The notes under the pieces: model-generated
What the model was told of the DNA's origin: nothing
Databases searched by the model: none
The model's input: the letters and a program-made list of their open reading frames with translations, nothing else
Translations under genes and position numbers: made by a program
From: Halanaerobium kushneri
Lineage (GTDB): Bacteria; Bacillota; Halanaerobiia; Halanaerobiales; Halanaerobiaceae
Direction: 5' to 3'
Assembly: GCF_900156285.1 (NCBI RefSeq)
Contig: NZ_FTNC01000003.1
Span: 62,001 to 126,000, forward strand
DNA: 64,000 nucleotides
In this document: piece by piece, positions 1 through 64,000 of the stretch
Layout of the letters: every line of letters begins with the position of its first letter
Numbering within the stretch: position 1 is the stretch's first letter

Positions 1-743
1 GTTATGATGCTAATGGTGTTGATGGTGGAGATTTCTTTAAACCAATAGATACAACAAGTGATCAGAGTGCCATAGAACAGTTAGATCTGACAGCGGCTAT
101 CAAAGATTTAGAAAATGGACTAGATAAAATAGCAGCCGGAAATAAGAATATTGATACTTTTGTTAAATTAGATACTAAGAGTAATGATCTGGAAGGTAAT
201 TATCAGATTGAGGTTACAGATGATGGCAGTGGTAGTTTTGATTTAACTATTGAAGATCTTGATGGTAATAACTTATATACTCAGACAGGAATAAGTGCTG
301 GCGATACTATTAATCTAGAAGTAGATGGTAGTGGTGGTATTCAATCACCGACTACAGCTGTTAATACTGATAATTTCACTTTAACAGTTAATAAGATTGG
401 TAATAGAAATATCAGTTTAGATAAAGCGATTGGTAATGGAGAAAATGCTAATGAGCTTGGAAATTTATTTAACAGTGATCAAGTTATAGAAGGAACTTCT
501 CTTGAAGGCTATTTTAGAACAATTGTAACCTCTGTTGGGGCTGAATCATCAAGATCTCAGCAGATGAAAGCTAATCAGGATGTAGTTTTAAAACAACTGC
601 AGACTCTTGACCGCAGCATTTCTGGAGTTTCTTTAGATGAAGAAATGGCTAAATTAATCAAATATCAGCAGTCATACACTGCTGCAGCAAAATATATAAC
701 AAAAACCGAAGAATTACTTGACAGTTTAATGACTATAGTATAA
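1..743 (+). CDS. flgK: Flagellar hook-associated protein 1 (FlgK), 3' part
   Basis: The frame is open from the window edge (first full codon at 3) to TAA 741-743, giving about 246 C-terminal residues. The last ~60 residues, ending KYQQSYTAAAKYITKTEELL then DSLMTIV, are the conserved D0 helix of FlgK that packs in the hook-filament junction. The part upstream is a Gly/Asp/Ser-rich variable region. flgL follows after 19 bases, the usual flgK-flgL order. The 5' end lies outside the window. Identification rests on the C-terminal helix and the flgL neighbour. Confidence 0.9.
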   Translation, partial: YDANGVDGGDFFKPIDTTSDQSAIEQLDLTAAIKDLENGLDKIAAGNKNIDTFVKLDTKSNDLEGNYQIEVTDDGSGSFDLTIEDLDGNNLYTQTGISAGDTINLEVDGSGGIQSPTTAVNTDNFTLTVNKIGNRNISLDKAIGNGENANELGNLFNSDQVIEGTSLEGYFRTIVTSVGAESSRSQQMKANQDVVLKQLQTLDRSISGVSLDEEMAKLIKYQQSYTAAAKYITKTEELLDSLMTIV

Positions 744-762
744 ATAACAGGAGTTGACAGCA

Positions 763-1656
763 ATGAGAGTTACAAACTCAATGATGGTTAGAAATATGTT
801 AGATCATCTTAAAAATAATATGGGAGATTTAAACGACTTAAATGAACAGTTAAGTTCAGGTAAGTTATTCCAGATGCCATCTGATGCGCCTATTAAGGTA
901 GCAGACAGCATGAATTATAAATCTCAGTTAAATAGGAATTCACAGTTTCAAAGAAATTTGACCCAGACTGAGAACTGGTTAAATACTACAGAAAGTGCCT
1001 TGAAAAGTGGAACTGAAGTTGTGCAGAGAGCTAGAGAATTGACTATTTATGCTGCTAATGACTCAATGACTTCTAATGACAGGAAAATGGTGGCCAAGGA
1101 AATGAAGCAGCTGCGGGATGAGCTAATTGATATTTCCAACGCTAAGCTTGGTGACAGTTATATCTTTTCCGGCCAGAAAACGAATGAAAAACCATTTGAA
1201 GTTACACCCAGTGATCCCAATAATTATGTACAATATCAGGGTGATATCAGCAGTGTTGAAAGAAGATTAAATGAAAATGTTGAGATGGCTGTTAATTTGA
1301 ATGGACATGAAGTTTTTAAAGAAGAAATTGAGAATTTAAATAAAATTTATAATGAATTAGAAGATCCCAGTATTTCAGGTGAAGATATAGGTAACAATTT
1401 ATCCGAAATGGATGATTCAATCAATAAATATGTTGAACTAAGATCTGAAGTTGGTGGGAAGCTTCAGCGGACAGGAAATATTATTAGCAGACTGGAAGCA
1501 AATGAAGTTCACCTTAGAAGTTTAAAATCTAAAAATGAGGATGCTGATTTAGCTGCGGTAATAACAGAACTGAAAATGGAAGAAACAGTTTACAGAGCTT
1601 CTTTAGCCTCTGGCTCCAGAATTATGCAGCAGTCTTTAGTAGATTTTATTAGATAA
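763..1656 (+). CDS. flgL: Flagellar hook-associated protein 3 (FlgL)
   Basis: Second hook-filament junction protein, placed between FlgK and the flagellin filament outside the cell. The N-terminus MRVTNSMMVRNML and the C-terminal helix ending QQSLVDFIR are the flagellin-like D0/D1 segments of FlgL. The length of 297 aa is typical. I chose ATG 763 over the longer TTG 754: GGAG at 750-753 is 9 bases from the ATG but touches the TTG, and FlgL proteins start MRVT. It is probably co-transcribed with flgK. No fliW or csrA gene lies between flgL and flagellin, unlike in Bacillus. Confidence 0.95.
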   Translation: MRVTNSMMVRNMLDHLKNNMGDLNDLNEQLSSGKLFQMPSDAPIKVADSMNYKSQLNRNSQFQRNLTQTENWLNTTESALKSGTEVVQRARELTIYAANDSMTSNDRKMVAKEMKQLRDELIDISNAKLGDSYIFSGQKTNEKPFEVTPSDPNNYVQYQGDISSVERRLNENVEMAVNLNGHEVFKEEIENLNKIYNELEDPSISGEDIGNNLSEMDDSINKYVELRSEVGGKLQRTGNIISRLEANEVHLRSLKSKNEDADLAAVITELKMEETVYRASLASGSRIMQQSLVDFIR

Positions 1657-1674
1657 ATTTTTAGTGGCTTTTAT

Positions 1675-1753
1675 AACTATGGTTTAAAGAGCACCATAGT
1701 TGTAATGGTTACTAAAACACCGTTGCTGGCAACACTATCGGCCGAAGTGTTGC
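1675..1753 (+). promoter_or_regulatory. Two inverted repeats in the flgL-flagellin leader
   Basis: AACTATGGT (1675-1683) pairs with ACCATAGTT (1693-1701) across a 9-base loop. GCAACACT (1729-1736) pairs with AGTGTTGC (1746-1753), and the stem continues inward through the palindrome TCGGCCGA (1738-1745) with one bulged A. Neither is followed by a T-run, so they do not look like simple terminators. They may structure the flagellin leader RNA. I could not find a convincing sigma-D promoter (TAAA-N15-GCCGATAA) here. Confidence 0.5.
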
Positions 1754-1790
1754 TGCAGAGGTGCTCATATAACCAAAATGAATAGATTTA

Positions 1791-1830
1791 ACTGGCAAGG
1801 ATGCCAGTAAAACACAAAATTTCAAGGAGG
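1791..1830 (+). promoter_or_regulatory. Candidate CsrA-binding hairpin and SD site in flagellin leader
   Basis: ACTGGCA (1791-1797) and TGCCAGT (1802-1808) form a perfect 7-bp hairpin whose loop is AGGA. The core CAAGGATG (1796-1803) fits the CsrA consensus CARGGAUG presented in a loop. A second CAAGGAGG (1823-1830) is the flagellin Shine-Dalgarno itself, 8 bases before ATG 1839. An upstream hairpin site plus a site over the SD is the known arrangement on Bacillus subtilis hag mRNA, where CsrA blocks translation. The regulator genes are not in the window. Confidence 0.6.
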
Positions 1831-1838
1831 AATAAAAA

Positions 1839-2984
1839 ATGAGAATTAACACTAATGTTGCTGCGTTGAATTCATACAACCAGCTAAAAAACACACAGAA
1901 TAACTTAAGTAAGTCTTTATCAAGGTTGTCTTCAGGTAAAAGAATTAATGGTGCTGCTGATGATGCTGCAGGTCTGGCAATCAGTGAGAAGATGAAAAGT
2001 CAGACTAGAGGATTAGCTCAGGCTCAGAGAAACGCACAAGATGGTATTTCAATGATTCAGACTGCTGAGGGCGCTCTTAAAGAATCTCACTCAATTCTTC
2101 AAAGAATGAGAGAACTTGCTGTACAGTCTGCTAACGATACAAATACTGATGCAGATAGATTTGAGATTCAAAAAGAAGTTAATCAACTAACCGAGGAATT
2201 AACTAGAATAGGAAATAATACTGAGTTTAATACTCAGAATTTATTGGATGGTACTCTTACAGACGCGAAATTCCAGATAGGTTCCAACCAAGGTCAAAAT
2301 ATTGCCTTAGATGTTAATGATATGAGAGCGGACTCTTTAAATGTTACTGCTGATAGTAGGGTTTCAACTTTTGATGGAGGTTCAACTAATTTATCTGGTA
2401 CTAATTCTATTTCAGGTCTTGCTGGTGGTTCATATTCTGCTGAAGTTACTTCTACAGGTACAGTCACAATTAAAGCGGCAGATGGTACTTCTTTAGGTAG
2501 TAAGACTATGGTTAGTGGTGATACTTCTATAACTATTAGTGGTATTACAAATAGTGCTTATTTAATTGATGGTGCGGCAAGTGGTACAGTAACATTATCT
2601 TTATCAGAAGATACTACTACTGCAGGAACTGTTGATACCGATGCTGGTACTGTTTCAATGAATGTATTAGAAAAAGGACAAGGTATTAGTGTTATGGACC
2701 AAAGTGATGCTGATAGTGCAATTACAAAAATAGATAACGCTTTAGCCAGAGTTTCTTCAGAACGTTCTAAATTAGGTGCTTATCAAAACAGATTAGATCA
2801 CACAATAAATAATCTAAACACAGCTGAAGAGAACTTAACAGCTGCTGAATCCAGAATTTCTGATGTCGATATGGCTAAAGAAATGATGAGTTTTACTAAG
2901 AATCAGATCTTAAGTCAGGCTGGTACAGCTATGATGGCTCAGGCAAACCAATTACCACAGGGAGTACTTCAGTTACTCGGTTAA
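1839..2984 (+). CDS. fliC: Flagellin
   Basis: Filament subunit, 381 aa. The N-terminus MRINTNVAALNSYNQL and the C-terminal block ending LPQGVLQLLG are the conserved D0/D1 coiled coils. Residues ~170-270 are a Ser/Thr/Gly-rich surface domain, the expected site for O-glycosylation by the Maf enzyme and pseudaminic-type sugars encoded downstream. It has a strong SD (AAGGAGG 1824-1830) and its own terminator at 3021, so it is probably an abundant monocistronic message. Post-transcriptional control is suggested by the leader hairpins. Confidence 0.97.
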   Translation: MRINTNVAALNSYNQLKNTQNNLSKSLSRLSSGKRINGAADDAAGLAISEKMKSQTRGLAQAQRNAQDGISMIQTAEGALKESHSILQRMRELAVQSANDTNTDADRFEIQKEVNQLTEELTRIGNNTEFNTQNLLDGTLTDAKFQIGSNQGQNIALDVNDMRADSLNVTADSRVSTFDGGSTNLSGTNSISGLAGGSYSAEVTSTGTVTIKAADGTSLGSKTMVSGDTSITISGITNSAYLIDGAASGTVTLSLSEDTTTAGTVDTDAGTVSMNVLEKGQGISVMDQSDADSAITKIDNALARVSSERSKLGAYQNRLDHTINNLNTAEENLTAAESRISDVDMAKEMMSFTKNQILSQAGTAMMAQANQLPQGVLQLLG

Positions 2985-3020
2985 TTTCTTGAAGAGAACT
3001 AAATATACAATAAAAATCAG

Positions 3021-3049
3021 GCCGGCCGGTTTTCCGGCTGGCTTTTTTT
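3021..3049 (+). terminator. Rho-independent terminator of flagellin
   Basis: GCCGGCCGG (3021-3029) pairs with CCGGCTGGC (3034-3042) across a TTTT loop with one G-U pair, followed by seven T. It is unusually GC-rich for this AT-rich window. Confidence 0.93.
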
Positions 3050-3071
3050 AAAAGAAAGGGTGGAAGCTATT

Positions 3072-3443
3072 ATGAGAGTAGATAGTGTGGAATCTCTTTC
3101 CAACCGTCAGATTCATAATAATAACAGCAGTAATCAAAACACTAGAGTTAATAAAAATGATAATAGTGATCGCAAGCCTGAATCTCTTCGGGAAAAACAG
3201 GAATATACCGAGCAAGAACTTGACGATGAAGTCAGAGAATCAGTCAAAGATGTAAATGAAATAGTAGATAAAGTAAAAGAGGGACTATCCTTTCAAATTC
3301 ATGAAGATACAGAACAGATGATGGTTAAGGTAGTTGATTTAAATACAGATGAAGTAATAAAAGAACTACCGCCGGAAGAAATGCTTGATTTACAAGCAAG
3401 AATTCATGAGATGGTAGGAATTCTGATAGACGAGACGGTTTAG
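3072..3443 (+). CDS. flaG: FlaG family flagellar protein
   Basis: Small protein (123 aa) associated with filament length or flagellin secretion. The N-terminal half is Asn/Ser/Glu-rich and disordered. The C-terminal ~60 residues (LSFQIHEDTEQMMVKVVDLN, then EVIKELPPEEMLDLQARIHE) are the FlaG domain. Start at ATG 3072: AGGGTGG (3057-3063) is 8 bases upstream, while the alternative GTG 3060 lies inside that SD. It sits between flagellin and fliD, its standard place, with fliD starting 16 bases after its stop. Confidence 0.9.
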   Translation: MRVDSVESLSNRQIHNNNSSNQNTRVNKNDNSDRKPESLREKQEYTEQELDDEVRESVKDVNEIVDKVKEGLSFQIHEDTEQMMVKVVDLNTDEVIKELPPEEMLDLQARIHEMVGILIDETV

Positions 3444-3459
3444 AAAGAAGGTGTTATAA

Positions 3460-4854
3460 ATGAGTGATTTAAGTCTTGGTGGTTTAGCCACCGGTATGGA
3501 TACAGAATCAATAATAAATCAGTTAGTTCAATTAGAACAGCGCCCAATCTATAATTACCAGCAGGAAATATCAGAACTCGAGCAGACTAAGGGAGCCTGG
3601 AGAGATATCAACAGCAGGTTGGATAATTTAGAGAATAAGTTAACTGACCTAAAATTGTCTTCAACCTATAATTCCAGAACCGCAAGCAGCAGTAATGAGG
3701 ATGTAGTTACAGCAACTGCAGCTAATAGTGCTAATGAAGCTAATTATGATATTACAGTAAATCAGGTTGCCACAGCACAAAGATTGATTGGGGCACGGAA
3801 GACTAGTTTTAGTGCTGCTGCAGATGATGTAATTACTTTAAATGGTACAGATATAAATATCAGTACAGGCGATTCTTTGGGTGATATTAGCTCTAAGATT
3901 AATGATGCAGATTCAGGTTATTCGACTTCTGTTATTAATGAAGTATTGGTCATAGAAGCAGAGAAAACTGGTGTTGAAAATGCACTTTTGGATGGTAGTG
4001 ATGGCTCTACTCCTACAGTATCTGATAATAATGGTATTCTGAAAGAGTTAGGCATTTTGGATACTACTAATGGTTATTTTACTAATGAAAAAGCAGCCAC
4101 TGATGCAAAAGTTGAAATCAATGGTATTACAGGTATTACAAGCTCAAGTAATGAAATAACTGAGGCTGTAGATAGTATGACATTTAATATTAATCCAGAA
4201 GCTGCTGCAAATAGTACAGCTACTATTTCAGTTGCTAAAGATGCCGGTAAAGCTACTAAAGCTGTACAGGCTTTTGTAGATCAGTATAATAGTGTAATGG
4301 ATTTTATGAACAGCAAAAGTGGTTATGATTCTGAAACTGAAGAAGGTGGAATTTTACAGGGTGATGGAACTGTAATGAGATTGCAGATGAGGTTAAGAGA
4401 GCTTGTAACCTCTAAAGTAAAAGATAGTGGAGCCTATAAAACCTTAACATCTCTTGGTATAGAAATTGACAGAGATGGAGTAATGAGCTTTGATAGTGCC
4501 AAATTTACTGAAGCCCTTGAAAATTCTCCAGAAGAGGTAATGTCTATCTTTAATGCTGAAAGTGATTCTGATGGCTATAACGGAATGGCTGTCAGAATGG
4601 ACAGTTATCTTAACCAATTGATGCAGTCCAATACCGGTCTGATACCAAGAAAACTTGACTTCTATGATACCAGGATAGATAGTTTGAATGATGATATAGA
4701 AGATGTACAGCGTAAAGTAGAAATGACTCGACAGCGTTATGTTGATCAATTTGCTGCTATGGAAGAAGCTATCTCAGAGATGCAGAGTCAACAGAGCTGG
4801 ATGATGAGTCAACTTTCCAGCATGGGAGGATCTACTGTAAGCAGTATGATGTAA
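3460..4854 (+). CDS. fliD: Flagellar filament cap protein (FliD)
   Basis: Cap that folds exported flagellin at the filament tip. The N-terminus SLGGLATGMDTESIINQLVQ is the FliD_N signature. The C-terminal ~80 residues are a coiled coil (DSLNDDIEDVQRKVEMTRQR) ending in a Met/Ser-rich tail. The length of 464 aa is normal. It follows flaG by 16 bases and is closed by a terminator at 4861. No fliS (flagellin chaperone) gene follows, although fliS usually does, so it must lie elsewhere or be lost. Confidence 0.95.
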   Translation: MSDLSLGGLATGMDTESIINQLVQLEQRPIYNYQQEISELEQTKGAWRDINSRLDNLENKLTDLKLSSTYNSRTASSSNEDVVTATAANSANEANYDITVNQVATAQRLIGARKTSFSAAADDVITLNGTDINISTGDSLGDISSKINDADSGYSTSVINEVLVIEAEKTGVENALLDGSDGSTPTVSDNNGILKELGILDTTNGYFTNEKAATDAKVEINGITGITSSSNEITEAVDSMTFNINPEAAANSTATISVAKDAGKATKAVQAFVDQYNSVMDFMNSKSGYDSETEEGGILQGDGTVMRLQMRLRELVTSKVKDSGAYKTLTSLGIEIDRDGVMSFDSAKFTEALENSPEEVMSIFNAESDSDGYNGMAVRMDSYLNQLMQSNTGLIPRKLDFYDTRIDSLNDDIEDVQRKVEMTRQRYVDQFAAMEEAISEMQSQQSWMMSQLSSMGGSTVSSMM

Positions 4855-4860
4855 ATATAA

Positions 4861-4894
4861 AGGGGAGTTTTATTCTTTAACTCCTCTATTTTTT
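4861..4894 (+). terminator. Terminator after fliD
   Basis: AGGGGAGTT (4861-4869) pairs with AACTCCTCT (4878-4886), one G-U pair, followed by a T-rich tract. Confidence 0.88.
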
Positions 4895-4930
4895 TCTAAT
4901 TTACTTAATATATTTTAGGATGTGTTTTAA

Positions 4931-6841
4931 TTGGATTTTTATAAAAAAAATATGCGTATTTTGAAATCTAAAAATAAAGTTTTATATAATAAAATTGTGA
5001 AGTTTGATAATAGTGGTAGTTTAAACTTTAATTATTCTGATGGAACCCAAATAACTATTTTTGATATGAATAAAAATGTAAAAATATACTTAGAAAAATC
5101 TAAATCTGGTAATTATACTATTAGAGTTAAATTTCAAAATAAAGACATATATATCCATAGTAAATATTACCCATTGAAGGAAGCTACTAAACAGATTAAA
5201 GAACTAAAACCACAAGATAAACAACAAATCTTTGCTCTTGGTTTTGGTTTGGGTTATCATTTGAACGAGCTTATTAAAAAAAACAAATATGAAAAAGTAA
5301 TAATTATTGAGCCATATATATCTATTTTTTATACAGCATTAAAATATGTTGATTTAAGTGATTTACTAAAAAGCAAAAATGTTATTTATTTAATTGGAGA
5401 AGATATCTCTTCTCTATTTGATGTTATTAGAACTTATTATTCTTTAAGTTTAGAAAAAGATATTGAATTTTTGGAGCAAAAAGCTGAAGTTAACTTATTC
5501 AAAAATGAATATAAAAAAATATATAATAAAATAAAAGAAGGAATTAATTATAAAAAATCTTCATTAGTTACTGATATTAATAGTGCGAAAAAATGGAGAA
5601 GAAATATAATACATAATATCCCCTATATAATGGATCACCCCAAAGTCAGTAATTTTTTTAATTCTTTTAAAAATATCCCCGCAATTTGTGTTGCGGCAGG
5701 TCCCTCATTAGACAAAAATATAGATCAATTGAAAAATGCTAAGAATAAAGCTTTAATAATCTGTGTAGGAACTTCTTTAAAACCATTATTAGAAAAAGGA
5801 ATAGAACCAGATATTGTGGTTTCTGTGGATGGTAATTTAGCAAACTACAAACATTTTGAAGGGATTGAAGATATTCCAAACTCTTATCTTTTTGCTGAAT
5901 TAGGAAACCATTACAAAATACAAAATATATGGAATGATAAACAAGTTTTCTTGACAATGAAGCGAAATTTTAGTGGGTGGATAGAAGAGTTAAAAGGTGA
6001 ATATACCCCGATTCATACAGGTGGTACAGTGGCACACACTATGGTTGATCTTTCTTATAGATTTGGAGCTAATCCTATTATATTAATGGGACAGGATTTA
6101 GCTTTTTCTGAAAATAGAACTCATGCTAGAGGAACTACTTATGAAGATAACAAAAGTAATGGAGAAAATTTAATTGAAGTTGAAGGAGTTGATGGGAAAA
6201 AAGTTTTAACTAATAAGGGCTATTTATCAATGTTAAGTTATTTTAATAATTATTTTGCTAAAAGACCTGGTCGAATTTATATTGATGCTACTGAAGGTGG
6301 AGCAAAAATTGATCATACTCTCGTGATGAAATTTAGTGAAGTTATTGATAAATATTTGAATAATAGTCATAATAATATTAATGTACGAAAAATTTTGGAT
6401 CAATATTATAAAAAAAATGTTGAAAGTGATAGTGAAAAACTTGATAACGAAGTTGTTCAGCAGTTTGATTTAACTCTACAGGAACTTGATAAAGCAATTT
6501 CAATTTCAACAAGACAATTGTCATTTATAGCTTCTGTTGAAAATCAACTGCCTAAAATTAATTCAATTACTGAAGAAGAGATAAAAGAAATAGAAAAAAA
6601 ATTACTTTCATTTGAAAAGAAATTAAATAAATTAGATTATATAGAATATTTTATTGAAAGAATTTTGATTATAGAATCTATGCGTTATAAAGAAGTGATT
6701 TCGAAATTTTATCTGGATAAAAAACAGGGAATTAAAGAAAAACTTAAGTTTTACCGCAGTTATAGGGTTATGTATTTAAAAGAATTAAAGAATAGTAAAA
6801 AACTTTTCGAAAAAGTTTATCAAGATTATATTGGAAATTAA
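4931..6841 (+). CDS. Maf-type motility accessory factor, flagellin glycosyltransferase (DUF115)
   Basis: 636-aa cytoplasmic protein of the Maf/DUF115 family, which transfers nonulosonic acids (pseudaminic or legionaminic) to flagellin Ser/Thr. The core shows AAGPSLD (255-261), VVSVDGN (296-302), HTGGTVAHTMVDLSYRFGAN (362-381) and GQDLAF (387-392), the MptE-like GT fold motifs. The C-terminal ~150 residues are helical and Lys/Glu-rich. Start at TTG 4931 is supported by AGGATGTG (4917-4924) 6 bases upstream. It lies directly between the flagellin genes and the pse operon, which supports the substrate assignment. Confidence 0.85.
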   Translation: MDFYKKNMRILKSKNKVLYNKIVKFDNSGSLNFNYSDGTQITIFDMNKNVKIYLEKSKSGNYTIRVKFQNKDIYIHSKYYPLKEATKQIKELKPQDKQQIFALGFGLGYHLNELIKKNKYEKVIIIEPYISIFYTALKYVDLSDLLKSKNVIYLIGEDISSLFDVIRTYYSLSLEKDIEFLEQKAEVNLFKNEYKKIYNKIKEGINYKKSSLVTDINSAKKWRRNIIHNIPYIMDHPKVSNFFNSFKNIPAICVAAGPSLDKNIDQLKNAKNKALIICVGTSLKPLLEKGIEPDIVVSVDGNLANYKHFEGIEDIPNSYLFAELGNHYKIQNIWNDKQVFLTMKRNFSGWIEELKGEYTPIHTGGTVAHTMVDLSYRFGANPIILMGQDLAFSENRTHARGTTYEDNKSNGENLIEVEGVDGKKVLTNKGYLSMLSYFNNYFAKRPGRIYIDATEGGAKIDHTLVMKFSEVIDKYLNNSHNNINVRKILDQYYKKNVESDSEKLDNEVVQQFDLTLQELDKAISISTRQLSFIASVENQLPKINSITEEEIKEIEKKLLSFEKKLNKLDYIEYFIERILIIESMRYKEVISKFYLDKKQGIKEKLKFYRSYRVMYLKELKNSKKLFEKVYQDYIGN

Positions 6842-6865
6842 TGGTTTTTATTGGGAGGTTATATA

Positions 6866-7465
6866 GTGGAGATATTTTTAGATGAAAAACCTATCGGAGA
6901 AGATTATAATAATCTAACTCTCCCGGAAATACTTGCAAAAGTAAAAAGCAATTTAGAAAATAATATTTTAAAAGAAATATTTCTTAATGAAGTAGAGGTA
7001 AATGAAAAATATCTTAGAGAAGCATTAATTGATATAGATGATGTGAAAAAGATAGAGTTTTTCACTCAAGACACTAGTTTGCTAATTAAAGAAACATTAA
7101 AAGAAGCAAGTGAATATTTACCAAGATTAAAAGATGGGACAAAAAAGGCTGCTCAATTATTTAGAAATTCTGATGATAAGGCTGTACAAAATTATCAGTT
7201 AATTTTAAATGGTTTAGAATGGTATATTGAAGCGTTATCTCAGGTTACTTCTTTAATGAATAATGAAGAGTATTATCAAAAAGGGCAGAATATGATAAAT
7301 AAAATTAATAAAATCCTTTCTGATTTAATGGTTGCATATAATAAAGAGGATTTTGTTCTGGTAGCTGACATATTGGAATATGAGATAGTAGAAACAATCG
7401 AAGAATTAATTGAGTTTAATAAGGAATTAATATTAAATATAGAAGGAAAAAGTGATAACACATGA
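6866..7465 (+). CDS. Hypothetical helical protein in the flagellin glycosylation operon
   Basis: 199 aa, acidic, mostly helical, with no transmembrane segment and no family I recognise with confidence. Start at GTG 6866: GGGAGG (6853-6858) is 7 bases upstream, while the longer TTG 6851 lies in the SD. It follows the Maf gene by 24 bases and overlaps pseB by 4 bases (ATGA), so it is translated in the same operon. The position suggests a chaperone or accessory role for flagellin or Maf, but the sequence alone does not show this. Confidence 0.6.
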   Translation: MEIFLDEKPIGEDYNNLTLPEILAKVKSNLENNILKEIFLNEVEVNEKYLREALIDIDDVKKIEFFTQDTSLLIKETLKEASEYLPRLKDGTKKAAQLFRNSDDKAVQNYQLILNGLEWYIEALSQVTSLMNNEEYYQKGQNMINKINKILSDLMVAYNKEDFVLVADILEYEIVETIEELIEFNKELILNIEGKSDNT

Positions 7466-8439
7466 TCTTAAACAATAAAACCATATTAGTAACAGGTGGA
7501 ACAGGTTCGTTTGGTAAAAAATTTGCACAGATGATTTTAGATAAGGATGACGTAAAAAAGATTATTATATTTAGTCGCGGAGAATTAAAACAAGCTGAAA
7601 TGAAAGCGAAATTTAACAATCATCCAAAACTCAGATTTTTTATAGGTAATGTTCGTGATAAAGAAAGAGTATATAGAGCTTTTGATGGTGTAGATTATGT
7701 TGTTCATGCAGCTGCTTTAAAAAGAGTGCCCGAATGTGAATATAACCCTTTTGAAGCTATTAAAACAAATGTTAATGGCGCTCAGAATATCATAAATGCT
7801 GCAATCGATAAAGGAGTAAAAAAGGTTGTAGCTTTAAGTACTGACAAAGCTGCTAATCCTATCAATTTGTATGGAGCAACTAAATTATGTTCAGACAAAC
7901 TATTTACAGCAGGTAATGCTTATGCTGGTGGTAAGAAAACAAAAATGGCTGTAGTAAGATATGGTAATGTTATGGGGAGCCGCGGAAGTGTGATTCCTTT
8001 CTTTAAAAAAATGAAAGAAACAGGAACTCTTCCAATAACAGATCCCAGAATGACAAGATTTTGGATCACATTAGAAGATGCAGTTAAATTAGTTTTAAGA
8101 GCCTTTGATAAAATGCAAGGGGGAGAAATTTTTGTACCTAAAATTCCTAGCATGAAAATAACTGATCTTGCCAAAGCAATTGCGCCAGAATGTGAACAGA
8201 AAACAGTAGGGATAAGACCTGGAGAAAAATTGCATGAAGTTATGATTACTAAATCTGATTCCCGACACACTTTAGAGTTTGATGACCATTATGTTATTGA
8301 ACCTGAATTTGACTGGTGGAAAAATGTTAATCATCCTGAAGGAGAACCTTTAGAGGAAGAATTTGAATATAACAGTGGTAATAATGACCAGTGGTTAAGT
8401 GTAAAAGAAATGCGTGAACTAATTGAGGAGTTAGACTAA
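7462..8439 (+). CDS. pseB: UDP-N-acetylglucosamine 4,6-dehydratase (inverting), PseB
   Basis: First step of CMP-pseudaminic acid synthesis: UDP-GlcNAc to the 4-keto-L-arabino-hexulose. It is an SDR protein of 325 aa with the NAD(P)-binding TGGTGSFG near residue 11 and the catalytic string LSTDKAANPINLYGATKLCS, supplying Asp-Lys and the Tyr that marks the inverting PseB group. The start overlaps the preceding stop (ATGA) and the stop overlaps pseC (TAATG), so it is tightly coupled. A paralogue with Met in place of Tyr (CapE type) is at 21597. Confidence 0.9.
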   Translation: MILNNKTILVTGGTGSFGKKFAQMILDKDDVKKIIIFSRGELKQAEMKAKFNNHPKLRFFIGNVRDKERVYRAFDGVDYVVHAAALKRVPECEYNPFEAIKTNVNGAQNIINAAIDKGVKKVVALSTDKAANPINLYGATKLCSDKLFTAGNAYAGGKKTKMAVVRYGNVMGSRGSVIPFFKKMKETGTLPITDPRMTRFWITLEDAVKLVLRAFDKMQGGEIFVPKIPSMKITDLAKAIAPECEQKTVGIRPGEKLHEVMITKSDSRHTLEFDDHYVIEPEFDWWKNVNHPEGEPLEEEFEYNSGNNDQWLSVKEMRELIEELD

Positions 8440-9599
8440 TGACTGAAGAATTTATACCTTACGGCAGTCAGTGGTTAGATGAGCAGGATTTAGAAGCTGT
8501 TGTAGAAACACTTAAAAGTGATTATCTAACAACAGGCCCTAAGATAAATGAATTTGAAGAAAAGTTTGCTGATTATGTGGATGCAGAATATGCTGTTGCT
8601 ATTGCAAATGGGACAGCAGCTTTACATGCAGCAACTTATGCAGCAGGTATTGGAGAAGGTGATGAAGTTATTACTACTCCAATAACCTTTGCTGCTTCAG
8701 CTAATTCAATTCTTTATCATAATGCTACTCCTGTTTTTGCTGATGTTGATCCTGATACATATAATATTGATCCAGAATCAATAGAAGAAAAAATAACAGA
8801 TAAAACCAAAGCAATAATTCCCGTTCACTATACAGGTCAGCCTTGTGAGATGGATGAAATAATGGAAATAGCTGATAAATATAACTTAACAGTTATTGCA
8901 GACGGAGCTCATGCAGTTGGTGCTGAATACAAAGGTCAAAAAGTTGGAAGCGTTGCAGATATGACAACCTTTAGTTTTCATCCGGTTAAGCATATAACTA
9001 CTGGTGAAGGTGGAATGATAACAACTGATTCGAAAGATTTATATGATATACTGATTAAATTCAGAACTCATGGGATAACAAAAGAGAGCAGTGAATATAT
9101 TAATGAAAGTCATGGTCCCTGGTATCATGAACAGCAGAAATTAGGATATAATTATAGGATTACCGATATTCAGTGTGCTTTAGGTATCAGCCAGCTAGAA
9201 AAAATAGATAAATTTTTAACAAGAAGAAGAGAAATAGTTGAAGAATACAATAAAGCTTTTAGTGATTTCGAAGGTATAATAATACCGGAACAGCTTAGAA
9301 ATACTAATTCAGCCTGGCATTTATATGTAATCCAGTTAGACTTAGAAAAATTATCTGCTGATCGCAAAGAGATATTTAAAGATTTAAGAAATAAGAATTT
9401 AGGTGTTAATGTCCACTATATTCCCGTATATTATCATCCATATTATCAGGAATTAGGATATGAAAAAGGTATATGTCCTAATGCTGAAAATTTATATGAA
9501 AGAATAATAACTATACCTCTTTATCCTAAAATGTCTGATCAACAGGTTGAAGAAGTAATCAATAGAGCAAAAGAAGTTATAAGAAAATATCAGAAATAG
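8439..9599 (+). CDS. pseC: UDP-4-amino-4,6-dideoxy-N-acetyl-beta-L-altrosamine transaminase, PseC
   Basis: PLP-dependent DegT/DnrJ/EryC1 aminotransferase, 386 aa, putting the 4-amino group on the PseB product. The N-terminus FIPYGSQWLDEQDLEAVVET is typical of PseC. The PLP lysine is in SFHPVKHITTGEGG, and Asp in VIADGAHAVGAEY binds the pyridine nitrogen. The start shares one base with the pseB stop. The pair order pseB-pseC is the classic one. Confidence 0.92.
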   Translation: MTEEFIPYGSQWLDEQDLEAVVETLKSDYLTTGPKINEFEEKFADYVDAEYAVAIANGTAALHAATYAAGIGEGDEVITTPITFAASANSILYHNATPVFADVDPDTYNIDPESIEEKITDKTKAIIPVHYTGQPCEMDEIMEIADKYNLTVIADGAHAVGAEYKGQKVGSVADMTTFSFHPVKHITTGEGGMITTDSKDLYDILIKFRTHGITKESSEYINESHGPWYHEQQKLGYNYRITDIQCALGISQLEKIDKFLTRRREIVEEYNKAFSDFEGIIIPEQLRNTNSAWHLYVIQLDLEKLSADRKEIFKDLRNKNLGVNVHYIPVYYHPYYQELGYEKGICPNAENLYERIITIPLYPKMSDQQVEEVINRAKEVIRKYQK

Positions 9600-9607
9600 G
9601 TGTTTTT

Positions 9608-10351
9608 ATGAAATCTAATAAAACAGCAGCAATAATTCAGGCTAGAATGGGTTCAACAAGATTGCCTGGGAAGGTAATGAAAGATTTAGCAGGAAGGCCA
9701 GTATTATGGCATGATATACAGAGAATTAAACAATCTAAGATGATTGATGACATTATAATAGCAACTACTACTAAAGAGCAGGATAAAGTAATTTATAAAA
9801 AAGCTTTAGAATGGGGAGTAAAAGCTTTTAGAGGTAGTGAGGAAGATGTTCTAAAAAGATATTATGATGCTGCAGCTAAAAATGATGTAGATACTGTAGT
9901 TAGAATAACTTCTGACTGTCCTTTAATTGATCCTCAGGTTATAGATGAGATAATTAAATACTATAATGATAATAATTATACTTTGGTAACCAACGCTGGC
10001 TCTGATTTAGAAAACAGAACTTATCCCAGAGGTTTAGATACTGAAGTTTTTTCTTTTGATATTTTAAAAGAAGCGTTTAACAAGTCAGAAAAAAAATATC
10101 AAAGAGAACATGTAACTCCCTATATATATGAAAATTATGATGATATTTATTATTATAAAAATGATAAAGATCTATCAAATTATAGGTTAACCTTAGATAC
10201 AAAAGAAGATTATGAACTAATAAAAGCTATTTATGATAATTTATATTATGCTGAAAATGATTTCTATCTTTCTGAGATAATAGAGCTTTTAGACAATAAT
10301 GAAGAATTATTAAAGTTAAATGAGAATATTCGTCAAAAAGAGGTTAAATAA
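9608..10351 (+). CDS. pseF: Cytidylyltransferase, CMP-pseudaminic acid synthetase type (PseF/SpsF)
   Basis: Activates the finished nonulosonic acid with CTP. It is an SpsF/NeuA-like nucleotidyltransferase of 247 aa: AAIIQARMGSTRLPGKVMKD holds the nucleotide-binding signature, and RITSDCPLIDPQVID the metal/sugar site. It belongs to the SpsF-like branch rather than classical NeuA, as in other Gram-positive pse operons. It overlaps the next gene by one base (TAATG). Confidence 0.82.
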   Translation: MKSNKTAAIIQARMGSTRLPGKVMKDLAGRPVLWHDIQRIKQSKMIDDIIIATTTKEQDKVIYKKALEWGVKAFRGSEEDVLKRYYDAAAKNDVDTVVRITSDCPLIDPQVIDEIIKYYNDNNYTLVTNAGSDLENRTYPRGLDTEVFSFDILKEAFNKSEKKYQREHVTPYIYENYDDIYYYKNDKDLSNYRLTLDTKEDYELIKAIYDNLYYAENDFYLSEIIELLDNNEELLKLNENIRQKEVK

Positions 10352-10812
10352 TGAATGATGATAATATACACCTAAGAAAAGTAAAAGCTGATGATATTGA
10401 TCTTTTATTTAAATGGGTTAATGAGAAAACAGTAAGAAACAATGCATTTCATCAAGAAAAAATCAGCTATAAAGAACATCAAAAATGGTTTAATAAGAAA
10501 CTGAATAGTAAAAAATCTCACATTTATATTTTATTAAAAAACCGAAATCCAATTGGCCAAATAAGAATTGATATAGATAAAAAGATTGGTGAAATTGATT
10601 ATAGTATAATAAAAGATGAACGTGGGAATGGTTATGGAACTTTGTTATTAAATTTATTAATTGATGAAATAGAGAATAATGATTTAAGTATAAAAAAAGT
10701 AATAGGTGAAGTAAAGAAAACAAATAAAGCATCAGAAAAAGCATTTTTAAAAGCTGATTTCAAAAAAATAGAAAAATCGAATTATAATCTTTTTTATTAT
10801 AATATAAATTGA
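10351..10812 (+). CDS. pseH: GNAT N-acetyltransferase, PseH-like
   Basis: 153-aa GNAT protein that by context acetylates the 4-amino group of UDP-4-amino-4,6-dideoxy-AltNAc. The acetyl-CoA loop is in DERGNGYGTLLLNLLIDEI (~residues 90-108), and the N-terminus HLRKVKADDIDLLFKWVNE fits RimJ/PseH-type enzymes. It lies between pseF and pseI. A separate formyltransferase (11875) means this acetyltransferase may not be the only N-acyl donor step. Confidence 0.78.
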   Translation: MNDDNIHLRKVKADDIDLLFKWVNEKTVRNNAFHQEKISYKEHQKWFNKKLNSKKSHIYILLKNRNPIGQIRIDIDKKIGEIDYSIIKDERGNGYGTLLLNLLIDEIENNDLSIKKVIGEVKKTNKASEKAFLKADFKKIEKSNYNLFYYNIN

Positions 10813-10822
10813 GGCGATATTT

Positions 10823-11875
10823 ATGGATAATAAATTACAATTAACCAAAAACAGAGCTATTGGAGAAAAGAATCCAGCTTATATTATAGCTGAGATGTCT
10901 GCCAATCATGCGGGCAGCAAAGAAAGAGCTTTAGAAATTATTAGAGCGGCTAAAAATGCTGGCGCTGATTGTGTTAAAGTTCAAACTTACACTCCTGATA
11001 CTATGACAATTGATTCCGATAAAGAATGGTTTCAAATAGATAAGGGGACCTGGAAAGGTGAAAATTTACACACTTTATATCAAAAAGCATATACTCCTTG
11101 GGAATGGCAGGAAGATTTAAAAAAAGAGGCTGAAAAAATAGGGATTGATTTCTTTTCAACACCCTATGAAAAAACAGCAGTTGATTTTTTAGAAGATCTG
11201 GGTGTGGAGTTTTATAAAGTTGCTTCTTTTAGTATAACTAATATACCTTTTTTGAAATATTTAGCTAATAAAAACAAACCAATCATTATGTCAACTGGTA
11301 TGGCGACTTTATCAGAAATTGATGAAGCAGTTAGAACAATCAGAAATGAAGGAAATGATAAACTGGCTCTTTTAAACTGTTCCAGTGCCTATCCCTCAAT
11401 ACCTGATGATATGAATCTTAAAAATATTAAAAATTTAAAAGATACTTTTGATCTGCCAGTAGGTTTATCAGATCATTCTCTGGGCTCAGTAGCTGCTGTT
11501 ACCAGTATAGCTATGGGAGCAAAGATAATAGAAAAACATTTTTGTTTAAGCAGAGAAATAGAGAATCCTGATTCTTCATTTTCAATGGAGCCAGCTGAAT
11601 TCAAACAAATGGTTGAAGATATTAGAGCAGCTGAAAAAGCTATAGGAACAGTTGACTATTCAATTTCTGAAAAGGAAAAAGAGAGCAGAATATTTAGAAG
11701 ATCAATTTTTGTAGTTGAAGATATCAAAGCTGGAGAAACAATTACAGAAGAAAATGTACGAATGATTAGACCAGGTTATGGATTAAAACCTAAACACTGG
11801 CCTAATGTTTTAGGTAAAAAAGCTTTAAAAGATATTGAAAGAGGGACACCATTAGACTGGGGTCTGATTGAATAA
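10823..11875 (+). CDS. pseI: Pseudaminic acid synthase, PseI
   Basis: Condenses the 6-deoxy-AltdiNAc sugar with phosphoenolpyruvate. 350 aa: a NeuB-type TIM barrel (YIIAEMSANHAGSKERALEI near the start, GLSDHSLGSVAAVTSIAMGA mid-protein, IIEKHFCLSREIENPDSSFS) followed by a C-terminal SAF/antifreeze-like domain from ~290 (SIFVVEDIKAGETITEENVR). SD GAGGCGAT precedes ATG 10823. The last base is shared with the next start. Confidence 0.92.
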   Translation: MDNKLQLTKNRAIGEKNPAYIIAEMSANHAGSKERALEIIRAAKNAGADCVKVQTYTPDTMTIDSDKEWFQIDKGTWKGENLHTLYQKAYTPWEWQEDLKKEAEKIGIDFFSTPYEKTAVDFLEDLGVEFYKVASFSITNIPFLKYLANKNKPIIMSTGMATLSEIDEAVRTIRNEGNDKLALLNCSSAYPSIPDDMNLKNIKNLKDTFDLPVGLSDHSLGSVAAVTSIAMGAKIIEKHFCLSREIENPDSSFSMEPAEFKQMVEDIRAAEKAIGTVDYSISEKEKESRIFRRSIFVVEDIKAGETITEENVRMIRPGYGLKPKHWPNVLGKKALKDIERGTPLDWGLIE

Positions 11876-12573
11876 TGAATATTATTATTGCGACTATAAA
11901 AAGCTGGAACATAAAAAATACAGAAGAATTTATAGAAAATAATCCAGAATATAATATCAAGCTGATCACAGATAAAGATAATTTAAGTCTAAAAAATATT
12001 GAAGATTTTAATCCTGATTATATATTCTTTCCTCACTGGTCCTGGATTATTCCCGAAGAAATATATAGCAATTATAATTGTATAGTTTTTCATATGACTG
12101 ATCTTCCTTTTGGAAGAGGGGGAAGCCCACTTCAGAATCTTATTGTTAGAGGAATTAAAAATACTAAAATTTCTGCATTAAAAGTAGATGGTGGTCTTGA
12201 CACAGGCGATATTTACTTAAAAGAAGATTTAAACTTAAACGGAAGTGCAGAAGAAATTTTTATTCGTCTATCTAATATTATTTTTGAGAAAATGATTCCC
12301 TTTATTTTAAATGAAAAGCCTGAACCCCAAAAACAAAAGGGTGAAGTAGTTAAATTTAAAAGACGAAAACCGGCAGAAAGTGAAATAGAGAAAAAATTTT
12401 CGATAGCAAAAGTATATGATTATATAAGAATGCTTGATGCAGAAGGTTATCCAAAAGCTTTTATTGAATATGGTGATTTGAAACTAGAATTTAATAGAGC
12501 AAAATTGACTGCAAATGGAATTGTCGCAGATGTAAAAATAACTGAAATAAATAAGGATGATAATAATGAGTGA
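11875..12573 (+). CDS. Sugar N-formyltransferase, PseJ-like
   Basis: 232-aa protein with a formyl-THF-dependent transferase fold. The segment IVFHMTDLPFGRGGSPLQNL (His for catalysis, then the Pro/Gly loop) and VDGGLDTGDIYLKEDLNL are conserved in methionyl-tRNA- and sugar-formyltransferases. It is too short for Fmt and lies in the middle of the pse operon, so the likely job is to formylate an amino group of the pseudaminic precursor (PseJ-type, giving an N-formyl derivative). It overlaps the deacetylase gene by 8 bases. Confidence 0.75.
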   Translation: MNIIIATIKSWNIKNTEEFIENNPEYNIKLITDKDNLSLKNIEDFNPDYIFFPHWSWIIPEEIYSNYNCIVFHMTDLPFGRGGSPLQNLIVRGIKNTKISALKVDGGLDTGDIYLKEDLNLNGSAEEIFIRLSNIIFEKMIPFILNEKPEPQKQKGEVVKFKRRKPAESEIEKKFSIAKVYDYIRMLDAEGYPKAFIEYGDLKLEFNRAKLTANGIVADVKITEINKDDNNE

Positions 12574-13255
12574 AAAGATATTAACAATAGCAGCTCATCC
12601 TGATGATGAACTATTGGGTTTAGGCGGAACAATAAGAAAAAGAGTTAACACTGGTTATACAGCAGACTGCTTAATTTTAGGTGAAGGTTTAACCTCACGC
12701 AAAGATAATAGGGAAGAAGAAAAAGAAGAGAACCTAGACAGTTTATATTCAGATTCTTATAAAGCAGCTGAGCATATAGGCTATAATAATCTATATTTTT
12801 CTAGACTGCCTGATAACAGATTTGACTCAGTTGATTTATTAGATATTATCAAAGAAATCGAAAAGATTATAGAGAAAGTTAAACCAGATATTATTTTTAC
12901 TCATCATTATGGGGATTTAAATATAGATCATCGAAAAACTTTGGAAGCAGTAATTACTGCTTGTAGGCCGGTTGGGGAATATAAGGTAAAAGAGATATAT
13001 GCATTTGAAACACCGTCTTCAACTGAATGGAATTTTGAGTATGGTGAAAATACTTTTAAGCCTAATTATTTTGTCGATATAACTAATACTATTGACGCTA
13101 AATTAAAAGGTATGGACTGCTATCAATCAGAAAAAAGAGACTATCCTCATCCACGTTCTTTAAAATCATTAAAAACTATTGCAGCTAAATGGGGAACTGT
13201 TGTGGCAAAGAAATATGTGGAAGCCTTTGAAGTAATCAGAAAAATTGAAGATTAG
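12566..13255 (+). CDS. PIG-L family N-deacetylase
   Basis: Zinc-dependent LmbE/PIG-L deacetylase, 229 aa. The zinc motif AAHPDDE is at residues ~8-14, and the second histidine pair is in THHYGDLNIDHRKT. Start at ATG 12566: AAGG (12553-12556) is 9 bases upstream, whereas ATG 12557 touches it. Being translationally coupled to the formyltransferase suggests it removes an N-acetyl group so a formyl (or other) group can be put on, or trims the sugar later. It is not part of the standard six-enzyme pathway. Confidence 0.82.
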   Translation: MSEKILTIAAHPDDELLGLGGTIRKRVNTGYTADCLILGEGLTSRKDNREEEKEENLDSLYSDSYKAAEHIGYNNLYFSRLPDNRFDSVDLLDIIKEIEKIIEKVKPDIIFTHHYGDLNIDHRKTLEAVITACRPVGEYKVKEIYAFETPSSTEWNFEYGENTFKPNYFVDITNTIDAKLKGMDCYQSEKRDYPHPRSLKSLKTIAAKWGTVVAKKYVEAFEVIRKIED

Positions 13256-13264
13256 GGTGATAAA

Positions 13265-14278
13265 ATGTCAGTAATTGCTTTAAGAGTTGATGGTGGTAAA
13301 GATATAGGTATGGGTCATATCATGAGAACAATGGCTTTAGCCAATGATTTAAAGAAAAAGCCAGAAAACAAAGAAGTCTTTTATATTACTAAAAACGATC
13401 CAACAGCAGTCAACAAATTAAAAGATAATGATTTTAATGTTTTAGTTATAGATAAAGACTTATCATATGAGAAAGAAATAAAAAAAGTAAAAGAAATAAT
13501 AGAAAATAGAGAAGTTAACAAGTTAATAACTGATTCCTATGAGATAGATCAAAATTATCTGATTGAAATGAGAAAAGTAGTTGATAAGTTAATAACTGTT
13601 CATGATTATGCACCTTTTGCTTTTCCATCCCATGTTGTGATTAATGGTAATGCCTATGCTGAAGATTTAGATTATAAATCTTACTACGGCGATACTGAAT
13701 TTTTGCTTGGCACTGATTACTTACTGCTAAGGGAAGAGTTTAGAAATCTTCCTGAGGTAGAAGTAAGAGAAAAAGTTCAGAATATTTTAGTCACAGTTGG
13801 TGGCTATGATATGAGGAATCTTACTCCAAAAATAATAAAGGCATTAAGTGAGTTAAATTTAGAAGAAATAGATAATCAGTATATAGATAAAGAAAAACTA
13901 CATATTGATGTTGTGGTTGGACCTTCTTTTGATAATGTAGATCAGATAGTTTCAGAAGTTGAAAAAAGTAGTTTAGATATTTCATTAAATTTCAATGTTA
14001 AAAAAATGAGTAAGTTAATGATTAAAAGTGATATTGCAATTTCTTCAGGGGGTAGTACTCTTTATGAGTTAGCTGTTACTAAGACTCCTGGTTTGATATT
14101 GTTGCAGGCTGATAATCAGATTAGAGTTGCTGAAAAATTAGATGGTAAGAGCATTATGAATCTTGGGTTTGAAGATGATTTTCAAGTTATAGCAAAAAGA
14201 TTAAAAGAATTTATAAAAATGAATGATAATTATTTGGAAGAGATTTTTAACAAAGATGATTTTAAGATTGGTCTATAG
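13265..14278 (+). CDS. pseG: UDP-2,4-diacetamido-2,4,6-trideoxy-beta-L-altropyranose hydrolase, PseG
   Basis: Releases UDP from the trideoxy-altrose so PseI can use it. 337 aa with a GT-B-like fold. The N-terminal LRVDGGKDIGMGHIMRTMAL carries the IGxGHxxR motif with the catalytic His. The C-terminal SDIAISSGGSTLYELAVTKT is the nucleotide-binding half. Completes the pseB-C-F-H-I-G set. SD GGGTG lies 5-9 bases upstream. Confidence 0.9.
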   Translation: MSVIALRVDGGKDIGMGHIMRTMALANDLKKKPENKEVFYITKNDPTAVNKLKDNDFNVLVIDKDLSYEKEIKKVKEIIENREVNKLITDSYEIDQNYLIEMRKVVDKLITVHDYAPFAFPSHVVINGNAYAEDLDYKSYYGDTEFLLGTDYLLLREEFRNLPEVEVREKVQNILVTVGGYDMRNLTPKIIKALSELNLEEIDNQYIDKEKLHIDVVVGPSFDNVDQIVSEVEKSSLDISLNFNVKKMSKLMIKSDIAISSGGSTLYELAVTKTPGLILLQADNQIRVAEKLDGKSIMNLGFEDDFQVIAKRLKEFIKMNDNYLEEIFNKDDFKIGL

Positions 14279-14312
14279 TTATATTCAAAATAACTAAAAG
14301 GGGTGACCAAAA

Positions 14313-14747
14313 ATGTCTGCTGTAGATAATACCAATTCCATCCTAAATCAAATCAAAAATGTAATTGTCAATCAGCTCAATCAGCCTAATCAGAGTAGTG
14401 AGCAGAATAAACAGGATCTAAAAGGTGACAGATTCACTAAATCACAGCCGACAGAGAAAGTCACCTATGACCTGGATGATTTTGCAGCTAAAAATGGAAT
14501 TAAAAGACCTATTAAAATCAACAACAGCAATAATATCTTTTTTATTAACCATAATAACCGCAATCGGGCTCTAAAAATTGATCCGGGAGAATATAATTTA
14601 ACAGAGATTCAGGCTGCCATTCAGCATAAAGCCAATGAAGAATTTGGAATCGGTGAAGTTAATCTTAAGATGACTGCCTCCGGTTCAGACCGTCTGATTT
14701 ATGCTGAAGATAAGAAGGAAGAGCATGTTTTAGATGAGCAGGGGTAA
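14313..14747 (+). CDS. Hypothetical protein with a flagellin/hook-type IN-like segment
   Basis: 144 aa. Residues 1-50 are Gln/Asn-rich and flexible. The C-terminal half (LKIDPGEYNLTEIQAAIQHK, then VNLKMTASGSDRLIYAED) resembles the beta-hairpin plus helix repeat seen in variable regions of FlgK, FliD and flagellins. It follows pseG by 34 bases with a good SD (AAAGGGGTG) and may be the last gene of the operon. A secreted or filament-associated role is a guess. No terminator was identified after it. Confidence 0.5.
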   Translation: MSAVDNTNSILNQIKNVIVNQLNQPNQSSEQNKQDLKGDRFTKSQPTEKVTYDLDDFAAKNGIKRPIKINNSNNIFFINHNNRNRALKIDPGEYNLTEIQAAIQHKANEEFGIGEVNLKMTASGSDRLIYAEDKKEEHVLDEQG

Positions 14748-14831
14748 CTAAATTTTCAATTTTGACCTTTCTTTAAATCTATGCGATACTTAAAATATAG
14801 AATATAAATTAGGATTAAAGGAAGTGAAATT

Positions 14832-15194
14832 GTGAATAAAAAATTAAAGTATAAGTTGAATGAGAAAACTAATAGAATATTGAGTAAATGTGAATTAGAT
14901 TTTATAATTTATAGCTATCCTCGACTTTTTACTCTGACTTCAGATAATTACTCTGTTATTTTTATAGATGATTTAGAAAAGTTAAAGTTCCAACTAAAAA
15001 AGCATAAGAAGTTTAACGGCTATACTGAATTGGAAATAATTAGAAAGAGACAAATATATAAACTAAGCGAAATAAATATTAATAGTTTGAAATTTAAAAA
15101 TAAATTCTATGTTTTTCCATTGCAAAACAGAAAGATGGTAAATCAAAAAATTAAATTAGAGAATATTTTAATTGTTTATTATGAAATCATTTAA
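14832..15194 (+). CDS. Hypothetical protein
   Basis: 120 aa, basic, Lys/Ile-rich, with no motif I recognise. GTG 14832 is preceded by AAAGGAAGTG about 5-8 bases upstream, so translation is plausible. Codon use is more AT-rich than in the pse genes, which suggests it belongs with the small acquired segment at 15-17.5 kb. Confidence 0.4.
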   Translation: MNKKLKYKLNEKTNRILSKCELDFIIYSYPRLFTLTSDNYSVIFIDDLEKLKFQLKKHKKFNGYTELEIIRKRQIYKLSEININSLKFKNKFYVFPLQNRKMVNQKIKLENILIVYYEII

Positions 15195-15535
15195 TAATTA
15201 CTGAATTGTTGAATTATCTATATGGCTGTAGTAAAAGCTATACACAAAAGAATCAGCAAAAGGGCTTTGACAAATAATTATGAATTATATTGAATATAGA
15301 GTAAAAATATAAATTTTTAATTTCGATGAAATAATCAAAGTCGATTCAGATTATGATCAGATTACGAGAATAGAAATATTTTAAAGAAATAACATAAAAA
15401 ATAAATGTATACTTTTTTATATCAAGGTTTATTTTTGTGAAATTCGTAGCAAAATATAATAAACAGTTTGTGGATTAATTAAGTTAAGATTTTAAAAATA
15501 AGCTATATAAAATCAAAAAGGAAGTGGGAAGAATA
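15195..15535 (+). other. Intergenic, possible gene remnant
   Basis: No intact gene. A short open stretch ending at TAA 15382-15384 (reading ...FDEIIKVDSDYDQITRIEIF) looks like the tail of a lost gene. TTGACA at 15267 has no matching -10 at normal spacing, so I do not call a promoter. Confidence 0.3.
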
Positions 15536-15820
15536 ATGCCAAGATATAAAGTTGCTCACATTAAAGAACAAGGTGTTGATCTTATAATTATTCCTTTAAG
15601 TGATTCATTTAGATTTAAGAGTAATAAAGATAAAAATCAAATAACTAATGAACTTCAGATGAGAGCATCAAATGCTGGTTTAGCAGGTACTGTAGTACCT
15701 GTTTGGAATGCTGGTGCTGGTCGTATGGGGTTTTTAGCGCCAAGAAATTGGCAATTTTTTTTTAAAAGCATAAATCTTCAATATGTTTATGCAAATCTAA
15801 ATCGCGAAATATACTGGTAA
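15536..15820 (+). CDS. Hypothetical protein
   Basis: 94 aa from ATG 15536 (GGGAAG 5 bases upstream; GTG 15524 would add four residues). The N-terminal half is a beta-rich stretch (YKVAHIKEQGVDLIIIPLSD), followed by ELQMRASNAGLAGTVVPVWN and a Gly-rich turn. I do not recognise the family. It precedes the Mrr-like gene and probably came with it. Confidence 0.5.
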   Translation: MPRYKVAHIKEQGVDLIIIPLSDSFRFKSNKDKNQITNELQMRASNAGLAGTVVPVWNAGAGRMGFLAPRNWQFFFKSINLQYVYANLNREIYW

Positions 15821-15894
15821 GGTTTATTTCGTAAAAGATTTATCTGTGGTGATTTTTTATTATTTATCAATGTTTTTTAAGGTTTGGAACATCA

Positions 15895-16020
15895 TATAAT
15901 ATGAGATTACAGTTAGGTTAACGGACAAAAGACAACGTCTCGTTTTTGACTGCCTCCTGTCAAAAAGCTTGCAATCATATGCAGTGAGAAACATAAGGGC
16001 ATGCTTTCTGCTAATCTTAA
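15895..16020 (+). ncRNA. Candidate structured RNA with CCUCC loop
   Basis: TATAAT (15895-15900) could be a -10 element, although the -35 is poor. Downstream, TTTTTGAC (15943-15950) and GTCAAAAA (15959-15966) form a perfect 8-bp stem whose loop TGCCTCCT contains CCTCC, the complement of a Shine-Dalgarno. A second imperfect stem follows at ~15980-16013 (GCAG..GAAA with TTTCTGC). C-rich loops of this kind occur in regulatory RNAs of Firmicutes. It could equally be a leader of the Mrr-like gene at 16065. Confidence 0.3.
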
Positions 16021-16064
16021 AGGTAAAGGCACGTTAGACTAAAAAAAGTAAGGAAGTATTTATT

Positions 16065-16973
16065 ATGACAAATGAAATGGATGTTATTTATAATAATTAT
16101 GTTGCAAATGAAAAATTAAAAAATGGAACTAAATATGAAAAATTAGCTGCTATTGTTTTTAAAGTATTAAACGAGCAAGATGTTGTGATGCATGATTTGC
16201 GTTTGCGGGGGGAAGGTAAAAAAACAAAGCATCAAATAGATATTACTATTGAAAAAGAAAATACCAAAAGAAGGATTTTAATTGAATGTAAAGATTATAG
16301 TAAAGTGGTCGGATTGGGGATTATTAGAAATTTTTTTGGTGTGATTGCCCAAATAAAACCAGATAATGCTTTTGTTGTTACAACTAAGGGATATACAAAA
16401 GGTGCAGTTGATTTTGCTACTGATGAGAATATTAAGTTGTTGATATTAAGAAAATTTGAAGAGGACGATTGGAAAAATAGAATTAGAGAAATAAACATTC
16501 AGGTAAGTGCAAAAATAATGGGAACTCCTACAATAAGCAGATGGGTGCCTGCCAATAAAAAAGAACTAAAAAAAATACAAAGAGCTATAGCCAATCACGA
16601 AGGAGAAGAAATATCATTAAATACATCAAAAACCTATTTCTATAATTCTAATGGAGAAAAAAGGAATAATTTTCAAAAAATATTAAAACCTATATTTAAT
16701 TCTTTTGAAAGAAAAACTGATGAAAAATCAGAAGGCTTCTATGAATTTGATGAAACTAAATATATAAAAATGTGTGGAGTTTTATTTGGAATAAAAGGAT
16801 TTGAATATGAATTTGATAGTCATGAAATTAATTTTAATACTATTATTAATCAAGGCAAAAAAATAGCTATTTTAATATTATATAGTGTGTTAAATGATTT
16901 AGATGAAGTTATATTTGATAAAGATTTAGAAGAATGGACATTTAATGATGATGGCAGAGTAATTACAAAATGA
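16065..16973 (+). CDS. Mrr-like restriction endonuclease (type IV-like)
   Basis: 302 aa. The N-terminal 120 residues have the PD-(D/E)XK fold of the Mrr-cat family: KYEKLAAIVFKVL (helix with the first acidic residue), KHQIDITIEKE (catalytic Asp) and RILIECKDYSKVVGLG (E-x-K, then the substrate-side Gln/Arg helix). DNAFVVTTKGYTKGAVDFA is the typical following strand-helix. The C-terminal half is of unknown function. It stands alone with no methylase, consistent with an enzyme directed at modified or foreign DNA. Confidence 0.8.
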   Translation: MTNEMDVIYNNYVANEKLKNGTKYEKLAAIVFKVLNEQDVVMHDLRLRGEGKKTKHQIDITIEKENTKRRILIECKDYSKVVGLGIIRNFFGVIAQIKPDNAFVVTTKGYTKGAVDFATDENIKLLILRKFEEDDWKNRIREINIQVSAKIMGTPTISRWVPANKKELKKIQRAIANHEGEEISLNTSKTYFYNSNGEKRNNFQKILKPIFNSFERKTDEKSEGFYEFDETKYIKMCGVLFGIKGFEYEFDSHEINFNTIINQGKKIAILILYSVLNDLDEVIFDKDLEEWTFNDDGRVITK

Positions 16974-17520
16974 ACCATTGAAATATACATAGCAACTTTT
17001 TACTTTGGCTAACAGCAAGGTTTAAGATTTAGTTCCTATTTCGCTATATTCAAATTCATTAGGTAAGTGCAGTCGACTAAATCTTATGAACTTCTTAATT
17101 TAGAAGATATTAGAATACCAGAAAGTTTAGTGCTTATAGTAGAGAAAGATAAAATGTGAATGTCAAGCATTTCAGCCAGGCTAAGAAGAGTAGTGAGAAG
17201 TGATAAAGAACTTTAGTCAATTTATAAGCAATTTAAATAATTTTTAATGCTTTATCTCTAAGTCAAGCTGCTATGCAACTAAAGGGACATAGTGTTGAGG
17301 TGGGGTAGAGGTTTAAAGTGAATATAAATAATATATATAAATTAGTTTTTTATATTTAAATCTCGAGAGAGGTTTTGATGTAAAAAACTATTTTTTTATG
17401 GTTAAAGGTTATTATATATAGAAATCAATTGGTTTATTTAATAAGGTCTATTTTTTAGTCTACAAGCATTTAATATAGTATTCTAGTTATTAATTTTATG
17501 GATTGGGCGTGAATTAACTT
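16974..17520 (+). other. Intergenic with coding debris
   Basis: About 550 bases with no intact gene. Two short frames look like protein ends: one to TGA near 17157 (ELLNLEDIRIPESLVLIVEK...) and one to TAG near 17309 (ALSLSQAAMQLKGHSVEVG). They mark a recombination border between the flagellin-glycan operon and the polysaccharide locus. No clear promoter or terminator was identified. Confidence 0.35.
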
Positions 17521-19068
17521 GTGAAAAACAGAGTTAGCGAAGAAGAAAAAAAAGAAACTGAAAAGTATTTAAAGACAACTGCTAAGCAATCATCAGTAGT
17601 ATTTTTTGGGAGATTTTTAGGTTATATACTTGGATTTTTTGTTAATTTTATTCTTGCTAGATTATTTGGTGCTAGAATATTTGGTCAATATTCTATTGTT
17701 AAAACAGTTGTAGATGTTATTGTTGTTTTTTCAGTTTTAGGTTTAGATAATGGAATTATTAAATATGTTCCAATATATAGAAGTGATAACAAAAAAGAAA
17801 AAGTCATAGAAGTTTTGAGGATATCTTTTGTTTTTTGTATGGTTTTTTCTTTTATTAGTTTGGTAGGAGTTATTATATTTAGACATATAATTGCTAATAA
17901 TATTTTTCAGGACAACAATTTGGTTTTAGCTTTTCAATATGGGGCTTGGTTAATTATCCCATTTGCTTTAAGAAGAATTTTTAATAGTGTATTTTTAACT
18001 TTAAAAAACATTAAATACTATGTTTATTCAGTTGAAGTGATAAGACGACTTTTAATTATTGTTATTTTACTCATTTTATATTATTTTGATTTATTGAATA
18101 TAAAATATATAATAATTGTTATTCTTTTAATAGAGATCATAAATATTTTTTATCTTGTTAAAAAAATAAATGTTTTTAATATAAATATTAAAAACATTTT
18201 AAATATAAAACTTACATATGATAATAATGAATATAAAAATTTAAGAAATAAATTACTTAAATTTTCTACAACGGTTATTTTTATACAAGTTATTTTTTAT
18301 CTTTTAAATAAAGTTGATAGAATAATGCTGGGAATTTATAAGACTTCTAATGTTGTTGGAGTTTATAGTACAGCAGCTTCAATAACAATATTATTGACTT
18401 TTTTTCTGAATGCTACAAGTATGTCTTTTTCTCCGATAATATCTGAGCTATATCATAAACAAAATATTAATTTATTAGAAAAATTATATTCAGCGATTAC
18501 CAAATGGGTTATAATACTTTCTATGCCAATATTAATAAGTATATTTTTTTATGCCGAAGATATAATGCTTTTTTTTGGAGAAGAATATTTATTAGGAACT
18601 TCAACTTTAATAATATTAGCAATAGCTCAATTTATAAATGCTGCTACAGGTGCCAATGGTTATTTAATGAATATGTGTGGTTTAGAAAAGGTTTCACTAA
18701 AAAATGATGTTCTGATGTTAATTTTTAATATTATTCTAAATATATTATTAATACCTAAATATGGCATACTAGGTGCGGCAATTGCTACTTCATTATCAGT
18801 AATTGTTTTTAACTTATTTAAATTATTTAAGGTTAATCAAATTTTAAACATTAATCCCTATAATTTTAATTATACTAGTATATTAATTAGTTTGGTAATT
18901 GTTATTATTATGAATAATTATTTTGAAAAATATTTTAATATTAATATTATCTTAGTTTTTTTTATAACATTAATATCAATGTTGATTTTTATTTTAATCG
19001 CCTTTACTTTAAGGGATGAGATGGATGATTTTATTTTTGAAAAAATAAAATCTAAATTCAAATTATAA
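17521..19068 (+). CDS. Polysaccharide flippase (Wzx/MATE-like, MOP superfamily)
   Basis: 515-aa integral membrane protein with 12-14 predicted hydrophobic segments. It should flip undecaprenyl-linked repeat units across the membrane. The N-terminal FGRFLGYILGFFVNFILARL and GARIFGQYSIVKTVVDVIVV are the characteristic first two helices of the PST/Wzx family. The C-terminus is a Lys-rich tail. GTG start at 17521 with a weak SD (GGGCGTGA, 8 bases). First gene of the surface polysaccharide locus, very AT-rich. Confidence 0.85.
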   Translation: MKNRVSEEEKKETEKYLKTTAKQSSVVFFGRFLGYILGFFVNFILARLFGARIFGQYSIVKTVVDVIVVFSVLGLDNGIIKYVPIYRSDNKKEKVIEVLRISFVFCMVFSFISLVGVIIFRHIIANNIFQDNNLVLAFQYGAWLIIPFALRRIFNSVFLTLKNIKYYVYSVEVIRRLLIIVILLILYYFDLLNIKYIIIVILLIEIINIFYLVKKINVFNINIKNILNIKLTYDNNEYKNLRNKLLKFSTTVIFIQVIFYLLNKVDRIMLGIYKTSNVVGVYSTAASITILLTFFLNATSMSFSPIISELYHKQNINLLEKLYSAITKWVIILSMPILISIFFYAEDIMLFFGEEYLLGTSTLIILAIAQFINAATGANGYLMNMCGLEKVSLKNDVLMLIFNIILNILLIPKYGILGAAIATSLSVIVFNLFKLFKVNQILNINPYNFNYTSILISLVIVIIMNNYFEKYFNINIILVFFITLISMLIFILIAFTLRDEMDDFIFEKIKSKFKL

Positions 19069-19124
19069 TTTCATTGCTTGAATAAATTATTTGGATTTAA
19101 ATTTAATTTAAAAGAGGGATTTTA

Positions 19125-20384
19125 TTGAATAAAGTATTGAAAGCACGCATTTCTGTTATTACATTATTTGATTTGTATTATATAATTGGTTTAATAATTT
19201 ATAATTATGGTCCTATTTCTTGGCCTAGTAAAAATAAATTTATTTTAAATTTTTTTCTGGTTAGTATTTTTTTATCGATTAATTTTGGCTATTTAATAAA
19301 TTTTTATACAAATATTAATTCAAATAAAATTAAATTCAATTTTGAAAAAACATATAACATTTCAAAGATTTTAGTTACTTTTTTTAATATGATTTTAATT
19401 TATAATATTTTAAATTCTTCTGAAGTTTCTATTTTTTATACATTATCTCAAAACTATTTTTCTTATAATTCTAATATTAGAACACAATTATGGTTCAAGT
19501 TGTTATCATATTATAAAATTTTATTAGCTTTTTTCATTTATATATATTTTCCACTTAGTTTTTTTAATTTTTATAAATTAGAAAGAAAAGATAAAATGCT
19601 ATTTTTTTTAAATATAGGTTTAACCATTTTGTTGTTTATACATAATGGTACTGTTAATATAATTTTTAATTTGATCATAATTTTTTTATTAGTATTATTT
19701 ATTAAATTAAATAAAAAAATCAATAAAAAAAATTTTTTGATAGGAATTTTAATCATATTTCTTTTGATAAGTTTTATAGCTGTTTTTTATCAAGTTCAAA
19801 AAAGTAGATCTTATTCAACGATGGAAACAAATAAGTATTATGAATTAAATGACAATTTTTCATCTCTTAAATCATTTTCTAGTGATATATATTTTTTGTT
19901 TGTTAAATTAGCGAATTATTTAACTCAAGGGATTCATGGATTAGATGTAACTTTTTCTCTTGATAGTAATTTTACTTATTTTGTTGGGTTTTCCGATTTT
20001 CTTTTAAATAATTTTTCGGATTATATAGATTCAAATGTTTTTGAAAGCTCATACCAATATAAAATATCAAAAACTGGATGGCCAGTTGGTGCAAAGTGGA
20101 TAAGTATATTCCCTTATTTATTTAATGATCTTGGAGTTATTTTTACACTAGTTTTATTTTTTTGGATTGGGTTTTACTACAATAAAACTTTTGCTCAAGT
20201 TTTAATAAATAAATGTGAAATATCTTTTTTAATATTTTTGAAATTAACTTTTCTTTTGTTATTTATTTTTTCAAATAATTATATTTTTCAAAGTGGATAT
20301 AATTTTGTTTCTAGTATTATAATTTTTGGATATTATTTTTTTTATGATTTATTTGTAAAAAACAAAATAGGAATGGGGGGTTAA
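19125..20384 (+). CDS. O-antigen/capsule polymerase-like membrane protein (Wzy-type)
   Basis: 419 aa with about 10-12 hydrophobic segments and one larger polar loop around residues 225-330 (KSRSYSTMETNKYYELND...), the usual Wzy topology. Sequence conservation in this class is low, so the call rests on topology and on being next to the flippase and glycosyltransferases. TTG 19125 follows AGAGGG by 8 bases. The ~3% GC-poor composition and poly-Phe/Ile runs match the neighbouring flippase. Confidence 0.65.
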   Translation: MNKVLKARISVITLFDLYYIIGLIIYNYGPISWPSKNKFILNFFLVSIFLSINFGYLINFYTNINSNKIKFNFEKTYNISKILVTFFNMILIYNILNSSEVSIFYTLSQNYFSYNSNIRTQLWFKLLSYYKILLAFFIYIYFPLSFFNFYKLERKDKMLFFLNIGLTILLFIHNGTVNIIFNLIIIFLLVLFIKLNKKINKKNFLIGILIIFLLISFIAVFYQVQKSRSYSTMETNKYYELNDNFSSLKSFSSDIYFLFVKLANYLTQGIHGLDVTFSLDSNFTYFVGFSDFLLNNFSDYIDSNVFESSYQYKISKTGWPVGAKWISIFPYLFNDLGVIFTLVLFFWIGFYYNKTFAQVLINKCEISFLIFLKLTFLLLFIFSNNYIFQSGYNFVSSIIIFGYYFFYDLFVKNKIGMGG

Positions 20385-20387
20385 TAA

Positions 20388-21560
20388 TTGAATATAGCTT
20401 TAATTGGAGCATTAAAATTCCCTTATGGAAGTTCAACTGCATCTAGATATAGATTTTTATTTAATGAAATAGTTTCTAGTGATAACCAAATTGATATATA
20501 TAATCAATATCCAAATTATTTAACTGATAATCCATCGAGTTATGGAGAAATCAACATATATAATAATAGAATAATGAGATCTAGTAATTTTATTATAAGA
20601 AAATATCATTTATATAAATCATCCTTTGAGGTAATTAAGAAATTCGAAAAAAATAATAAAGAAAAGCAATATGATATAATTTGGACATTTTCAAATTTCA
20701 TCTTTCATTCCCTTCCAATCATTTATTTATCTAAAAAACATTCTATACCTGTAGTTAATGAGATTATGGATTGGTTTTCAGAAAATGAATTTAGTTTGAA
20801 ATATTTTGACCCACATTTTTTTGATCATACAATACAGATGAAATTCCTAAACAACTTTTTTTGGGATGGAATTATAGCAATAAATTCAAACATAAAAGAA
20901 TATTATGGAAATCAAAATTGCTGTGTTATACCATCAATTGGAAATTTTGATAATTCTCCAAAAGTTGATTTAGAAATTAATCCAAAAGAGATTAAGTTTG
21001 GATATTTTGGGACTCCGTCATATAAAGATGGTGTTTTAGAAATGGTTAAGGGGTTTGAACTTTTTAATAAGAATAAAGGACATAAACTAATTATTGCTGG
21101 ACAAGATAACAGGGGGTACTTAAATAATATAAAAAAATATATTAAGCAAAATAATTTACACGAGTTTATTGAATTAAAGGGGTTCATACCTCAAGAAAAA
21201 CTTTTAGAAAAATTTAAGGGAGTTAATGTATTAGTATTAAATAGACCAATTCAAAAGCTTAGTAATTTTAGCTTTCCTCAAAAAGTGGCTGAATATCTAA
21301 TGTTAGGAAAGCCAATTATTATTACTAATTTTAATGATATAAATCATTATTTTGACCATAAAAAAAATGCTTATATAATTGATTCAAATAGACCTAAAAG
21401 CATACTCAGAGCTTTTGAATATTTTGAAAAAAACTTTAATGAAATAACTAAGATGCAAAAAAGTGCTTTTGAAATAGGAAAAAATATTTTTTCAGCTAAA
21501 AAAAATTCTGAAAAAATATTGAAATTTTTCGCAAAAGTTATAAATAATTATAAACAATAG
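20388..21560 (+). CDS. Glycosyltransferase, GT4-like
   Basis: 390 aa. The C-terminal Rossmann half shows KFGYFGTPSYKDGVLEMVKG, IIAGQDNRGYLNN and FIELKGFIPQEKLLEKFKG, then FSFPQKVAEYLMLGKPII, the E-x7-E-type donor site of family GT4. TTG 20388 begins three bases after the polymerase stop, with the SD in the tail of that gene. It adds a sugar to the lipid-linked repeat unit; donor and acceptor cannot be read from the sequence. Confidence 0.78.
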   Translation: MNIALIGALKFPYGSSTASRYRFLFNEIVSSDNQIDIYNQYPNYLTDNPSSYGEINIYNNRIMRSSNFIIRKYHLYKSSFEVIKKFEKNNKEKQYDIIWTFSNFIFHSLPIIYLSKKHSIPVVNEIMDWFSENEFSLKYFDPHFFDHTIQMKFLNNFFWDGIIAINSNIKEYYGNQNCCVIPSIGNFDNSPKVDLEINPKEIKFGYFGTPSYKDGVLEMVKGFELFNKNKGHKLIIAGQDNRGYLNNIKKYIKQNNLHEFIELKGFIPQEKLLEKFKGVNVLVLNRPIQKLSNFSFPQKVAEYLMLGKPIIITNFNDINHYFDHKKNAYIIDSNRPKSILRAFEYFEKNFNEITKMQKSAFEIGKNIFSAKKNSEKILKFFAKVINNYKQ

Positions 21561-21596
21561 ACTCTTTGTTAATTCAAAGAAAGGAATGATAATATA

Positions 21597-22616
21597 GTGT
21601 TCAAAAACAAAACATTATTAATAACAGGTGGTACAGGTTCCTTTGGTAATGCAGTCTTAAAAAGATTTTTAGATACAGATATTGGAGAAATAAGAATCTT
21701 TTCTCGTGATGAAAAGAAGCAGAATGATATGCGAAAAAAATATAAAAATAATAAAATAAAGTTCTTTATTGGTAATGTAAGAGATGAAAATAGCTTAAGA
21801 GATGCAATGCATGGAGTAGATTATATCTTTCATGCTGCAGCTTTAAAACAGGTTCCTTCCTGTGAATTCTTTCCAGTAGAAGCTGTAAAAACAAATATTT
21901 TAGGAACCAATAATGTACTTAATGCTGCTGTAGAAAGTGGTGTAGAAAAGGTTATCTGCTTATCCACTGATAAAGCAGCTTATCCTATCAATGCTATGGG
22001 AATCTCTAAGGCTATGATGGAAAAAGTATTTGTAGCTAAATCACAAAAATTATCTACAGAAGATACAGTTATCTGTGGTACTAGATATGGTAATGTAATG
22101 GCTTCCCGTGGTTCAGTAATTCCTTTATTTATCAAACAGATAAAAGATGGTGATCCAATCACTGTAACCAATCCAGATATGACAAGATTTTTAATGAAAT
22201 TAGAAGAAGCAGTTGAATTAGTGCTCTTTGCCTATGAGAATGCTGAAGCCGGAGACATCATGGTCCAGAAAGCGCCAGCCTGTACAATTGGAGATCTTGC
22301 TCAGGCAATTAAAGAATTATTTAATGCTGATAACGATATCAAAATAATCGGTACCAGACACGGAGAAAAATTATTTGAAACTTTACTTACTAAAGAGGAA
22401 TATTTAGTAGCAGAAGATCTTGGCGGCTTCTATAGAGTGCCAGCTGATACCAGAGATTTAAATTATGATAAATATTTTGTAGAAGGAGAAGAAGAACTTT
22501 CGGGTAATAAAGAATATAATTCTCATAATACAAAGAGGTTAACTGTTGGAGAAATAAAAGAAAAATTATTAGAACTTGATTATGTACAAGATGAATTAAA
22601 TAATTGGCCTGAATAA
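21597..22616 (+). CDS. capE: UDP-GlcNAc 4,6-dehydratase/5-epimerase, CapE/FnlA type
   Basis: First enzyme of UDP-N-acetyl-L-fucosamine synthesis. SDR protein of 339 aa with TGGTGSFGNAVLKRF at the N-terminus and the catalytic LSTDKAAYPINAMGISKAMM, where Met takes the place of the SDR Tyr as in CapE. GTG 21597 is preceded by AAAGGAATG. It forms a block with capF and capG (17 and 4 bases apart). Base composition is less AT-rich than the flippase and polymerase, so the CapEFG cassette may have a separate origin. Confidence 0.9.
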   Translation: MFKNKTLLITGGTGSFGNAVLKRFLDTDIGEIRIFSRDEKKQNDMRKKYKNNKIKFFIGNVRDENSLRDAMHGVDYIFHAAALKQVPSCEFFPVEAVKTNILGTNNVLNAAVESGVEKVICLSTDKAAYPINAMGISKAMMEKVFVAKSQKLSTEDTVICGTRYGNVMASRGSVIPLFIKQIKDGDPITVTNPDMTRFLMKLEEAVELVLFAYENAEAGDIMVQKAPACTIGDLAQAIKELFNADNDIKIIGTRHGEKLFETLLTKEEYLVAEDLGGFYRVPADTRDLNYDKYFVEGEEELSGNKEYNSHNTKRLTVGEIKEKLLELDYVQDELNNWPE

Positions 22617-22633
22617 AGGAAGGTTGATCTTTA

Positions 22634-23743
22634 ATGAAAATATTAGTAACAGGTTCAGAAGGTTTTGTCGGTAAAAACTTAAGATCTGAATTAAAAAATA
22701 GAGGTTATGAAGATATATTCTCTTATGATAGAGAAACAGACGAAAAACTTTTAGATAAATATACTAAAGAATGTGATTTTGTCTATCATCTGGCTGGTGT
22801 TAACCGACCAGAAAATTATGAAGAATTTATGAAAGGTAATTATGGTTTTACTTCTAAAGTTTTAAATCTATTAAAAAAACATAATAACCAGTCACCAGTA
22901 TTAATTACTTCTTCCATCCAGGCTAAATTAGATAATCCCTATGGTAGAAGTAAAAAAGCAGGAGAAGAAGTTATCTTTGAATACGGCAGAGAAACAGGAG
23001 CAGAAGTTTATGTTTATCGACTGCCTAATCTTTTTGGCAAATGGTCAAGACCAAACTATAATTCAGTTGTAGCTACTTTCTGTCATAATATAGCTAATGA
23101 CTTAGAAATTGAAGTACATGATCCAGAAGTAGAATTAACTTTAGCCTATATTGATGATGTAGTCGAGCAGTTTATTAATGCTTTAGATGATCAAGTAGTT
23201 AAAGAAGATAAATACTGCAAAGTACCAGTAACTCATGAAGTTAAACTTTGTAAATTAGCAGAACTAATAAAAAGCTTTAAAGAAAGCAGAGAAAATCTTT
23301 ATTTACCTGATATGGGAGATGAATTCACTAAAAAATTATACAGTATGTATTTAAGTTATCTACCAGAAGATAACTTTTCTTATGATTTAACAATGCATCA
23401 GGATGAAAGAGGCTCCTTTACAGAGATGCTGAGAACTGAAGATAGTGGTCAGATTTCTATTAATGTATCTAAACCAGGTATAACTAAAGGTAACCACTGG
23501 CATCATACTAAAAATGAAAAGTTTTTAGTAGTCAGCGGACAGGGAATTATTAGATTTAGAGATATTTATTCTGAGGAAGTAATAGAATATGAGGTAAGTG
23601 GAGATAAATTAGAAGTAGTAGATATCCCAACCGGATATACCCACAATATAGAAAATACAGGAGATACAAATATGGTGACAGTAATGTGGGCAAATGAATG
23701 TTATGATCCAGATAATCCTGATACATACTTTTTGGAGGTTTAA
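22634..23743 (+). CDS. capF: Bifunctional epimerase/reductase CapF/FnlB type
   Basis: 369 aa with two domains: an N-terminal SDR reductase (ILVTGSEGFVGKNLRSELKN; YGRSKKAGEEVIFEYG holds the Tyr-x3-Lys) and a C-terminal cupin from ~250 (RGSFTEMLRTEDSGQISINV, GNHWHHTKNEKFLVVSGQG with the metal histidines). The cupin epimerises C3 and the SDR reduces C4, giving UDP-N-acetyl-6-deoxy-L-talosamine. This architecture is diagnostic for CapF. Confidence 0.92.
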   Translation: MKILVTGSEGFVGKNLRSELKNRGYEDIFSYDRETDEKLLDKYTKECDFVYHLAGVNRPENYEEFMKGNYGFTSKVLNLLKKHNNQSPVLITSSIQAKLDNPYGRSKKAGEEVIFEYGRETGAEVYVYRLPNLFGKWSRPNYNSVVATFCHNIANDLEIEVHDPEVELTLAYIDDVVEQFINALDDQVVKEDKYCKVPVTHEVKLCKLAELIKSFKESRENLYLPDMGDEFTKKLYSMYLSYLPEDNFSYDLTMHQDERGSFTEMLRTEDSGQISINVSKPGITKGNHWHHTKNEKFLVVSGQGIIRFRDIYSEEVIEYEVSGDKLEVVDIPTGYTHNIENTGDTNMVTVMWANECYDPDNPDTYFLEV

Positions 23744-23747
23744 TTAA

Positions 23748-24875
23748 ATGGATAAGTTAAAAGTAATGACTATTATAGGTACCAGACCTGAGATAATACG
23801 TTTATCTGAGGTTATAAAAGCCTGTGATAGATATTTTAATCATCACTTAGTACATACAGGTCAGAATTATGATTATGAGCTAAATGAAGTCTTTTTTGAA
23901 GAACTGGGCCTAAGAGAACCAGATCATTTTTTAGAAGCTGTAGGAGATCATTTAGGAGATACTATTGGTAATATAATCTCAAAATCTTATGAGCTTTTAG
24001 CTGAAGAGATGCCAGATGCTCTTTTAATCTTGGGTGATACAAACTCAGCTCTCTGCTCTATAGCAGCTAAAAGATTAAAAATACCAATTTTCCATATGGA
24101 AGCTGGTAATAGATGTTTTGATCAGAATGTACCGGAAGAAATTAATAGAAAGATTGTAGATCATATTTCAGATATTAATCTACCATATACAGAACACAGT
24201 CGCAGATATCTTTTATCAGAAGGTATCAGAAAAGAACATATTTTTGTAACTGGTTCCCCAATGACAGAAGTAATAAAAAAACATAAAGATAAAATAGAAA
24301 ACAGCAATGTCTTAGAAGAATTAGATCTTGAAAAAGACAATTATTTTCTTGTTTCAGCTCACCGAGAAGAAAATGTAGATAATGAAGAAAACTTTTTATC
24401 TTTGATGAATGCTTTAAATGATATTGCAGAAAAATATCAGATGCCTATTGTTTACTCCACTCATCCCAGAAGTAAAAAAAGAATAGAAGAAAGAGGTTTT
24501 GAATTTCATCCTTTAGTTAAACAGCTCAAACCTTTTGGTTTCTTTGATTATAATAAGCTGCAGTTAAATTCTTTCTGTACTTTATCTGATAGTGGAACCC
24601 TTTCTGAAGAATCAGCTATTTTAGGTTTTCCGGGAGTTTTAATTAGAACTTCTACAGAAAGACCGGAAGTTTTAGATAAAGGTACAGTTGTAATTGGTGG
24701 GATAAATGAAAAAGATATAGTTCAGGCTGTTGATTTAAGCAGAAACATGAAAAAGAATGATGAACAAACTTATTTAGCTGATGATTATCAGGATGATAAT
24801 GTTTCAATTAAGGTAGTTAAGCTTATTCAGAGTTATACTAAAATTATTGATGATGTTGTCTGGAGGAAAGGATAA
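23748..24875 (+). CDS. capG: UDP-N-acetylglucosamine 2-epimerase family, CapG/FnlC type
   Basis: Final C2 epimerisation to UDP-L-FucNAc. 375 aa, WecB-like: TIIGTRPEIIRLSEVIKACD, LILGDTNSALCSIAAKRLKI, FHMEAGNRCFDQNVPEEINR with the conserved Asp/Glu residues, and SDSGTLSEESAILGFPGVLI. Together with capE and capF upstream this completes the L-FucNAc pathway. Confidence 0.9.
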   Translation: MDKLKVMTIIGTRPEIIRLSEVIKACDRYFNHHLVHTGQNYDYELNEVFFEELGLREPDHFLEAVGDHLGDTIGNIISKSYELLAEEMPDALLILGDTNSALCSIAAKRLKIPIFHMEAGNRCFDQNVPEEINRKIVDHISDINLPYTEHSRRYLLSEGIRKEHIFVTGSPMTEVIKKHKDKIENSNVLEELDLEKDNYFLVSAHREENVDNEENFLSLMNALNDIAEKYQMPIVYSTHPRSKKRIEERGFEFHPLVKQLKPFGFFDYNKLQLNSFCTLSDSGTLSEESAILGFPGVLIRTSTERPEVLDKGTVVIGGINEKDIVQAVDLSRNMKKNDEQTYLADDYQDDNVSIKVVKLIQSYTKIIDDVVWRKG

Positions 24876-24881
24876 ATTTAG

Positions 24882-25958
24882 ATGAATATAATGGTATTTG
24901 ATGTACCAGCAGAAAGTGGAGGGGCATTATCAATATTAAATGATTTCTATCAAGAAGTTATTGAAAATGATGATAAAAATATAAACTGGATTTTTGTTTT
25001 GAGTAAGCCAGAATATAAAGAATTTGATAATATTACAGTTTTGAATTTTTCCTGGGTGAAAAAAAGCTGGTTTCATCGTTTATATTTTGATCATTTTGTG
25101 GCTCCTAAATTGGTGAAAAAATATAACATAGATAAGATATTTTCCTTACAGAATGTAATAATTCCTAAAACTGATGTTGAACAAATATTATATGCTCATC
25201 AACCTCTTCCTTTTTCTGGATATAAATTTAATATAAATGAAAATTTTAAATTTTGGATTTATCAAAATTTAATTAGTAAAAAAATATATAATTCTATAAA
25301 ACTAGCTAACAAAGTCATTGTTCAGACTAATTGGATGAAAAAAGCATGTACAGAAAAAGCAGATGTTAAAAGTGACAAGATAGATGTGATTCCACCTAAA
25401 ATTAATTTAAATATAGAAAATACTTTTGATAAAAATAATAAAATAAAAACTTTTTTTTATCCCGCTGGTGCAAGTTATTATAAAAACCATAGATTAATTA
25501 TTGAGGCATCTAAATTGTTAGAAGCTAGCAATATTAATGACTATAAGATTATTCTTACTCTTAATGGAAATGAAAACAAAAATATAAAAGAATTATATAA
25601 AGAAGTAAAAAAATATAATTTACCAGTTGAATTTGCTGGAAGACTTGAAAGAGATGAAGTCTTTAATTTATATACTAAGTCTTATTTGCTATTTCCTTCT
25701 TACATTGAAACATTTGGATTACCGATGTTAGAGGCAAAACTCCACAAAACTATAATTTTAGCATCAGATAAAGCTTTTTCTCACGAAATTTTAGATGATT
25801 ATGAGAATGCTTATTTTTTCGATCCTTTTGATGCTGAAGAATTAATGAAATATATGAAGAAATTACTTGTTGGAGAAATAAGCTATAAAAAAGTTAATTC
25901 AGTATCTAAATCAAATAACAATAGTTTATACTCAGAAGTAATTAAGAAACTCAACTAA
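24882..25958 (+). CDS. Glycosyltransferase, GT4-like
   Basis: 358 aa. The N-terminal VPAESGGALSILNDFYQEV is an acceptor-side loop. The C-terminal half has IEFA-type strands, VEFAGRLERDEVFNLYTKSY and LFPSYIETFGLPMLEAKLHK (E-x7-E-like) for nucleotide-sugar binding. It follows capG by 6 bases (SD GGAGGAAAGG inside the capG end). By position it probably acts on FucNAc-containing repeat units. Confidence 0.8.
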   Translation: MNIMVFDVPAESGGALSILNDFYQEVIENDDKNINWIFVLSKPEYKEFDNITVLNFSWVKKSWFHRLYFDHFVAPKLVKKYNIDKIFSLQNVIIPKTDVEQILYAHQPLPFSGYKFNINENFKFWIYQNLISKKIYNSIKLANKVIVQTNWMKKACTEKADVKSDKIDVIPPKINLNIENTFDKNNKIKTFFYPAGASYYKNHRLIIEASKLLEASNINDYKIILTLNGNENKNIKELYKEVKKYNLPVEFAGRLERDEVFNLYTKSYLLFPSYIETFGLPMLEAKLHKTIILASDKAFSHEILDDYENAYFFDPFDAEELMKYMKKLLVGEISYKKVNSVSKSNNNSLYSEVIKKLN

Positions 25959-25978
25959 AATTTAAAAGAGGTTAGAGA

Positions 25979-27184
25979 ATGAATATACTATCACTTTTTA
26001 TTACATATCCAAGTAAAGCTGACAACCATACAATGTTTAAACAATTTACAAGTAAATTAGTAGATGAAGGACATAATGTATATGTTGTCACACTTCAAGA
26101 AAGAAAATATAATGAACCTACAAAATTATTTGAAGAAAATGGAGTTAATGTTTTAAGAGTAAAGACAGGAAACTTTTTTGACACTAACTTTATTGAAAAA
26201 GGAATTACAATGCTATCTCTGGGTTATTTATTTAAAAGAGCAGTGAAAAAATATTTTTCAGATATTAAATTTGATCTGCTTATCCATTCCTCTCCACCTA
26301 TAACTTATACTCCTTTAATAAAATATATTAATAAAAGAGATAATGCTGAATCGTATTTAATCTTAAGAGATATATTTCCTGATAATGCTGTAGATCTTGG
26401 AGTAATAAATAAAGGCTTGATTTATAAAGTTTTTAAATGGATGGAAAAGAAGCTTTATTCATATAGTGATCATATAGGCTGTATGTCAGATGCTAATATT
26501 GATTATGTATTAAAACATAACCCAGAAGTTGATAAAGAGAAAATGCATATTTTAAGAAACTGGTCTGATTATAAAGAAAAAATTAAAGTTGATAAAGAAG
26601 CTATTAGAGCAAAATATGGTTATAGTTCAGATGATTTTATAGCGGTTTTTGGTGGTAATATGGGTAAAGCCCAGGGATTAGGGTTTATCCTGGATGTAGC
26701 AAAAGAAATAAAAAATGATGATATTAAATTTTTATTTGTTGGTCGAGGCATTGATAAGGAAAACTTAAAAAATAGAGTTGAGACTGAAAAAATTAATAAT
26801 GTTAGAGTCTTTGATTATGTTCCAAAAAGTGAATATGAAAAATTAATAGCAGCCTGTGATCTTGGAATTGTTAGTTTACTTAACCAGTACACAATACCAA
26901 ATATACCTTCTAAAACTGTTGATTTTTTCAAATTGGGTTTACCTATTATAGCTTCTATAGATGAAAATACTGATTATGGAGACATACTAGAAAATCAGGC
27001 ACAAGCTGGACTGTATTCTATTCATGGAGATAAAAAAGAATATATAACTAATTTAAATAAAATTGTAAATAGTAAAGGATTACGGGAAGAGATGTCCAGA
27101 AATGCAAGGGATTATTATGAAGAATATTTAACTACTAAAAATGCAGTTGACACAATTATGAATCAGGTTTCATTGGGGGAATAA
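25979..27184 (+). CDS. Glycosyltransferase, GT4, WbuB/FucNAc-transferase-like
   Basis: 401 aa. The N-terminal HTMFKQFTSKLVDEGHNVYV and LRDIFPDNAVDLGVINKGLI match the WbuB-type GT4 enzymes that add L-FucNAc. The C-terminal AVFGGNMGKAQGLGFILDVA and PNIPSKTVDFFKLGLPIIAS are the donor site. SD AAGAGG 7-8 bases upstream. Neighbouring L-FucNAc synthesis genes support the specificity, which remains inference. Confidence 0.82.
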   Translation: MNILSLFITYPSKADNHTMFKQFTSKLVDEGHNVYVVTLQERKYNEPTKLFEENGVNVLRVKTGNFFDTNFIEKGITMLSLGYLFKRAVKKYFSDIKFDLLIHSSPPITYTPLIKYINKRDNAESYLILRDIFPDNAVDLGVINKGLIYKVFKWMEKKLYSYSDHIGCMSDANIDYVLKHNPEVDKEKMHILRNWSDYKEKIKVDKEAIRAKYGYSSDDFIAVFGGNMGKAQGLGFILDVAKEIKNDDIKFLFVGRGIDKENLKNRVETEKINNVRVFDYVPKSEYEKLIAACDLGIVSLLNQYTIPNIPSKTVDFFKLGLPIIASIDENTDYGDILENQAQAGLYSIHGDKKEYITNLNKIVNSKGLREEMSRNARDYYEEYLTTKNAVDTIMNQVSLGE

Positions 27185-27186
27185 TT

Positions 27187-28062
27187 TTGGATAATTTTAA
27201 TTTTAAACCAGTTATAATAATTGGAGCAGCCAGATCAGGTACAAATATGTTGAGAGATGTATTAACATCTTTAGATGATTTTTCTACCTGGCCCTGTGAT
27301 GAGATAAATTATATCTGGCGTTATGGTAACCGAGAACGAGAAGATGATGAATTTACAGCAGAGGATGTGAATTCACAAAATAAAGCTTATATTAGAAATG
27401 AATTTAAAAAATTACATAATAAATACAATACCTATTATATAATAGAAAAAACATGTGCTAATTCTCTGCGGGTGGATTATGTAAATGAAATAATACCGGA
27501 AGCAAAGTATATTCATATTTATAGAGATCCTGTTGATGTTAGTGCTTCTGCCAAAAAAAGGTGGAAAGCACCATTGGATTTAAAATATATCTTAAAAAAA
27601 GCAAGATATGTACCTCTGAAGGATATTCCTTATTATGCTTTTAAATACTTTAAAAATAGAATTAAAAGATTTACAAATAAGGAGAAAAAACTTGAATACT
27701 GGGGACCTAAGTTCAAAAACTTCAAAAATACAATAGCCGGTAAATCTTTAATAGAAATTTCTGCAATTCAGTGGCAGAAAAGTGTTTCAAACTCTTATAA
27801 TTCTTTTTCTAAGCTAAATAAAGAAGTACATCATATTGCTTACGAAGATTTTGTAGCAGATCCATCAGCTGAACTAAAAAATATAATTGAATTTATAAAT
27901 CCAGAATTAATAGATGAGCAAAAAATTAAAGCAGCTGTTCAAAAAGTAAGTGATAGAAGTGTTGGTAAAGGATACAGAGAACTTTCTGAAGCTGAAGTTA
28001 AAACTATTAAAGAAATAAGTGATGATGCTTATAATAGAGTTAAGAGGCTTGCAGATGAATAA
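27187..28062 (+). CDS. Sulfotransferase family protein
   Basis: 291 aa. IIIGAARSGTNMLRDVLTSL near the N-terminus is the 5'-phosphosulfate-binding loop (P-loop-like) of PAPS-dependent sulfotransferases. KYIHIYRDPVDVSASAKKRW is the 3'-phosphate-binding region. It should transfer sulfate from PAPS to the polysaccharide or its lipid-linked unit. TTG 27187 starts two bases after the GT stop with SD GGGGGA. PAPS could be supplied by cysD-cysN-cysC at 56.5-59.8 kb. Confidence 0.82.
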   Translation: MDNFNFKPVIIIGAARSGTNMLRDVLTSLDDFSTWPCDEINYIWRYGNREREDDEFTAEDVNSQNKAYIRNEFKKLHNKYNTYYIIEKTCANSLRVDYVNEIIPEAKYIHIYRDPVDVSASAKKRWKAPLDLKYILKKARYVPLKDIPYYAFKYFKNRIKRFTNKEKKLEYWGPKFKNFKNTIAGKSLIEISAIQWQKSVSNSYNSFSKLNKEVHHIAYEDFVADPSAELKNIIEFINPELIDEQKIKAAVQKVSDRSVGKGYRELSEAEVKTIKEISDDAYNRVKRLADE

Positions 28063-28651
28063 CAAAAAATTTTATCTAAAATACATTTTTGATTTCATAG
28101 TGGCTTTAATAGGTTTTATAATTACTTCTCCTATTATATTGATTAGTTATCTAGTAGCTTTTATAGAAACAGGAGAGAGTGGTTTTTTTACTCAAAAAAG
28201 AGTTGGTAAGGATAGTCAGATATTTAAAATTATAAAAGTAAAAACAATGAAATCCGATACTGATTTAAAAACAAATGTGACGACTGATAAAGATCCTAGA
28301 ATAACAGCTTCCGGCAGGTTTTTTAGAAAGACTAAGATTGATGAGCTGCCGCAGTTAATAAATATTTTAAAAGGTGAAATGAGTTTTGTTGGTCCAAGAC
28401 CTGATGTACCAGAAATTATTAATACAATGGGTGAGGAAGAAAAAGGAATTATTTTATCAGTCAGACCAGGTATTACAGGACCTGCATCTTTAAAATATGA
28501 AAATGAAGAAGAAATATTAGCTGCAAAGGATAATCCAGAAAGATATAACAAGGAAGTTATTTTTCCGGACAAGGTTAGAATCAATAAGGAATACATAGAG
28601 AACTATTCTTTTTTTAAGGATATATATTATATTTTAAAGACAATATTTTAA
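28055..28651 (+). CDS. Undecaprenyl-phosphate sugar-phosphate transferase (WcaJ/PglC-like)
   Basis: 198 aa. One N-terminal membrane segment (YIFDFIVALIGFIITSPIIL) is followed by the bacterial sugar transferase domain: GESGFFTQKRVGKDSQIFKI, TASGRFFRKTKIDELPQLIN and GEMSFVGPRPDVPE with the catalytic Asp/Glu. Starts lipid-linked repeat synthesis. Start at ATG 28055: GAGG (28044-28047) is 7 bases upstream, and the gene overlaps the sulfotransferase by 8 bases. The longer start at 28019 would bury 12 codons in that gene. A terminator follows, ending the locus. Confidence 0.88.
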   Translation: MNNKKFYLKYIFDFIVALIGFIITSPIILISYLVAFIETGESGFFTQKRVGKDSQIFKIIKVKTMKSDTDLKTNVTTDKDPRITASGRFFRKTKIDELPQLINILKGEMSFVGPRPDVPEIINTMGEEEKGIILSVRPGITGPASLKYENEEEILAAKDNPERYNKEVIFPDKVRINKEYIENYSFFKDIYYILKTIF

Positions 28652-28675
28652 AATAAAATATTTGATTTATTTATT

Positions 28676-28714
28676 GCTCTCACTTGAATTATTAAATTTA
28701 GTGGGAGCTTTTTT
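28676..28714 (+). terminator. Terminator closing the polysaccharide operon
   Basis: GCTCTCACT (28676-28684) pairs with AGTGGGAGC (28700-28708), followed by T7. It is one of a family of CTCxCT/AGTGGGAG hairpins scattered through this window (32821, 36591, 44484, 46126, 51009, 52412, 55945). Confidence 0.92.
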
Positions 28715-28964
28715 ATTTTATTATAAATATTTTCGAAATTAAATTTTTATAGACTTCAAGATCTTCCCTGAAGTTTCATATATTTTTTCTGTTAAATTAA
28801 AACTGCACCAGTTATTATGGAGTAATGTTACGTTAATTTTGCATTTGACTAATTAATAAATGCTAAATGCAAACAATAAAACGTGTAATATCAAAATAAA
28901 AACTTATATTTATGAAAAAATAATTAAAATAAAGAGATAATAGCAGATTAATAGCGAAAAAATT
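28715..28964 (+). other. Intergenic, no gene seen
   Basis: About 250 very AT-rich bases between the polysaccharide terminator and the promoter at 28965. The only structure noted is a weak GCATTT/AAATGC inverted pair at 28841-28870. It marks the left border of the defence island. Confidence 0.4.
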
Positions 28965-28993
28965 TTGTAAAAAAAGATTATAAATGATATAAT
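28965..28993 (+). promoter_or_regulatory. Sigma-A promoter for the 29024 gene
   Basis: TTGTAA (28965-28970), 17-base spacer, perfect TATAAT (28988-28993). The SD AAAGGAG and ATG 29024 follow at a short leader distance. Confidence 0.8.
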
Positions 28994-29023
28994 TTAGGCA
29001 AGAAAAGAAAAAAGGAGTGTTTT

Positions 29024-29428
29024 ATGATGGGTTTTGAGTGGTTTGATCCAGAAATAGGTATGCCAATGGTATCAATTGCGGATTATGGAATTACTTTTAG
29101 TAAATCAGCAGTGAAGATTCTTGGAAGACCTGAGTATGTAGCATTAGGCTTTGATAGAGAAAATAAAAGGATAGTTGTTAAGGAAGTTGATGAAGACTAC
29201 AAAAATAAAATACCGTTTATTGATAAAGAACGAAATGGCTATGTTCGCATAAATAACAGGGATTTTGTTAGGTTTGTTATGAAGTTTTTACCAGAGGTTA
29301 ATTTTTCTTCTAAAGCTACGAGATTTTTAACTTATTATGATGAAGAAGAAGAGATGTTAGTTATAGAGATGACTCGTCCATTAGATGCAGATGAACAAAA
29401 TGAAAACGAAAAAAGCGATGAAAAGTAA
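29024..29428 (+). CDS. Hypothetical protein, possibly DNA-binding
   Basis: 134 aa (ATG 29024 or 29027; SD AAGGAG). The segment SIADYGITFSKSAVKILGRP, followed by EYVALGFDRENKRIVVKEV, has the beta-alpha-beta layout of small regulator-like proteins common in Firmicute accessory regions. The C-terminus is acidic. No catalytic motif is visible. First gene of the island behind its own promoter; it could be a regulator of the downstream operon, for example through the palindrome at 29532. That link is a guess. Confidence 0.55.
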   Translation: MMGFEWFDPEIGMPMVSIADYGITFSKSAVKILGRPEYVALGFDRENKRIVVKEVDEDYKNKIPFIDKERNGYVRINNRDFVRFVMKFLPEVNFSSKATRFLTYYDEEEEMLVIEMTRPLDADEQNENEKSDEK

Positions 29429-29531
29429 TACTAACGCTATAAAAATAAAACATAAAAACAATGTATTAATAATCGGAAACCAATTAAATTTAAATTCTAT
29501 AATTACGCAGAACAAAAAATAAAGTATATAG

Positions 29532-29561
29532 TTTGCGTTAACGCAAAAAAAGTGGTATAAT
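29532..29561 (+). promoter_or_regulatory. Promoter with overlapping palindromic operator
   Basis: The 16-bp perfect palindrome TTTGCGTTAACGCAAA (29532-29547) covers the -35 TTGCGT (29533-29538). A 17-base spacer leads to perfect TATAAT (29556-29561). A dimeric repressor bound here would block transcription into the 29832-30825 operon. No cognate regulator can be assigned. Confidence 0.72.
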
Positions 29562-29563
29562 AT

Positions 29564-29674
29564 AAAAAAGGTTAGAGATACCACCTCTAACCTTACTCTT
29601 GCTTGACGGCTTTACTAAGAGAAAGCCCAAGCATATACCGGAAATGTTTCTCGGTACAAATATATTATTATGTT
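29564..29674 (-). ncRNA. Candidate antisense small RNA in the 5' leader of the E2-like operon
   Basis: On the minus strand, a promoter (TTGCAA at 29705-29710, 18-base spacer, TACAAT complementary to 29681-29686) leads into ~110 bases. These end in a textbook terminator: GGTTAGAG/CTCTAACC stem (29570-29592, 7-base loop) followed by six U (complement of 29564-29569). Inside, a GCTTG-GGCTTT / AAAGCC-CAAGC hairpin (29601-29631) and a TACCG/CGGTA hairpin (29636-29656) add structure. The RNA is fully complementary to the leader of the + transcript from the 29533 promoter, so it is placed to act as an antisense regulator. No ORF is seen in it. Confidence 0.5.
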
Positions 29675-29680
29675 GTATAT

Positions 29681-29710
29681 ATTGTAACATAAAAGGTGTA
29701 GGTGTTGCAA
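29681..29710 (-). promoter_or_regulatory. Minus-strand promoter for the antisense RNA
   Basis: Read on the minus strand: TTGCAA, 18 bases, TACAAT (or TTACAA at 17). It drives transcription toward the 29570 hairpin. Confidence 0.5.
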
Positions 29711-29831
29711 GAAGTTTCGCTCTTAGAGAGAGGAGATTAATTCTTATTCAGTGATGTCTCAAGTCAGAAATAAAGAATGAGGTCTGAGCCGAGACAGTTC
29801 CTTAAATATTTTAAAAAGGAGTTTTTAATAA

Positions 29832-29984
29832 ATGGATAAGAAGAGAAAAAACAAAGGCAATACAGGTAATAACGGTAACGATAAAGGCAAAGGTAACCGA
29901 AATCAAGAAAAAAACAAGAATAAAGACAAGAAGCAAGAAAGAAGCAGAAAGCCAGGAAAATCACATGCAGTATTCTATGAATAA
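29832..29984 (+). CDS. Small basic peptide (50 aa) preceding the E2-like protein
   Basis: ATG 29832 follows a strong SD (AAAAAGGAG, 29814-29822; 9 bases). The product is a low-complexity Lys/Asn/Gly-rich, highly charged 50-residue peptide starting MDKKRKNKGN and ending KPGKSHAVFYE. It overlaps the downstream gene by 20 bases, which suggests translational coupling. It may be a leader peptide, or a substrate or modifier for the E2-like protein. The SD strength and overlap argue that it is translated. Similar sequences are unknown to me. Confidence 0.55.
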   Translation: MDKKRKNKGNTGNNGNDKGKGNRNQEKNKNKDKKQERSRKPGKSHAVFYE

Positions 29985-30825
29985 GAGTGTTGTGGATGAT
30001 TTAAAAACCAAATTCGGCCCCGTTGAATTTCATACGGGGCCTTTTAAAACCTTTCCTGGAAACTGGTTTTTATTAGAGTTAAAGCCTATGCCGTTAAATA
30101 GCGAGATAAAAGATGTAGCTTCTGATATATGTAGAAATGGTAGCGTAAAGGTTAATAAGGGAAAAGTAAAACATCATTTGGATAATTGTGATCGAGAGAG
30201 TCATAGTTTTTCATCTAAATTGAGACATGTTGAAAAAATTATTAGTGATTTAAAAGATGAAAAATATTATATTGCTGTTCACCCTGGAGATAAAAATATA
30301 TTAAATGGCCAACCTATTGCTATTTCAATTAAGCCAGAAATTAATTATATTAAATATCCCGATCACCCTCATTTAAATACTGGGGCAAAGGATGTTTCAA
30401 TGGAGGGCTTCAATTTTCATCTTCCGGATTCCTTATGTTATACAGATAATCCTAAGCAATTAGGAACAGACATGGTAGATAGAATGTTATTTGCTTTTGA
30501 TTTGATTACTATATGGTTATTTAGACATCAGATTTGGTTAAAAACTAGAGAAGTTTATGGAAAAGGTACCTGGATAGGACCTGAAGCAGCAAGTTTTCCA
30601 CCGTATATTTATCCAAAGATATTAAATCCTCTTGGTAAGTGTAGATGTGGAAAGAACAAAAAATATGGAAATTGTCATAGACCTTATGATATAAAAAAGC
30701 TGAGGAAAAAGGCTAAACAAAATAATAGAATTAATTTAAAGCATCAGACGTATGGGTCATGGAAAAAAAATATTTATAACCCTCAAAGAAAATCGCTAAA
30801 GGTACTAAAAAATATACTGCTCTAA
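29965..30825 (+). CDS. E2-like (ubiquitin-conjugating-fold) protein with SEC-C-type zinc tail
   Basis: 286 aa. Residues ~125-210 follow the layout of prokaryotic E2-family proteins: INYIKYPDHPHLN (HPH motif, 134-136), a short insert, then LPDSLCYTDNP with a candidate catalytic Cys158, and a helix IWLFRHQIWLKTREVYG followed by GTWIGPEAA (W-x-G-x-E). Residues 226-238 (CRCGKNKKYGNCH) are a SEC-C-like zinc knuckle, followed by a basic tail. Start at ATG 29965: AGGA 29954-29957 is 7 bases upstream. No E1 or JAB gene is adjacent, so if it conjugates anything the system is minimal or depends on other loci. The E2 call is by motif only. Confidence 0.5.
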   Translation: MQYSMNKSVVDDLKTKFGPVEFHTGPFKTFPGNWFLLELKPMPLNSEIKDVASDICRNGSVKVNKGKVKHHLDNCDRESHSFSSKLRHVEKIISDLKDEKYYIAVHPGDKNILNGQPIAISIKPEINYIKYPDHPHLNTGAKDVSMEGFNFHLPDSLCYTDNPKQLGTDMVDRMLFAFDLITIWLFRHQIWLKTREVYGKGTWIGPEAASFPPYIYPKILNPLGKCRCGKNKKYGNCHRPYDIKKLRKKAKQNNRINLKHQTYGSWKKNIYNPQRKSLKVLKNILL

Positions 30826-30922
30826 ATTTTAAGGCATTAAAGCATTGACATTCACAACATGTTTTAATGCCTTATTATTTTATAATTGAATTTCAACAAA
30901 AAATGTTGATATGGAGGAAGTA

Positions 30923-31372
30923 ATGAGTGATACAAGTTTTAAAAATATCAAATTAAATCTTGGCCATGATTTTGAAAAGAATACAAAGGGCTCTATTATT
31001 GGTGCTGATCAGTATAAACCTGACATTTCAATAATTAATAGTAAAGAAAAAGTTGTTTGTGTTATAGAATCATCAAGTACAGGCGATAGAAAAGTTCATA
31101 TTGGAGAAATGTTTCAAAGTCACAAATTTTATTGTGATCAAGAAACAACGGGTGACCTTATAATATCTTTAGCTGGTAATAGTAAAAATTCTCCTAGGCC
31201 TGATACATCTTATAAATATTTAAAGCCTTATTTTGACTTTATTAAAAAAGAATCCAAATTTGGGTTAAAAAGAGTATATTTAATTGAACAAGATGATTTC
31301 ATGAAACTTCAAAATGGTGGTGTAAAATTATTAGGTGAAAAATTCATTAATAAATGCACAACACTAGATTAG
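30923..31372 (+). CDS. PD-(D/E)XK-like nuclease-fold protein (uncertain)
   Basis: 149 aa from ATG 30923 (GGAGG 30913-30917, 5 bases). YKPDISIINSKEKVVCVIES has the D...(13)...E spacing of a restriction-endonuclease-like core, although the usual Lys after Glu is Ser-Ser (ESSS), so activity is doubtful. LIISLAGNSKNSPRPDTSYK and a final beta-strand (KRVYLIEQDD) fit the fold. It lies ~100 bases after the E2-like gene and may be its partner or an independent unit. Confidence 0.45.
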   Translation: MSDTSFKNIKLNLGHDFEKNTKGSIIGADQYKPDISIINSKEKVVCVIESSSTGDRKVHIGEMFQSHKFYCDQETTGDLIISLAGNSKNSPRPDTSYKYLKPYFDFIKKESKFGLKRVYLIEQDDFMKLQNGGVKLLGEKFINKCTTLD

Positions 31373-31569
31373 TGAAAATATTTTAATTTAAAGTTTAAAT
31401 TTTTGATTCGAATATTTTTTTAGTTCTGCTAAATAATATGTCCGATATTTATTATATTGGTGAAAAGAAAAGTTTTTGCTAAACGAAAAACGACCAGCTG
31501 CTAATTGAAATCTGTACCACTGGATTAATTATAAATAAATTTGAGAAAACTTTCACTTTATTGCAGGAA
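31373..31569 (+). other. Intergenic; degenerate sigma-H-like promoter remnant
   Basis: No gene. The segment 31536-31580 (GAGAAAACTTTCACT...GCAGGAAAAATTATA) matches 46182-46216 upstream of the intact PIN gene. Here the -10 GAAT element is lost, and coding sequence for the middle of the PIN protein follows at once. Confidence 0.5.
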
Positions 31570-32830
31570 AAATTATAGTCTTAAAATTCCACTTTATGTT
31601 TTAAAATCAATTATCACCAGATCAAAGCGCAGCAATTATTTAAAACAGAAATCAAAGAAAGTATATTTAGCTGAAGAAACTGAAAGGAAAATAGATCGAG
31701 AAAATAATGAATTTATACTGGGATTACAGGAGTATCTAGAAAAAAATGATATTGAGCTCAGTTTTTCAAAAACAGCAGACAAATTAAATCAGGTGGTAAA
31801 CAATAACCTCAATACCCTGACAACTTATTTAGGAGAATTTCCGGATACTAATAAAACAGGAATCAAAGAAAAAGAAGTCAAATACATTCTTAAATACTTT
31901 GAGCTACCATGCAGACGAATTAGCTCGTCCCTGTAGAGAATTAATGGAGATTTTGAGAAAACATAATTTTGAGTTTTACATATTTGATTTCACTCTGCAG
32001 GAGATAAGAAGTGTGCTGAATAATTATCAGAATTTTTATGGTAGAACACTGAGTGATTTTAGAGATAACTCTCTTTATAATAAATTGAAAAGTGAGGGCT
32101 TAACGCCCTTTGATATTAGAGAAATAGTGGGTAAATTAGAAAGTTTGTTATTAGATAAAGATATTAATATCTTTATCCCACAGAAAAAGAATTAAACAAA
32201 GAGGAAGATAAAGAACTTGATTATTCCATTATTGCCCGCTATAAAGATAATGATACAGTAGCCTATAATCATGATCTCTGGGCAATTGAATATATAAAAG
32301 AGCTTAGGAATAAAAGAGTAACTAAATTAGAAAAAACAAAAGCATTATTTTTAACCTGTGATTTAAATTTAGTGAAATATAATTTTTGCGCGGGTGGGCA
32401 TAGAGATGATGGAACTCTAAATGAAGTTATTTCTACCTTTACTTTAAGTAATATTCTCTGGTTTAAAGACCCGGGGGTTAATAATGATCTTCCCTTAAAT
32501 AGTGCGATTAGTATTCATGCTAACTCTTTATTTTTAGATAATGAATTTTGGAATGATTTTTATAATAAATTGGAGCTGATGAAAGAGCAGGAGATTATTG
32601 ACGAAGAAGATATATCTTATCTTGCCTATAATACAAGCCTGGAAAACACTCTGGCAGATTTAAATGATAATCAGAAGGAGATAAAAGAGGATCAGATAAT
32701 AAAGATCATCGAGGATTCCAGGCAAAAATATAAGGATAAGGAAGTGCAAATTGCAGCTGAAGCCAGGGAGAATGATAAAATAAAGGCTGAAAATGAAAGG
32801 TTAAATGAAAAAGTTGACTGCTCCTGCTGA
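31570..32830 (+). pseudogene. Decayed PIN-domain/coiled-coil protein (relative of 46263 gene)
   Basis: Three consecutive frames make up one broken gene. Frame A ends at 31936 (NYSLKIPLYVLKSI...EVKYILKYF); frame B runs to 32195 (SYHADELARPCREL...FYIFDFTLQEIRSVLNNY); frame C runs from ~32190 to TGA 32828-32830 (TEKELNKEEDKEL...). Together they align in order with the intact 670-aa gene at 46263. The first frameshift falls at the PIN LDTN motif, destroying the first catalytic Asp. The N-terminal ~60 codons are missing, the promoter remnant being joined directly to codon ~61. The C-terminus runs into the terminator at 32821 and lacks the two membrane segments. Confidence 0.7.
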
Positions 32831-32858
32831 AATTACAAGATTTTGGTGGGAGTTTTTT
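32821..32858 (+). terminator. Terminator-type hairpin, repeated element
   Basis: CTCCTGCT (32821-32828) pairs with GGTGGGAG (32845-32852), with an inner AAAT/ATTT stem, followed by T6. The ~45 bases are almost identical to 36587-36630. Confidence 0.8.
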
Positions 32859-32970
32859 GTGTGAGGGGTGGGTAGGTGATTTCATAAATTTATGGGGAAG
32901 GCTTTTATGCAATAAATATGATTTATATTAATAAATTTGATAATTCGTAAAAGGATTTAGGGGAGTTATA

Positions 32971-35004
32971 TTGAAATGTAAATATAACAGCAATTCAATC
33001 AGAAAATTTCTTAGTAATATAGAAGGTGATCTTTTGCCAATAAGTAGAATAAAAATTAAAAATTGTATTTCTTTAAAAGACATAGAAATAAATTTAAAGA
33101 ATTCTAATTGTTTACTTGGCGAAAACGGTACTGGTAAGAGCAATTTATTAAAAACTATTTATTATTATTATAAAAAGCTAACTGATGAAAAAGTTGATTT
33201 CACAATACGAGATAAAGAAAATTCATATAATCAGTATTCTGAAATTAAAGTTACTTATGATCTTAGTAATTTCAAGAACATATTATTAAATAATTTTTTT
33301 AGGAATGAGTTTTCCTATTCACATAGTTATTTAAATAAGATATCTAAATTTATTAATCAGAATGCAACAGATAATAAAATTACTGTTGTCATGAAAAAAT
33401 ATAAAAAAGAATATCCAACATGGAATTATAGTTATGAAGAAAGAAAAATGTTACAAAAACTTTTTCCTGTCTATTTTTTACACTGTAAAAATATCAATGA
33501 GAAAAAATGGATGGAATTATGGAGTATGATTAATGATCTAAATAAAATTTCAATGGATTCAAAAAATAAGATTAATTCAACCCTGGAAACTATGTTGAAC
33601 GAAGATGAAATAAATAAACAGTTCCAATTTATAAGAGAGGAATTTAAAAAGAGTAATATTAGTGTTGAAGAATTTAATATAAAAGAGGTTTTTAATCATT
33701 TATACCAATTATATCTTGGCGGAAGGAAGTTTAATATAGATGATAGAGAACTTGATTTTTCTTCTGAAGGAATTACTTCTTATAATTATATGACTTTCTT
33801 TTTGAGTCTGGCAAAACGTATTTCTGATAAAAAGTTAAAAGAACCCTTATTAATTTTTGATGAACCTGAGTTAAATCTTCATCCTTATTATATTGATCAA
33901 TTAAATTATAAAATGGTGGATGTATGTAATGAAAAATTAAGATTAGTTTTAGCTACACATTCACCAAGGGTAATAAAAAATATTATTCGTTCAGAAATTG
34001 ATTATAATCTATATCATTTTAATTTTGAAAATAAATATTCTGATATGAAAAGAATGAAGCCTATCTTGAAAAACACTAAAAGTTATCATAAAATAACAGT
34101 TACAGAAGCTAGTTTTTATTTTTCAAAAGCTATTGTGTTTCTAGAAGGAGTTACTGAAAGAGAGTTATTTACAAATAAAAATATTTTAGAATTATTTCCA
34201 AAACTAAGAAAAGTAAATTTCTACCACAATCTATCAGATTATTCGGCAGCTAGAGTTCTTTCTCCTCGAGAGAGAGGTTATAAAACACCACATTTATTTT
34301 TAGTTGACCTTGATAAAATATTAAATTATTCATATAAAAATAAAAGATTTTCTAAAAGTAAAAGTGATAAGTTTGTAAATCCTTTAACAAATGTTAATAT
34401 AATAAAAAAAGAAAAGTTTTTATATGGAAAAAAACGTAAAGAGTTTTTGACTTTAAGAAACCAAATAGATAATGAATTAAATAAAGATTATAACTTTGAT
34501 TTAAAATGGGGAAAAGGTGCTAATAATTATTTGAATTTAAAAAATTTAATTAAAGATTATTGTATGAGGTATAATGTTATTGTAGCTATGAATACACTTG
34601 AAGATATAATAATTAATCAGGAAAACATTTCTTTTTTTAAAGGTTGGGCTTTAGATTATAAAAACAATTTAAATATAGCGAATAAATTTCAGATTGATGA
34701 TTTAACACTTTTTAGGTTATTGTTTAGTGGTAAATTAAGTAATTTACAAACTCTAGATAATAAGAAAAAACAAATAAAAAAAGTTTATAATCAATCAAAT
34801 AAAAGTGTATTGGTTGATTATTATAAAAAAATTAATGAGTTGTCAGTTAATAAAACAGAATGGATAACAGAATTAATGGATTATTTTTTTGAAGAAAATA
34901 TTGATAAAGAGAAAACACTATATGATAAAAAAACAAATTTTAAAAATTATTTTCCAGAGTTATTTTATATTATTGAAAAAATAGAATCTTTGTTAGTAAG
35001 ATAG
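32971..35004 (+). CDS. Retron effector: OLD-like AAA ATPase with TOPRIM domain
   Basis: 677 aa. N-terminal ABC/SMC-like ATPase: Walker A GENGTGKS (50-57), Walker B LLIFDEPE (293-300), then LNLHP and the ATHSP switch (328-332). The C-terminal half has TOPRIM-type motifs: IVFLEGVTERELF (Glu392) and LFLVDLDK (D446-x-D448). This is the OLD-nuclease architecture that accompanies type I-B (Eco8-like) retrons. The stop codon lies inside the a1 arm of the retron RNA and the reverse transcriptase follows, so the three parts form one unit. TTG 32971 has SD GGGGAG. It should act as the toxic or nuclease arm in phage defence. Confidence 0.82.
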   Translation: MKCKYNSNSIRKFLSNIEGDLLPISRIKIKNCISLKDIEINLKNSNCLLGENGTGKSNLLKTIYYYYKKLTDEKVDFTIRDKENSYNQYSEIKVTYDLSNFKNILLNNFFRNEFSYSHSYLNKISKFINQNATDNKITVVMKKYKKEYPTWNYSYEERKMLQKLFPVYFLHCKNINEKKWMELWSMINDLNKISMDSKNKINSTLETMLNEDEINKQFQFIREEFKKSNISVEEFNIKEVFNHLYQLYLGGRKFNIDDRELDFSSEGITSYNYMTFFLSLAKRISDKKLKEPLLIFDEPELNLHPYYIDQLNYKMVDVCNEKLRLVLATHSPRVIKNIIRSEIDYNLYHFNFENKYSDMKRMKPILKNTKSYHKITVTEASFYFSKAIVFLEGVTERELFTNKNILELFPKLRKVNFYHNLSDYSAARVLSPRERGYKTPHLFLVDLDKILNYSYKNKRFSKSKSDKFVNPLTNVNIIKKEKFLYGKKRKEFLTLRNQIDNELNKDYNFDLKWGKGANNYLNLKNLIKDYCMRYNVIVAMNTLEDIIINQENISFFKGWALDYKNNLNIANKFQIDDLTLFRLLFSGKLSNLQTLDNKKKQIKKVYNQSNKSVLVDYYKKINELSVNKTEWITELMDYFFEENIDKEKTLYDKKTNFKNYFPELFYIIEKIESLLVR

Positions 35005-35246
35005 TAGGATAAGTAGTAATTAAACAGTTAAACTGTTTATCCCTGATGTAAATAAACATATATATTATAAGTAGCTTTTATCAAGGAGAGTGGAATACTT
35101 CTTGAGGTAGGGTTAACTGTAAAATCCAGGGGGTTTTTAATACAATTAAGTTTCATCTTCAAATTACCAAGTTTATATTTTCAGATTTGCCTCAATTAAC
35201 TATTGGCGCAGAGCGAGGCTTGAGATGGTACTTATCCTATTATCTT
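34998..35246 (+). ncRNA. Retron msr-msd RNA
   Basis: The segment between effector and reverse transcriptase is bounded by an inverted repeat. TAGGATAAGTA (35005-35015) pairs perfectly with TACTTATCCTA (35229-35239), and pairing extends outward to 34998/35246, an 18-bp stem with one G-U. This is the a1/a2 stem expected for a retron transcript of ~249 nt. Inside are a short msr-like hairpin (AAACAG..CTGTTT, 35022-35038) and GC-containing stems near the 3' end (GCCTC 35189-35193 with GAGGC 35215-35219) that could form the msd. I cannot place the branch guanosine or the cDNA ends. T6 follows a2. Confidence 0.75.
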
Positions 35247-35269
35247 TTTTATAGTTTTTATTTGAGGTG

Positions 35270-36289
35270 ATGTATATCAAGATTTATAATTTAAATTATT
35301 TTTTAAAGAAAATATTAGAGATTTCAGAAGAAAAGTTAAAGAAAACTCTAACTAATAAAAAGAATGCATATTCTAAATATAAGATACCTAAGAAAAATGG
35401 TTATAGGAAAATACATTCTTTAAAAAGTGGGGATCTTTCTCATCTTCAATCTAATTTAAAGAAAAATTTTTTGGATAATATACCAATAGCAGATAATGTT
35501 TATGGATTTGTAGAAGGTTATGGTTATAAAGACTTTTTAATCCCTCATACTTATAAAAAATATTATTTGCGATTAGATATCAAAAATTTTTTTGAGTCTA
35601 TCAAAACAAACAAATTGGAAATAATATTTGATTATTATATAACCGCTAGTAATGATGAAGAAAAAGATAAGATTTTAGATTATTTAATATCAATAATTTC
35701 TTTAAATGATTATCTTCCACAAGGAGCTATAACCTCACCTGCAACTTCAAATATATTTTTTAGAGAATTAGATATAAGAATTCAAAAATACTGTAAAAAA
35801 CTTGGTTTTGATTACAGCAGATATGCTGATGATATTTTAATTTCTTCTAATAACGATAAGTTGCCAAAAGATTTTGTGATAAAAGCGGTAAATAAAATAG
35901 TTTCTGATAGAAAATTAAAATTAAATTATAAGAAAATAATTCGTGAGAAAAACGAAATTTCTTTAAATGGTTTTGTAGTGGGAAAGGGAATACGTTTATC
36001 AAGAAATAGGAGATATGATATTTCTAAAATAAATTTTTTATTTAAAAGTAATAAATCTGTCTCCCAATATAAATTTGTTGAATTATTAAATAATGCCAAT
36101 GGTGGTTTTAAATATAGATATAAAAATAATAATGGCAAGTTTTTTTCTGATATTGATGATTTAATTAATTACTTAGCTGGTTATAGGTCATTTTTAATTA
36201 ACTGGATACCTGATGAAGATAATAAATATTATAATAAACACATTAATTTACTAAATGATATTGAAGAAATTCTTTTATGGTTAAATTAG
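35270..36289 (+). CDS. Retron reverse transcriptase
   Basis: 339 aa. RT palm motifs: YYLRLDIKNFFESI (Asp ~103), YLPQGAITSPATSNIFFRE (148-166), SRYADDILIS (catalytic YADD 185-188) and LNGFVVGKGIRLSRNRR at 232-248, corresponding to the retron VTG region. The N-terminal YKIPKKNGYRKIHS is the usual RT0/RT1 lead. It copies part of the upstream msr-msd RNA into branched msDNA. The start is slightly unclear: ATG 35270 sits only 2-3 bases after GAGG (35264-35267), an unusually short SD spacing that would hold expression low. Confidence 0.9.
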   Translation: MYIKIYNLNYFLKKILEISEEKLKKTLTNKKNAYSKYKIPKKNGYRKIHSLKSGDLSHLQSNLKKNFLDNIPIADNVYGFVEGYGYKDFLIPHTYKKYYLRLDIKNFFESIKTNKLEIIFDYYITASNDEEKDKILDYLISIISLNDYLPQGAITSPATSNIFFRELDIRIQKYCKKLGFDYSRYADDILISSNNDKLPKDFVIKAVNKIVSDRKLKLNYKKIIREKNEISLNGFVVGKGIRLSRNRRYDISKINFLFKSNKSVSQYKFVELLNNANGGFKYRYKNNNGKFFSDIDDLINYLAGYRSFLINWIPDEDNKYYNKHINLLNDIEEILLWLN

Positions 36290-36390
36290 TTGTATTTATA
36301 ATTTTATCTCTCATCATTATTGTTTCATTTTATTTTACTTATGAAAAATATTTTCTGGCAAAACTCTATTCTGCTGCACCAGAATATTAG
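36277..36390 (+). CDS. Small single-pass membrane peptide overlapping the RT gene
   Basis: 37-aa frame from ATG 36277 to TAG 36388-36390, overlapping the last 13 bases of the RT. The product starts MVKLVVFIILSLIIIVSFYF and ends in a polar aromatic tail (TYEKYFLAKLYSAAPEY). A single transmembrane helix with this layout is typical of small toxins or membrane anchors. No strong SD is visible; it could be translated by coupling to RT termination. It is too short to be certain, and the region downstream is debris, so it may be chance. Confidence 0.4.
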   Translation: MVKLVVFIILSLIIIVSFYFTYEKYFLAKLYSAAPEY

Positions 36391-36628
36391 CAGCTTGTAC
36401 TTTTTTTGAAAATAAATTTGAGCAGAGCTTAGTTAATTATTTTAGAGAAAAAGAAATGCAAAAGCTTGAGGCTACATTTAAGGAACTCAAGGAAGAAACC
36501 GGGATAGAAGTTGTTGAATGGGAAGAGAAGTCTGCGTGATTGTTATATTATCAGGCTTGAGGAAGAATTGAATATGTACTTGGTCGACTGCTCCTGCTAA
36601 AATCACAAGATTTTGGTGGGAGTTTTTT
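36391..36628 (+). other. Coding debris and repeated terminator
   Basis: A frame ending at TGA 36537-36539 (…FFENKFEQSLVNYFREKEMQ…IEVVEWEEKSA) has no start and looks like the tail of a lost gene. It is followed by the hairpin CTCCTGCT (36591-36598) / GGTGGGAG (36615-36622) with T6, which repeats 32821-32858 nearly base for base. Confidence 0.5.
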
Positions 36629-36720
36629 GTTTGTATAAGTAGAAGGATTTTTTATAGCTGGCGCTATAAAATAATAGTAGCCTCTGCTGCTGTTGGTGTT
36701 AAATAAGAATTTACATGTTG

Positions 36721-36803
36721 CGTTGCAATAATAGGGAATTTTAGTTTGCAACTTTCGGGAATACTACTTTGCAATTCCCAGTAATTTTAGTATGCAACAA
36801 ATA
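36721..36803 (+). repeat. Dispersed TTGCAA-rich repeat, copy 1
   Basis: 36721-36779 is identical at 57 of 59 positions to 49677-49735. The adjoining 36771-36803 is ~90% identical to 44567-44599. It contains TTGCAA three times and GGGAAT/ATTCCC inverted pieces, so the unit is partly self-complementary. The function is unknown; it may be a small miniature element or recombination site shared by island modules. Confidence 0.75.
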
Positions 36804-36947
36804 AGTATTTACAAGTTGCCAATTAAAATTTTTTAAGACAGACAAATAAGGCAGGTAAAATTATAATGACAAAGAACTATATTAACAGTTATTAAAATAA
36901 TTTTTTGTTTTTAAATATATACTTTATGATATAGGGAGCATAAAATA

Positions 36948-39900
36948 ATGATTAGAGATTATAAGCAACAGCTTGAATATCTTACAGATCAATTACAAGT
37001 TTTGAACAATATAACTTCTTCTATTTCTGATGAAGAAAAATATGCAAAAAATGCTGATATTCAATGGGGAGCCTCATTATTTATGGCCCATTTATTAGCT
37101 GAGTCTAAGTTGACTTTACCTTTTTTAGACCATAAAACAGTGCAGCAACTTTTGGAGCAATATAATGAAGAACATCAAGGTGTAGTTGATTTTGAATATT
37201 TAACTGAAAGTTATTCGTTTAGATTTGTTTTAAACCAAGTTGAAATACCTAGTTCAATTATTAACCAAATTCATAATAAAAATCAAGAAGAAAAAACAGA
37301 GCTTAGTTTTTTAAGATTGCTATATAACAAAAAACATGGAAGAGAAGAAAAAATAGAACTGGGATTATACATTTCTAAGGAAAGAGTAAAGCAGTTGAGA
37401 AAAACACATGTTAAAGTTTATCCTAATACACCTTCTATTAATGAAATGAAAGGATCAGAAATAATTGCCGAGTTTGATAAAGAAAATTTCAAATTAAAAA
37501 GAGGTTATGATAAATCTTTCTGGAGATTTTTAGAAGATAAAGCTGCCGCTTTGTATTGGGAAGAGATATTAGCTGGCAGCCAAAAGAGTGATACTGTTAG
37601 TTTACAGCAGTGGTTAAAAAAAGTAAGGTTATTTTTTTCCTGGAGTGATGCTCCCAGGCATATGTCTCCCGAAAATAGGAACAAATTTCTTACTGCTGCG
37701 GTAGAACTTATTCTTAATGAAGATGATTTATTAGGGTGGGAGCAGGAATTACTAAGATTAAGATTGGAAACTGACTTTTTAGTGGAAAATAATTTTGTAT
37801 TAGATGTTAATCTTCCTGATGATAAGAATAATATATTGAGAGTTTTTAAATGGTGGGGAAAACCTCCTATAAAGGGACTGGTAATGAATCTGCATGGTGG
37901 TTCCCGCCAGCAGTTAAATTCGCTTATTTACGCAGTTATAAAAAATGATGAAAGAGATGTTGCTTCAGAAGATTTTAACAAATGGACAATAGAGCTTTTA
38001 CAAAATAGTAACTCTAGACCATATCTTACCTATATTGTTGCTTATATAGTAAGAAATAGTTGTCCAGAAGCAATTCCGGGGCTATTATTGAATAGAGAAA
38101 CTATTTCTCTTGGTCTGAATTTACTTTTTGAATTAGATTTTTCAGGGAAGTTTTATTCTTTGCCCAATTCTGTTCGCAGTAAAAAAATTGCAGAAATTAA
38201 GAATAATTTATGGCGTGAAGGAATAGAACTTGCTTTTTCTCCTTTGCTTAAAGTTGAAAAAGATGATCAGGTATTTAAGGAAAAGGTTATAGCTGAAGTT
38301 TTGTTAACTCTTGCCAGAAAAATAGAAAAAGATAAAAAGACCAGTCATGATTGGGAGATAAAGAATAATTTGCTGCAGGAATTATTAAATTATTTGGCTG
38401 ATTTAAGGCTGAACATTAAAGAGTTTGCTTCAGATAATTTAATTAATCCGGGAATTATAAATACGATGGCTTTGAAGTTGATTAATAATTGGAAGAAAGA
38501 ATTGGGAAAGGGTAGAAAACAAGCTTTTGGGGGATTACCCCGGGCTGAACTGAAATTAATGTTTTGGTTATTTGATCTAGTCAGAAATACTACTACTGAA
38601 GAATGGCAGACGGTAAAAGCTTTTAATAATAAAGAAAAATCTTTAGTTTTACAAACTATAGCTGATACTATAATCAATATTTATACTTGTGAATTAAAAA
38701 GAGAGATATTTACAAGTGATGATCAGGAGTTGGTTGTTACCTGGACCTCAAGACAGCCAGATAATTTAAAATTACCGTGGGAGAGTCTATTTATTTATTT
38801 AAGACAGGATAACAGATTAAATGAAATTTTAATACCAATAAATATTAGGAAACGACTTAAGAAGATTTATCCAATACCCGATGGTGCTACTAAAAAAGCC
38901 AGCAGAGTGATTGCTGATTCAGCAGAGGGTAAATTAAAACGTAAACAAGCCTGGGTTTATAAAATACGATTACATTTATCTATTTTAATTAATACGCAAA
39001 AAAAAGTATCTATTAATGAAGTTGGGAAAAACACAATTAAGAGTGATTTAGAAAAAACTATTGTAAATATCTTAGCTAATTTTACTATTGATGATTTGTG
39101 TTCAGGTAAAGCTGACATTTTTGATTCATTTTATGAGCGAGATCTTTTTACAGAAAATGAAGAACTATTTCCTCTTTTAGCTAAGATGTTAACTGGATTT
39201 AGTAAAGAAAATTATGATAAGGCTGTTAATAAAATATTATCCGGGACAGATGATCCAGTGAGGTTTTTAATTCTTTATCAGCAAGTAATTGATGAAGCCA
39301 GTCAGCAAAAAATAAGGAAAAAAATTTTTGATATGAATTTAAATGAATACTTAGAGGAGCAGTATTGGCTGCCGGAGATGGAGAAAGCATTAATTAATTC
39401 TGTTAATGCTGGATATACAGAAATTGCGGAGGAGATTATTAATTATGGGGATAAAATATTAAGTCAACATCCCAAACAGCTTGAATGGCAAAAATTAGTA
39501 TACCGAATTAAATTAAACTTAGCTTTTCAAAAAGGGGATCTAGAAGGACTAGAGAATATTTCGATACCTACAGAAAAAGAAATGGTTGCTCCTGAAGAAG
39601 AATTTGAAGCTACCAAAGATTACTATAAAGCCCTAGTATTATTAAAAAACAAACCAGGAAAGGCTTATAAAATATTTGATCAACTTTTGTATTCAAAATA
39701 CCTGAAATCACAGATAGCTGTTAATCGTTTTGCAGCCACAATTAGAATGGCTGAACAGGAAGAAGAATTAAAAAAACAAATGAATCTTTATCGTCAGGCA
39801 TTGAATGAATGGGGGATAATTAAAAAAAGCTTAAATGAAAATGAGTTACATACTATTGCTAAACAAGTCGCTTATAATAAATTGCTATGTTATGATTATC

Positions 39901-40844
39901 TTAAAATGAATAAAGAGTTTGATCAAATATGGGATGAGTTGCCCAATCAAATTAAAGTAGAGATTGATTTTTTAGAAGTGGCTGTGAATAACTTTTTAGA
40001 CCGGGGCCTATATGATAGAACAAAAAAACTAATTGAGGAAAAAGAAGTTTATTATTTTGGTATAGATAATAAACCTTCTAATAAATTTCAAAAACTAAAA
40101 GAACAGCTAACTAATTATAAAAGAAAACATTTATCCCCACAAGTGGTAGATGAAATAGCATTTAAACCAGATTTAAGACAATATAGAACTTATTATCAAG
40201 ATATTTTAGGTTTTAATCCTGAAGAGATAGCAAAAGTAGTTAGTGCAAAAGCACTTAATAAATTTTTACTGGATAAAATTATCTGGGCCGGAAGACAATT
40301 GTTAGAGAGAAATGGAGTTTTTGCTGACTCAAAGGAAGAAAATAAATATAATGATATTATGACTTCTATTTTAAAAGCTGTTTTCTCTGCCTGGAATTGG
40401 CAGGTAACAGATCAGCCTCGAGGAGGTCGTTCAGCAACTCATCAACAGAGGAAAACTTCACAAGGAGGTGTGGGTTCTCGAGATATTATATTAAGTAATC
40501 AATTTAGCCAAAAGATGGCAATTGTTGAGGCTTTCAGGCTGAAATACAATTATCTTGAAAAAGGTGTAATTGAAGAACATTTAACTAAAATTTTTAAGTA
40601 TAATTCGATTGGATTAGCTAGATCTTATATAATTGTTTATTCAGAAGCTGGTAAATTTAGTGGTTTATGGGATAAATATATTAATTATCTTTCAAAGATA
40701 AATTTTGAGTTTGCAATAATTCAACCTGTGGACGATTTAACTGAAGATTATAATTTGAGTGGTGTTAAAGTGGCGAAAGCTGTCCACGACCGGGAAGGAA
40801 ATAAAGAAGAAATTTATCATATATTTTTAAACTTTGGAAGCTAA
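36948..40844 (+). CDS. Large helical protein with C-terminal PD-(D/E)XK-like domain, putative defence protein
   Basis: 1298 aa, no transmembrane segment, mostly helical and HEAT/TPR-like across residues ~1-1100. The C-terminal ~150 residues have the restriction-like core: GGVGSRDIILSN with Asp1179 and MAIVEAFRLKYN with Glu1194 (E-x-F/R where E-x-K is usual), preceded by an AWNW-type strand. I do not know a named family for it. ATG 36948 follows a GGGAG SD. It lies directly upstream of the ietAS-like pair but is separated by 173 bases with a promoter, so it may be a separate system or a third component. Confidence 0.5.
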   Translation: MIRDYKQQLEYLTDQLQVLNNITSSISDEEKYAKNADIQWGASLFMAHLLAESKLTLPFLDHKTVQQLLEQYNEEHQGVVDFEYLTESYSFRFVLNQVEIPSSIINQIHNKNQEEKTELSFLRLLYNKKHGREEKIELGLYISKERVKQLRKTHVKVYPNTPSINEMKGSEIIAEFDKENFKLKRGYDKSFWRFLEDKAAALYWEEILAGSQKSDTVSLQQWLKKVRLFFSWSDAPRHMSPENRNKFLTAAVELILNEDDLLGWEQELLRLRLETDFLVENNFVLDVNLPDDKNNILRVFKWWGKPPIKGLVMNLHGGSRQQLNSLIYAVIKNDERDVASEDFNKWTIELLQNSNSRPYLTYIVAYIVRNSCPEAIPGLLLNRETISLGLNLLFELDFSGKFYSLPNSVRSKKIAEIKNNLWREGIELAFSPLLKVEKDDQVFKEKVIAEVLLTLARKIEKDKKTSHDWEIKNNLLQELLNYLADLRLNIKEFASDNLINPGIINTMALKLINNWKKELGKGRKQAFGGLPRAELKLMFWLFDLVRNTTTEEWQTVKAFNNKEKSLVLQTIADTIINIYTCELKREIFTSDDQELVVTWTSRQPDNLKLPWESLFIYLRQDNRLNEILIPINIRKRLKKIYPIPDGATKKASRVIADSAEGKLKRKQAWVYKIRLHLSILINTQKKVSINEVGKNTIKSDLEKTIVNILANFTIDDLCSGKADIFDSFYERDLFTENEELFPLLAKMLTGFSKENYDKAVNKILSGTDDPVRFLILYQQVIDEASQQKIRKKIFDMNLNEYLEEQYWLPEMEKALINSVNAGYTEIAEEIINYGDKILSQHPKQLEWQKLVYRIKLNLAFQKGDLEGLENISIPTEKEMVAPEEEFEATKDYYKALVLLKNKPGKAYKIFDQLLYSKYLKSQIAVNRFAATIRMAEQEEELKKQMNLYRQALNEWGIIKKSLNENELHTIAKQVAYNKLLCYDYLKMNKEFDQIWDELPNQIKVEIDFLEVAVNNFLDRGLYDRTKKLIEEKEVYYFGIDNKPSNKFQKLKEQLTNYKRKHLSPQVVDEIAFKPDLRQYRTYYQDILGFNPEEIAKVVSAKALNKFLLDKIIWAGRQLLERNGVFADSKEENKYNDIMTSILKAVFSAWNWQVTDQPRGGRSATHQQRKTSQGGVGSRDIILSNQFSQKMAIVEAFRLKYNYLEKGVIEEHLTKIFKYNSIGLARSYIIVYSEAGKFSGLWDKYINYLSKINFEFAIIQPVDDLTEDYNLSGVKVAKAVHDREGNKEEIYHIFLNFGS

Positions 40845-40937
40845 GTTATGAAAGATAGATATCAACAAATATTATAGACAAATAACTACAACATTATAGT
40901 TTAATTTATAAGAATTTAGTTAAATTGAATTATTTAA

Positions 40938-40966
40938 TTGATATGCTTAATTTTATAGAATATAAT
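40938..40966 (+). promoter_or_regulatory. Sigma-A promoter for the AAA+/S8 protease pair
   Basis: TTGATA (40938-40943), 17-base spacer, TATAAT (40961-40966). SD AAGGAAG and ATG 41018 follow. Confidence 0.82.
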
Positions 40967-41017
40967 AATTATATAGATACATTTGTATTGTGGAATTAAG
41001 GAAGTTGGTGATAAATT

Positions 41018-41974
41018 ATGGCAACAGGAGAACAACTCAAAAGTATAATAAAAACACACTTTAATGGGGATAAAGAACAGTTTTCTACAGTTGCTTTACG
41101 GATAGCTGCTCATGAAGCTAAAAATGGGCATCAGATAATTGCTAGAGATATTCGTTCTTTAGTTGATGAATATAAAAATCGACCTCAGAAGGTAGTAAGA
41201 TTAAAGAGAGAATATAAAGGCCTTGTTGAAGAAGTTAATGAAAAACATTATTTATCAGAGTTAATAGTTAATGATGATATTAATAATAAAATTAAAAGAA
41301 TTGTAAAAGAATATAAAAAAAGAGATAAGCTATTAAAACATGGCTTGGATAATAGAAGAAAAATATTATTAAAAGGTCCTCCAGGAACCGGTAAAACATA
41401 TACATCTAGTGTTATTGCAAAAGAATTAAATTTGTCATTATTCACTGTTCAATTAGATAAATTGGTGACAAAATATATGGGAGAAACTAGTGCAAAACTG
41501 AGAATAATTTTTGATATGATTAAAGATATTGAAGCAGTATTTTTATTTGATGAATTTGATGCAATAGGTTATAAAAGATCTTTGGATAATGATGTTGGAG
41601 AAATGAGGCGTGTTATAAACTCTTTTTTACAGTTTTTAGAAAATGATAAATCTAAAAGTATAATTCTAGCAGCAACTAATCACCCAGCATTATTAGATGA
41701 TGCTCTTTTCAGAAGATTTGATGATATAATTTCTTATAAATTGCCAACTGAAAAGGAAATCTATCGTTTAATCAAAAATAGAATTGCTTCTTTTTCTAGA
41801 GGTGATTTCTTAATAGAGGATATTGTAAAATTAGCTAAAGGTTTAAGTCATTCAGAAATAACAAAAGCCTGTGATGATGCTATTAAAGAAACTATATTAA
41901 ATGATAAGGATTTAATAAACAAAGCCTTACTAGAGAGAATGATAAAAGAGAAAAAAACTTCATATGAAAATTGA
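41018..41974 (+). CDS. AAA+ ATPase, IetA-like
   Basis: 318 aa. Walker A GPPGTGKT (120-127), Walker B VFLFDEF (174-180), sensor 1 in ILAATNHPALLDDALFRRFD with the arginine finger. This is the small stand-alone AAA+ with an N-terminal helical lead seen in ietAS modules (AAA ATPase plus subtilisin protease), first described in plasmid incompatibility and later listed among antiphage systems. The stop TGA is followed at once by the SD and start of the protease gene, so the two are co-translated. Confidence 0.8.
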   Translation: MATGEQLKSIIKTHFNGDKEQFSTVALRIAAHEAKNGHQIIARDIRSLVDEYKNRPQKVVRLKREYKGLVEEVNEKHYLSELIVNDDINNKIKRIVKEYKKRDKLLKHGLDNRRKILLKGPPGTGKTYTSSVIAKELNLSLFTVQLDKLVTKYMGETSAKLRIIFDMIKDIEAVFLFDEFDAIGYKRSLDNDVGEMRRVINSFLQFLENDKSKSIILAATNHPALLDDALFRRFDDIISYKLPTEKEIYRLIKNRIASFSRGDFLIEDIVKLAKGLSHSEITKACDDAIKETILNDKDLINKALLERMIKEKKTSYEN

Positions 41975-41988
41975 GGTGTCAAATAAAA

Positions 41989-44460
41989 ATGGAGAATAAA
42001 AGAAATATATTTATTGATTTGTCTCCAGACGTAATTGACTTCACACCAAAAAGCACACCAGTCGATAACAAATTTCCTACAAAACAGGTTTCACAGCATG
42101 GTAACAAACTAGTTGATAAATTAAAATCAATCTGGAGAGAAGCCGAGAAAATAAAAACTGAAAGAGAGAATAAGTATTTTAAATCTCAACAGGGAACATA
42201 TATAGAATTTACAGTTGATGATTCACTTAAATATAAAGTCAAAAGTTTAGAAGATTTGAAGAAAAAAATAAGAATACTTAATATTAAGCATTTAAAAGAT
42301 AGTAACAAAATGCAAGTTTTAGTTTTTATTCCCGACGGTAAAGAGGGACATTTTTTAGGTAAAATAAAAAAATATTTAGATCCTGATCAGTTAACGAGTA
42401 AAGGTAAAAGAAGTAATCAAGACTTAATTAATTGTATTGAAGATATTAAGTTGGCAATTTTACAGTCGTTCTGGCAGAGTGAGATTGAGTGGATCCCCGC
42501 TGAAGATAAATTATGGTGTGAAATTTGGATTTATGATAATGGTGAAGATATCGAAGATGAATTTATAAAACTAGCTGAATCTCTAGATATTCAGGTTGGT
42601 AAGGGTGTTATTAATTTTCCTGAAAGAAAAGTATTTTCAGTTTATCTTAATAACAAGCAGATTCTAGATTTAATAGAAGAGGGACCAGTAATTGCTGAAA
42701 TAAGAAGGAAATCATTGACTGCTGATTTCTTTACAGGTCTAGAAAATAGGGAACAGATTGAGTGGGTAGATGATTTGTTGTTGCGATTAAATGTGAACAA
42801 AAGGGCCCAAAATAGTATTTGTCTACTTGACACGGGCTTGAATTCAGGATATCCGCTAATAGATCCAGTTTGTAATAATAACTGTCAGAGTTATAAATTA
42901 GATTGGGGGAGTTATGATCATTCTGGTCATGGAACAATGATGGCTGGATTAGCAATTTATAATGATTTACAACAAGCAATAAATATGGATAAACAATTAG
43001 ACATTAATCATTTTATTGAGTCAATTAAAATTCTTCCTCCAGATGGAGAAAATAATGAAGAATTATATGGTTATATACTTGAAGAAGCAATTTACAAAGC
43101 AGAAATAGAAAACCCTGAGTTAAGTCGAGTATTTTGTATGGCGGTAACAGCAAATAATTATATTTTAAATACTGGTGCTCCATCATCCTGGTCTGCAGCA
43201 GTAGATGCAGTTACTTCTGGTTTTTATGATAATACTAAAAGACTATTATTTGTTTCCTCAGGCAATATAAGCGGAAAAAGTAATTATTCAAATTATCCCA
43301 AGAGTAATTTCACTGAAGTAGTTGAAGAACCAGGTCAGGCCTGGAATGCAATTACAGTAGGTGCATTTACTAATAAAAAAGATATCATTGATCCTGATTA
43401 TAGTGATTATCAAGCATTAGCTCCGGTTGGTGGACTTTCTCCATTCAGTAAGACTTCTCGTAGTTGGGATAATGATTGGGCAATTAAACCTGAAATATTA
43501 ATGGAAGGTGGAAATTTGGCTGTAGATAATATATCCGCTGAAGAACCATTTTTTTCTAGCTGTGAAGATCTTTCGGAACTAACTACAAATTATAAATATA
43601 CTGAAAATCATTTTGCTTCAATAAATATGACAAGTGCAGCAACTGCTAAAGCTTCCTGGTTTGCTTCGCAATTAATGGCTGAGTATCCAGATGTCTGGCC
43701 GGAAACAATAAGAGCCCTAATTATTCATTCAGCAAAATGGACAGATAAAATGAAAGAACAGTTTTTAGATGGAGAACTTAAATCTGATTATTTAAAGTTA
43801 TTAAGAACCTGTGGTTATGGAGTTCCAAATTTAGAAAGAGCCAAATGGAGTTATGAGAATGCCGTTAACTTAGTAATTGAAGATGAAATTCAACCTTTTG
43901 AAAAAGGAGCAAGTAATTATCGTTCAAAAGAAATGAATTTATATAAAATACCTTGGCCAGAAGATATTTTACTATCATTAGGAGAAACAGAAGTAAATAT
44001 GAGAGTCACTTTATCTTATTTTATTGAACCAGGTCCGGGAGAAATAGGCTGGAAAGATAGATATAGATATCCTTCTGCTCTATTAAGATTTGATTTAAAA
44101 AGACCTGACGAAGATGAACAGACTTTTTTATCAAGAATAAATAAAAAAGAAAAAGATAAAAATGATAATTATAATAATACTACTACTGATAACTGGACAT
44201 TAGGTATGAATGCCAGAGATAAAGGTTCAATCCATTCTGATATATGGATTGGTACTGCAGCTGATCTTTCTCAAATGAATGAGATAGCAGTTTATCCGGC
44301 AAATGGCTGGTGGAAAACAAGAAGTTATTTAGGAAAGGCAGAAGAAAAGATGAGATACTCATTAGTAGTTTCATTAACTACTGAAAAAGAAGATCTTGAG
44401 TTATATACAGAAATTATTAACTTAATTGATATTACAGAAAAAATTGAAATTAAAGTTTAG
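41989..44460 (+). CDS. Subtilisin-like (S8) serine protease, IetS-like
   Basis: 823 aa. The catalytic triad is visible: Asp281 in CLLDTGLNSG, His314 in DHSGHGTMMAG, Ser549 in NMTSAATAKAS; oxyanion Asn426 in FVSSGNIS. There is a ~250-residue N-terminal domain before the protease and a ~200-residue beta-rich C-terminal domain (VNMRVTLSYFIEPGPGEIG). No signal peptide, so it acts inside the cell. Start at ATG 41989 (GAGGTG 10 bases upstream) rather than TTG 41971, which overlaps the ATPase stop. Likely held in check by, or fed by, the AAA+ partner. Confidence 0.83.
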   Translation: MENKRNIFIDLSPDVIDFTPKSTPVDNKFPTKQVSQHGNKLVDKLKSIWREAEKIKTERENKYFKSQQGTYIEFTVDDSLKYKVKSLEDLKKKIRILNIKHLKDSNKMQVLVFIPDGKEGHFLGKIKKYLDPDQLTSKGKRSNQDLINCIEDIKLAILQSFWQSEIEWIPAEDKLWCEIWIYDNGEDIEDEFIKLAESLDIQVGKGVINFPERKVFSVYLNNKQILDLIEEGPVIAEIRRKSLTADFFTGLENREQIEWVDDLLLRLNVNKRAQNSICLLDTGLNSGYPLIDPVCNNNCQSYKLDWGSYDHSGHGTMMAGLAIYNDLQQAINMDKQLDINHFIESIKILPPDGENNEELYGYILEEAIYKAEIENPELSRVFCMAVTANNYILNTGAPSSWSAAVDAVTSGFYDNTKRLLFVSSGNISGKSNYSNYPKSNFTEVVEEPGQAWNAITVGAFTNKKDIIDPDYSDYQALAPVGGLSPFSKTSRSWDNDWAIKPEILMEGGNLAVDNISAEEPFFSSCEDLSELTTNYKYTENHFASINMTSAATAKASWFASQLMAEYPDVWPETIRALIIHSAKWTDKMKEQFLDGELKSDYLKLLRTCGYGVPNLERAKWSYENAVNLVIEDEIQPFEKGASNYRSKEMNLYKIPWPEDILLSLGETEVNMRVTLSYFIEPGPGEIGWKDRYRYPSALLRFDLKRPDEDEQTFLSRINKKEKDKNDNYNNTTTDNWTLGMNARDKGSIHSDIWIGTAADLSQMNEIAVYPANGWWKTRSYLGKAEEKMRYSLVVSLTTEKEDLELYTEIINLIDITEKIEIKV

Positions 44461-44483
44461 AATTAAATAATAGTTTTGTCTAT

Positions 44484-44526
44484 TACTCCCACTGGAACTT
44501 TAAATTTTTGGTGGGGGTTTTTTATT
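44484..44526 (+). terminator. Terminator after the S8 protease gene
   Basis: ACTCCCACT (44485-44493) pairs with GGTGGGGGT, with T6 following. Same hairpin family as 28676 and 52412. Confidence 0.85.
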
Positions 44527-44566
44527 TCACTTCAACAAAGTCTACTCAATGGATGTTTTTATTCTA

Positions 44567-44599
44567 CAATTCCCGATAATTTTAGTATACAACAAATAT
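44567..44599 (+). repeat. Dispersed repeat, partial copy
   Basis: 33 bases (AATTCCCGATAATTTTAGTA plus CAACAAATA) matching the right end of the repeat at 36771-36803 with about three differences. Confidence 0.6.
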
Positions 44600-44634
44600 A
44601 CAGTCCGGTTTATAGTATCATATGATAATTTATA

Positions 44635-44663
44635 TTGATAAATCTTGTTAAAAGTTGTATAAT
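44635..44663 (+). promoter_or_regulatory. Sigma-A promoter upstream of the MqsA-like antitoxin
   Basis: TTGATA (44635-44640), 17-base spacer, TATAAT (44658-44663). The predicted leader to ATG 44846 is ~175 bases and contains the sugar-dehydratase fragment at 44757. Confidence 0.78.
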
Positions 44664-44756
44664 AATTATGAAGTGATAATATTAACTCGGAAAGCAATAC
44701 TGCTCTTGGAAATACATTGTTTTACATAAAAATAAGGATTGAAACTAGAGGTAGAG

Positions 44757-44810
44757 AACAGGTTATCTGCTTATCTTTTCATGAAGCAGGTTATCCTATT
44801 GATTTTCCCT
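44757..44810 (+). pseudogene. Fragment of a CapE/PseB-type dehydratase gene
   Basis: The codons read EQVICLSFHEAGYPIDFP, matching the catalytic region EKVICLSTDKAAYPINAM of capE (21949-22000). At the DNA level a 16-base block is identical and ~75% of ~50 bases match. It sits in the leader of the 44846 gene and is plainly not functional. Confidence 0.5.
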
Positions 44811-44845
44811 ACAACTAATTGACTATAAAGCGAGGAGGGTTTTAA

Positions 44846-45598
44846 ATGCAAGAATCAAAAGATATTGATAAATTATTTTGTGATAAATGTGATGACTTTG
44901 TAGAATATAATATTGAATCAATAAAAGAGAGTCGCAATATATTAAACCAGGAAGAAATTGAAATAAATGCTAAAGTAGCTGTGTGTAAAAATTGCAAAGA
45001 AAAACTATTTCATGAAAAATTAGATAAGGAAAACCAAAAAAGAGCATTTGATAAGTTTAGAGAAAAGAAAAATATTCTATCTGTTAAAGAAATAAAAGAT
45101 ATTAGAAAAAAATATAAATTAACACAGAAAGAAATAAGCAGACTATTAGGCTGGGGAGAAATAACTTATCATAGATATGAAAAAGGTTCTTTACCCGATC
45201 AAACCCATAATAATCAACTAAGGTTAATTAAAGAGCCATCTAATGTTAAAATTTTACTGGAAAACAATTCAGATAATCTCAGCAATAAAACTATCAAAAA
45301 GCTGCATAAAAGACTTGAAGAAATGATAGCTAATAAAAATAAAGTAGAAGTTACTTTGCCGGAAGAATTATATAAACAAATCAAGATGAAGGCCGAAAAA
45401 GATAAAATGAATATATCTGAATATCTACTCTTTTTAATAACTAAGGAAAATGCTGCTGATAAAGCTGAAAAAGAAATAAATAAATTGAAAAAAGATATTC
45501 AAACGTCAATTTTAAGATATAAAACATCGCCAGCAGCAGTTTGGAATCAAAAATCTATATCTGAAGAAAAAGTTAAATATAAAATTAAAAATAAATAA
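44846..45598 (+). CDS. MqsA/YgiT-type zinc-finger HTH antitoxin-like protein
   Basis: 250 aa. The N-terminal zinc finger has two CxxC pairs (C12/C15, C47/C50). An XRE-like HTH follows at ~75-125 (VKEIKDIRKKYKLTQKEISR, then LLGWGEITYHRYEKG), as in MqsA-family antitoxins. The C-terminus has a ribbon-helix-like segment (VEVTLPEELYKQIKMKAEKD) and a coiled coil. The expected toxin partner is not next to it; the next gene is a SecB-like chaperone. Strong SD GAGGAGGG. It probably represses its own promoter. Confidence 0.75.
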   Translation: MQESKDIDKLFCDKCDDFVEYNIESIKESRNILNQEEIEINAKVAVCKNCKEKLFHEKLDKENQKRAFDKFREKKNILSVKEIKDIRKKYKLTQKEISRLLGWGEITYHRYEKGSLPDQTHNNQLRLIKEPSNVKILLENNSDNLSNKTIKKLHKRLEEMIANKNKVEVTLPEELYKQIKMKAEKDKMNISEYLLFLITKENAADKAEKEINKLKKDIQTSILRYKTSPAAVWNQKSISEEKVKYKIKNK

Positions 45599-45642
45599 AG
45601 TAAAATTAAATCTGTGTAATTTTTAGCTGAGGGGTGAACACC

Positions 45643-46056
45643 ATGAGTTTTATTAATGTAGCTAAATATCCTAAGATAAATTTGATTAACATTGACTTCA
45701 ATTATTTAGGTCTTGAAGACGAAGAAATAGGTCAAAAAAATATAGATCTTAAAATAGCAGATGAAGTTATTGTAAAAGATTATGATGAGAATTTTGTATA
45801 TTTGACCTTTATTAGAAAAGTGTTTTTTATGCCTGAAATGTTTTATAATATCTTAGTAGAGCTAAATGTAATCTATGAGCTTAATGAGGACTTTGCAGAT
45901 GATTTAAATATGGATAATTTAGAAAAAGAAATTGAAGAAGATAGAGAAATTCTTGCTCCGGTATTAGAAAAAGTATCTCTTTTGATCGGTAATATTACAA
46001 ACATTGATGATGATTTAACTATAATCACTTCTCCTTTTTTTCAGGAAGATGAATAA
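45643..46056 (+). CDS. SecB-like chaperone of a toxin-antitoxin-chaperone module
   Basis: 137 aa, acidic. ATG 45643 has GAGGGG 8 bases upstream (GTG 45634 overlaps that SD). Beta-rich N-terminal half (VIVKDYDENFVYLTFIRKVF, then MPEMFYNILVELNVIYEL), then ILAPVLEKVSLLIGNITNID and a Pro-containing end, is the SecB-like pattern. SecB-like proteins next to MqsA/HigA-type antitoxins protect the antitoxin from degradation (TAC systems). Here the toxin is absent or is an unrelated neighbour. A fragment of a second SecB-like gene is at 50737. Confidence 0.6.
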   Translation: MSFINVAKYPKINLINIDFNYLGLEDEEIGQKNIDLKIADEVIVKDYDENFVYLTFIRKVFFMPEMFYNILVELNVIYELNEDFADDLNMDNLEKEIEEDREILAPVLEKVSLLIGNITNIDDDLTIITSPFFQEDE

Positions 46057-46125
46057 TAAGCTCATTATTAATTATACAGGAGGTTTAAAATACAATGGGA
46101 AAGTAAAGATAGATTTAGTTTGATT

Positions 46126-46158
46126 TCTAATCTCACTGTAATAGGTGGGATTTTTTCT
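46126..46158 (+). terminator. Terminator after the SecB-like gene
   Basis: AATCTCAC pairs with GTGGGATT around the loop TGTAATAG, then T6. An orphan SD followed by ATGGGAAAGTAA at ~46079-46105 just before it suggests a lost small gene. Confidence 0.75.
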
Positions 46159-46199
46159 TTATTTATTATTAATAATTTTGAGAAAATTTTCACTAAAAA

Positions 46200-46226
46200 G
46201 CAGGAAAAATTATACTTATAAAGAAT
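46200..46226 (+). promoter_or_regulatory. Sigma-H-type promoter of the PIN gene
   Basis: GCAGGAAAA (46200-46208), 11-base spacer, AAAGAAT (46220-46226). This fits the Bacillus sigma-H consensus RNAGGAWWW-N11/12-RNNGAAT at every defined position. The same -35 region survives in front of the PIN pseudogene (31563-31571), but its -10 is lost. Confidence 0.55.
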
Positions 46227-46262
46227 TATAAATATAGTTATATAAATATTAGTATTAAGGAT

Positions 46263-48275
46263 GTGGTGAAAATTAACTTTAATAAATCAATAACTTACAG
46301 TTTTCTAGCCTATCATAATAACAATAATAAAGACATAATGCGAGTCTTTATTCCTTTGATCAAAAAATCATTTTTAAATTTCAAAAATAAGAATGATAAA
46401 TTTTATGGAGATTTAACCCTGGTCAAAGAAAGCATCAAAGAAGAATTTAAGCTTAACATTCCAATTGGAATGTTAAAAAGAATTGTGGAGCTAATAGCCA
46501 GTGAAGACAAGCGTATTTACTTATTTAAAGATAATAACATTAAAATTACAGAAAAAATAGTATTTGAATATGATAGTGTTTTAACCAGGAAAGCAAAAGA
46601 AATTGAAAAAATAAATGAAGATTATAATGATTTTTTAATTAGTGAGGGAATTGATGATGCGCCAGAGATCCTTGATTTTATAGAAAACAATAAAAAAGTT
46701 TTCTGTGAGCTCATAAATGGAAACAACTGCAAAAGTTGTAATGGAGAATATAGTCCGGTTGCCAGATATATCAATCATATTAAAATGGATCGAGATAAAT
46801 TCAAAATTATTCAGGAGATTTATTTAGGGTCAATAATTTCTTGTTATATCAGCACAGATATTTCTGATCAAAAACTGGATAAAAAAATAAAATTAATTTT
46901 GGATACCAACTTTATTGTTAGCTTATTAGGTTTGCATTCCGAAGAATCAAATATAACATGTAAACAGCTATATGATATTGCTAGTGATTTTGGTTTTGAA
47001 TTTATTGTTCTTGATATTACTGTTGCAGAGACCAAGCACCTCTTATTTAAAAAAGCAAATGAACTGGGTGAGATTAAACAGGGAATTTTTGTTGAAGATG
47101 ATTTTTTAAATACCTGTTTAGAAAAAGATATCAACAAAACTGATCTGCAGCGGAAAGCCAGAAATATTAAAAAAATCTTAGCAGATGACTTTTCTTTAAA
47201 TATTAAAGAAGTAGATGAAGATTTTAAAAGGGAAGCAAGAAGCACAAAGCTGTATAAGGAATTGAGAAAGAGAAATTATAATAAAGAAGGTGCCGAACAT
47301 GATGCAGTAGCAATACTTTATACTAAAAAGCTTCGTAAAAATAAAGTTGAAAAATTTGAGCAGGCTAATTCCTGGTTTCTTCAGGATCAACGAGGTTATA
47401 GAAGGAGTTTATACAATAATTATGGAGAATTAAGATTGAAAATCACTGCCAGTTTATTATTAAATATCTTATGGCTTGCCAATCCTGCCAAAAGTTCTAA
47501 TCTTGATGATTTTGCCAGAGTTAATCTCCTGGAACTAGTCCAGGTTAATCTTGCTGAAGTTTTACCGGATTTTAGGGAGATAAATGAACTCAGTGAACAT
47601 TTAATCAAATATCAAGGAGAAGTTATTGAACCAGAAGAAGTTGCTATATTAGCTCAGGCAATTTCGAGCAATTCATTACAGCAAAAAGAAGCTAAAAGCT
47701 TAAATATTTCAGCTAAAATTTCTGATAATGAATTTAGAACTACTCTTGATGAGGTGTTGGAAAATCTGGAAAAAAGAGAAGAACAAAAATATGAAATGAA
47801 AAATAAAGAGATAGAGGAAAAAGATAAGCAGCTGCTGCTGGAAAAGAAAAAGAGGATCAGTTCAATTAAAGAGAGAATTAAAAAGATTGGTGAAGAAATA
47901 AAAGATGTAAAAAATAAAGAAAAGCTGGTAGAAGACTTTGTTAAAAATAGGTGTCGAGTAAATATTGGGCTGGCTGTTTTATTTTTGGCTGCACTGATTT
48001 TTTCTGTTTATTGGAACGATAAAAATCAAATAATCAAAACTTCTCATTATCTGGGGGTGTTGGGTGTAATTGTTCCAGTGCCTGTCGGTATTTTAACTGC
48101 GACTGGATTTTTTAAAAGATTTTTTGTGGCGGGTGATGAGAATAATCATTATAGAGAGAATGGATATAAAAGGTTTAATTATCAGCCAGAAAGAGACAAT
48201 CAGTTAATTGATGAAAGAGGAGAACTTGAACAGGAATTGAAGGAGTTAGAGCAGGATGTAGGAAAAGATTATTAG
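46263..48275 (+). CDS. PIN-domain protein with coiled coil and C-terminal membrane anchor
   Basis: 670 aa (GTG 46263 or 46266). An N-terminal helical domain is followed by a PIN-like RNase domain: LILDTNFIVSLL (Asp214), ITVAETKHLL (Glu256), EGAEHDAVAILY (Glu345/Asp347). A coiled coil spans ~500-565 and two hydrophobic segments end the protein (VNIGLAVLFLAALIFSVYW; LGVLGVIVPVPVGILTATGF). A membrane-tethered RNase is implied. It is the intact member of a family with two broken relatives in this island (31570, 50925). It could be the effector of the upstream antitoxin/chaperone genes, but it has its own promoter. Confidence 0.65.
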   Translation: MVKINFNKSITYSFLAYHNNNNKDIMRVFIPLIKKSFLNFKNKNDKFYGDLTLVKESIKEEFKLNIPIGMLKRIVELIASEDKRIYLFKDNNIKITEKIVFEYDSVLTRKAKEIEKINEDYNDFLISEGIDDAPEILDFIENNKKVFCELINGNNCKSCNGEYSPVARYINHIKMDRDKFKIIQEIYLGSIISCYISTDISDQKLDKKIKLILDTNFIVSLLGLHSEESNITCKQLYDIASDFGFEFIVLDITVAETKHLLFKKANELGEIKQGIFVEDDFLNTCLEKDINKTDLQRKARNIKKILADDFSLNIKEVDEDFKREARSTKLYKELRKRNYNKEGAEHDAVAILYTKKLRKNKVEKFEQANSWFLQDQRGYRRSLYNNYGELRLKITASLLLNILWLANPAKSSNLDDFARVNLLELVQVNLAEVLPDFREINELSEHLIKYQGEVIEPEEVAILAQAISSNSLQQKEAKSLNISAKISDNEFRTTLDEVLENLEKREEQKYEMKNKEIEEKDKQLLLEKKKRISSIKERIKKIGEEIKDVKNKEKLVEDFVKNRCRVNIGLAVLFLAALIFSVYWNDKNQIIKTSHYLGVLGVIVPVPVGILTATGFFKRFFVAGDENNHYRENGYKRFNYQPERDNQLIDERGELEQELKELEQDVGKDY

Positions 48276-48482
48276 TTGGATTATATGATAATATAAATTA
48301 TATGGAAAACAACCTGGATAAATTACAAAAATTTTCTTGAATTAATCGAACAAACGTATTATAATTTAAATAGATAGATTAATAAAACAACTAATAATCT
48401 AATTTCACTCTTTTTATAACCAGGTAAATATTCCAGTTATTCCAATAGAGAATCTATCAAATAAAAAACAAGGGTGATTTTA

Positions 48483-49616
48483 ATGAAAAAAGATGCTCAT
48501 TACTATGCTCTGCTGGCAATGTCCCGTTCTGTTGGAATAGAAAAAGAAACTGCCCACAAAATAGCTTATGCCTCTCAGTTTGTTGATGATGCCAAAGTAA
48601 ATAAAATAACTCTTGCTGCTGATAACCCTTCCAACTTACTTTCTCAACTCGGTGATGAAATTATTAATGCTGCTACCTGTCACAGCTATTCGGATTTAAG
48701 TACATATAATTATTCTTCGATGACAGCCAACACTTCTGCTTTTCATTTTGTCCCTGGCTGTGAAGGTAGAAACTTTCCTAAAAAGATGCGCTGCAAAAAA
48801 GAATCTAAAATTATTAAATTTATAGTTGAGGAAGCAGTAAATAATGCTGATCCTATTAAACTGGGGATTACTCTCCATGCTTATGCAGATACTTTTTCTC
48901 ACCAGGGTTTTTCTGGTATAGCCAGTAAGGTAAATGATGTAGAAGGTGTTAGAGAAAATAATAAGATACTCTCCGAAATATCGGAGCTAATAAAGGAAAA
49001 AAGTTGGAAACAAATAGGAACTAGGATACTGCCGTTTGTTTCCGAGCAGAAAAGGGATAGGGTGGTTCCAGCTTATGGTCATGGTCAGGTTTATTCTTAT
49101 CCTGATATTCCTTATTTAGAGTGGCGATATGAATATGATGCAACTGATAACTTTTCAAGTCAATATCAAGTTAGCAGAGTTAAGAATAAGGAAAGGTTTA
49201 TTGAGGCATTTAAAAAAATTAAAAAGATATTGCAGGAGTTTTTAGAAAATAATAATCAGTATAGAGATGATTCAATTGTTGAAGTAGATTATGAAGAATT
49301 TACTTCTATTCTTACTGCTAGAAAAGTTGAGGAGGAGCGAATAGCTGACTGGAAAGATTTTATGCTTTCTAATGGTCTACTGTCTTCTTCAGATCAGAAT
49401 ATTATTGAATATGACCATAATAGATGGTTAAAGGAAGCTTTTAAAGATTTCATTAACTGTGATTTTGAGAAAAGGATAGTAAGTGATGTCCATTTAGCTG
49501 ATGATTTTCTGCAGAGTAACTGGTATCAATACTACTGGGGAACTCAGTGGTATAAAAAAGCATTTTTTAAAGCAGCAGAAAAGAGTGGCTTGAGTATTCC
49601 AAATAATTATAGTTAG
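48483..49616 (+). CDS. DUF6765-like protein, possible phospholipase C/nuclease P1-like fold
   Basis: 377 aa from ATG 48483 (SD AAGGGTGAT ~8 bases upstream). HYYALLAMSRSVGIEKETAH and IAYASQFVDDA at the N-terminus, then LGITLHAYADTFSHQGFSG, give spaced His/Asp residues suited to a zinc site, as in zinc-dependent phospholipase C relatives. No signal peptide. The role in the island is unknown. The gene stands between the PIN gene and a toxin-antitoxin pair with ~200-base gaps on both sides. Confidence 0.6.
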   Translation: MKKDAHYYALLAMSRSVGIEKETAHKIAYASQFVDDAKVNKITLAADNPSNLLSQLGDEIINAATCHSYSDLSTYNYSSMTANTSAFHFVPGCEGRNFPKKMRCKKESKIIKFIVEEAVNNADPIKLGITLHAYADTFSHQGFSGIASKVNDVEGVRENNKILSEISELIKEKSWKQIGTRILPFVSEQKRDRVVPAYGHGQVYSYPDIPYLEWRYEYDATDNFSSQYQVSRVKNKERFIEAFKKIKKILQEFLENNNQYRDDSIVEVDYEEFTSILTARKVEEERIADWKDFMLSNGLLSSSDQNIIEYDHNRWLKEAFKDFINCDFEKRIVSDVHLADDFLQSNWYQYYWGTQWYKKAFFKAAEKSGLSIPNNYS

Positions 49617-49676
49617 ACTTAATTGTTTATTCTGTAAACTCATAATTGGAAATGTCAAATAATATTTTACACTTTT

Positions 49677-49735
49677 CGTTGCAATAATAGGGAATTTTAG
49701 TTTGCAACTTTTGAGAATACTACTTTGCAATTCCC
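49677..49735 (+). repeat. Dispersed TTGCAA-rich repeat, copy 2
   Basis: 59 bases differing at two positions from 36721-36779. It ends abruptly at CCCGGGGG, where the sequence leaves the repeat. Confidence 0.78.
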
Positions 49736-49854
49736 GGGGGTTTATTAAAGAACAAACTAATTGGAAATTATTTGAAATATATATTGAAAAATTAAAAGTT
49801 TTGATATATAATTTAACTAGTCATTCAAATTCAGGAGTTAAGGAGATGATATTT

Positions 49855-50034
49855 ATGGCTACTAGTTCTTTAGAAAAAGATAAGTTTATAGTTACAGATC
49901 CAGAAATGATTAAAAAAATAAACAAAGAACTTTCTCGCGAAAAAAGTGGAGCTGAATTAAATAAAAAAAGAGATGACTTTAAACAAACAATGAAAGAGAT
50001 ACAAAGAGGTAAAGAGTTATTAAAACAACTATAA
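49855..50034 (+). CDS. Putative antitoxin of a GNAT toxin-antitoxin pair
   Basis: 59 aa from ATG 49855 (AGGAG 9 bases upstream; ATG 49846 would add three residues). MATSSLEKDKFIVTDPEMIK, followed by a Lys/Glu-rich helical tail, matches the small antitoxins found before GNAT-fold toxins of this kind. The reading frame open upstream to 49702 crosses the dispersed repeat and is not coding. It is followed at once by the GNAT gene. Confidence 0.6.
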   Translation: MATSSLEKDKFIVTDPEMIKKINKELSREKSGAELNKKRDDFKQTMKEIQRGKELLKQL

Positions 50035-50705
50035 TTCCTTTAAGCGAATTTATAGAAGCAGCTGAAGCCCAAAATAAAGACTTTTTAGTGGAAGATGCTG
50101 TTTCTAATTTTTTTTGCGAGAAAAATCTGGATGTTGAAAATTTTTTAAGAGAAAATGCAATTAATCGAGAAAAGAGAGATTTAACAAGAACTTATTTGAT
50201 TATTGATCAGAATAAATTTGAATCAGATAATGAAATTAATATTGTTGCATATTTTTCTATTGCTTTAAAAACATTAATTATACCGCAAACTTTATCTAAT
50301 TCTAAAATAAAGAAGATAGATGGATTTTCTAAAGATGCTAAAGAAAGTATAGTTTATTTAATAGGCCAACTTGCACGAAATGATGATTATAATACTGAAG
50401 CTATTACTGGAGCAGAAATCTTAGCCAGGGCTTTAAATATTATTTCAGATATTAAAGATAAAATTGGTGGTAAGGTTGTTCTGGTTGAATGTGAAGATCA
50501 ACAGAAAGTTATTGATTTTAATTTAGAAAATGATTTTGAAAGACTTCCGGAACATAGTGAAAATGAATTAATAAATGCAATTAAAGAAATAATTGCCTCT
50601 GAAGAAGAAATAACTTCTCCAATTATAAATGCTATCAACGAAATTATTGCTATTCATGATGAAAAAAGAATAAGTGATTATGTTAAATTTATAAAGTTTA
50701 TTTGA
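50019..50705 (+). CDS. GNAT-fold acetyltransferase toxin, start codon probably mutated
   Basis: The frame is clear from 50019 onward: TIIPLSEFIEAAEAQNKDFL, RDLTRTYLIIDQNKF, IVAYFSIALKTLIIP, VYLIGQLARND (acetyl-CoA strand) and GGKVVLVECEDQQKVIDFNL, all features of a GNAT toxin. The C-terminal ~50 residues are an extra helical tail. The expected start, 8 bases after AGAGGT (50005-50010), reads ATT instead of ATG (ATT AAA ACA ACT). The first usable start is GTG 50088, which would cut off the beginning of the fold. Either ATT is used weakly or the toxin is silenced. Confidence 0.6.
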   Translation: MKTTIIPLSEFIEAAEAQNKDFLVEDAVSNFFCEKNLDVENFLRENAINREKRDLTRTYLIIDQNKFESDNEINIVAYFSIALKTLIIPQTLSNSKIKKIDGFSKDAKESIVYLIGQLARNDDYNTEAITGAEILARALNIISDIKDKIGGKVVLVECEDQQKVIDFNLENDFERLPEHSENELINAIKEIIASEEEITSPIINAINEIIAIHDEKRISDYVKFIKFI

Positions 50706-50736
50706 TTTTTTATAATTCAACAATTATTCTTACTTT

Positions 50737-50990
50737 ATGTTAAAAGCGTCTGTGAGAATTCTTTATATTAATATTGGTTTTATACAGTTAACAGATTTAG
50801 ATTCTTTTGAGATTGAAACTAAAAATTATGATTCTGCTAATACTCCGGATATATCTTCGCTTATTATTCCCCCTTTAAACATTAATAAATTATTAGATGA
50901 AAACAAAAATGAATAACATTAATTATGCTCTCTGGATAATTTAATATATAAAAGAATTTATGAATAAAAGAGTAACTAAATTAGAAAAGT
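50737..50990 (+). pseudogene. Remnants of a SecB-like gene and a PIN-type gene
   Basis: A 59-codon frame (ATG 50737 to TAA 50914-50916, no SD) ends TPDISSLIIPPLNINKLLDE, the Pro-Pro-x-Asn tail typical of SecB proteins. Directly after it, 50925-50990 (…IKEFMNKRVTKLEK) matches 32271-32336 of the PIN pseudogene (IKELRNKRVTKLEK) at ~80% of bases. The order SecB-like then PIN repeats the intact order 45643-46263, so this is a decayed second copy of that module. Confidence 0.5.
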
Positions 50991-51008
50991 AAAAATACTT
51001 AGATGATT

Positions 51009-51050
51009 ACTCCTGCTGAAATCTTGTGGTTTTGGTGGGATTTTTTTTGC
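51009..51050 (+). terminator. Terminator-type hairpin
   Basis: ACTCCTGCT (51009-51017) with GGTGGGAT (51034-51041) and a T8 run. Third close relative of the 32821 and 36591 elements, again downstream of PIN-type sequence. Confidence 0.75.
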
Positions 51051-51088
51051 AACAAAGTGCACATTTATGTTACATTGATCATTATATA

Positions 51089-51117
51089 TTGCTTTATTGT
51101 AACAAATATGTTACAAT
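51089..51117 (+). promoter_or_regulatory. Promoter and operator of the XRE/ImmA operon
   Basis: TTGCTT (51089-51094), 17 bases, TACAAT (51112-51117). The perfect inverted repeat ATTGTAAC (51096-51103) N6 GTTACAAT (51110-51117) covers spacer and -10, and a further GTTACA half-site lies at 51069-51074. This fits repression by the XRE protein encoded downstream. Confidence 0.7.
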
Positions 51118-51152
51118 TAGTGCAGAAGATCTTTAATGAAAGGGTGATCATA

Positions 51153-51485
51153 ATGTTAGATTATGAAGTTATTGCAAAAAGACTTAAAGAAGCCCGACTG
51201 GAAATGAATTATTCTCAGCAAGATGTAGCTAATTTTATTGGTAAAAAAAGAAGTCAAATATCTTATTATGAAACTGGTGCCAGAAAAATTAATTTATCTT
51301 TGTTAAACAAATTCTCAAATTTATATGGTAAAAGTATTGATTACTTACTTGGTGAAAGAGAGGAAGAAGATAAATTAGAAATTGCTCACCGCTCAACTGA
51401 TATTGCTCAGGATGATTTAGAAAAAATAGAGTGGGCTAAGAATTTTGTTAATAATTTGTATGAATTAAAAATATGCAGGAGGTAA
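51153..51485 (+). CDS. XRE-family transcriptional repressor
   Basis: 110 aa. HTH at residues ~8-62 (AKRLKEARLEMNYSQQDVAN, then FIGKKRSQISYYETGARKIN). A short acidic linker and helical C-terminus follow. Start at ATG 51153 with AAAGGGTGAT upstream; the frame continues further upstream to 51003 only through the terminator and promoter. Paired with the ImmA-type peptidase 5 bases after its stop; such pairs are induced when the peptidase cleaves the repressor. Confidence 0.88.
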   Translation: MLDYEVIAKRLKEARLEMNYSQQDVANFIGKKRSQISYYETGARKINLSLLNKFSNLYGKSIDYLLGEREEEDKLEIAHRSTDIAQDDLEKIEWAKNFVNNLYELKICRR

Positions 51486-51490
51486 AATAA

Positions 51491-52210
51491 ATGAGTAAAG
51501 CAAATAATCCTCTTGCTGAAACAAGAGCCATTGAAACCAGAAATGAGTTTGGCTTGAGCAATACAGAATCCATAAATATTTTTGAAGTATTAAAATATAA
51601 TGCTAATGTTAGTATCATTAAAATGCCAATTGACAGTAGCTTATATGGACTATTTTTAAAAAAAGGTGAAGTGCAGGCGATATTAATTAATGTTAATGCT
51701 ACTTTAGGCCGACAGTATTTTACTGCTGCCCATGAATATTATCACTTAAAATATAATGTTAATTTAAATGAAAAGCAAAAATATCTGGAAAGAGAAGCTG
51801 ATATTTTTGCATCTTATTTATTAATGCCTCGTGAAGCTTTAAACTTTCATTTAAAGAAAAGACTAACTAATAAAAATAGAGATAAAGTTGATATTTCAGA
51901 CTGTCTTTATTTGGAAAACTATTTTAAAATTAGTCATCAAGCTCTAATATTAAGACTTAAATTGGATAAGCATATTAATAACAAAAGATATAAAGAATTG
52001 AAGGATATTAATGTTATTATAGAAGCAAGAAAATATGGTTATTCAACAGAGTTATATACTAAACCAAAAATAGATAATGATTTAATTGTAGAATCTGATT
52101 ATGCAGAATTAGCAGAAGAAGCTTTAGAAAAAAATAAAATTTCAGAGAGTAGATATAACGAGTATCTAATTGAAGGTGGATATGGTTATCTAGTCTTTAG
52201 AGATGAATAA
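51491..52210 (+). CDS. ImmA/IrrE-family metallopeptidase
   Basis: 239 aa. Zinc motif HEYYH at 81-85 (FTAAHEYYHLKYNVN) with the third ligand in EREADIFASYLLMP ~20 residues on. Likely cleaves the XRE repressor in response to stress or phage/element induction. It overlaps a third small frame by 8 bases. Confidence 0.9.
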   Translation: MSKANNPLAETRAIETRNEFGLSNTESINIFEVLKYNANVSIIKMPIDSSLYGLFLKKGEVQAILINVNATLGRQYFTAAHEYYHLKYNVNLNEKQKYLEREADIFASYLLMPREALNFHLKKRLTNKNRDKVDISDCLYLENYFKISHQALILRLKLDKHINNKRYKELKDINVIIEARKYGYSTELYTKPKIDNDLIVESDYAELAEEALEKNKISESRYNEYLIEGGYGYLVFRDE

Positions 52211-52367
52211 TTTGCTAACCTTTGATATTTTATTTGAATATTACCATAAAAACAATAAATCCATCGATGAAATTGAAGCAATAATAACTAAGATGAGATT
52301 TAGAAAAAGAAAATTACCCAAGATTAAGTTTAAAAAGTATATTGAAGAAAATTATAGTTTAGAATAA
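52203..52367 (+). CDS. Small protein (54 aa), third gene of the XRE/ImmA operon
   Basis: ATG 52203 overlaps the ImmA stop (52208-52210), and the frame runs to TAA 52365-52367. The product starts MNNLLTFDILFEYYHKNNKS and has a basic tail (MRFRKRKLPKIKFKKYIEEN). The overlap implies translational coupling. No homologue is known to me. A terminator follows 45 bases later, consistent with it being the operon's last gene. Confidence 0.55.
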   Translation: MNNLLTFDILFEYYHKNNKSIDEIEAIITKMRFRKRKLPKIKFKKYIEENYSLE

Positions 52368-52411
52368 GTGCTCTAAAAGCATATGCAGATAAATTTAACG
52401 ATTATTTATCT

Positions 52412-52449
52412 AACTCTCACTTGAAATTAAAATTTTAGTGGGAGTTTTT
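52412..52449 (+). terminator. Terminator after the XRE/ImmA operon
   Basis: AACTCTCACT (52412-52421) pairs with AGTGGGAGTT (52437-52446), one G-U, T5. Close relative of 28676-28714; the two bracket the defence island. Confidence 0.9.
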
Positions 52450-52501
52450 ACTAATACACTAAAATAAAATATAATTTTAGTATAAAATAAAAGAGATGTT
52501 T

Positions 52502-52541
52502 TGTCGAATCAATTGAAATGATAATGCTACTGATATATAAT
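52502..52541 (+). promoter_or_regulatory. Promoter with Spo0A-box-like motif (LegC-type gene)
   Basis: TGTCGAA (52502-52508), 4 bases, -35 TTGAAA (52513-52518), 17 bases, -10 TATAAT (52536-52541). TGTCGAA is the 0A-box consensus. The same layout occurs at 53904-53943. Confidence 0.65.
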
Positions 52542-52604
52542 TAGTACTGTAATTATAAAATGGACATTAAAATTAAGATATTTTCATAATAGAAAGGTGA
52601 TATA

Positions 52605-53780
52605 ATGCCAGAAAAAAGATCAATACCACTATCAGTCCCCAATCTTTCAATGGATATTTTAGATAATCTTAAAGACACTATTGAGTCAGGCTGGGTTTCA
52701 ACAGGTGGTAAATACATAGCAGAGTTTCAGGAAAAAATGGAAAGTTACTTAGATGTAGAGCGTGCTGTAGCAGTTCAGAGTGGAACAGCCGGGCTTCATT
52801 TAGCAATGAGAGTCTTAGGTGTTGACCGTGATGATGAGGTGATTGTACCAACCGTAACCTTTATTGCTGCAGTTAACCCTGTGACCTATATGGGAGCAGA
52901 GCCTGTATTTATGGACTGTGATAATGATTTAAATATGGACTTAGATAAATTGGAGTCATTTTTAGCAAATAAATGTGAACATCAAAATGGTAAAGTAATT
53001 AATAAAAGTACAGGTAAAGAAATAAAAGCGATTGTAGTTGTCCATGTCTTTGGTAACCCAGCCGATATGGAAAGATTAATGGAGATTGGAGCTAAATACA
53101 ACCTTAAAGTAGTAGAAGATGCTACAGAAGCTCTTGGTTCATATTATACTTCAGGTAAATATGAGGGAGAATACTGTGGAACAGTAGGAGATATTGGAGT
53201 CTATTCCTTTAATGCCAATAAGATTATAACTACTGGTGGTGGAGGAATGATGGTTTCTAAGGATCAGGACCTGCTGGAAAAAGCATCTTTCCTTGGTGTG
53301 CAGGCTAAAACAGATCCCTGGTATTATAAACATGATGAGATTGGATACAACTATCGGATGACCAATATTCAGGCAGCCTATGGAACTGATCAGATAGACA
53401 GGCTGGAAGATTTTATTATTACTAAAATTAAAAACTATAAACTTTACAAAGAAGCGCTGGCAGAGATCGATGGTTTAACCCTACTACCTTTTAATCAAGG
53501 AACAAGGTCTAACCATTGGTTTTATTCAGTAATGGTTGATCAGGATAAATATGGTATAGATAGAGATCAGCTGCTACAGAAATTGAATGATGTTAATATT
53601 CAGGCTAGACCACTCTGGGGACTGATTCATCAGCAGAAACCTTATCTTGAGAACCAGGCCTACCAGATAGAAAAAGCACAGTACTATGTTGAGCACTTAA
53701 TTAATATTCCCTGTTCTTCTAACCTGACTGAAGAAGAGGTTGAAATTGTAGTTGAGTGGTTAAAAGAGTTCAGTCAATAG
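52605..53780 (+). CDS. DegT/DnrJ-family aminotransferase, LegC-like
   Basis: 391 aa, PLP-dependent sugar 4-aminotransferase. The N-terminal IPLSVPNLSMDILDNLKDTI and TIESGWVSTGGKY are typical of LegC/PglE-type enzymes. The PLP lysine is in SFNANKIITTGGGG, with VVEDATEALGSYY for the pyridine Asp. Acting on the UDP-4-keto sugar made by the 53996 dehydratase it would give UDP-4-amino-4,6-dideoxy-GlcNAc, for legionaminic acid or bacillosamine-type sugars; the later enzymes are not in the window. Confidence 0.85.
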   Translation: MPEKRSIPLSVPNLSMDILDNLKDTIESGWVSTGGKYIAEFQEKMESYLDVERAVAVQSGTAGLHLAMRVLGVDRDDEVIVPTVTFIAAVNPVTYMGAEPVFMDCDNDLNMDLDKLESFLANKCEHQNGKVINKSTGKEIKAIVVVHVFGNPADMERLMEIGAKYNLKVVEDATEALGSYYTSGKYEGEYCGTVGDIGVYSFNANKIITTGGGGMMVSKDQDLLEKASFLGVQAKTDPWYYKHDEIGYNYRMTNIQAAYGTDQIDRLEDFIITKIKNYKLYKEALAEIDGLTLLPFNQGTRSNHWFYSVMVDQDKYGIDRDQLLQKLNDVNIQARPLWGLIHQQKPYLENQAYQIEKAQYYVEHLINIPCSSNLTEEEVEIVVEWLKEFSQ

Positions 53781-53847
53781 CAAACTTTTTATTGAAACTA
53801 ATTATATTGTAATCTCATAAAATTTAATATCAATTACAGCAGTCATT

Positions 53848-53886
53848 CTCCTACTACTTTTCTCAGAAGTCAGTAGGAGATTTTTG
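53848..53886 (+). terminator. Terminator after the LegC-like gene
   Basis: TCTCCTACT (53848-53856) pairs with AGTAGGAGA (53872-53880) with an inner CTT/AAG stem, then T5. Confidence 0.88.
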
Positions 53887-53903
53887 TATCTTTTCACTAT
53901 TAT

Positions 53904-53943
53904 TGTCGAATTCATTGAATTAAAGTATAAAGTAGATTATAAT
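53904..53943 (+). promoter_or_regulatory. Promoter with Spo0A-box-like motif (PglF/CapD-type gene)
   Basis: TGTCGAA (53904-53910), 4 bases, TTGAAT (53915-53920), 17 bases, TATAAT (53938-53943). Confidence 0.65.
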
Positions 53944-53995
53944 ATAGATAGTTATTCACAGGGAGTAATTGATTTTATCGGGAGTTGAGTTTAAT

Positions 53996-55870
53996 ATGAT
54001 TGAATTTTTATTGAAATTATACAAAAAACCAAGGTTAATTGTAATTGATCTTATACTAGTCAACCTGGCAGTACTGTCTTCTTTTATCCTCCGCTTTGAT
54101 GATGGCTGGATGAGATATTTTAGAGTTGAATATTTGCTGGCAATAACAGTTATTTCATTTTTTGTTCTCTATTTTTCCTCACTCTATAATAAGATGTGGC
54201 AGTATGCCAGCATGTCAGAACTTTATTCCATCTTTAAAGCTACTATAGCAATCAATACTCTTTTTGTAATCTATATTTACTTTTTTAGAGTCGGTTTCCC
54301 CCGCAGTATTATAGCAATCAATCTAATGACAGATATCTTTTTGCTCGGTGGAATGCGCTTTGGCTTAAGATTATTAAAAGATTATTTAAACCGCAACCAG
54401 AATAAAAAGTCAAAAAGCAGAGTTTTAATCATTGGTGCAGGTGATGCTGCAGAGATGATCACCAGAGAGATTCAAAAACACCCTGAAATAGGGAAAAGAA
54501 TTATCGGGCTTGTTGACGATGATCCCAATAAGCAGTCCTTAGAGATTCACGGGAAGAAAGTTTTAGGAAAAAGTGAAAAAATACCGCAGTTGATTGAGGA
54601 ATATTCTGTAGATGAAGTGATAATTGCAGTTCCTTCGGCTGAAGGTAAGACAATTAAAAGATTTTATGAATTGAGCAATAAAAAAGATGTTAAGGTAGAG
54701 ATAGTACCAGGAGTTTATGAGATTTTAAAAGGTGATGTTTCTCTAAATCAAATCAGAGAAGTGAAGGTAGAAGACCTTCTGCGCCGGGATCAGGTTGATT
54801 TAATTTCTGATGAAATCTCTGCTTATCTTGAAGATAAAACTATTTTAGTCAGTGGTGGTGGAGGTTCAATTGGTTCAGAGATCTGCCGTCAGGTAGCCAA
54901 GTTTAACCCTAAAAAAATTATTATCTTAGATATAAATGAAAATACAACTTACTTTTTAGAAAGAGATTTAAAAAATAAATATCCGGATTTAGACTTAGTT
55001 TCGATTATCGGCAGCGTCAGGGATAAAAATAAGCTGGAGAAGGTTTTTAGAGAATATTCTCCGGATGTAGTCTTCCATGCCGCAGCTCACAAACATGTGC
55101 CCTTGATGGAGACCAGTCCGGAAGAGGCTGTAAAGAATAATATCTTAGGGACCAGGTATTTAGCTCAAACTGCAGCAGAGTTTGAAATCGACCGTTTTGT
55201 CCTGATTTCAACCGATAAAGCAGTAAACCCCACCAATGTGATGGGAGCTTCTAAAAGAGCAGCTGAAATGGTTGTACAGACGATTAATAAGAAGTCTAAG
55301 ACTAAATTTATGGCAGTCCGCTTTGGTAATGTTTTAGGCAGCCAGGGAAGTGTAATTCCTCTATTTAAAAAGCAGATTGCAAATGGTGGTCCGCTGACAG
55401 TTACCCATAAGGATATAACCCGCTATTTTATGACTATTCCCGAGGCTTCACAGCTTGTTATTCAGGCAGGTGCTCTAGGCAAGGGAGGAGAGGTCTTTGT
55501 CCTTGATATGGGAGAGCCGGTTAAGATAATGGAACTGGCTGAAGACTTAATCTCACTCTCAGGTTTAACTCCTTATGATGATATAGATATTGATGTAATT
55601 GGACTCCGCCCTGGAGAAAAGCTTTACGAAGAGCTTTTATGTGATACAGAAGATAATATTGCCACAGAACACGAGCGGATCTTTATCAATAACTTAGAAG
55701 CTGTAGATCAGGAGTTTTTAAATAAACACCTTGAGCGTCTTGAAGAACTTGCAGAAAAAGCAGCCGGCAGAGATATAGTGGCGGCTCTAGTTGATCTGGT
55801 AGATACCTATCAGCCGCGAAGAGATAATGTAAAAAAGATTGATTTTAAAAAAGATAAGAAATTATCTTAA
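53996..55870 (+). CDS. Membrane UDP-GlcNAc C6-dehydratase, PglF/WbpM/CapD type
   Basis: 624 aa. Four N-terminal membrane helices (from KPRLIVIDLILVNLAVLSSF), a CoA-binding-like domain (VLIIGAGDAAEMITREIQKH), then the SDR domain with VSGGGGSIGSEICRQVA and the catalytic ISTDKAVNPTNVMGASKRAA (Met replaces Tyr, as in WbpM/PglF). Makes the 4-keto-6-deoxy intermediate used by the LegC-like enzyme upstream. ATG 53996 is 11 bases from GGGAG; TTG 53969 is possible but has a very short SD spacing. Confidence 0.88.
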   Translation: MIEFLLKLYKKPRLIVIDLILVNLAVLSSFILRFDDGWMRYFRVEYLLAITVISFFVLYFSSLYNKMWQYASMSELYSIFKATIAINTLFVIYIYFFRVGFPRSIIAINLMTDIFLLGGMRFGLRLLKDYLNRNQNKKSKSRVLIIGAGDAAEMITREIQKHPEIGKRIIGLVDDDPNKQSLEIHGKKVLGKSEKIPQLIEEYSVDEVIIAVPSAEGKTIKRFYELSNKKDVKVEIVPGVYEILKGDVSLNQIREVKVEDLLRRDQVDLISDEISAYLEDKTILVSGGGGSIGSEICRQVAKFNPKKIIILDINENTTYFLERDLKNKYPDLDLVSIIGSVRDKNKLEKVFREYSPDVVFHAAAHKHVPLMETSPEEAVKNNILGTRYLAQTAAEFEIDRFVLISTDKAVNPTNVMGASKRAAEMVVQTINKKSKTKFMAVRFGNVLGSQGSVIPLFKKQIANGGPLTVTHKDITRYFMTIPEASQLVIQAGALGKGGEVFVLDMGEPVKIMELAEDLISLSGLTPYDDIDIDVIGLRPGEKLYEELLCDTEDNIATEHERIFINNLEAVDQEFLNKHLERLEELAEKAAGRDIVAALVDLVDTYQPRRDNVKKIDFKKDKKLS

Positions 55871-55920
55871 GCTTAGGTGCAGGTATGCAGGTACCGTGCA
55901 CTTGTCATTTGCGTATAATT

Positions 55921-55983
55921 TTGTCGAATTAAATATTAGTTAAACCCTCACTGGAGCGTTGAAAGTCCGGTGGGGATTTTTAT
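55921..55983 (+). promoter_or_regulatory. Spo0A-box-like motif followed by terminator hairpin
   Basis: TTGTCGAATT at 55921-55930 is the third TGTCGAA in this 4-kb stretch, here without a clear promoter. CCCTCAC (55945-55951) then pairs with GTGGGG (55970-55975), followed by T5, and probably ends the dehydratase transcript. Confidence 0.5.
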
Positions 55984-56280
55984 TTTATCATTATCTGGAA
56001 GAATTAGATAATTACTCTGAAGACAGACTTTTAAAAAATGAAATATTTTTATCAAGACATACTCTAAAAACCTATAAAAATTTAATAATCTACTTTTTGC
56101 AGAATAAAAGTAATCTAATTATTAATAATCAGAAAGAGGAAAAAGATAGGATAGATGAAATTGAAAAAAGCTTGAGTTTTTCTTTTTGTCATTCTCGGTG
56201 GAATTGCTCAGAGCCTAAAGAATTTTGGAGTAGTTAAGTATACAACGTCTGAAAATGAAAAAAACATCAATAGCATCTGA
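55984..56280 (+). pseudogene. Frameshifted gene remnant
   Basis: Frame A reads YHYLEELDNYSEDRLLKNEI… to …IDEIEKSLSF. The sense then continues in another frame as FLFVILGGIAQSLKNFGVVK…NINSI to TGA 56278-56280, ending in a membrane-like segment. A frameshift lies near 56180. There is no start or SD; the 5' end runs into the terminator at 55983. Family not recognised. Confidence 0.45.
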
Positions 56281-56321
56281 AAATTAAAAGTGATATTATG
56301 ATAATTTTGAACTTAGATATG

Positions 56322-56390
56322 AAGAGCAGTTCTTAGTTTTATTTGAGGACTGCTCTTTTTAAATGGCCCTTGTTTTTAGGGCAGCTTTTT
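56322..56390 (+). terminator. Two tandem terminator hairpins
   Basis: AAGAGCAGTTCT (56322-56333) pairs with AGGACTGCTCTT (56346-56357), then T-run. GCCCT (56366-56370) pairs with AGGGC (56378-56382), then T5 (56386-56390). They insulate the cys operon from upstream transcription. Confidence 0.78.
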
Positions 56391-56524
56391 GATAAAATCT
56401 AATCAGTTGAAATTAAATATCTTAAGCTTTGAGATTCCTTATAATTCGACAAAAAGCTTTATTTTAGTGCCGAAAAATTTATTTGATTAATCGGTAGCTA
56501 TATATTTTTTAAGGAGGGTCAAAT
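56391..56524 (+). promoter_or_regulatory. Upstream region of cysD with reversed Spo0A-box-like motif
   Basis: TTCGACA (56445-56451) is TGTCGAA on the other strand, the fourth copy in 4 kb. CCGA (56470-56473) and TCGG (56491-56494) form a loose inverted pair. No convincing sigma-A promoter was picked out. SD AAGGAGG (56511-56517) is 7 bases before TTG 56525. Confidence 0.4.
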
Positions 56525-57406
56525 TTGGATCATTTAGATAAGTTAGAAAGTAGAAGTATTCATATTTTGCGAGAAGCGTACAGCGAATTTAACAATATCT
56601 GCATGCTGTGGTCAGTTGGTAAGGACTCAACAGTAATGCTCTGGCTGGCCAGAAAGGCATTTTTTGGTCATGTACCAATTCCATTAGTACATATTGATAC
56701 CAGCTATATGATTCCCGAGATGATTGAACATCGGGATAAGCTGGCTAAAAAGTGGAATCTGGATATGATTTACGGTCAGGATGAAGAAACACTGGCAGCG
56801 GGAGATACCTTTCCCAATGGTAAAGCGACTCACTTAGAGTGCTGCGGGCGTTTAAAAACAGATGCTCTAAAAAACACCTTAAATGGTAACTGGCGTCGTT
56901 ACAGATATAATCATAATAAAGATGAATACGAACTGGACAGCAATCGTGAACCTTATACAGGTGTAATTGTTGGTGCCAGAGCAGATGAGGAAGGTTCCCG
57001 CTCTAAAGAGAGGTATTTCTCTCCTCGGGATCGCAACAATGACTGGGATATTGGTGATCAGCCGCCAGAGTTCTGGGATCAGTATAAAACCGATTTTGCT
57101 CCCGGCACCCATGTCAGGATTCATCCCCTTTTAGACTGGACTGAACTTGATGTCTGGGAATATATTCAGCGCGAAAAGATCCCGATGGTTTCACTCTATT
57201 TTGATCAGGGTGAAGGTAAACGCTATCGTTCTTTAGGCTGTGCTCCCTGTACTGAACCGGTAGAATCTACCGCCTCTACAGTAGACGAGGTAGTAGAGGA
57301 GCTGAAGACAGGTAAGTTTGCCAATATTGCTGAGCGTGATGGTAGAGCTCAGGATAAAGAAGATGGTGGCGGTTTAGAAGAACTTCGTAAAGACGGATAT
57401 ATGTAG
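56525..57406 (+). CDS. cysD: Sulfate adenylyltransferase subunit 2 (CysD)
   Basis: 293-aa small subunit of ATP sulfurylase, making APS from sulfate and ATP with CysN. PP-loop motif [20 protein letters not shown] (~26-45), then [40 protein letters not shown], and the C-terminal [20 protein letters not shown]. Length and motifs are standard. TTG start with an excellent SD. cysN follows 9 bases later. Confidence 0.95.
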
Positions 57407-57415
57407 GGGGTAGAG

Positions 57416-59224
57416 ATGAATAAAACAACAGAAGAACAAGATTTAAATTTAGTAATTGCAGGACATGTTGATCACGGTAAAAGTACAATTATTGGTAGAA
57501 TGCTGGCAGATACTGATTCTCTACCTGATGGTAAATTGGAACAGGTTAAAGAAACCTGCCGCAAAAATTCCAAGCCCTTTGAATATGCATTTTTACTGGA
57601 TGCTCTGAAAGATGAGCAGGCTCAGGGAATTACCATTGACTCAGCCCGTGTCTTTTTTCAAACAGATTATAGACAGTATATTATTTTAGATGCACCGGGA
57701 CATATTGAATTTTTAAAGAACATGGTAACCGGTGCTGCCAGAGCAGAAGCTGCTCTTTTAGTAATAGATGCCTCCGAAGGGGTAAAAGAAAATTCCCGCC
57801 GTCATGGCTATATGCTTTCTATGCTGGGTATCAAACAGATTGCAGTAGTAGTCAATAAGATGGATTTAGTTGACTATGATCAGGATACATACAATGAGAT
57901 TGTAGAAGAATATACAGACTTTCTAGCTGAAATTGGACTTGAAGCAGAAAGATTTATTCCTGTCAGTGGGATGCTGGGAGATAATGTAGCTGATCGATCA
58001 GAAAATATGGATTGGTTTAAAGGAAAGACTGTTTTAGAACAGTTAGACAGCTTTGAGAATGCTGCTCTACCGCATAATAAACCTTATAGAATGCCGGTAC
58101 AGGATGTCTACAAATTTACCAAAGGTGGAGATGATCGCCGCATAGTTGCGGGAACAGTTGCAGCAGGTGAGCTGAATATTGGCGATGAGGTTGTTTTTTA
58201 TCCTTCTGGTAAAAAGAGTACAGTTAAGTCTATAGAAGGTTTTGAAGAAGACAAACAGCATAAGGTAAAAGTAGGGAAGGCAACCGGTTTTACTCTTGAT
58301 GAGCAGATCTATATTACCCGGGGTGAACTTGCCTCCAGAGCTGATGAAGCTGAGCCCAAGGTTTCAGCAAGAATTAAAGCCAACCTTTTCTGGCTGGCCC
58401 GTCAGGATTTAGTTAAAGATAAGGTCTATCATCTTAAACTCGGAACAGCTAAGGTTAAGGCCCGTCTGGAAAAGATAAATAGAGTAATTGATGCTTCCAA
58501 TTTAAATCAGGATGAAGCTAAAGAAAAAATTGAACGCCACGATGTGGCAGAGGTAGTCTTTAAACTTGATAAGGCAATGGCCTTTGACCTGGCAGGAGAG
58601 ATAGAAGAAACCAGCCGCTTTGTCATTGTCGATGATTTTGAGATTGCCGGTGGTGGAATAATTTCTGAGGCCCTAGAAGATGAACAGAGCTGGGTCCGTG
58701 AAAAGGTAATGCGCCGTAACTACAACTGGGAGCAGTCTCTAATCAGCCGAGAAGAAAGAGCAGAAAAATATAATCAGAAATCAACTCTGGTTTTAATCAC
58801 CGGAGAAGAGGATGTTGGGAAAAAACCGACGGCCAAAGCTTTAGAAAAAAGGTTATTTAATGATGGAAAGGTAGTCTACTTCCTAGGGATTGGAAACCTT
58901 CTCTATGGTGTTGATGCTGATATTAAAAATGGTGATAATAGTCATAAAGAAGAACACCTGCGCCGTCTGGCTGAGGTTTCTCATTTAATGTTAGATGCAG
59001 GAGCAATTTTAGTTGTAACAGCAGTTGAACTGACTCAATCTGATTTAGAACTGATTAAGACAACTGTAAATCCTCAGCAGATTGAAACTGTCTGGCTGGG
59101 AGATAGAGTAACAACTGATTTAGAGTTTGACCTTCATATTCCGGAATTTACTTCTGAGGAGCAGGTTTCAGCCCAGATTAAAGGGTTATTACAGGACAGG
59201 GGGATTATCTTTAGACCATGGTAG
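57416..59224 (+). CDS. cysN: Sulfate adenylyltransferase subunit 1 (CysN) with degenerate APS-kinase-like domain
   Basis: 602 aa. GTPase domain: GHVDHGKS (16-23), [17 protein letters not shown] (G3), NKMDLVDY (G4), then EF-Tu-like beta domains to ~440. From 456 on there is a second P-loop domain like APS kinase, but its loop reads GEEDVGKKP (463-471) in place of GLSGSGKST, and the DGDNxR motif is absent, so kinase activity is unlikely. A complete separate CysC follows, overlapping by 7 bases. The fused domain is probably a decayed CysC retained for structure. Confidence 0.92.
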
Positions 59225-59799
59225 ATAATATAAAGTGGCACTCAGGTGAAATTAATAAAGCTGCTCGGGAAGAACTTCTTGGACAGAAAGGGTTGGTGCT
59301 CTGGTTTACCGGACTTTCGGGATCGGGTAAATCCACCATTGCTGTTGAGGTGGAAAAGGAGCTTTTTAAGAGAGGAAAAGTTTCTTACCGCCTCGATGGT
59401 GATAATCTGCGCTTTGGTTTAAATAAGGATCTCGGTTTTACTGCTCAGGATCGGGAAGAAAATATCCGCCGGATCGGTGAGGTAGCTGCCCTTTTTGCTG
59501 ATGCAGGGCTGATAACCTTAGCTTCTTTTATTTCTCCCTATAGAGCGGGGAGAGAAGCTGCCCGCCAGGCTATAGGTTCTGAAAATTTTAAAGAGATCTA
59601 CGTTAAAGCAGATGTAGAAACCTGTGCTGAGCGGGATCCCAAAGGACTTTACGCAAAGGCTAAAAAAGGTGAGATTGAAAACTTTACCGGTATTTCTGCC
59701 CCTTATGAGGAGCCAGAAAATCCGGAACTGATATTAGATACTCAAAGATTGAATCTTGAAGAATCGGTTGAGCTTGTTCTGAAGCTTATTTTAAAATAA
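59218..59799 (+). CDS. cysC: Adenylyl-sulfate kinase (CysC)
   Basis: 193 aa. Intact P-loop GLSGSGKST (32-40), [53 protein letters not shown], and [20 protein letters not shown]. Phosphorylates APS to PAPS. ATG 59218 overlaps the cysN stop. No PAPS reductase or sulfite reductase gene is nearby, so PAPS may be destined for sulfation (sulfotransferase at 27187) rather than assimilation. Confidence 0.94.
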
Positions 59800-59848
59800 A
59801 TTAAAATTTTTAGATAGCTCACCTAAACATGGCAAAGAAGATTTTAAG

Positions 59849-59882
59849 CCTCTCCTGGGAGTGAAAAATGGGAGAGGTTTTT
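59849..59882 (+). terminator. Terminator after cysC
   Basis: CCTCTCC (59849-59855) pairs with GGAGAGG (59871-59877), then T5. Confidence 0.9.
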
Positions 59883-59913
59883 ATATATTTTTCAGTGTGG
59901 AAGGATGATCTTA

Positions 59914-61305
59914 ATGTTTAAATACTTGAAAGAAATAGTTAAATATACAGGTATCATCTTTTTCATAATACTTTTAGTTATGCCGACAATGACCGGTTTA
60001 AATCCAGCAGGGCAAAGGGCGCTGGCAGTTTTTGTGCTGGTTTTAAGTTTTTGGGTTTCACACGTTCTTCCGCTATCAGTAACTTCCTTGCTCGGAATTG
60101 CCTTACTGCCTCTATTAAATGTGATGACTATAGAATATACTTTTTCGCTTTTTGGTTCTAAAGCAATCTTTTTTATTCTTGGAGCTTTAATCCTTGCTTC
60201 TGGTCTTTATCAGACCGGGCTAGGTTCCAGACTTGCTTTTAATATAATTTCCTTTAGTGGTAAGAGTCCTCTTAAACTATTATATGGTATTTTATTTACA
60301 GCCGCTTTTTTGTCTTTAATTATGCCCGAACATGCTGTTGCTGCTCTGCTCTTTCCAATAGTTCTCGAGATTGCGGTCAGTCTTGATTTGAAAAGGTTGG
60401 AGAGTAATTATGGAAAACTGCTTTTTTTAACAATGGCCTGGGGAACAGTAATTGGTGGAATAACCACCTATCTTGGTGGTGCCCGTAATCTCTTAGCAGT
60501 TGGTCTTTTAGAAAAACATTATAGAATTTCTATTGGTTTTTTTGAATGGATAAAATATAGCTGGCCAATTCCATTTCTACTTTTGATTGTTTTTGCAGTA
60601 ATTATTGCCAGATTTGCAAAGATTGATATTGAGGACACATCTCGCTCCTTAGAAAAATTGCAGGCAGAGTCAGAGGCAAAAGGTAGTTTTTCTAAAGCAG
60701 AAAAAAAGCTGGTTCTAATTTTAGGATCAGTAGTCTTCAGCTGGTTATTTTTATCAAATTTAATTAATATTGCTGTGACAGCTTTGCTGGGGGGAGTTTT
60801 AGTTGTTGCTCTTAGGGTTGTAGACTGGCAGGAAGTAGAATCCTATGTCAACTGGGGAGTAATTTTAATGTATGGTGGAGCAGTTGTAGTTGCTTCTTCT
60901 TTAGTAGAAACCGGGGTGACGGACTGGATGGCAGCTAGATTTTTTTCTCAGCTAGAACTTGCACCATTTTTGTTTATAATTCTACTTGCTATTTTCACAT
61001 CAATTTTAACTGAGGGAGTTAGTAATGTAGCTTCTGTGGCAGTAATCCTGCCCCTTGCATTTAGTGCGGCTGAAGCTTACAATTTGAATCCTGTTATATT
61101 AACGTTGTCTGTTGCTTTATCTGGAGGGCTTGCCTTTTTACTGCCAATGGGAACCCCACCCAATGCGATTGCCTTTTCTTCTGGTTATTATCAGATCAAA
61201 GATGCTTTAAAATGGGGATTGGTGCTTAAAGTAATCGGCTGGCTGATTTATATTTTAGTTGCTAGATTCTACTGGCCGTTGATTGGACTGGAAGTTTTTA
61301 TCTAA
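59914..61305 (+). CDS. SLC13-family anion carrier, possible sulfate permease
   Basis: 463 aa with ~11-12 hydrophobic segments. Two family signatures: AFLSLIMPEHAVAALLFPIV in the first half and SVALSGGLAFLLPMGTPPNA near the C-terminus (the second Na+/substrate hairpin; the first is TEGVSNVASVAVILPLAF). DASS/SLC13 carriers bring in sulfate or dicarboxylates with sodium. Standing just after cysC suggests sulfate. Start at ATG 59914: GGAAGG (59899-59904) is 9 bases upstream; ATG 59905 abuts it. Confidence 0.85.
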   Translation: MFKYLKEIVKYTGIIFFIILLVMPTMTGLNPAGQRALAVFVLVLSFWVSHVLPLSVTSLLGIALLPLLNVMTIEYTFSLFGSKAIFFILGALILASGLYQTGLGSRLAFNIISFSGKSPLKLLYGILFTAAFLSLIMPEHAVAALLFPIVLEIAVSLDLKRLESNYGKLLFLTMAWGTVIGGITTYLGGARNLLAVGLLEKHYRISIGFFEWIKYSWPIPFLLLIVFAVIIARFAKIDIEDTSRSLEKLQAESEAKGSFSKAEKKLVLILGSVVFSWLFLSNLINIAVTALLGGVLVVALRVVDWQEVESYVNWGVILMYGGAVVVASSLVETGVTDWMAARFFSQLELAPFLFIILLAIFTSILTEGVSNVASVAVILPLAFSAAEAYNLNPVILTLSVALSGGLAFLLPMGTPPNAIAFSSGYYQIKDALKWGLVLKVIGWLIYILVARFYWPLIGLEVFI

Positions 61306-61418
61306 GAGAGCTTCAAAATATTTTTTGAAAGATATAATGGCTGAGGTTGAAATAATAAATTTAGTTAATTAGAAAATAGAAATCAAATTAAGTTATTAAA
61401 CTTGTGAGGGATAGATAA

Positions 61419-61898
61419 ATGAAAAAATATATGCTGGTTTTATTCAGTTATGGTGGTTTAAAGAAAATTAATGAGCATCTAGAAAAAAACATCAAGCCGA
61501 ATGACAAGCTTCTGCTCAGAGCTTTATTGGTTAAGGAAGCACCAAAACTTTTTGAGCATTTAATTTCTGATGTTGGTTTTTTAGGAGAGAAAGTAGTTAG
61601 TGATGTGGAGAACTCTGTTGTTGATATCTATCAGGAAAATGCTAAAGATTATTTAGATGAGATAGCAGAAATGGCAGCAGCTAGGGGTTTTAAACTTGAT
61701 AAAAAATTAATTGAGGAACAGAATTTAGAAAATATTAAAAAAGAAATTAAGGAATCTGATCTGGATGGAATTTTTATTAATTTTTCCCACAATGAATTTG
61801 TTTCCAACCAGGTTAAAGAGGATGAGCTTAAAAAATGGTTGAAAAAGATTAAACTGCCACAGGATATTTTTTATGATGGGGAAAAGAAAAATGATTAA
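61419..61898 (+). CDS. Universal stress protein-like protein
   Basis: 159 aa. The layout LLLRALLVKEAPKLFEHLIS, DVGFLGEKVVSDVENSVVDI and LDEIAEMAAARGFKLDKKLI resembles Usp-like proteins that accompany SLC13-type carriers. The ATP-binding G-2x-G-9x-G(S/T) motif is not obvious, so it may not bind nucleotide. SD GTGAGGGATAG precedes ATG 61419. Confidence 0.55.
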   Translation: MKKYMLVLFSYGGLKKINEHLEKNIKPNDKLLLRALLVKEAPKLFEHLISDVGFLGEKVVSDVENSVVDIYQENAKDYLDEIAEMAAARGFKLDKKLIEEQNLENIKKEIKESDLDGIFINFSHNEFVSNQVKEDELKKWLKKIKLPQDIFYDGEKKND

Positions 61899-61983
61899 AT
61901 TAATCTGCTTTACTAGTTATGATATAGAGTTGAATAATAGATATGTAAATTAAATATTTCAACAAATACAGGGGAGCTAAAAT

Positions 61984-62226
61984 ATGCAGCAGCAGAATTC
62001 AAAAGATTTCTTAGCTACTTTAACTAAAAAGGAACTAACTGAAATCAGACAGTACTGGCAGTTTGAGGAAGAGAAAAAACACCTGCAGCCTCTTCCGAAA
62101 AACAATCGGGATGGTTCAGTAGGTGAACAGACAGTTGTTAAAGGTGAAAAAGTAGGCAGAAATGATCCCTGTCCCTGCGGCAGCGGCAAGAAATATAAGA
62201 AATGCTGTCTGGGTAAGGAAAATTGA
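61984..62226 (+). CDS. SEC-C motif protein
   Basis: 80 aa. The C-terminal [20 protein letters not shown] is a textbook SEC-C zinc motif (CxCx8CC) as at the end of SecA. The N-terminal half is helical ([20 protein letters not shown]). A small zinc protein of unknown role; SEC-C tails often mediate binding to ribosomes or SecB-like partners. ATG 61984 follows GGGGAG. Confidence 0.82.
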
Positions 62227-62304
62227 CCCGATTAAAGATTAAGCGGCTGAAAATAATGATAATAAGCTCATAAGTTGAACAAATATAATATTAGTTTTAA
62301 TCTG

Positions 62305-62343
62305 AACTCCGAGTCCCTTTTATTAGGTGCTGGGAGTTTTTAG
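62305..62343 (+). terminator. Terminator after the SEC-C gene
   Basis: AACTCC (62305-62310) pairs with GGGAGTT (62332-62338) with an inner AG-CC / GG-CT stem, then T-run. Confidence 0.75.
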
Positions 62344-62381
62344 CTCATTTAATAAAAAAAAAATAAAAAAAAGAAGGAATT

Positions 62382-62439
62382 CAACCACTGGTATGCAATA
62401 TAGTATATAGAGGTACCTACCACTGCAGACCAGTGGTTG
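62382..62439 (+). promoter_or_regulatory. Long inverted repeat in the leader of the GntR/LacI regulator
   Basis: CAACCACTGGT (62382-62392) and ACCAGTGGTTG (62429-62439) are perfect 11-bp inverted arms 36 bases apart; inner TGCA/TGCA and a GGTACC palindrome (62412-62417) add structure. It ends 5 bases before the SD (62445-62448). Either two operator half-sites for the regulator itself or an RNA hairpin. No T-run, so not a simple terminator. Confidence 0.6.
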
Positions 62440-62457
62440 AAAAAGGAGATGCTGATT

Positions 62458-63564
62458 ATGACTCAAGACAAAATTAATAGAGATGACTCTAAATTTATTT
62501 ATCAACAGATTTGCGATATTATACTTAACAAAATTAAAAATAGAGAGTATAAAAAAGGAAAGTTAATTCCATCAGAGAGAGAGTTAAGTAATGAATTGGA
62601 AGTGAGCAGATATACTATCAGAAAAGCTATAGAAGAATTAGTTCATCAAGGGTATTTATATCGAGTGCAGGGGACAGGTACTTTTGTCTATGATATACAT
62701 GGAGAAAGAGATGATAAAGAAAATAAAAGCAAGCAAATTGGAGTTATTATGCCCTATACTGATGGAGTAAATATTGAAATCCTTAACGGTATTGAAAATG
62801 CTTTGGATGGAAGTGATTATACCTTTATTTTAAAAGATCATTTTAATGATTATAAGAAAGAAGCTGAAATCATTCAATTTATGAAAAGGCAAATGGTTGA
62901 TGGATTAATTATTAACCCTGCTGAAGATCAAAAAGATAGTACAGCTATTTATGATCTGAAATCTGAGGGATTCCCATTTGCTTTAGTTGATAGAAAGCTT
63001 CAGTTTTGTCATACCAGCTGTGTAATGGCAGATAATATAAACGGTAGTTATAAAGCAACAGAATATTTAATTCAATTAGGGCATGAAAACATAATGTTTT
63101 TGAAAGGTCATTATTCCAACACGAGTACTATTGAAGATAGAATTACTGGTTATAAAAGAGCTTTAAGAGAATATGGAATTGAAACAAATAATGTTTTCAC
63201 TTATGATGAACAACAATCTAGAGATAAAATAAATGAACAAATTTATAATCACATAGAAAAGAATAATATCACAGGAGTAATAGCGGTTAATGATATTATT
63301 GTAATAGATTTGATCAAGATGACCAGGAAATATCAAATTGAAATTCCTGAGGAATTATCAGTAGTAAGTTTTGATTATACTGATAAAATAAAACATTTAG
63401 AAATAAAATTAACTACTGTAAATCAACATTCAGATATAATTGGACAGAAATCAGTTAATTTGCTCTTAGAATATATAGAAGAAAATAATCAAGAAAAAGA
63501 AATACAACAAATTTATCAATCGTGTGATCTAGAAATAAGAGATTCATGTAAATCCTTAGATTAA
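62458..63564 (+). CDS. GntR-HTH / LacI-type sensor transcriptional regulator (AraR-like)
   Basis: 368 aa. N-terminal GntR winged helix (FIYQQICDIILNKIKNREYK, PSERELSNELEVSRYTIRKA, GTGTFVYD) and, from ~95, a periplasmic-binding-protein-like sugar sensor (QIGVIMPYTDGVNIEILNGI, VDGLIINPAED, FALVDRKL). This is the AraR architecture. Start at ATG 62458 (GGAG 9 bases upstream). Likely controls the sugar ABC transporter that begins at 63734. Confidence 0.88.
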   Translation: MTQDKINRDDSKFIYQQICDIILNKIKNREYKKGKLIPSERELSNELEVSRYTIRKAIEELVHQGYLYRVQGTGTFVYDIHGERDDKENKSKQIGVIMPYTDGVNIEILNGIENALDGSDYTFILKDHFNDYKKEAEIIQFMKRQMVDGLIINPAEDQKDSTAIYDLKSEGFPFALVDRKLQFCHTSCVMADNINGSYKATEYLIQLGHENIMFLKGHYSNTSTIEDRITGYKRALREYGIETNNVFTYDEQQSRDKINEQIYNHIEKNNITGVIAVNDIIVIDLIKMTRKYQIEIPEELSVVSFDYTDKIKHLEIKLTTVNQHSDIIGQKSVNLLLEYIEENNQEKEIQQIYQSCDLEIRDSCKSLD

Positions 63565-63654
63565 TCTCTTTTTATTTTAAATTTTCAGAATTAATATAAT
63601 TTTAGCAATATAAATTAATTTGTTCTAAAGTCATATTGATGTTAATTCTAATCA

Positions 63655-63680
63655 AAGGAGGTGAGATTCTATACTTAAGT
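63655..63680 (+). promoter_or_regulatory. Orphan strong Shine-Dalgarno with mini-ORF
   Basis: AAAGGAGGTGAG (63655-63666) is a near-perfect SD but no ATG follows. GTG 63663 would give a 5-codon peptide. It may be a remnant or a leader peptide of the transporter gene at 63734. Confidence 0.25.
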
Positions 63681-63733
63681 TCTAGCGGTAATTGTTTGAA
63701 ATTCTACTAATAATAAAGGGGAGATTAACAATT

Positions 63734-64000
63734 ATGAAAAAGAAAACATTACTAATTGCTTTAATTGTATTATTTGCTATGACTTCTGTGTCTTTTGCTC
63801 AAGACTATGAATTAGTTACACCCGAAAGAATTGGTAATCCTGATGCTGAGATAGTATTAACAGCAAACATTCAAAGATCTGATACATTATTTGCGGCAAC
63901 TGATAATAGAAAGGATTATATAAGAAAAGCTGCTGCAGAGTGGGCTAAAGCTCATCCTAATGCCAGAATTGATGTTCAGGTTGCTCCAACAGGACAAATT
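63734..64000 (+). CDS. Extracellular sugar-binding protein of an ABC transporter, 5' part
   Basis: The first 89 residues are in the window. Signal peptide MKKKTLLIALIVLFAMTSVS then FAQ, with cleavage expected after Ala; no lipobox Cys is evident. The mature part (EIVLTANIQRSDTLFAATDN, RKAAAEWAKAHPNARIDVQV) is the start of a family 1 solute-binding protein. SD GGGGAG lies ~10 bases upstream. By position it is probably controlled by the AraR-like regulator before it. The 3' end lies outside the window. Confidence 0.8.
   Translation, partial: MKKKTLLIALIVLFAMTSVSFAQDYELVTPERIGNPDAEIVLTANIQRSDTLFAATDNRKDYIRKAAAEWAKAHPNARIDVQVAPTGQI

What the first reader, a model, noticed from the sequence alone, without database searches (positions are those of the whole stretch)
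29532..31372. Candidate minimal E2-like conjugation unit with a basic 50-aa peptide
The 29965 protein has HPH, a downstream SLCY cysteine and a W-x-G-x-E helix in the order of prokaryotic E2-family proteins, fused to a SEC-C-like zinc tail. It is translationally coupled to a Lys-rich 50-aa peptide and followed by a nuclease-like protein, with no E1, JAB or CD-NTase gene nearby. Known bacterial E2 systems (Bil, CBASS type II) have E1 and usually JAB partners. If real, this is an E1-less system and the peptide could be substrate, modifier or regulator.
Basis: partly seen in the sequence, partly recalled or inferred. Interest (0 to 1): 0.78.

Follow-up and report, generated by a model that had tools for sequence, protein, structure and literature searches.

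The report
CBASS-like E2 gene with peptide partner
This is a rare two-gene bacterial unit in which an enzyme related to the ubiquitin-handling E2 proteins of phage defence is paired, in the slot normally held by a signalling enzyme, with a tiny unstructured protein that may be what the E2 attaches to other proteins.

Summary
The ORFs are as described. The 286-aa protein is a remote relative of the single-E2 enzymes of type II short CBASS: profile alignment beats all 150 column shuffles and lines up HPH, Cys158 and W-x-G with the CBASS motifs. Cys158 is kept in every relative that covers it. No usable structure model could be made.

E1-lessness is not new; type II short CBASS works with one E2. 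What is unusual is the missing CD-NTase. In window, L012, L008 and (nested in another frame) three alphaproteobacterial plasmids, a 47-61 aa polar, Cys-free peptide gene with its own ribosome-binding site meets the E2 gene, in the slot where CBASS keeps its CD-NTase. Among 249 control ORFs only these E2 genes had such an ORF. Relatives add HTH-ImmA regulators and, in Bacillota, a PIN nuclease.

Most likely the E2 processes or ligates the peptide without E1, as the Serratia CBASS E2 does with its cyclase (inferred, not shown). Rivals: toxin-antitoxin-like pair; translational coupling only. The downstream "nuclease" lies behind a terminator hairpin and has no support as a partner. Verdict: a real, sparse, apparently undescribed variant of the CBASS-E2 kind, beside an Eco8-type retron.

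The parts
29533..29561 (+). possible promoter (TTGCGT, 17 nt, TATAAT)
   Evidence: read by eye; below the threshold of the promoter scan, so only a guess
29568..29830 (+). structured 5' leader of unknown role
   Evidence: folds better than shuffles (z = -3.8); no Rfam family; not conserved in relatives of the genome
29832..29984 (+). 50-aa basic, polar, Cys-free peptide ending SHAVFYE; candidate E2 substrate
   Evidence: SD-led ORF whose end overlaps the E2 start; positional counterparts in L012, L008, L013, L015, L016; similarity to the L012 peptide P = 0.003 by shuffling; absent before control ORFs
29965..30825 (+). 286-aa E2-like protein with SEC-C-like zinc tail; start may be ATG 29977
   Evidence: profile match to CBASS E2s above all shuffles; Cys158, W184, W-x-G conserved
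30436..30438 (+). codon of Cys158, predicted catalytic cysteine
   Evidence: invariant in all aligned relatives and CBASS E2; aligned with the CBASS E2 cysteine
30830..30874 (+). terminator-type hairpin closing the unit
   Evidence: z = -5.9 against shuffles

Best explanation
The unit is a two-gene module, peptide plus single E2, derived from or sister to the CBASS single-E2 (type II short) modules, in which a ~50-aa disordered peptide stands where the CD-NTase would be. SHOWN by sequence: both ORFs; relationship of the E2 to CBASS E2s; conservation of the cysteine; recurrence of the peptide gene at the E2 start in diverged loci; HTH-ImmA genes, and PIN genes in Bacillota, in relatives. INFERRED: the E2 cysteine takes the C-terminal part of the peptide as a thioester without an E1, as the lone CBASS E2 of Serratia does with the C-terminus of its cyclase, and passes it to lysines (on the Lys-rich peptide itself, on the E2, or on a target protein). 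Formation or removal of these conjugates would switch the system on or off. In relatives the effector would be the PIN nuclease and expression would be controlled by the HTH-ImmA protein, as CapH-CapP controls CBASS. In this window only peptide and E2 remain in the unit, so its effector or target is unknown.
For: E2 homology: window+L012 profile against ten CBASS E2s scores 33.0 (shuffle maximum 24.2 of 150), 27.3 without the SEC-C tail (maximum 21.2), six-member profile 34.0 (maximum 19.3), reversed controls fail; the CBASS set matches the solved Serratia E2 8HSB at 6.5e-35; L008 alone matches CBASS E2 models over the core (5.8e-8). Cys158 invariant. Peptide gene at the E2 start in window, L012, L008/L025 and nested in L013, L015, L016; 4 of 249 ORFs show such a partner and all 4 are these E2 genes. 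Same slot as the CD-NTase gene (within 10 nt of the E2 start in ten CBASS loci). HTH-ImmA in relatives and in CBASS operons. E1-free lone E2 in type II short CBASS: PMC11153139.
Against: No structure model. The histidine motif varies in the family. The C-termini of the peptides are not conserved, unlike the conserved terminal residue of cyclases in CBASS with full-length Cap2 and Cap3 (PMC10097602). L008's peptide cannot be linked to the others by sequence. No nuclease or regulator is in the window's own unit. Only about six intact loci are known.
Confidence: 0.45

Rival explanations
1. Toxin-antitoxin-like or RosmerTA-like pair: the E2-like protein is a toxin or effector held in check non-covalently by the disordered peptide and, in relatives, by the HTH-ImmA protease-repressor. 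No conjugation chemistry is needed.
For: ImmA proteins of the relatives match RmrA, the antitoxin of RosmerTA (PMC10440598); small polar protein before a larger one, with overlap; PIN domains are classic toxins.
Against: The catalytic cysteine is conserved, which a purely binding role does not need; the window copy has no ImmA gene nearby; the peptide slot matches the CD-NTase slot.
Confidence: 0.25
2. The peptide is only a translated leader that couples translation to the E2 gene, or a precursor that the cysteine enzyme modifies and releases (RiPP-like); the E2-like enzyme acts on other host proteins.
For: The peptides diverge fast in sequence; start-stop overlap is typical of coupling.
Against: Polar, Cys-free composition and length are kept over diverged loci; window-L012, L012-L013 and L013-L016 peptides are similar above shuffles; in the peptide frame 7 of 12 L013/L015 differences fall in third codon positions.
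Confidence: 0.16
3. Not an E2: an unrelated cysteine/zinc protein whose resemblance to E2s is weak chance similarity.
For: No Pfam, NCBIfam, PHROG or PDB hit with the single sequence; PADLOC hit only to the SEC-C tail; no fold match.
Against: Profile test without the SEC-C tail still beats all 150 shuffles; L008 links the family to CBASS E2 models over the core.
Confidence: 0.1

Closest known systems
Single E2 of type II short CBASS (Serratia marcescens E2, PDB 8HSB; Yan et al. 2024, doi 10.1038/s41564-024-01684-z)
   Same: Lone E2 without E1 or JAB; PH...C...W...WL...W-x-G order; E2 gene coupled to the gene before it; HTH-ImmA genes often nearby.
   Different: No CD-NTase and no cyclic-nucleotide effector; a 50-aa peptide gene stands in the CD-NTase slot; about 80 extra N-terminal residues.
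CBASS E2 with SEC-C tail (PADLOC PDLC00865; L052, L053)
   Same: UBC-type core followed by a C-x-C...C-H tail.
   Different: L052/L053 lie between a CD-NTase and an HNH effector gene; the window gene does not.
Bil and other E1/E2/JAB/ubiquitin-like operons
   Same: E2-type enzyme in a defence setting.
   Different: No E1, JAB or beta-grasp modifier here.
RosmerTA (RmrA/RmrT)
   Same: HTH-ImmA protein beside the unit in relatives.
   Different: No ImmA gene beside the window copy; the partner set (PIN, peptide, E2) is not described for RosmerTA in the paper read.
Pup and UBact (from general knowledge)
   Same: Short, polar, probably disordered polypeptide as candidate modifier.
   Different: No Gly-Gly-Glu/Gln end and no PafA-type ligase gene seen; E2-like enzyme instead.

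Membership tests
E2 (UBC-fold) superfamily | Conserved catalytic cysteine | tested here: met
   Cys158 invariant in all aligned relatives and the CBASS row
E2 (UBC-fold) superfamily | HPN-type motif before the cysteine | tested here: inconclusive
   HPH aligns with the PH motif of CBASS E2s but L008 and the alpha forms have other histidines
E2 (UBC-fold) superfamily | UBC fold | tested here: inconclusive
   pLDDT 36.5 and 49.6; no Foldseek match
E2 (UBC-fold) superfamily | Sequence-profile similarity to known E2s | tested here: met
   above all 150 shuffles with and without the SEC-C tail
CBASS type II short | CD-NTase gene next to the E2 | tested here: not met
   peptide gene instead; no CD-NTase match among the 29-36 kb proteins
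CBASS type II short | Cap effector in the operon | tested here: not met
   terminator-type hairpin after the E2 gene; next ORF matches no family
Bil (E1, E2, JAB, ubiquitin-like) | E1, JAB and beta-grasp modifier genes | tested here: not met
RosmerTA | ImmA-domain antitoxin paired with a toxin | tested here: inconclusive
   present in L012, L025, L026; divergent form in L013, L015, L016; absent beside the window copy
E1-independent conjugation as in the Serratia E2 | E2-substrate thioester and isopeptide products | not testable with these tools
   needs biochemistry and mass spectrometry

The most novel reading that the evidence does not exclude
A minimal E1-free protein-modification system in which one E2 enzyme conjugates a ~50-residue intrinsically disordered peptide, neither a beta-grasp ubiquitin-like protein nor a CD-NTase, as the signal of a defence response.
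Probability: 0.3. Interest if true: 0.9.

Novelty: new variant of a known kind. Interest (0 to 1): 0.62.

Why it matters
If true, it would separate E2 chemistry from both E1 enzymes and folded modifiers, give one of the smallest conjugation units, and show how CBASS-type E2s can be rewired to another substrate. It would also give a simple two-gene system for testing how a lone E2 activates a C-terminus without an ATP-dependent E1.

Tried and rejected
Direct family look-ups (Pfam, NCBIfam, PHROGs, PDB) gave nothing for the window E2-like protein. The PADLOC E2 hit was rejected as evidence because it is the SEC-C tail and rings in nearly every genome. Two AlphaFold2 runs were too poor and the Foldseek search on the second was meaningless. 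The A4 profile hit to 8HSB was set aside because A4 held a CBASS row and the hit vanished without it; it was replaced by profile-profile comparison with shuffles. Viral contig scans found no relatives; one search returned only CBASS E2s. I first took the HPH for the strand motif before the cysteine (by analogy with L008) and then accepted the PH assignment; it stays inconclusive. Rfam found no RNA family for the leader. The 153-aa neighbour as effector of the unit was rejected for lack of any support and because of the terminator between. Paper searches found no description of this arrangement, but most subscription papers are not in that library.

Full report
What is there. The two ORFs and their motifs are at the stated places. 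The peptide gene (29832-29984) has a good ribosome-binding site; its end overlaps the start of the 286-aa ORF (ATG 29965, or ATG 29977 four codons later). A structured leader precedes it (z = -3.8) and a strong terminator-type hairpin follows the 286-aa gene (z = -5.9). Peptide and large protein are therefore probably one transcription unit, and the 153-aa ORF at 30911 probably another. The gene was not found in any other of the 100 related genomes searched, same genus included, so it was probably acquired horizontally. It lies in a defence-type region: an Eco8-type retron effector (NF038234, 8e-207) and a type I-B retron RT (2e-92) follow.

Relatives. Whole-genome searches found few homologues: L002/L012 (one locus of a Clostridiales MAG, 38% identity), the broken L003, and L004/L008 from two genomes of one genus. 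tblastn in plasmids gave L013 as a weak hit, which led to L015 and L016 in Alphaproteobacteria. A profile search added the fragment L021/L024, which does not reach the cysteine. In the alignments Cys158, Trp184, W203-x-G205 and the C-x-C...C tail recur; Cys158 is invariant, the CBASS E2 row included.

Is it an E2? The PADLOC E2 hit of the window protein is only to the SEC-C-like tail and is not diagnostic: the same model hits 361 of 398 genomes. Better evidence: (a) L008, a full-length relative, matches CBASS E2 models over the cysteine-to-W-x-G core (5.8e-8). (b) The pair window+L012 aligns with ten CBASS E2s, a set that matches the solved Serratia E2 8HSB at 6.5e-35, with score 33.0; 150 column-shuffled versions reach at most 24.2. 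Without the SEC-C tail it is 27.3 against 21.2, with six family members 34.0 against 19.3, and reversed controls fail. The alignment covers residues 115-208 of the 286 and puts Cys158 on the CBASS cysteine. (c) Two genomes carry CBASS loci with CD-NTase, E2 with SEC-C tail, and HNH effector, so an E2 plus SEC-C architecture is known from CBASS. Structure prediction was uninformative because the alignment is shallow. I take E2 homology as probable, not proven.

The peptide. In L012 a 50-aa polar ORF ends 2 nt before the E2 start; in L008/L025 a 61-aa Pro/Glu/His-rich ORF ends 3 nt before it; in L013, L015 and L016 a 47-48-aa ORF with a strong SD overlaps the E2 frame, and in L015 it is annotated (WP_157700430.1). 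All are Cys-free with few hydrophobic residues. Pairwise shuffles link window-L012 (P = 0.003), L012-L013 (0.001) and L013-L016 (none of 2000); L008 cannot be linked by sequence. As a control, of 249 ORFs of at least 150 aa in the window and fetched loci, only four have such an SD-led polar ORF at their start, and all four are these E2 genes (window, L012, and L008 with its longer copy L025). The composition cut-offs of that test were chosen after seeing the peptides. The peptide gene is thus very probably a real, fast-evolving companion.

Context. In L012 and L025 the order is HTH-ImmA, PIN, peptide, E2. L026 keeps HTH-ImmA and PIN with a truncated E2 and no peptide. In the alpha loci an XRE/ImmA-like gene is divergent. 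The ImmA proteins match RmrA, CapP and CapH models. Several single-E2 CBASS operons have HTH and ImmA genes in the corresponding place. In ten CBASS loci the CD-NTase gene ends within 10 nt of the E2 start; here the peptide gene has that slot. Most CD-NTase C-termini in those operons end in an (N)TF(F/Y)G-like or HNFHP-like stretch, and the window peptide ends SHAVFYE. Given its composition, a paired aromatic in the last six residues has P = 0.004, but this was noticed after the fact and the other peptides do not end this way, so it is a lead only.

Mechanism. [quoted passage not shown] Yan et al. 2024 (reference seen; content from my own knowledge of the abstract) report processing of the cyclase C-terminus, conjugation to a cysteine and ligation to lysine by a single E2. 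By slot and homology the peptide is the best candidate for the equivalent substrate here. This is inference. A toxin-antitoxin reading and a coupling-only reading stay open.

Novelty. E1-less E2 action is known. A CD-NTase-less E2 unit with a disordered peptide was not found in the papers that could be searched. I class it as a new variant of the CBASS single-E2 kind.

Noticed in passing
window 32971-36289: Eco8-type retron: Toprim-ATPase effector (NF038234, 8e-207) followed by a type I-B retron RT (2e-92); gene order is effector before RT. Its msr-msd RNA was not located.
   Followed up: partly
window 36948-40844: 1298-aa ORF with no Pfam, NCBIfam or PADLOC match, inside the defence-type region.
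   Followed up: no
window 41018-44460: AAA ATPase overlapping a subtilase (S8) gene, a pair of the kind seen in candidate defence systems.
   Followed up: no
window 30911-31372: 153-aa ORF with no homologue found in 100 related genomes, plasmids or phages; an orphan behind the terminator hairpin of the E2 unit.
   Followed up: yes
L013 4461-5429, L015 4845-5828, L016 4743-5627: In the alpha loci the E2 frame is open far upstream through the peptide region, and L016 has no ATG, GTG or TTG between peptide and E2 core. The E2 may be a longer fusion with the peptide nested in another frame, or may need frameshifting.
   Followed up: partly
L026 6189-8442 versus L025 360-3542: Two genomes of one genus: one has HTH-ImmA, PIN, peptide and full E2; in the other the peptide and the E2 N-terminal part are gone together.
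   Followed up: partly
L025 2211-2655 (L008 466-910): About 445 nt without a long ORF between PIN and peptide genes in an otherwise tight operon; possible RNA or lost gene.
   Followed up: no
L013 3435-4367 (minus strand): ImmA-like protein whose HExxH-type motif seems altered (LLEEYWHILSGH), so it may be inactive as a protease (by eye).
   Followed up: no
PADLOC model PDLC00865: This 'E2' model rings in 361 of 398 genomes of the phylum, mostly through its C-terminal SEC-C-like part, so weak hits to it should not be called E2.
   Followed up: yes
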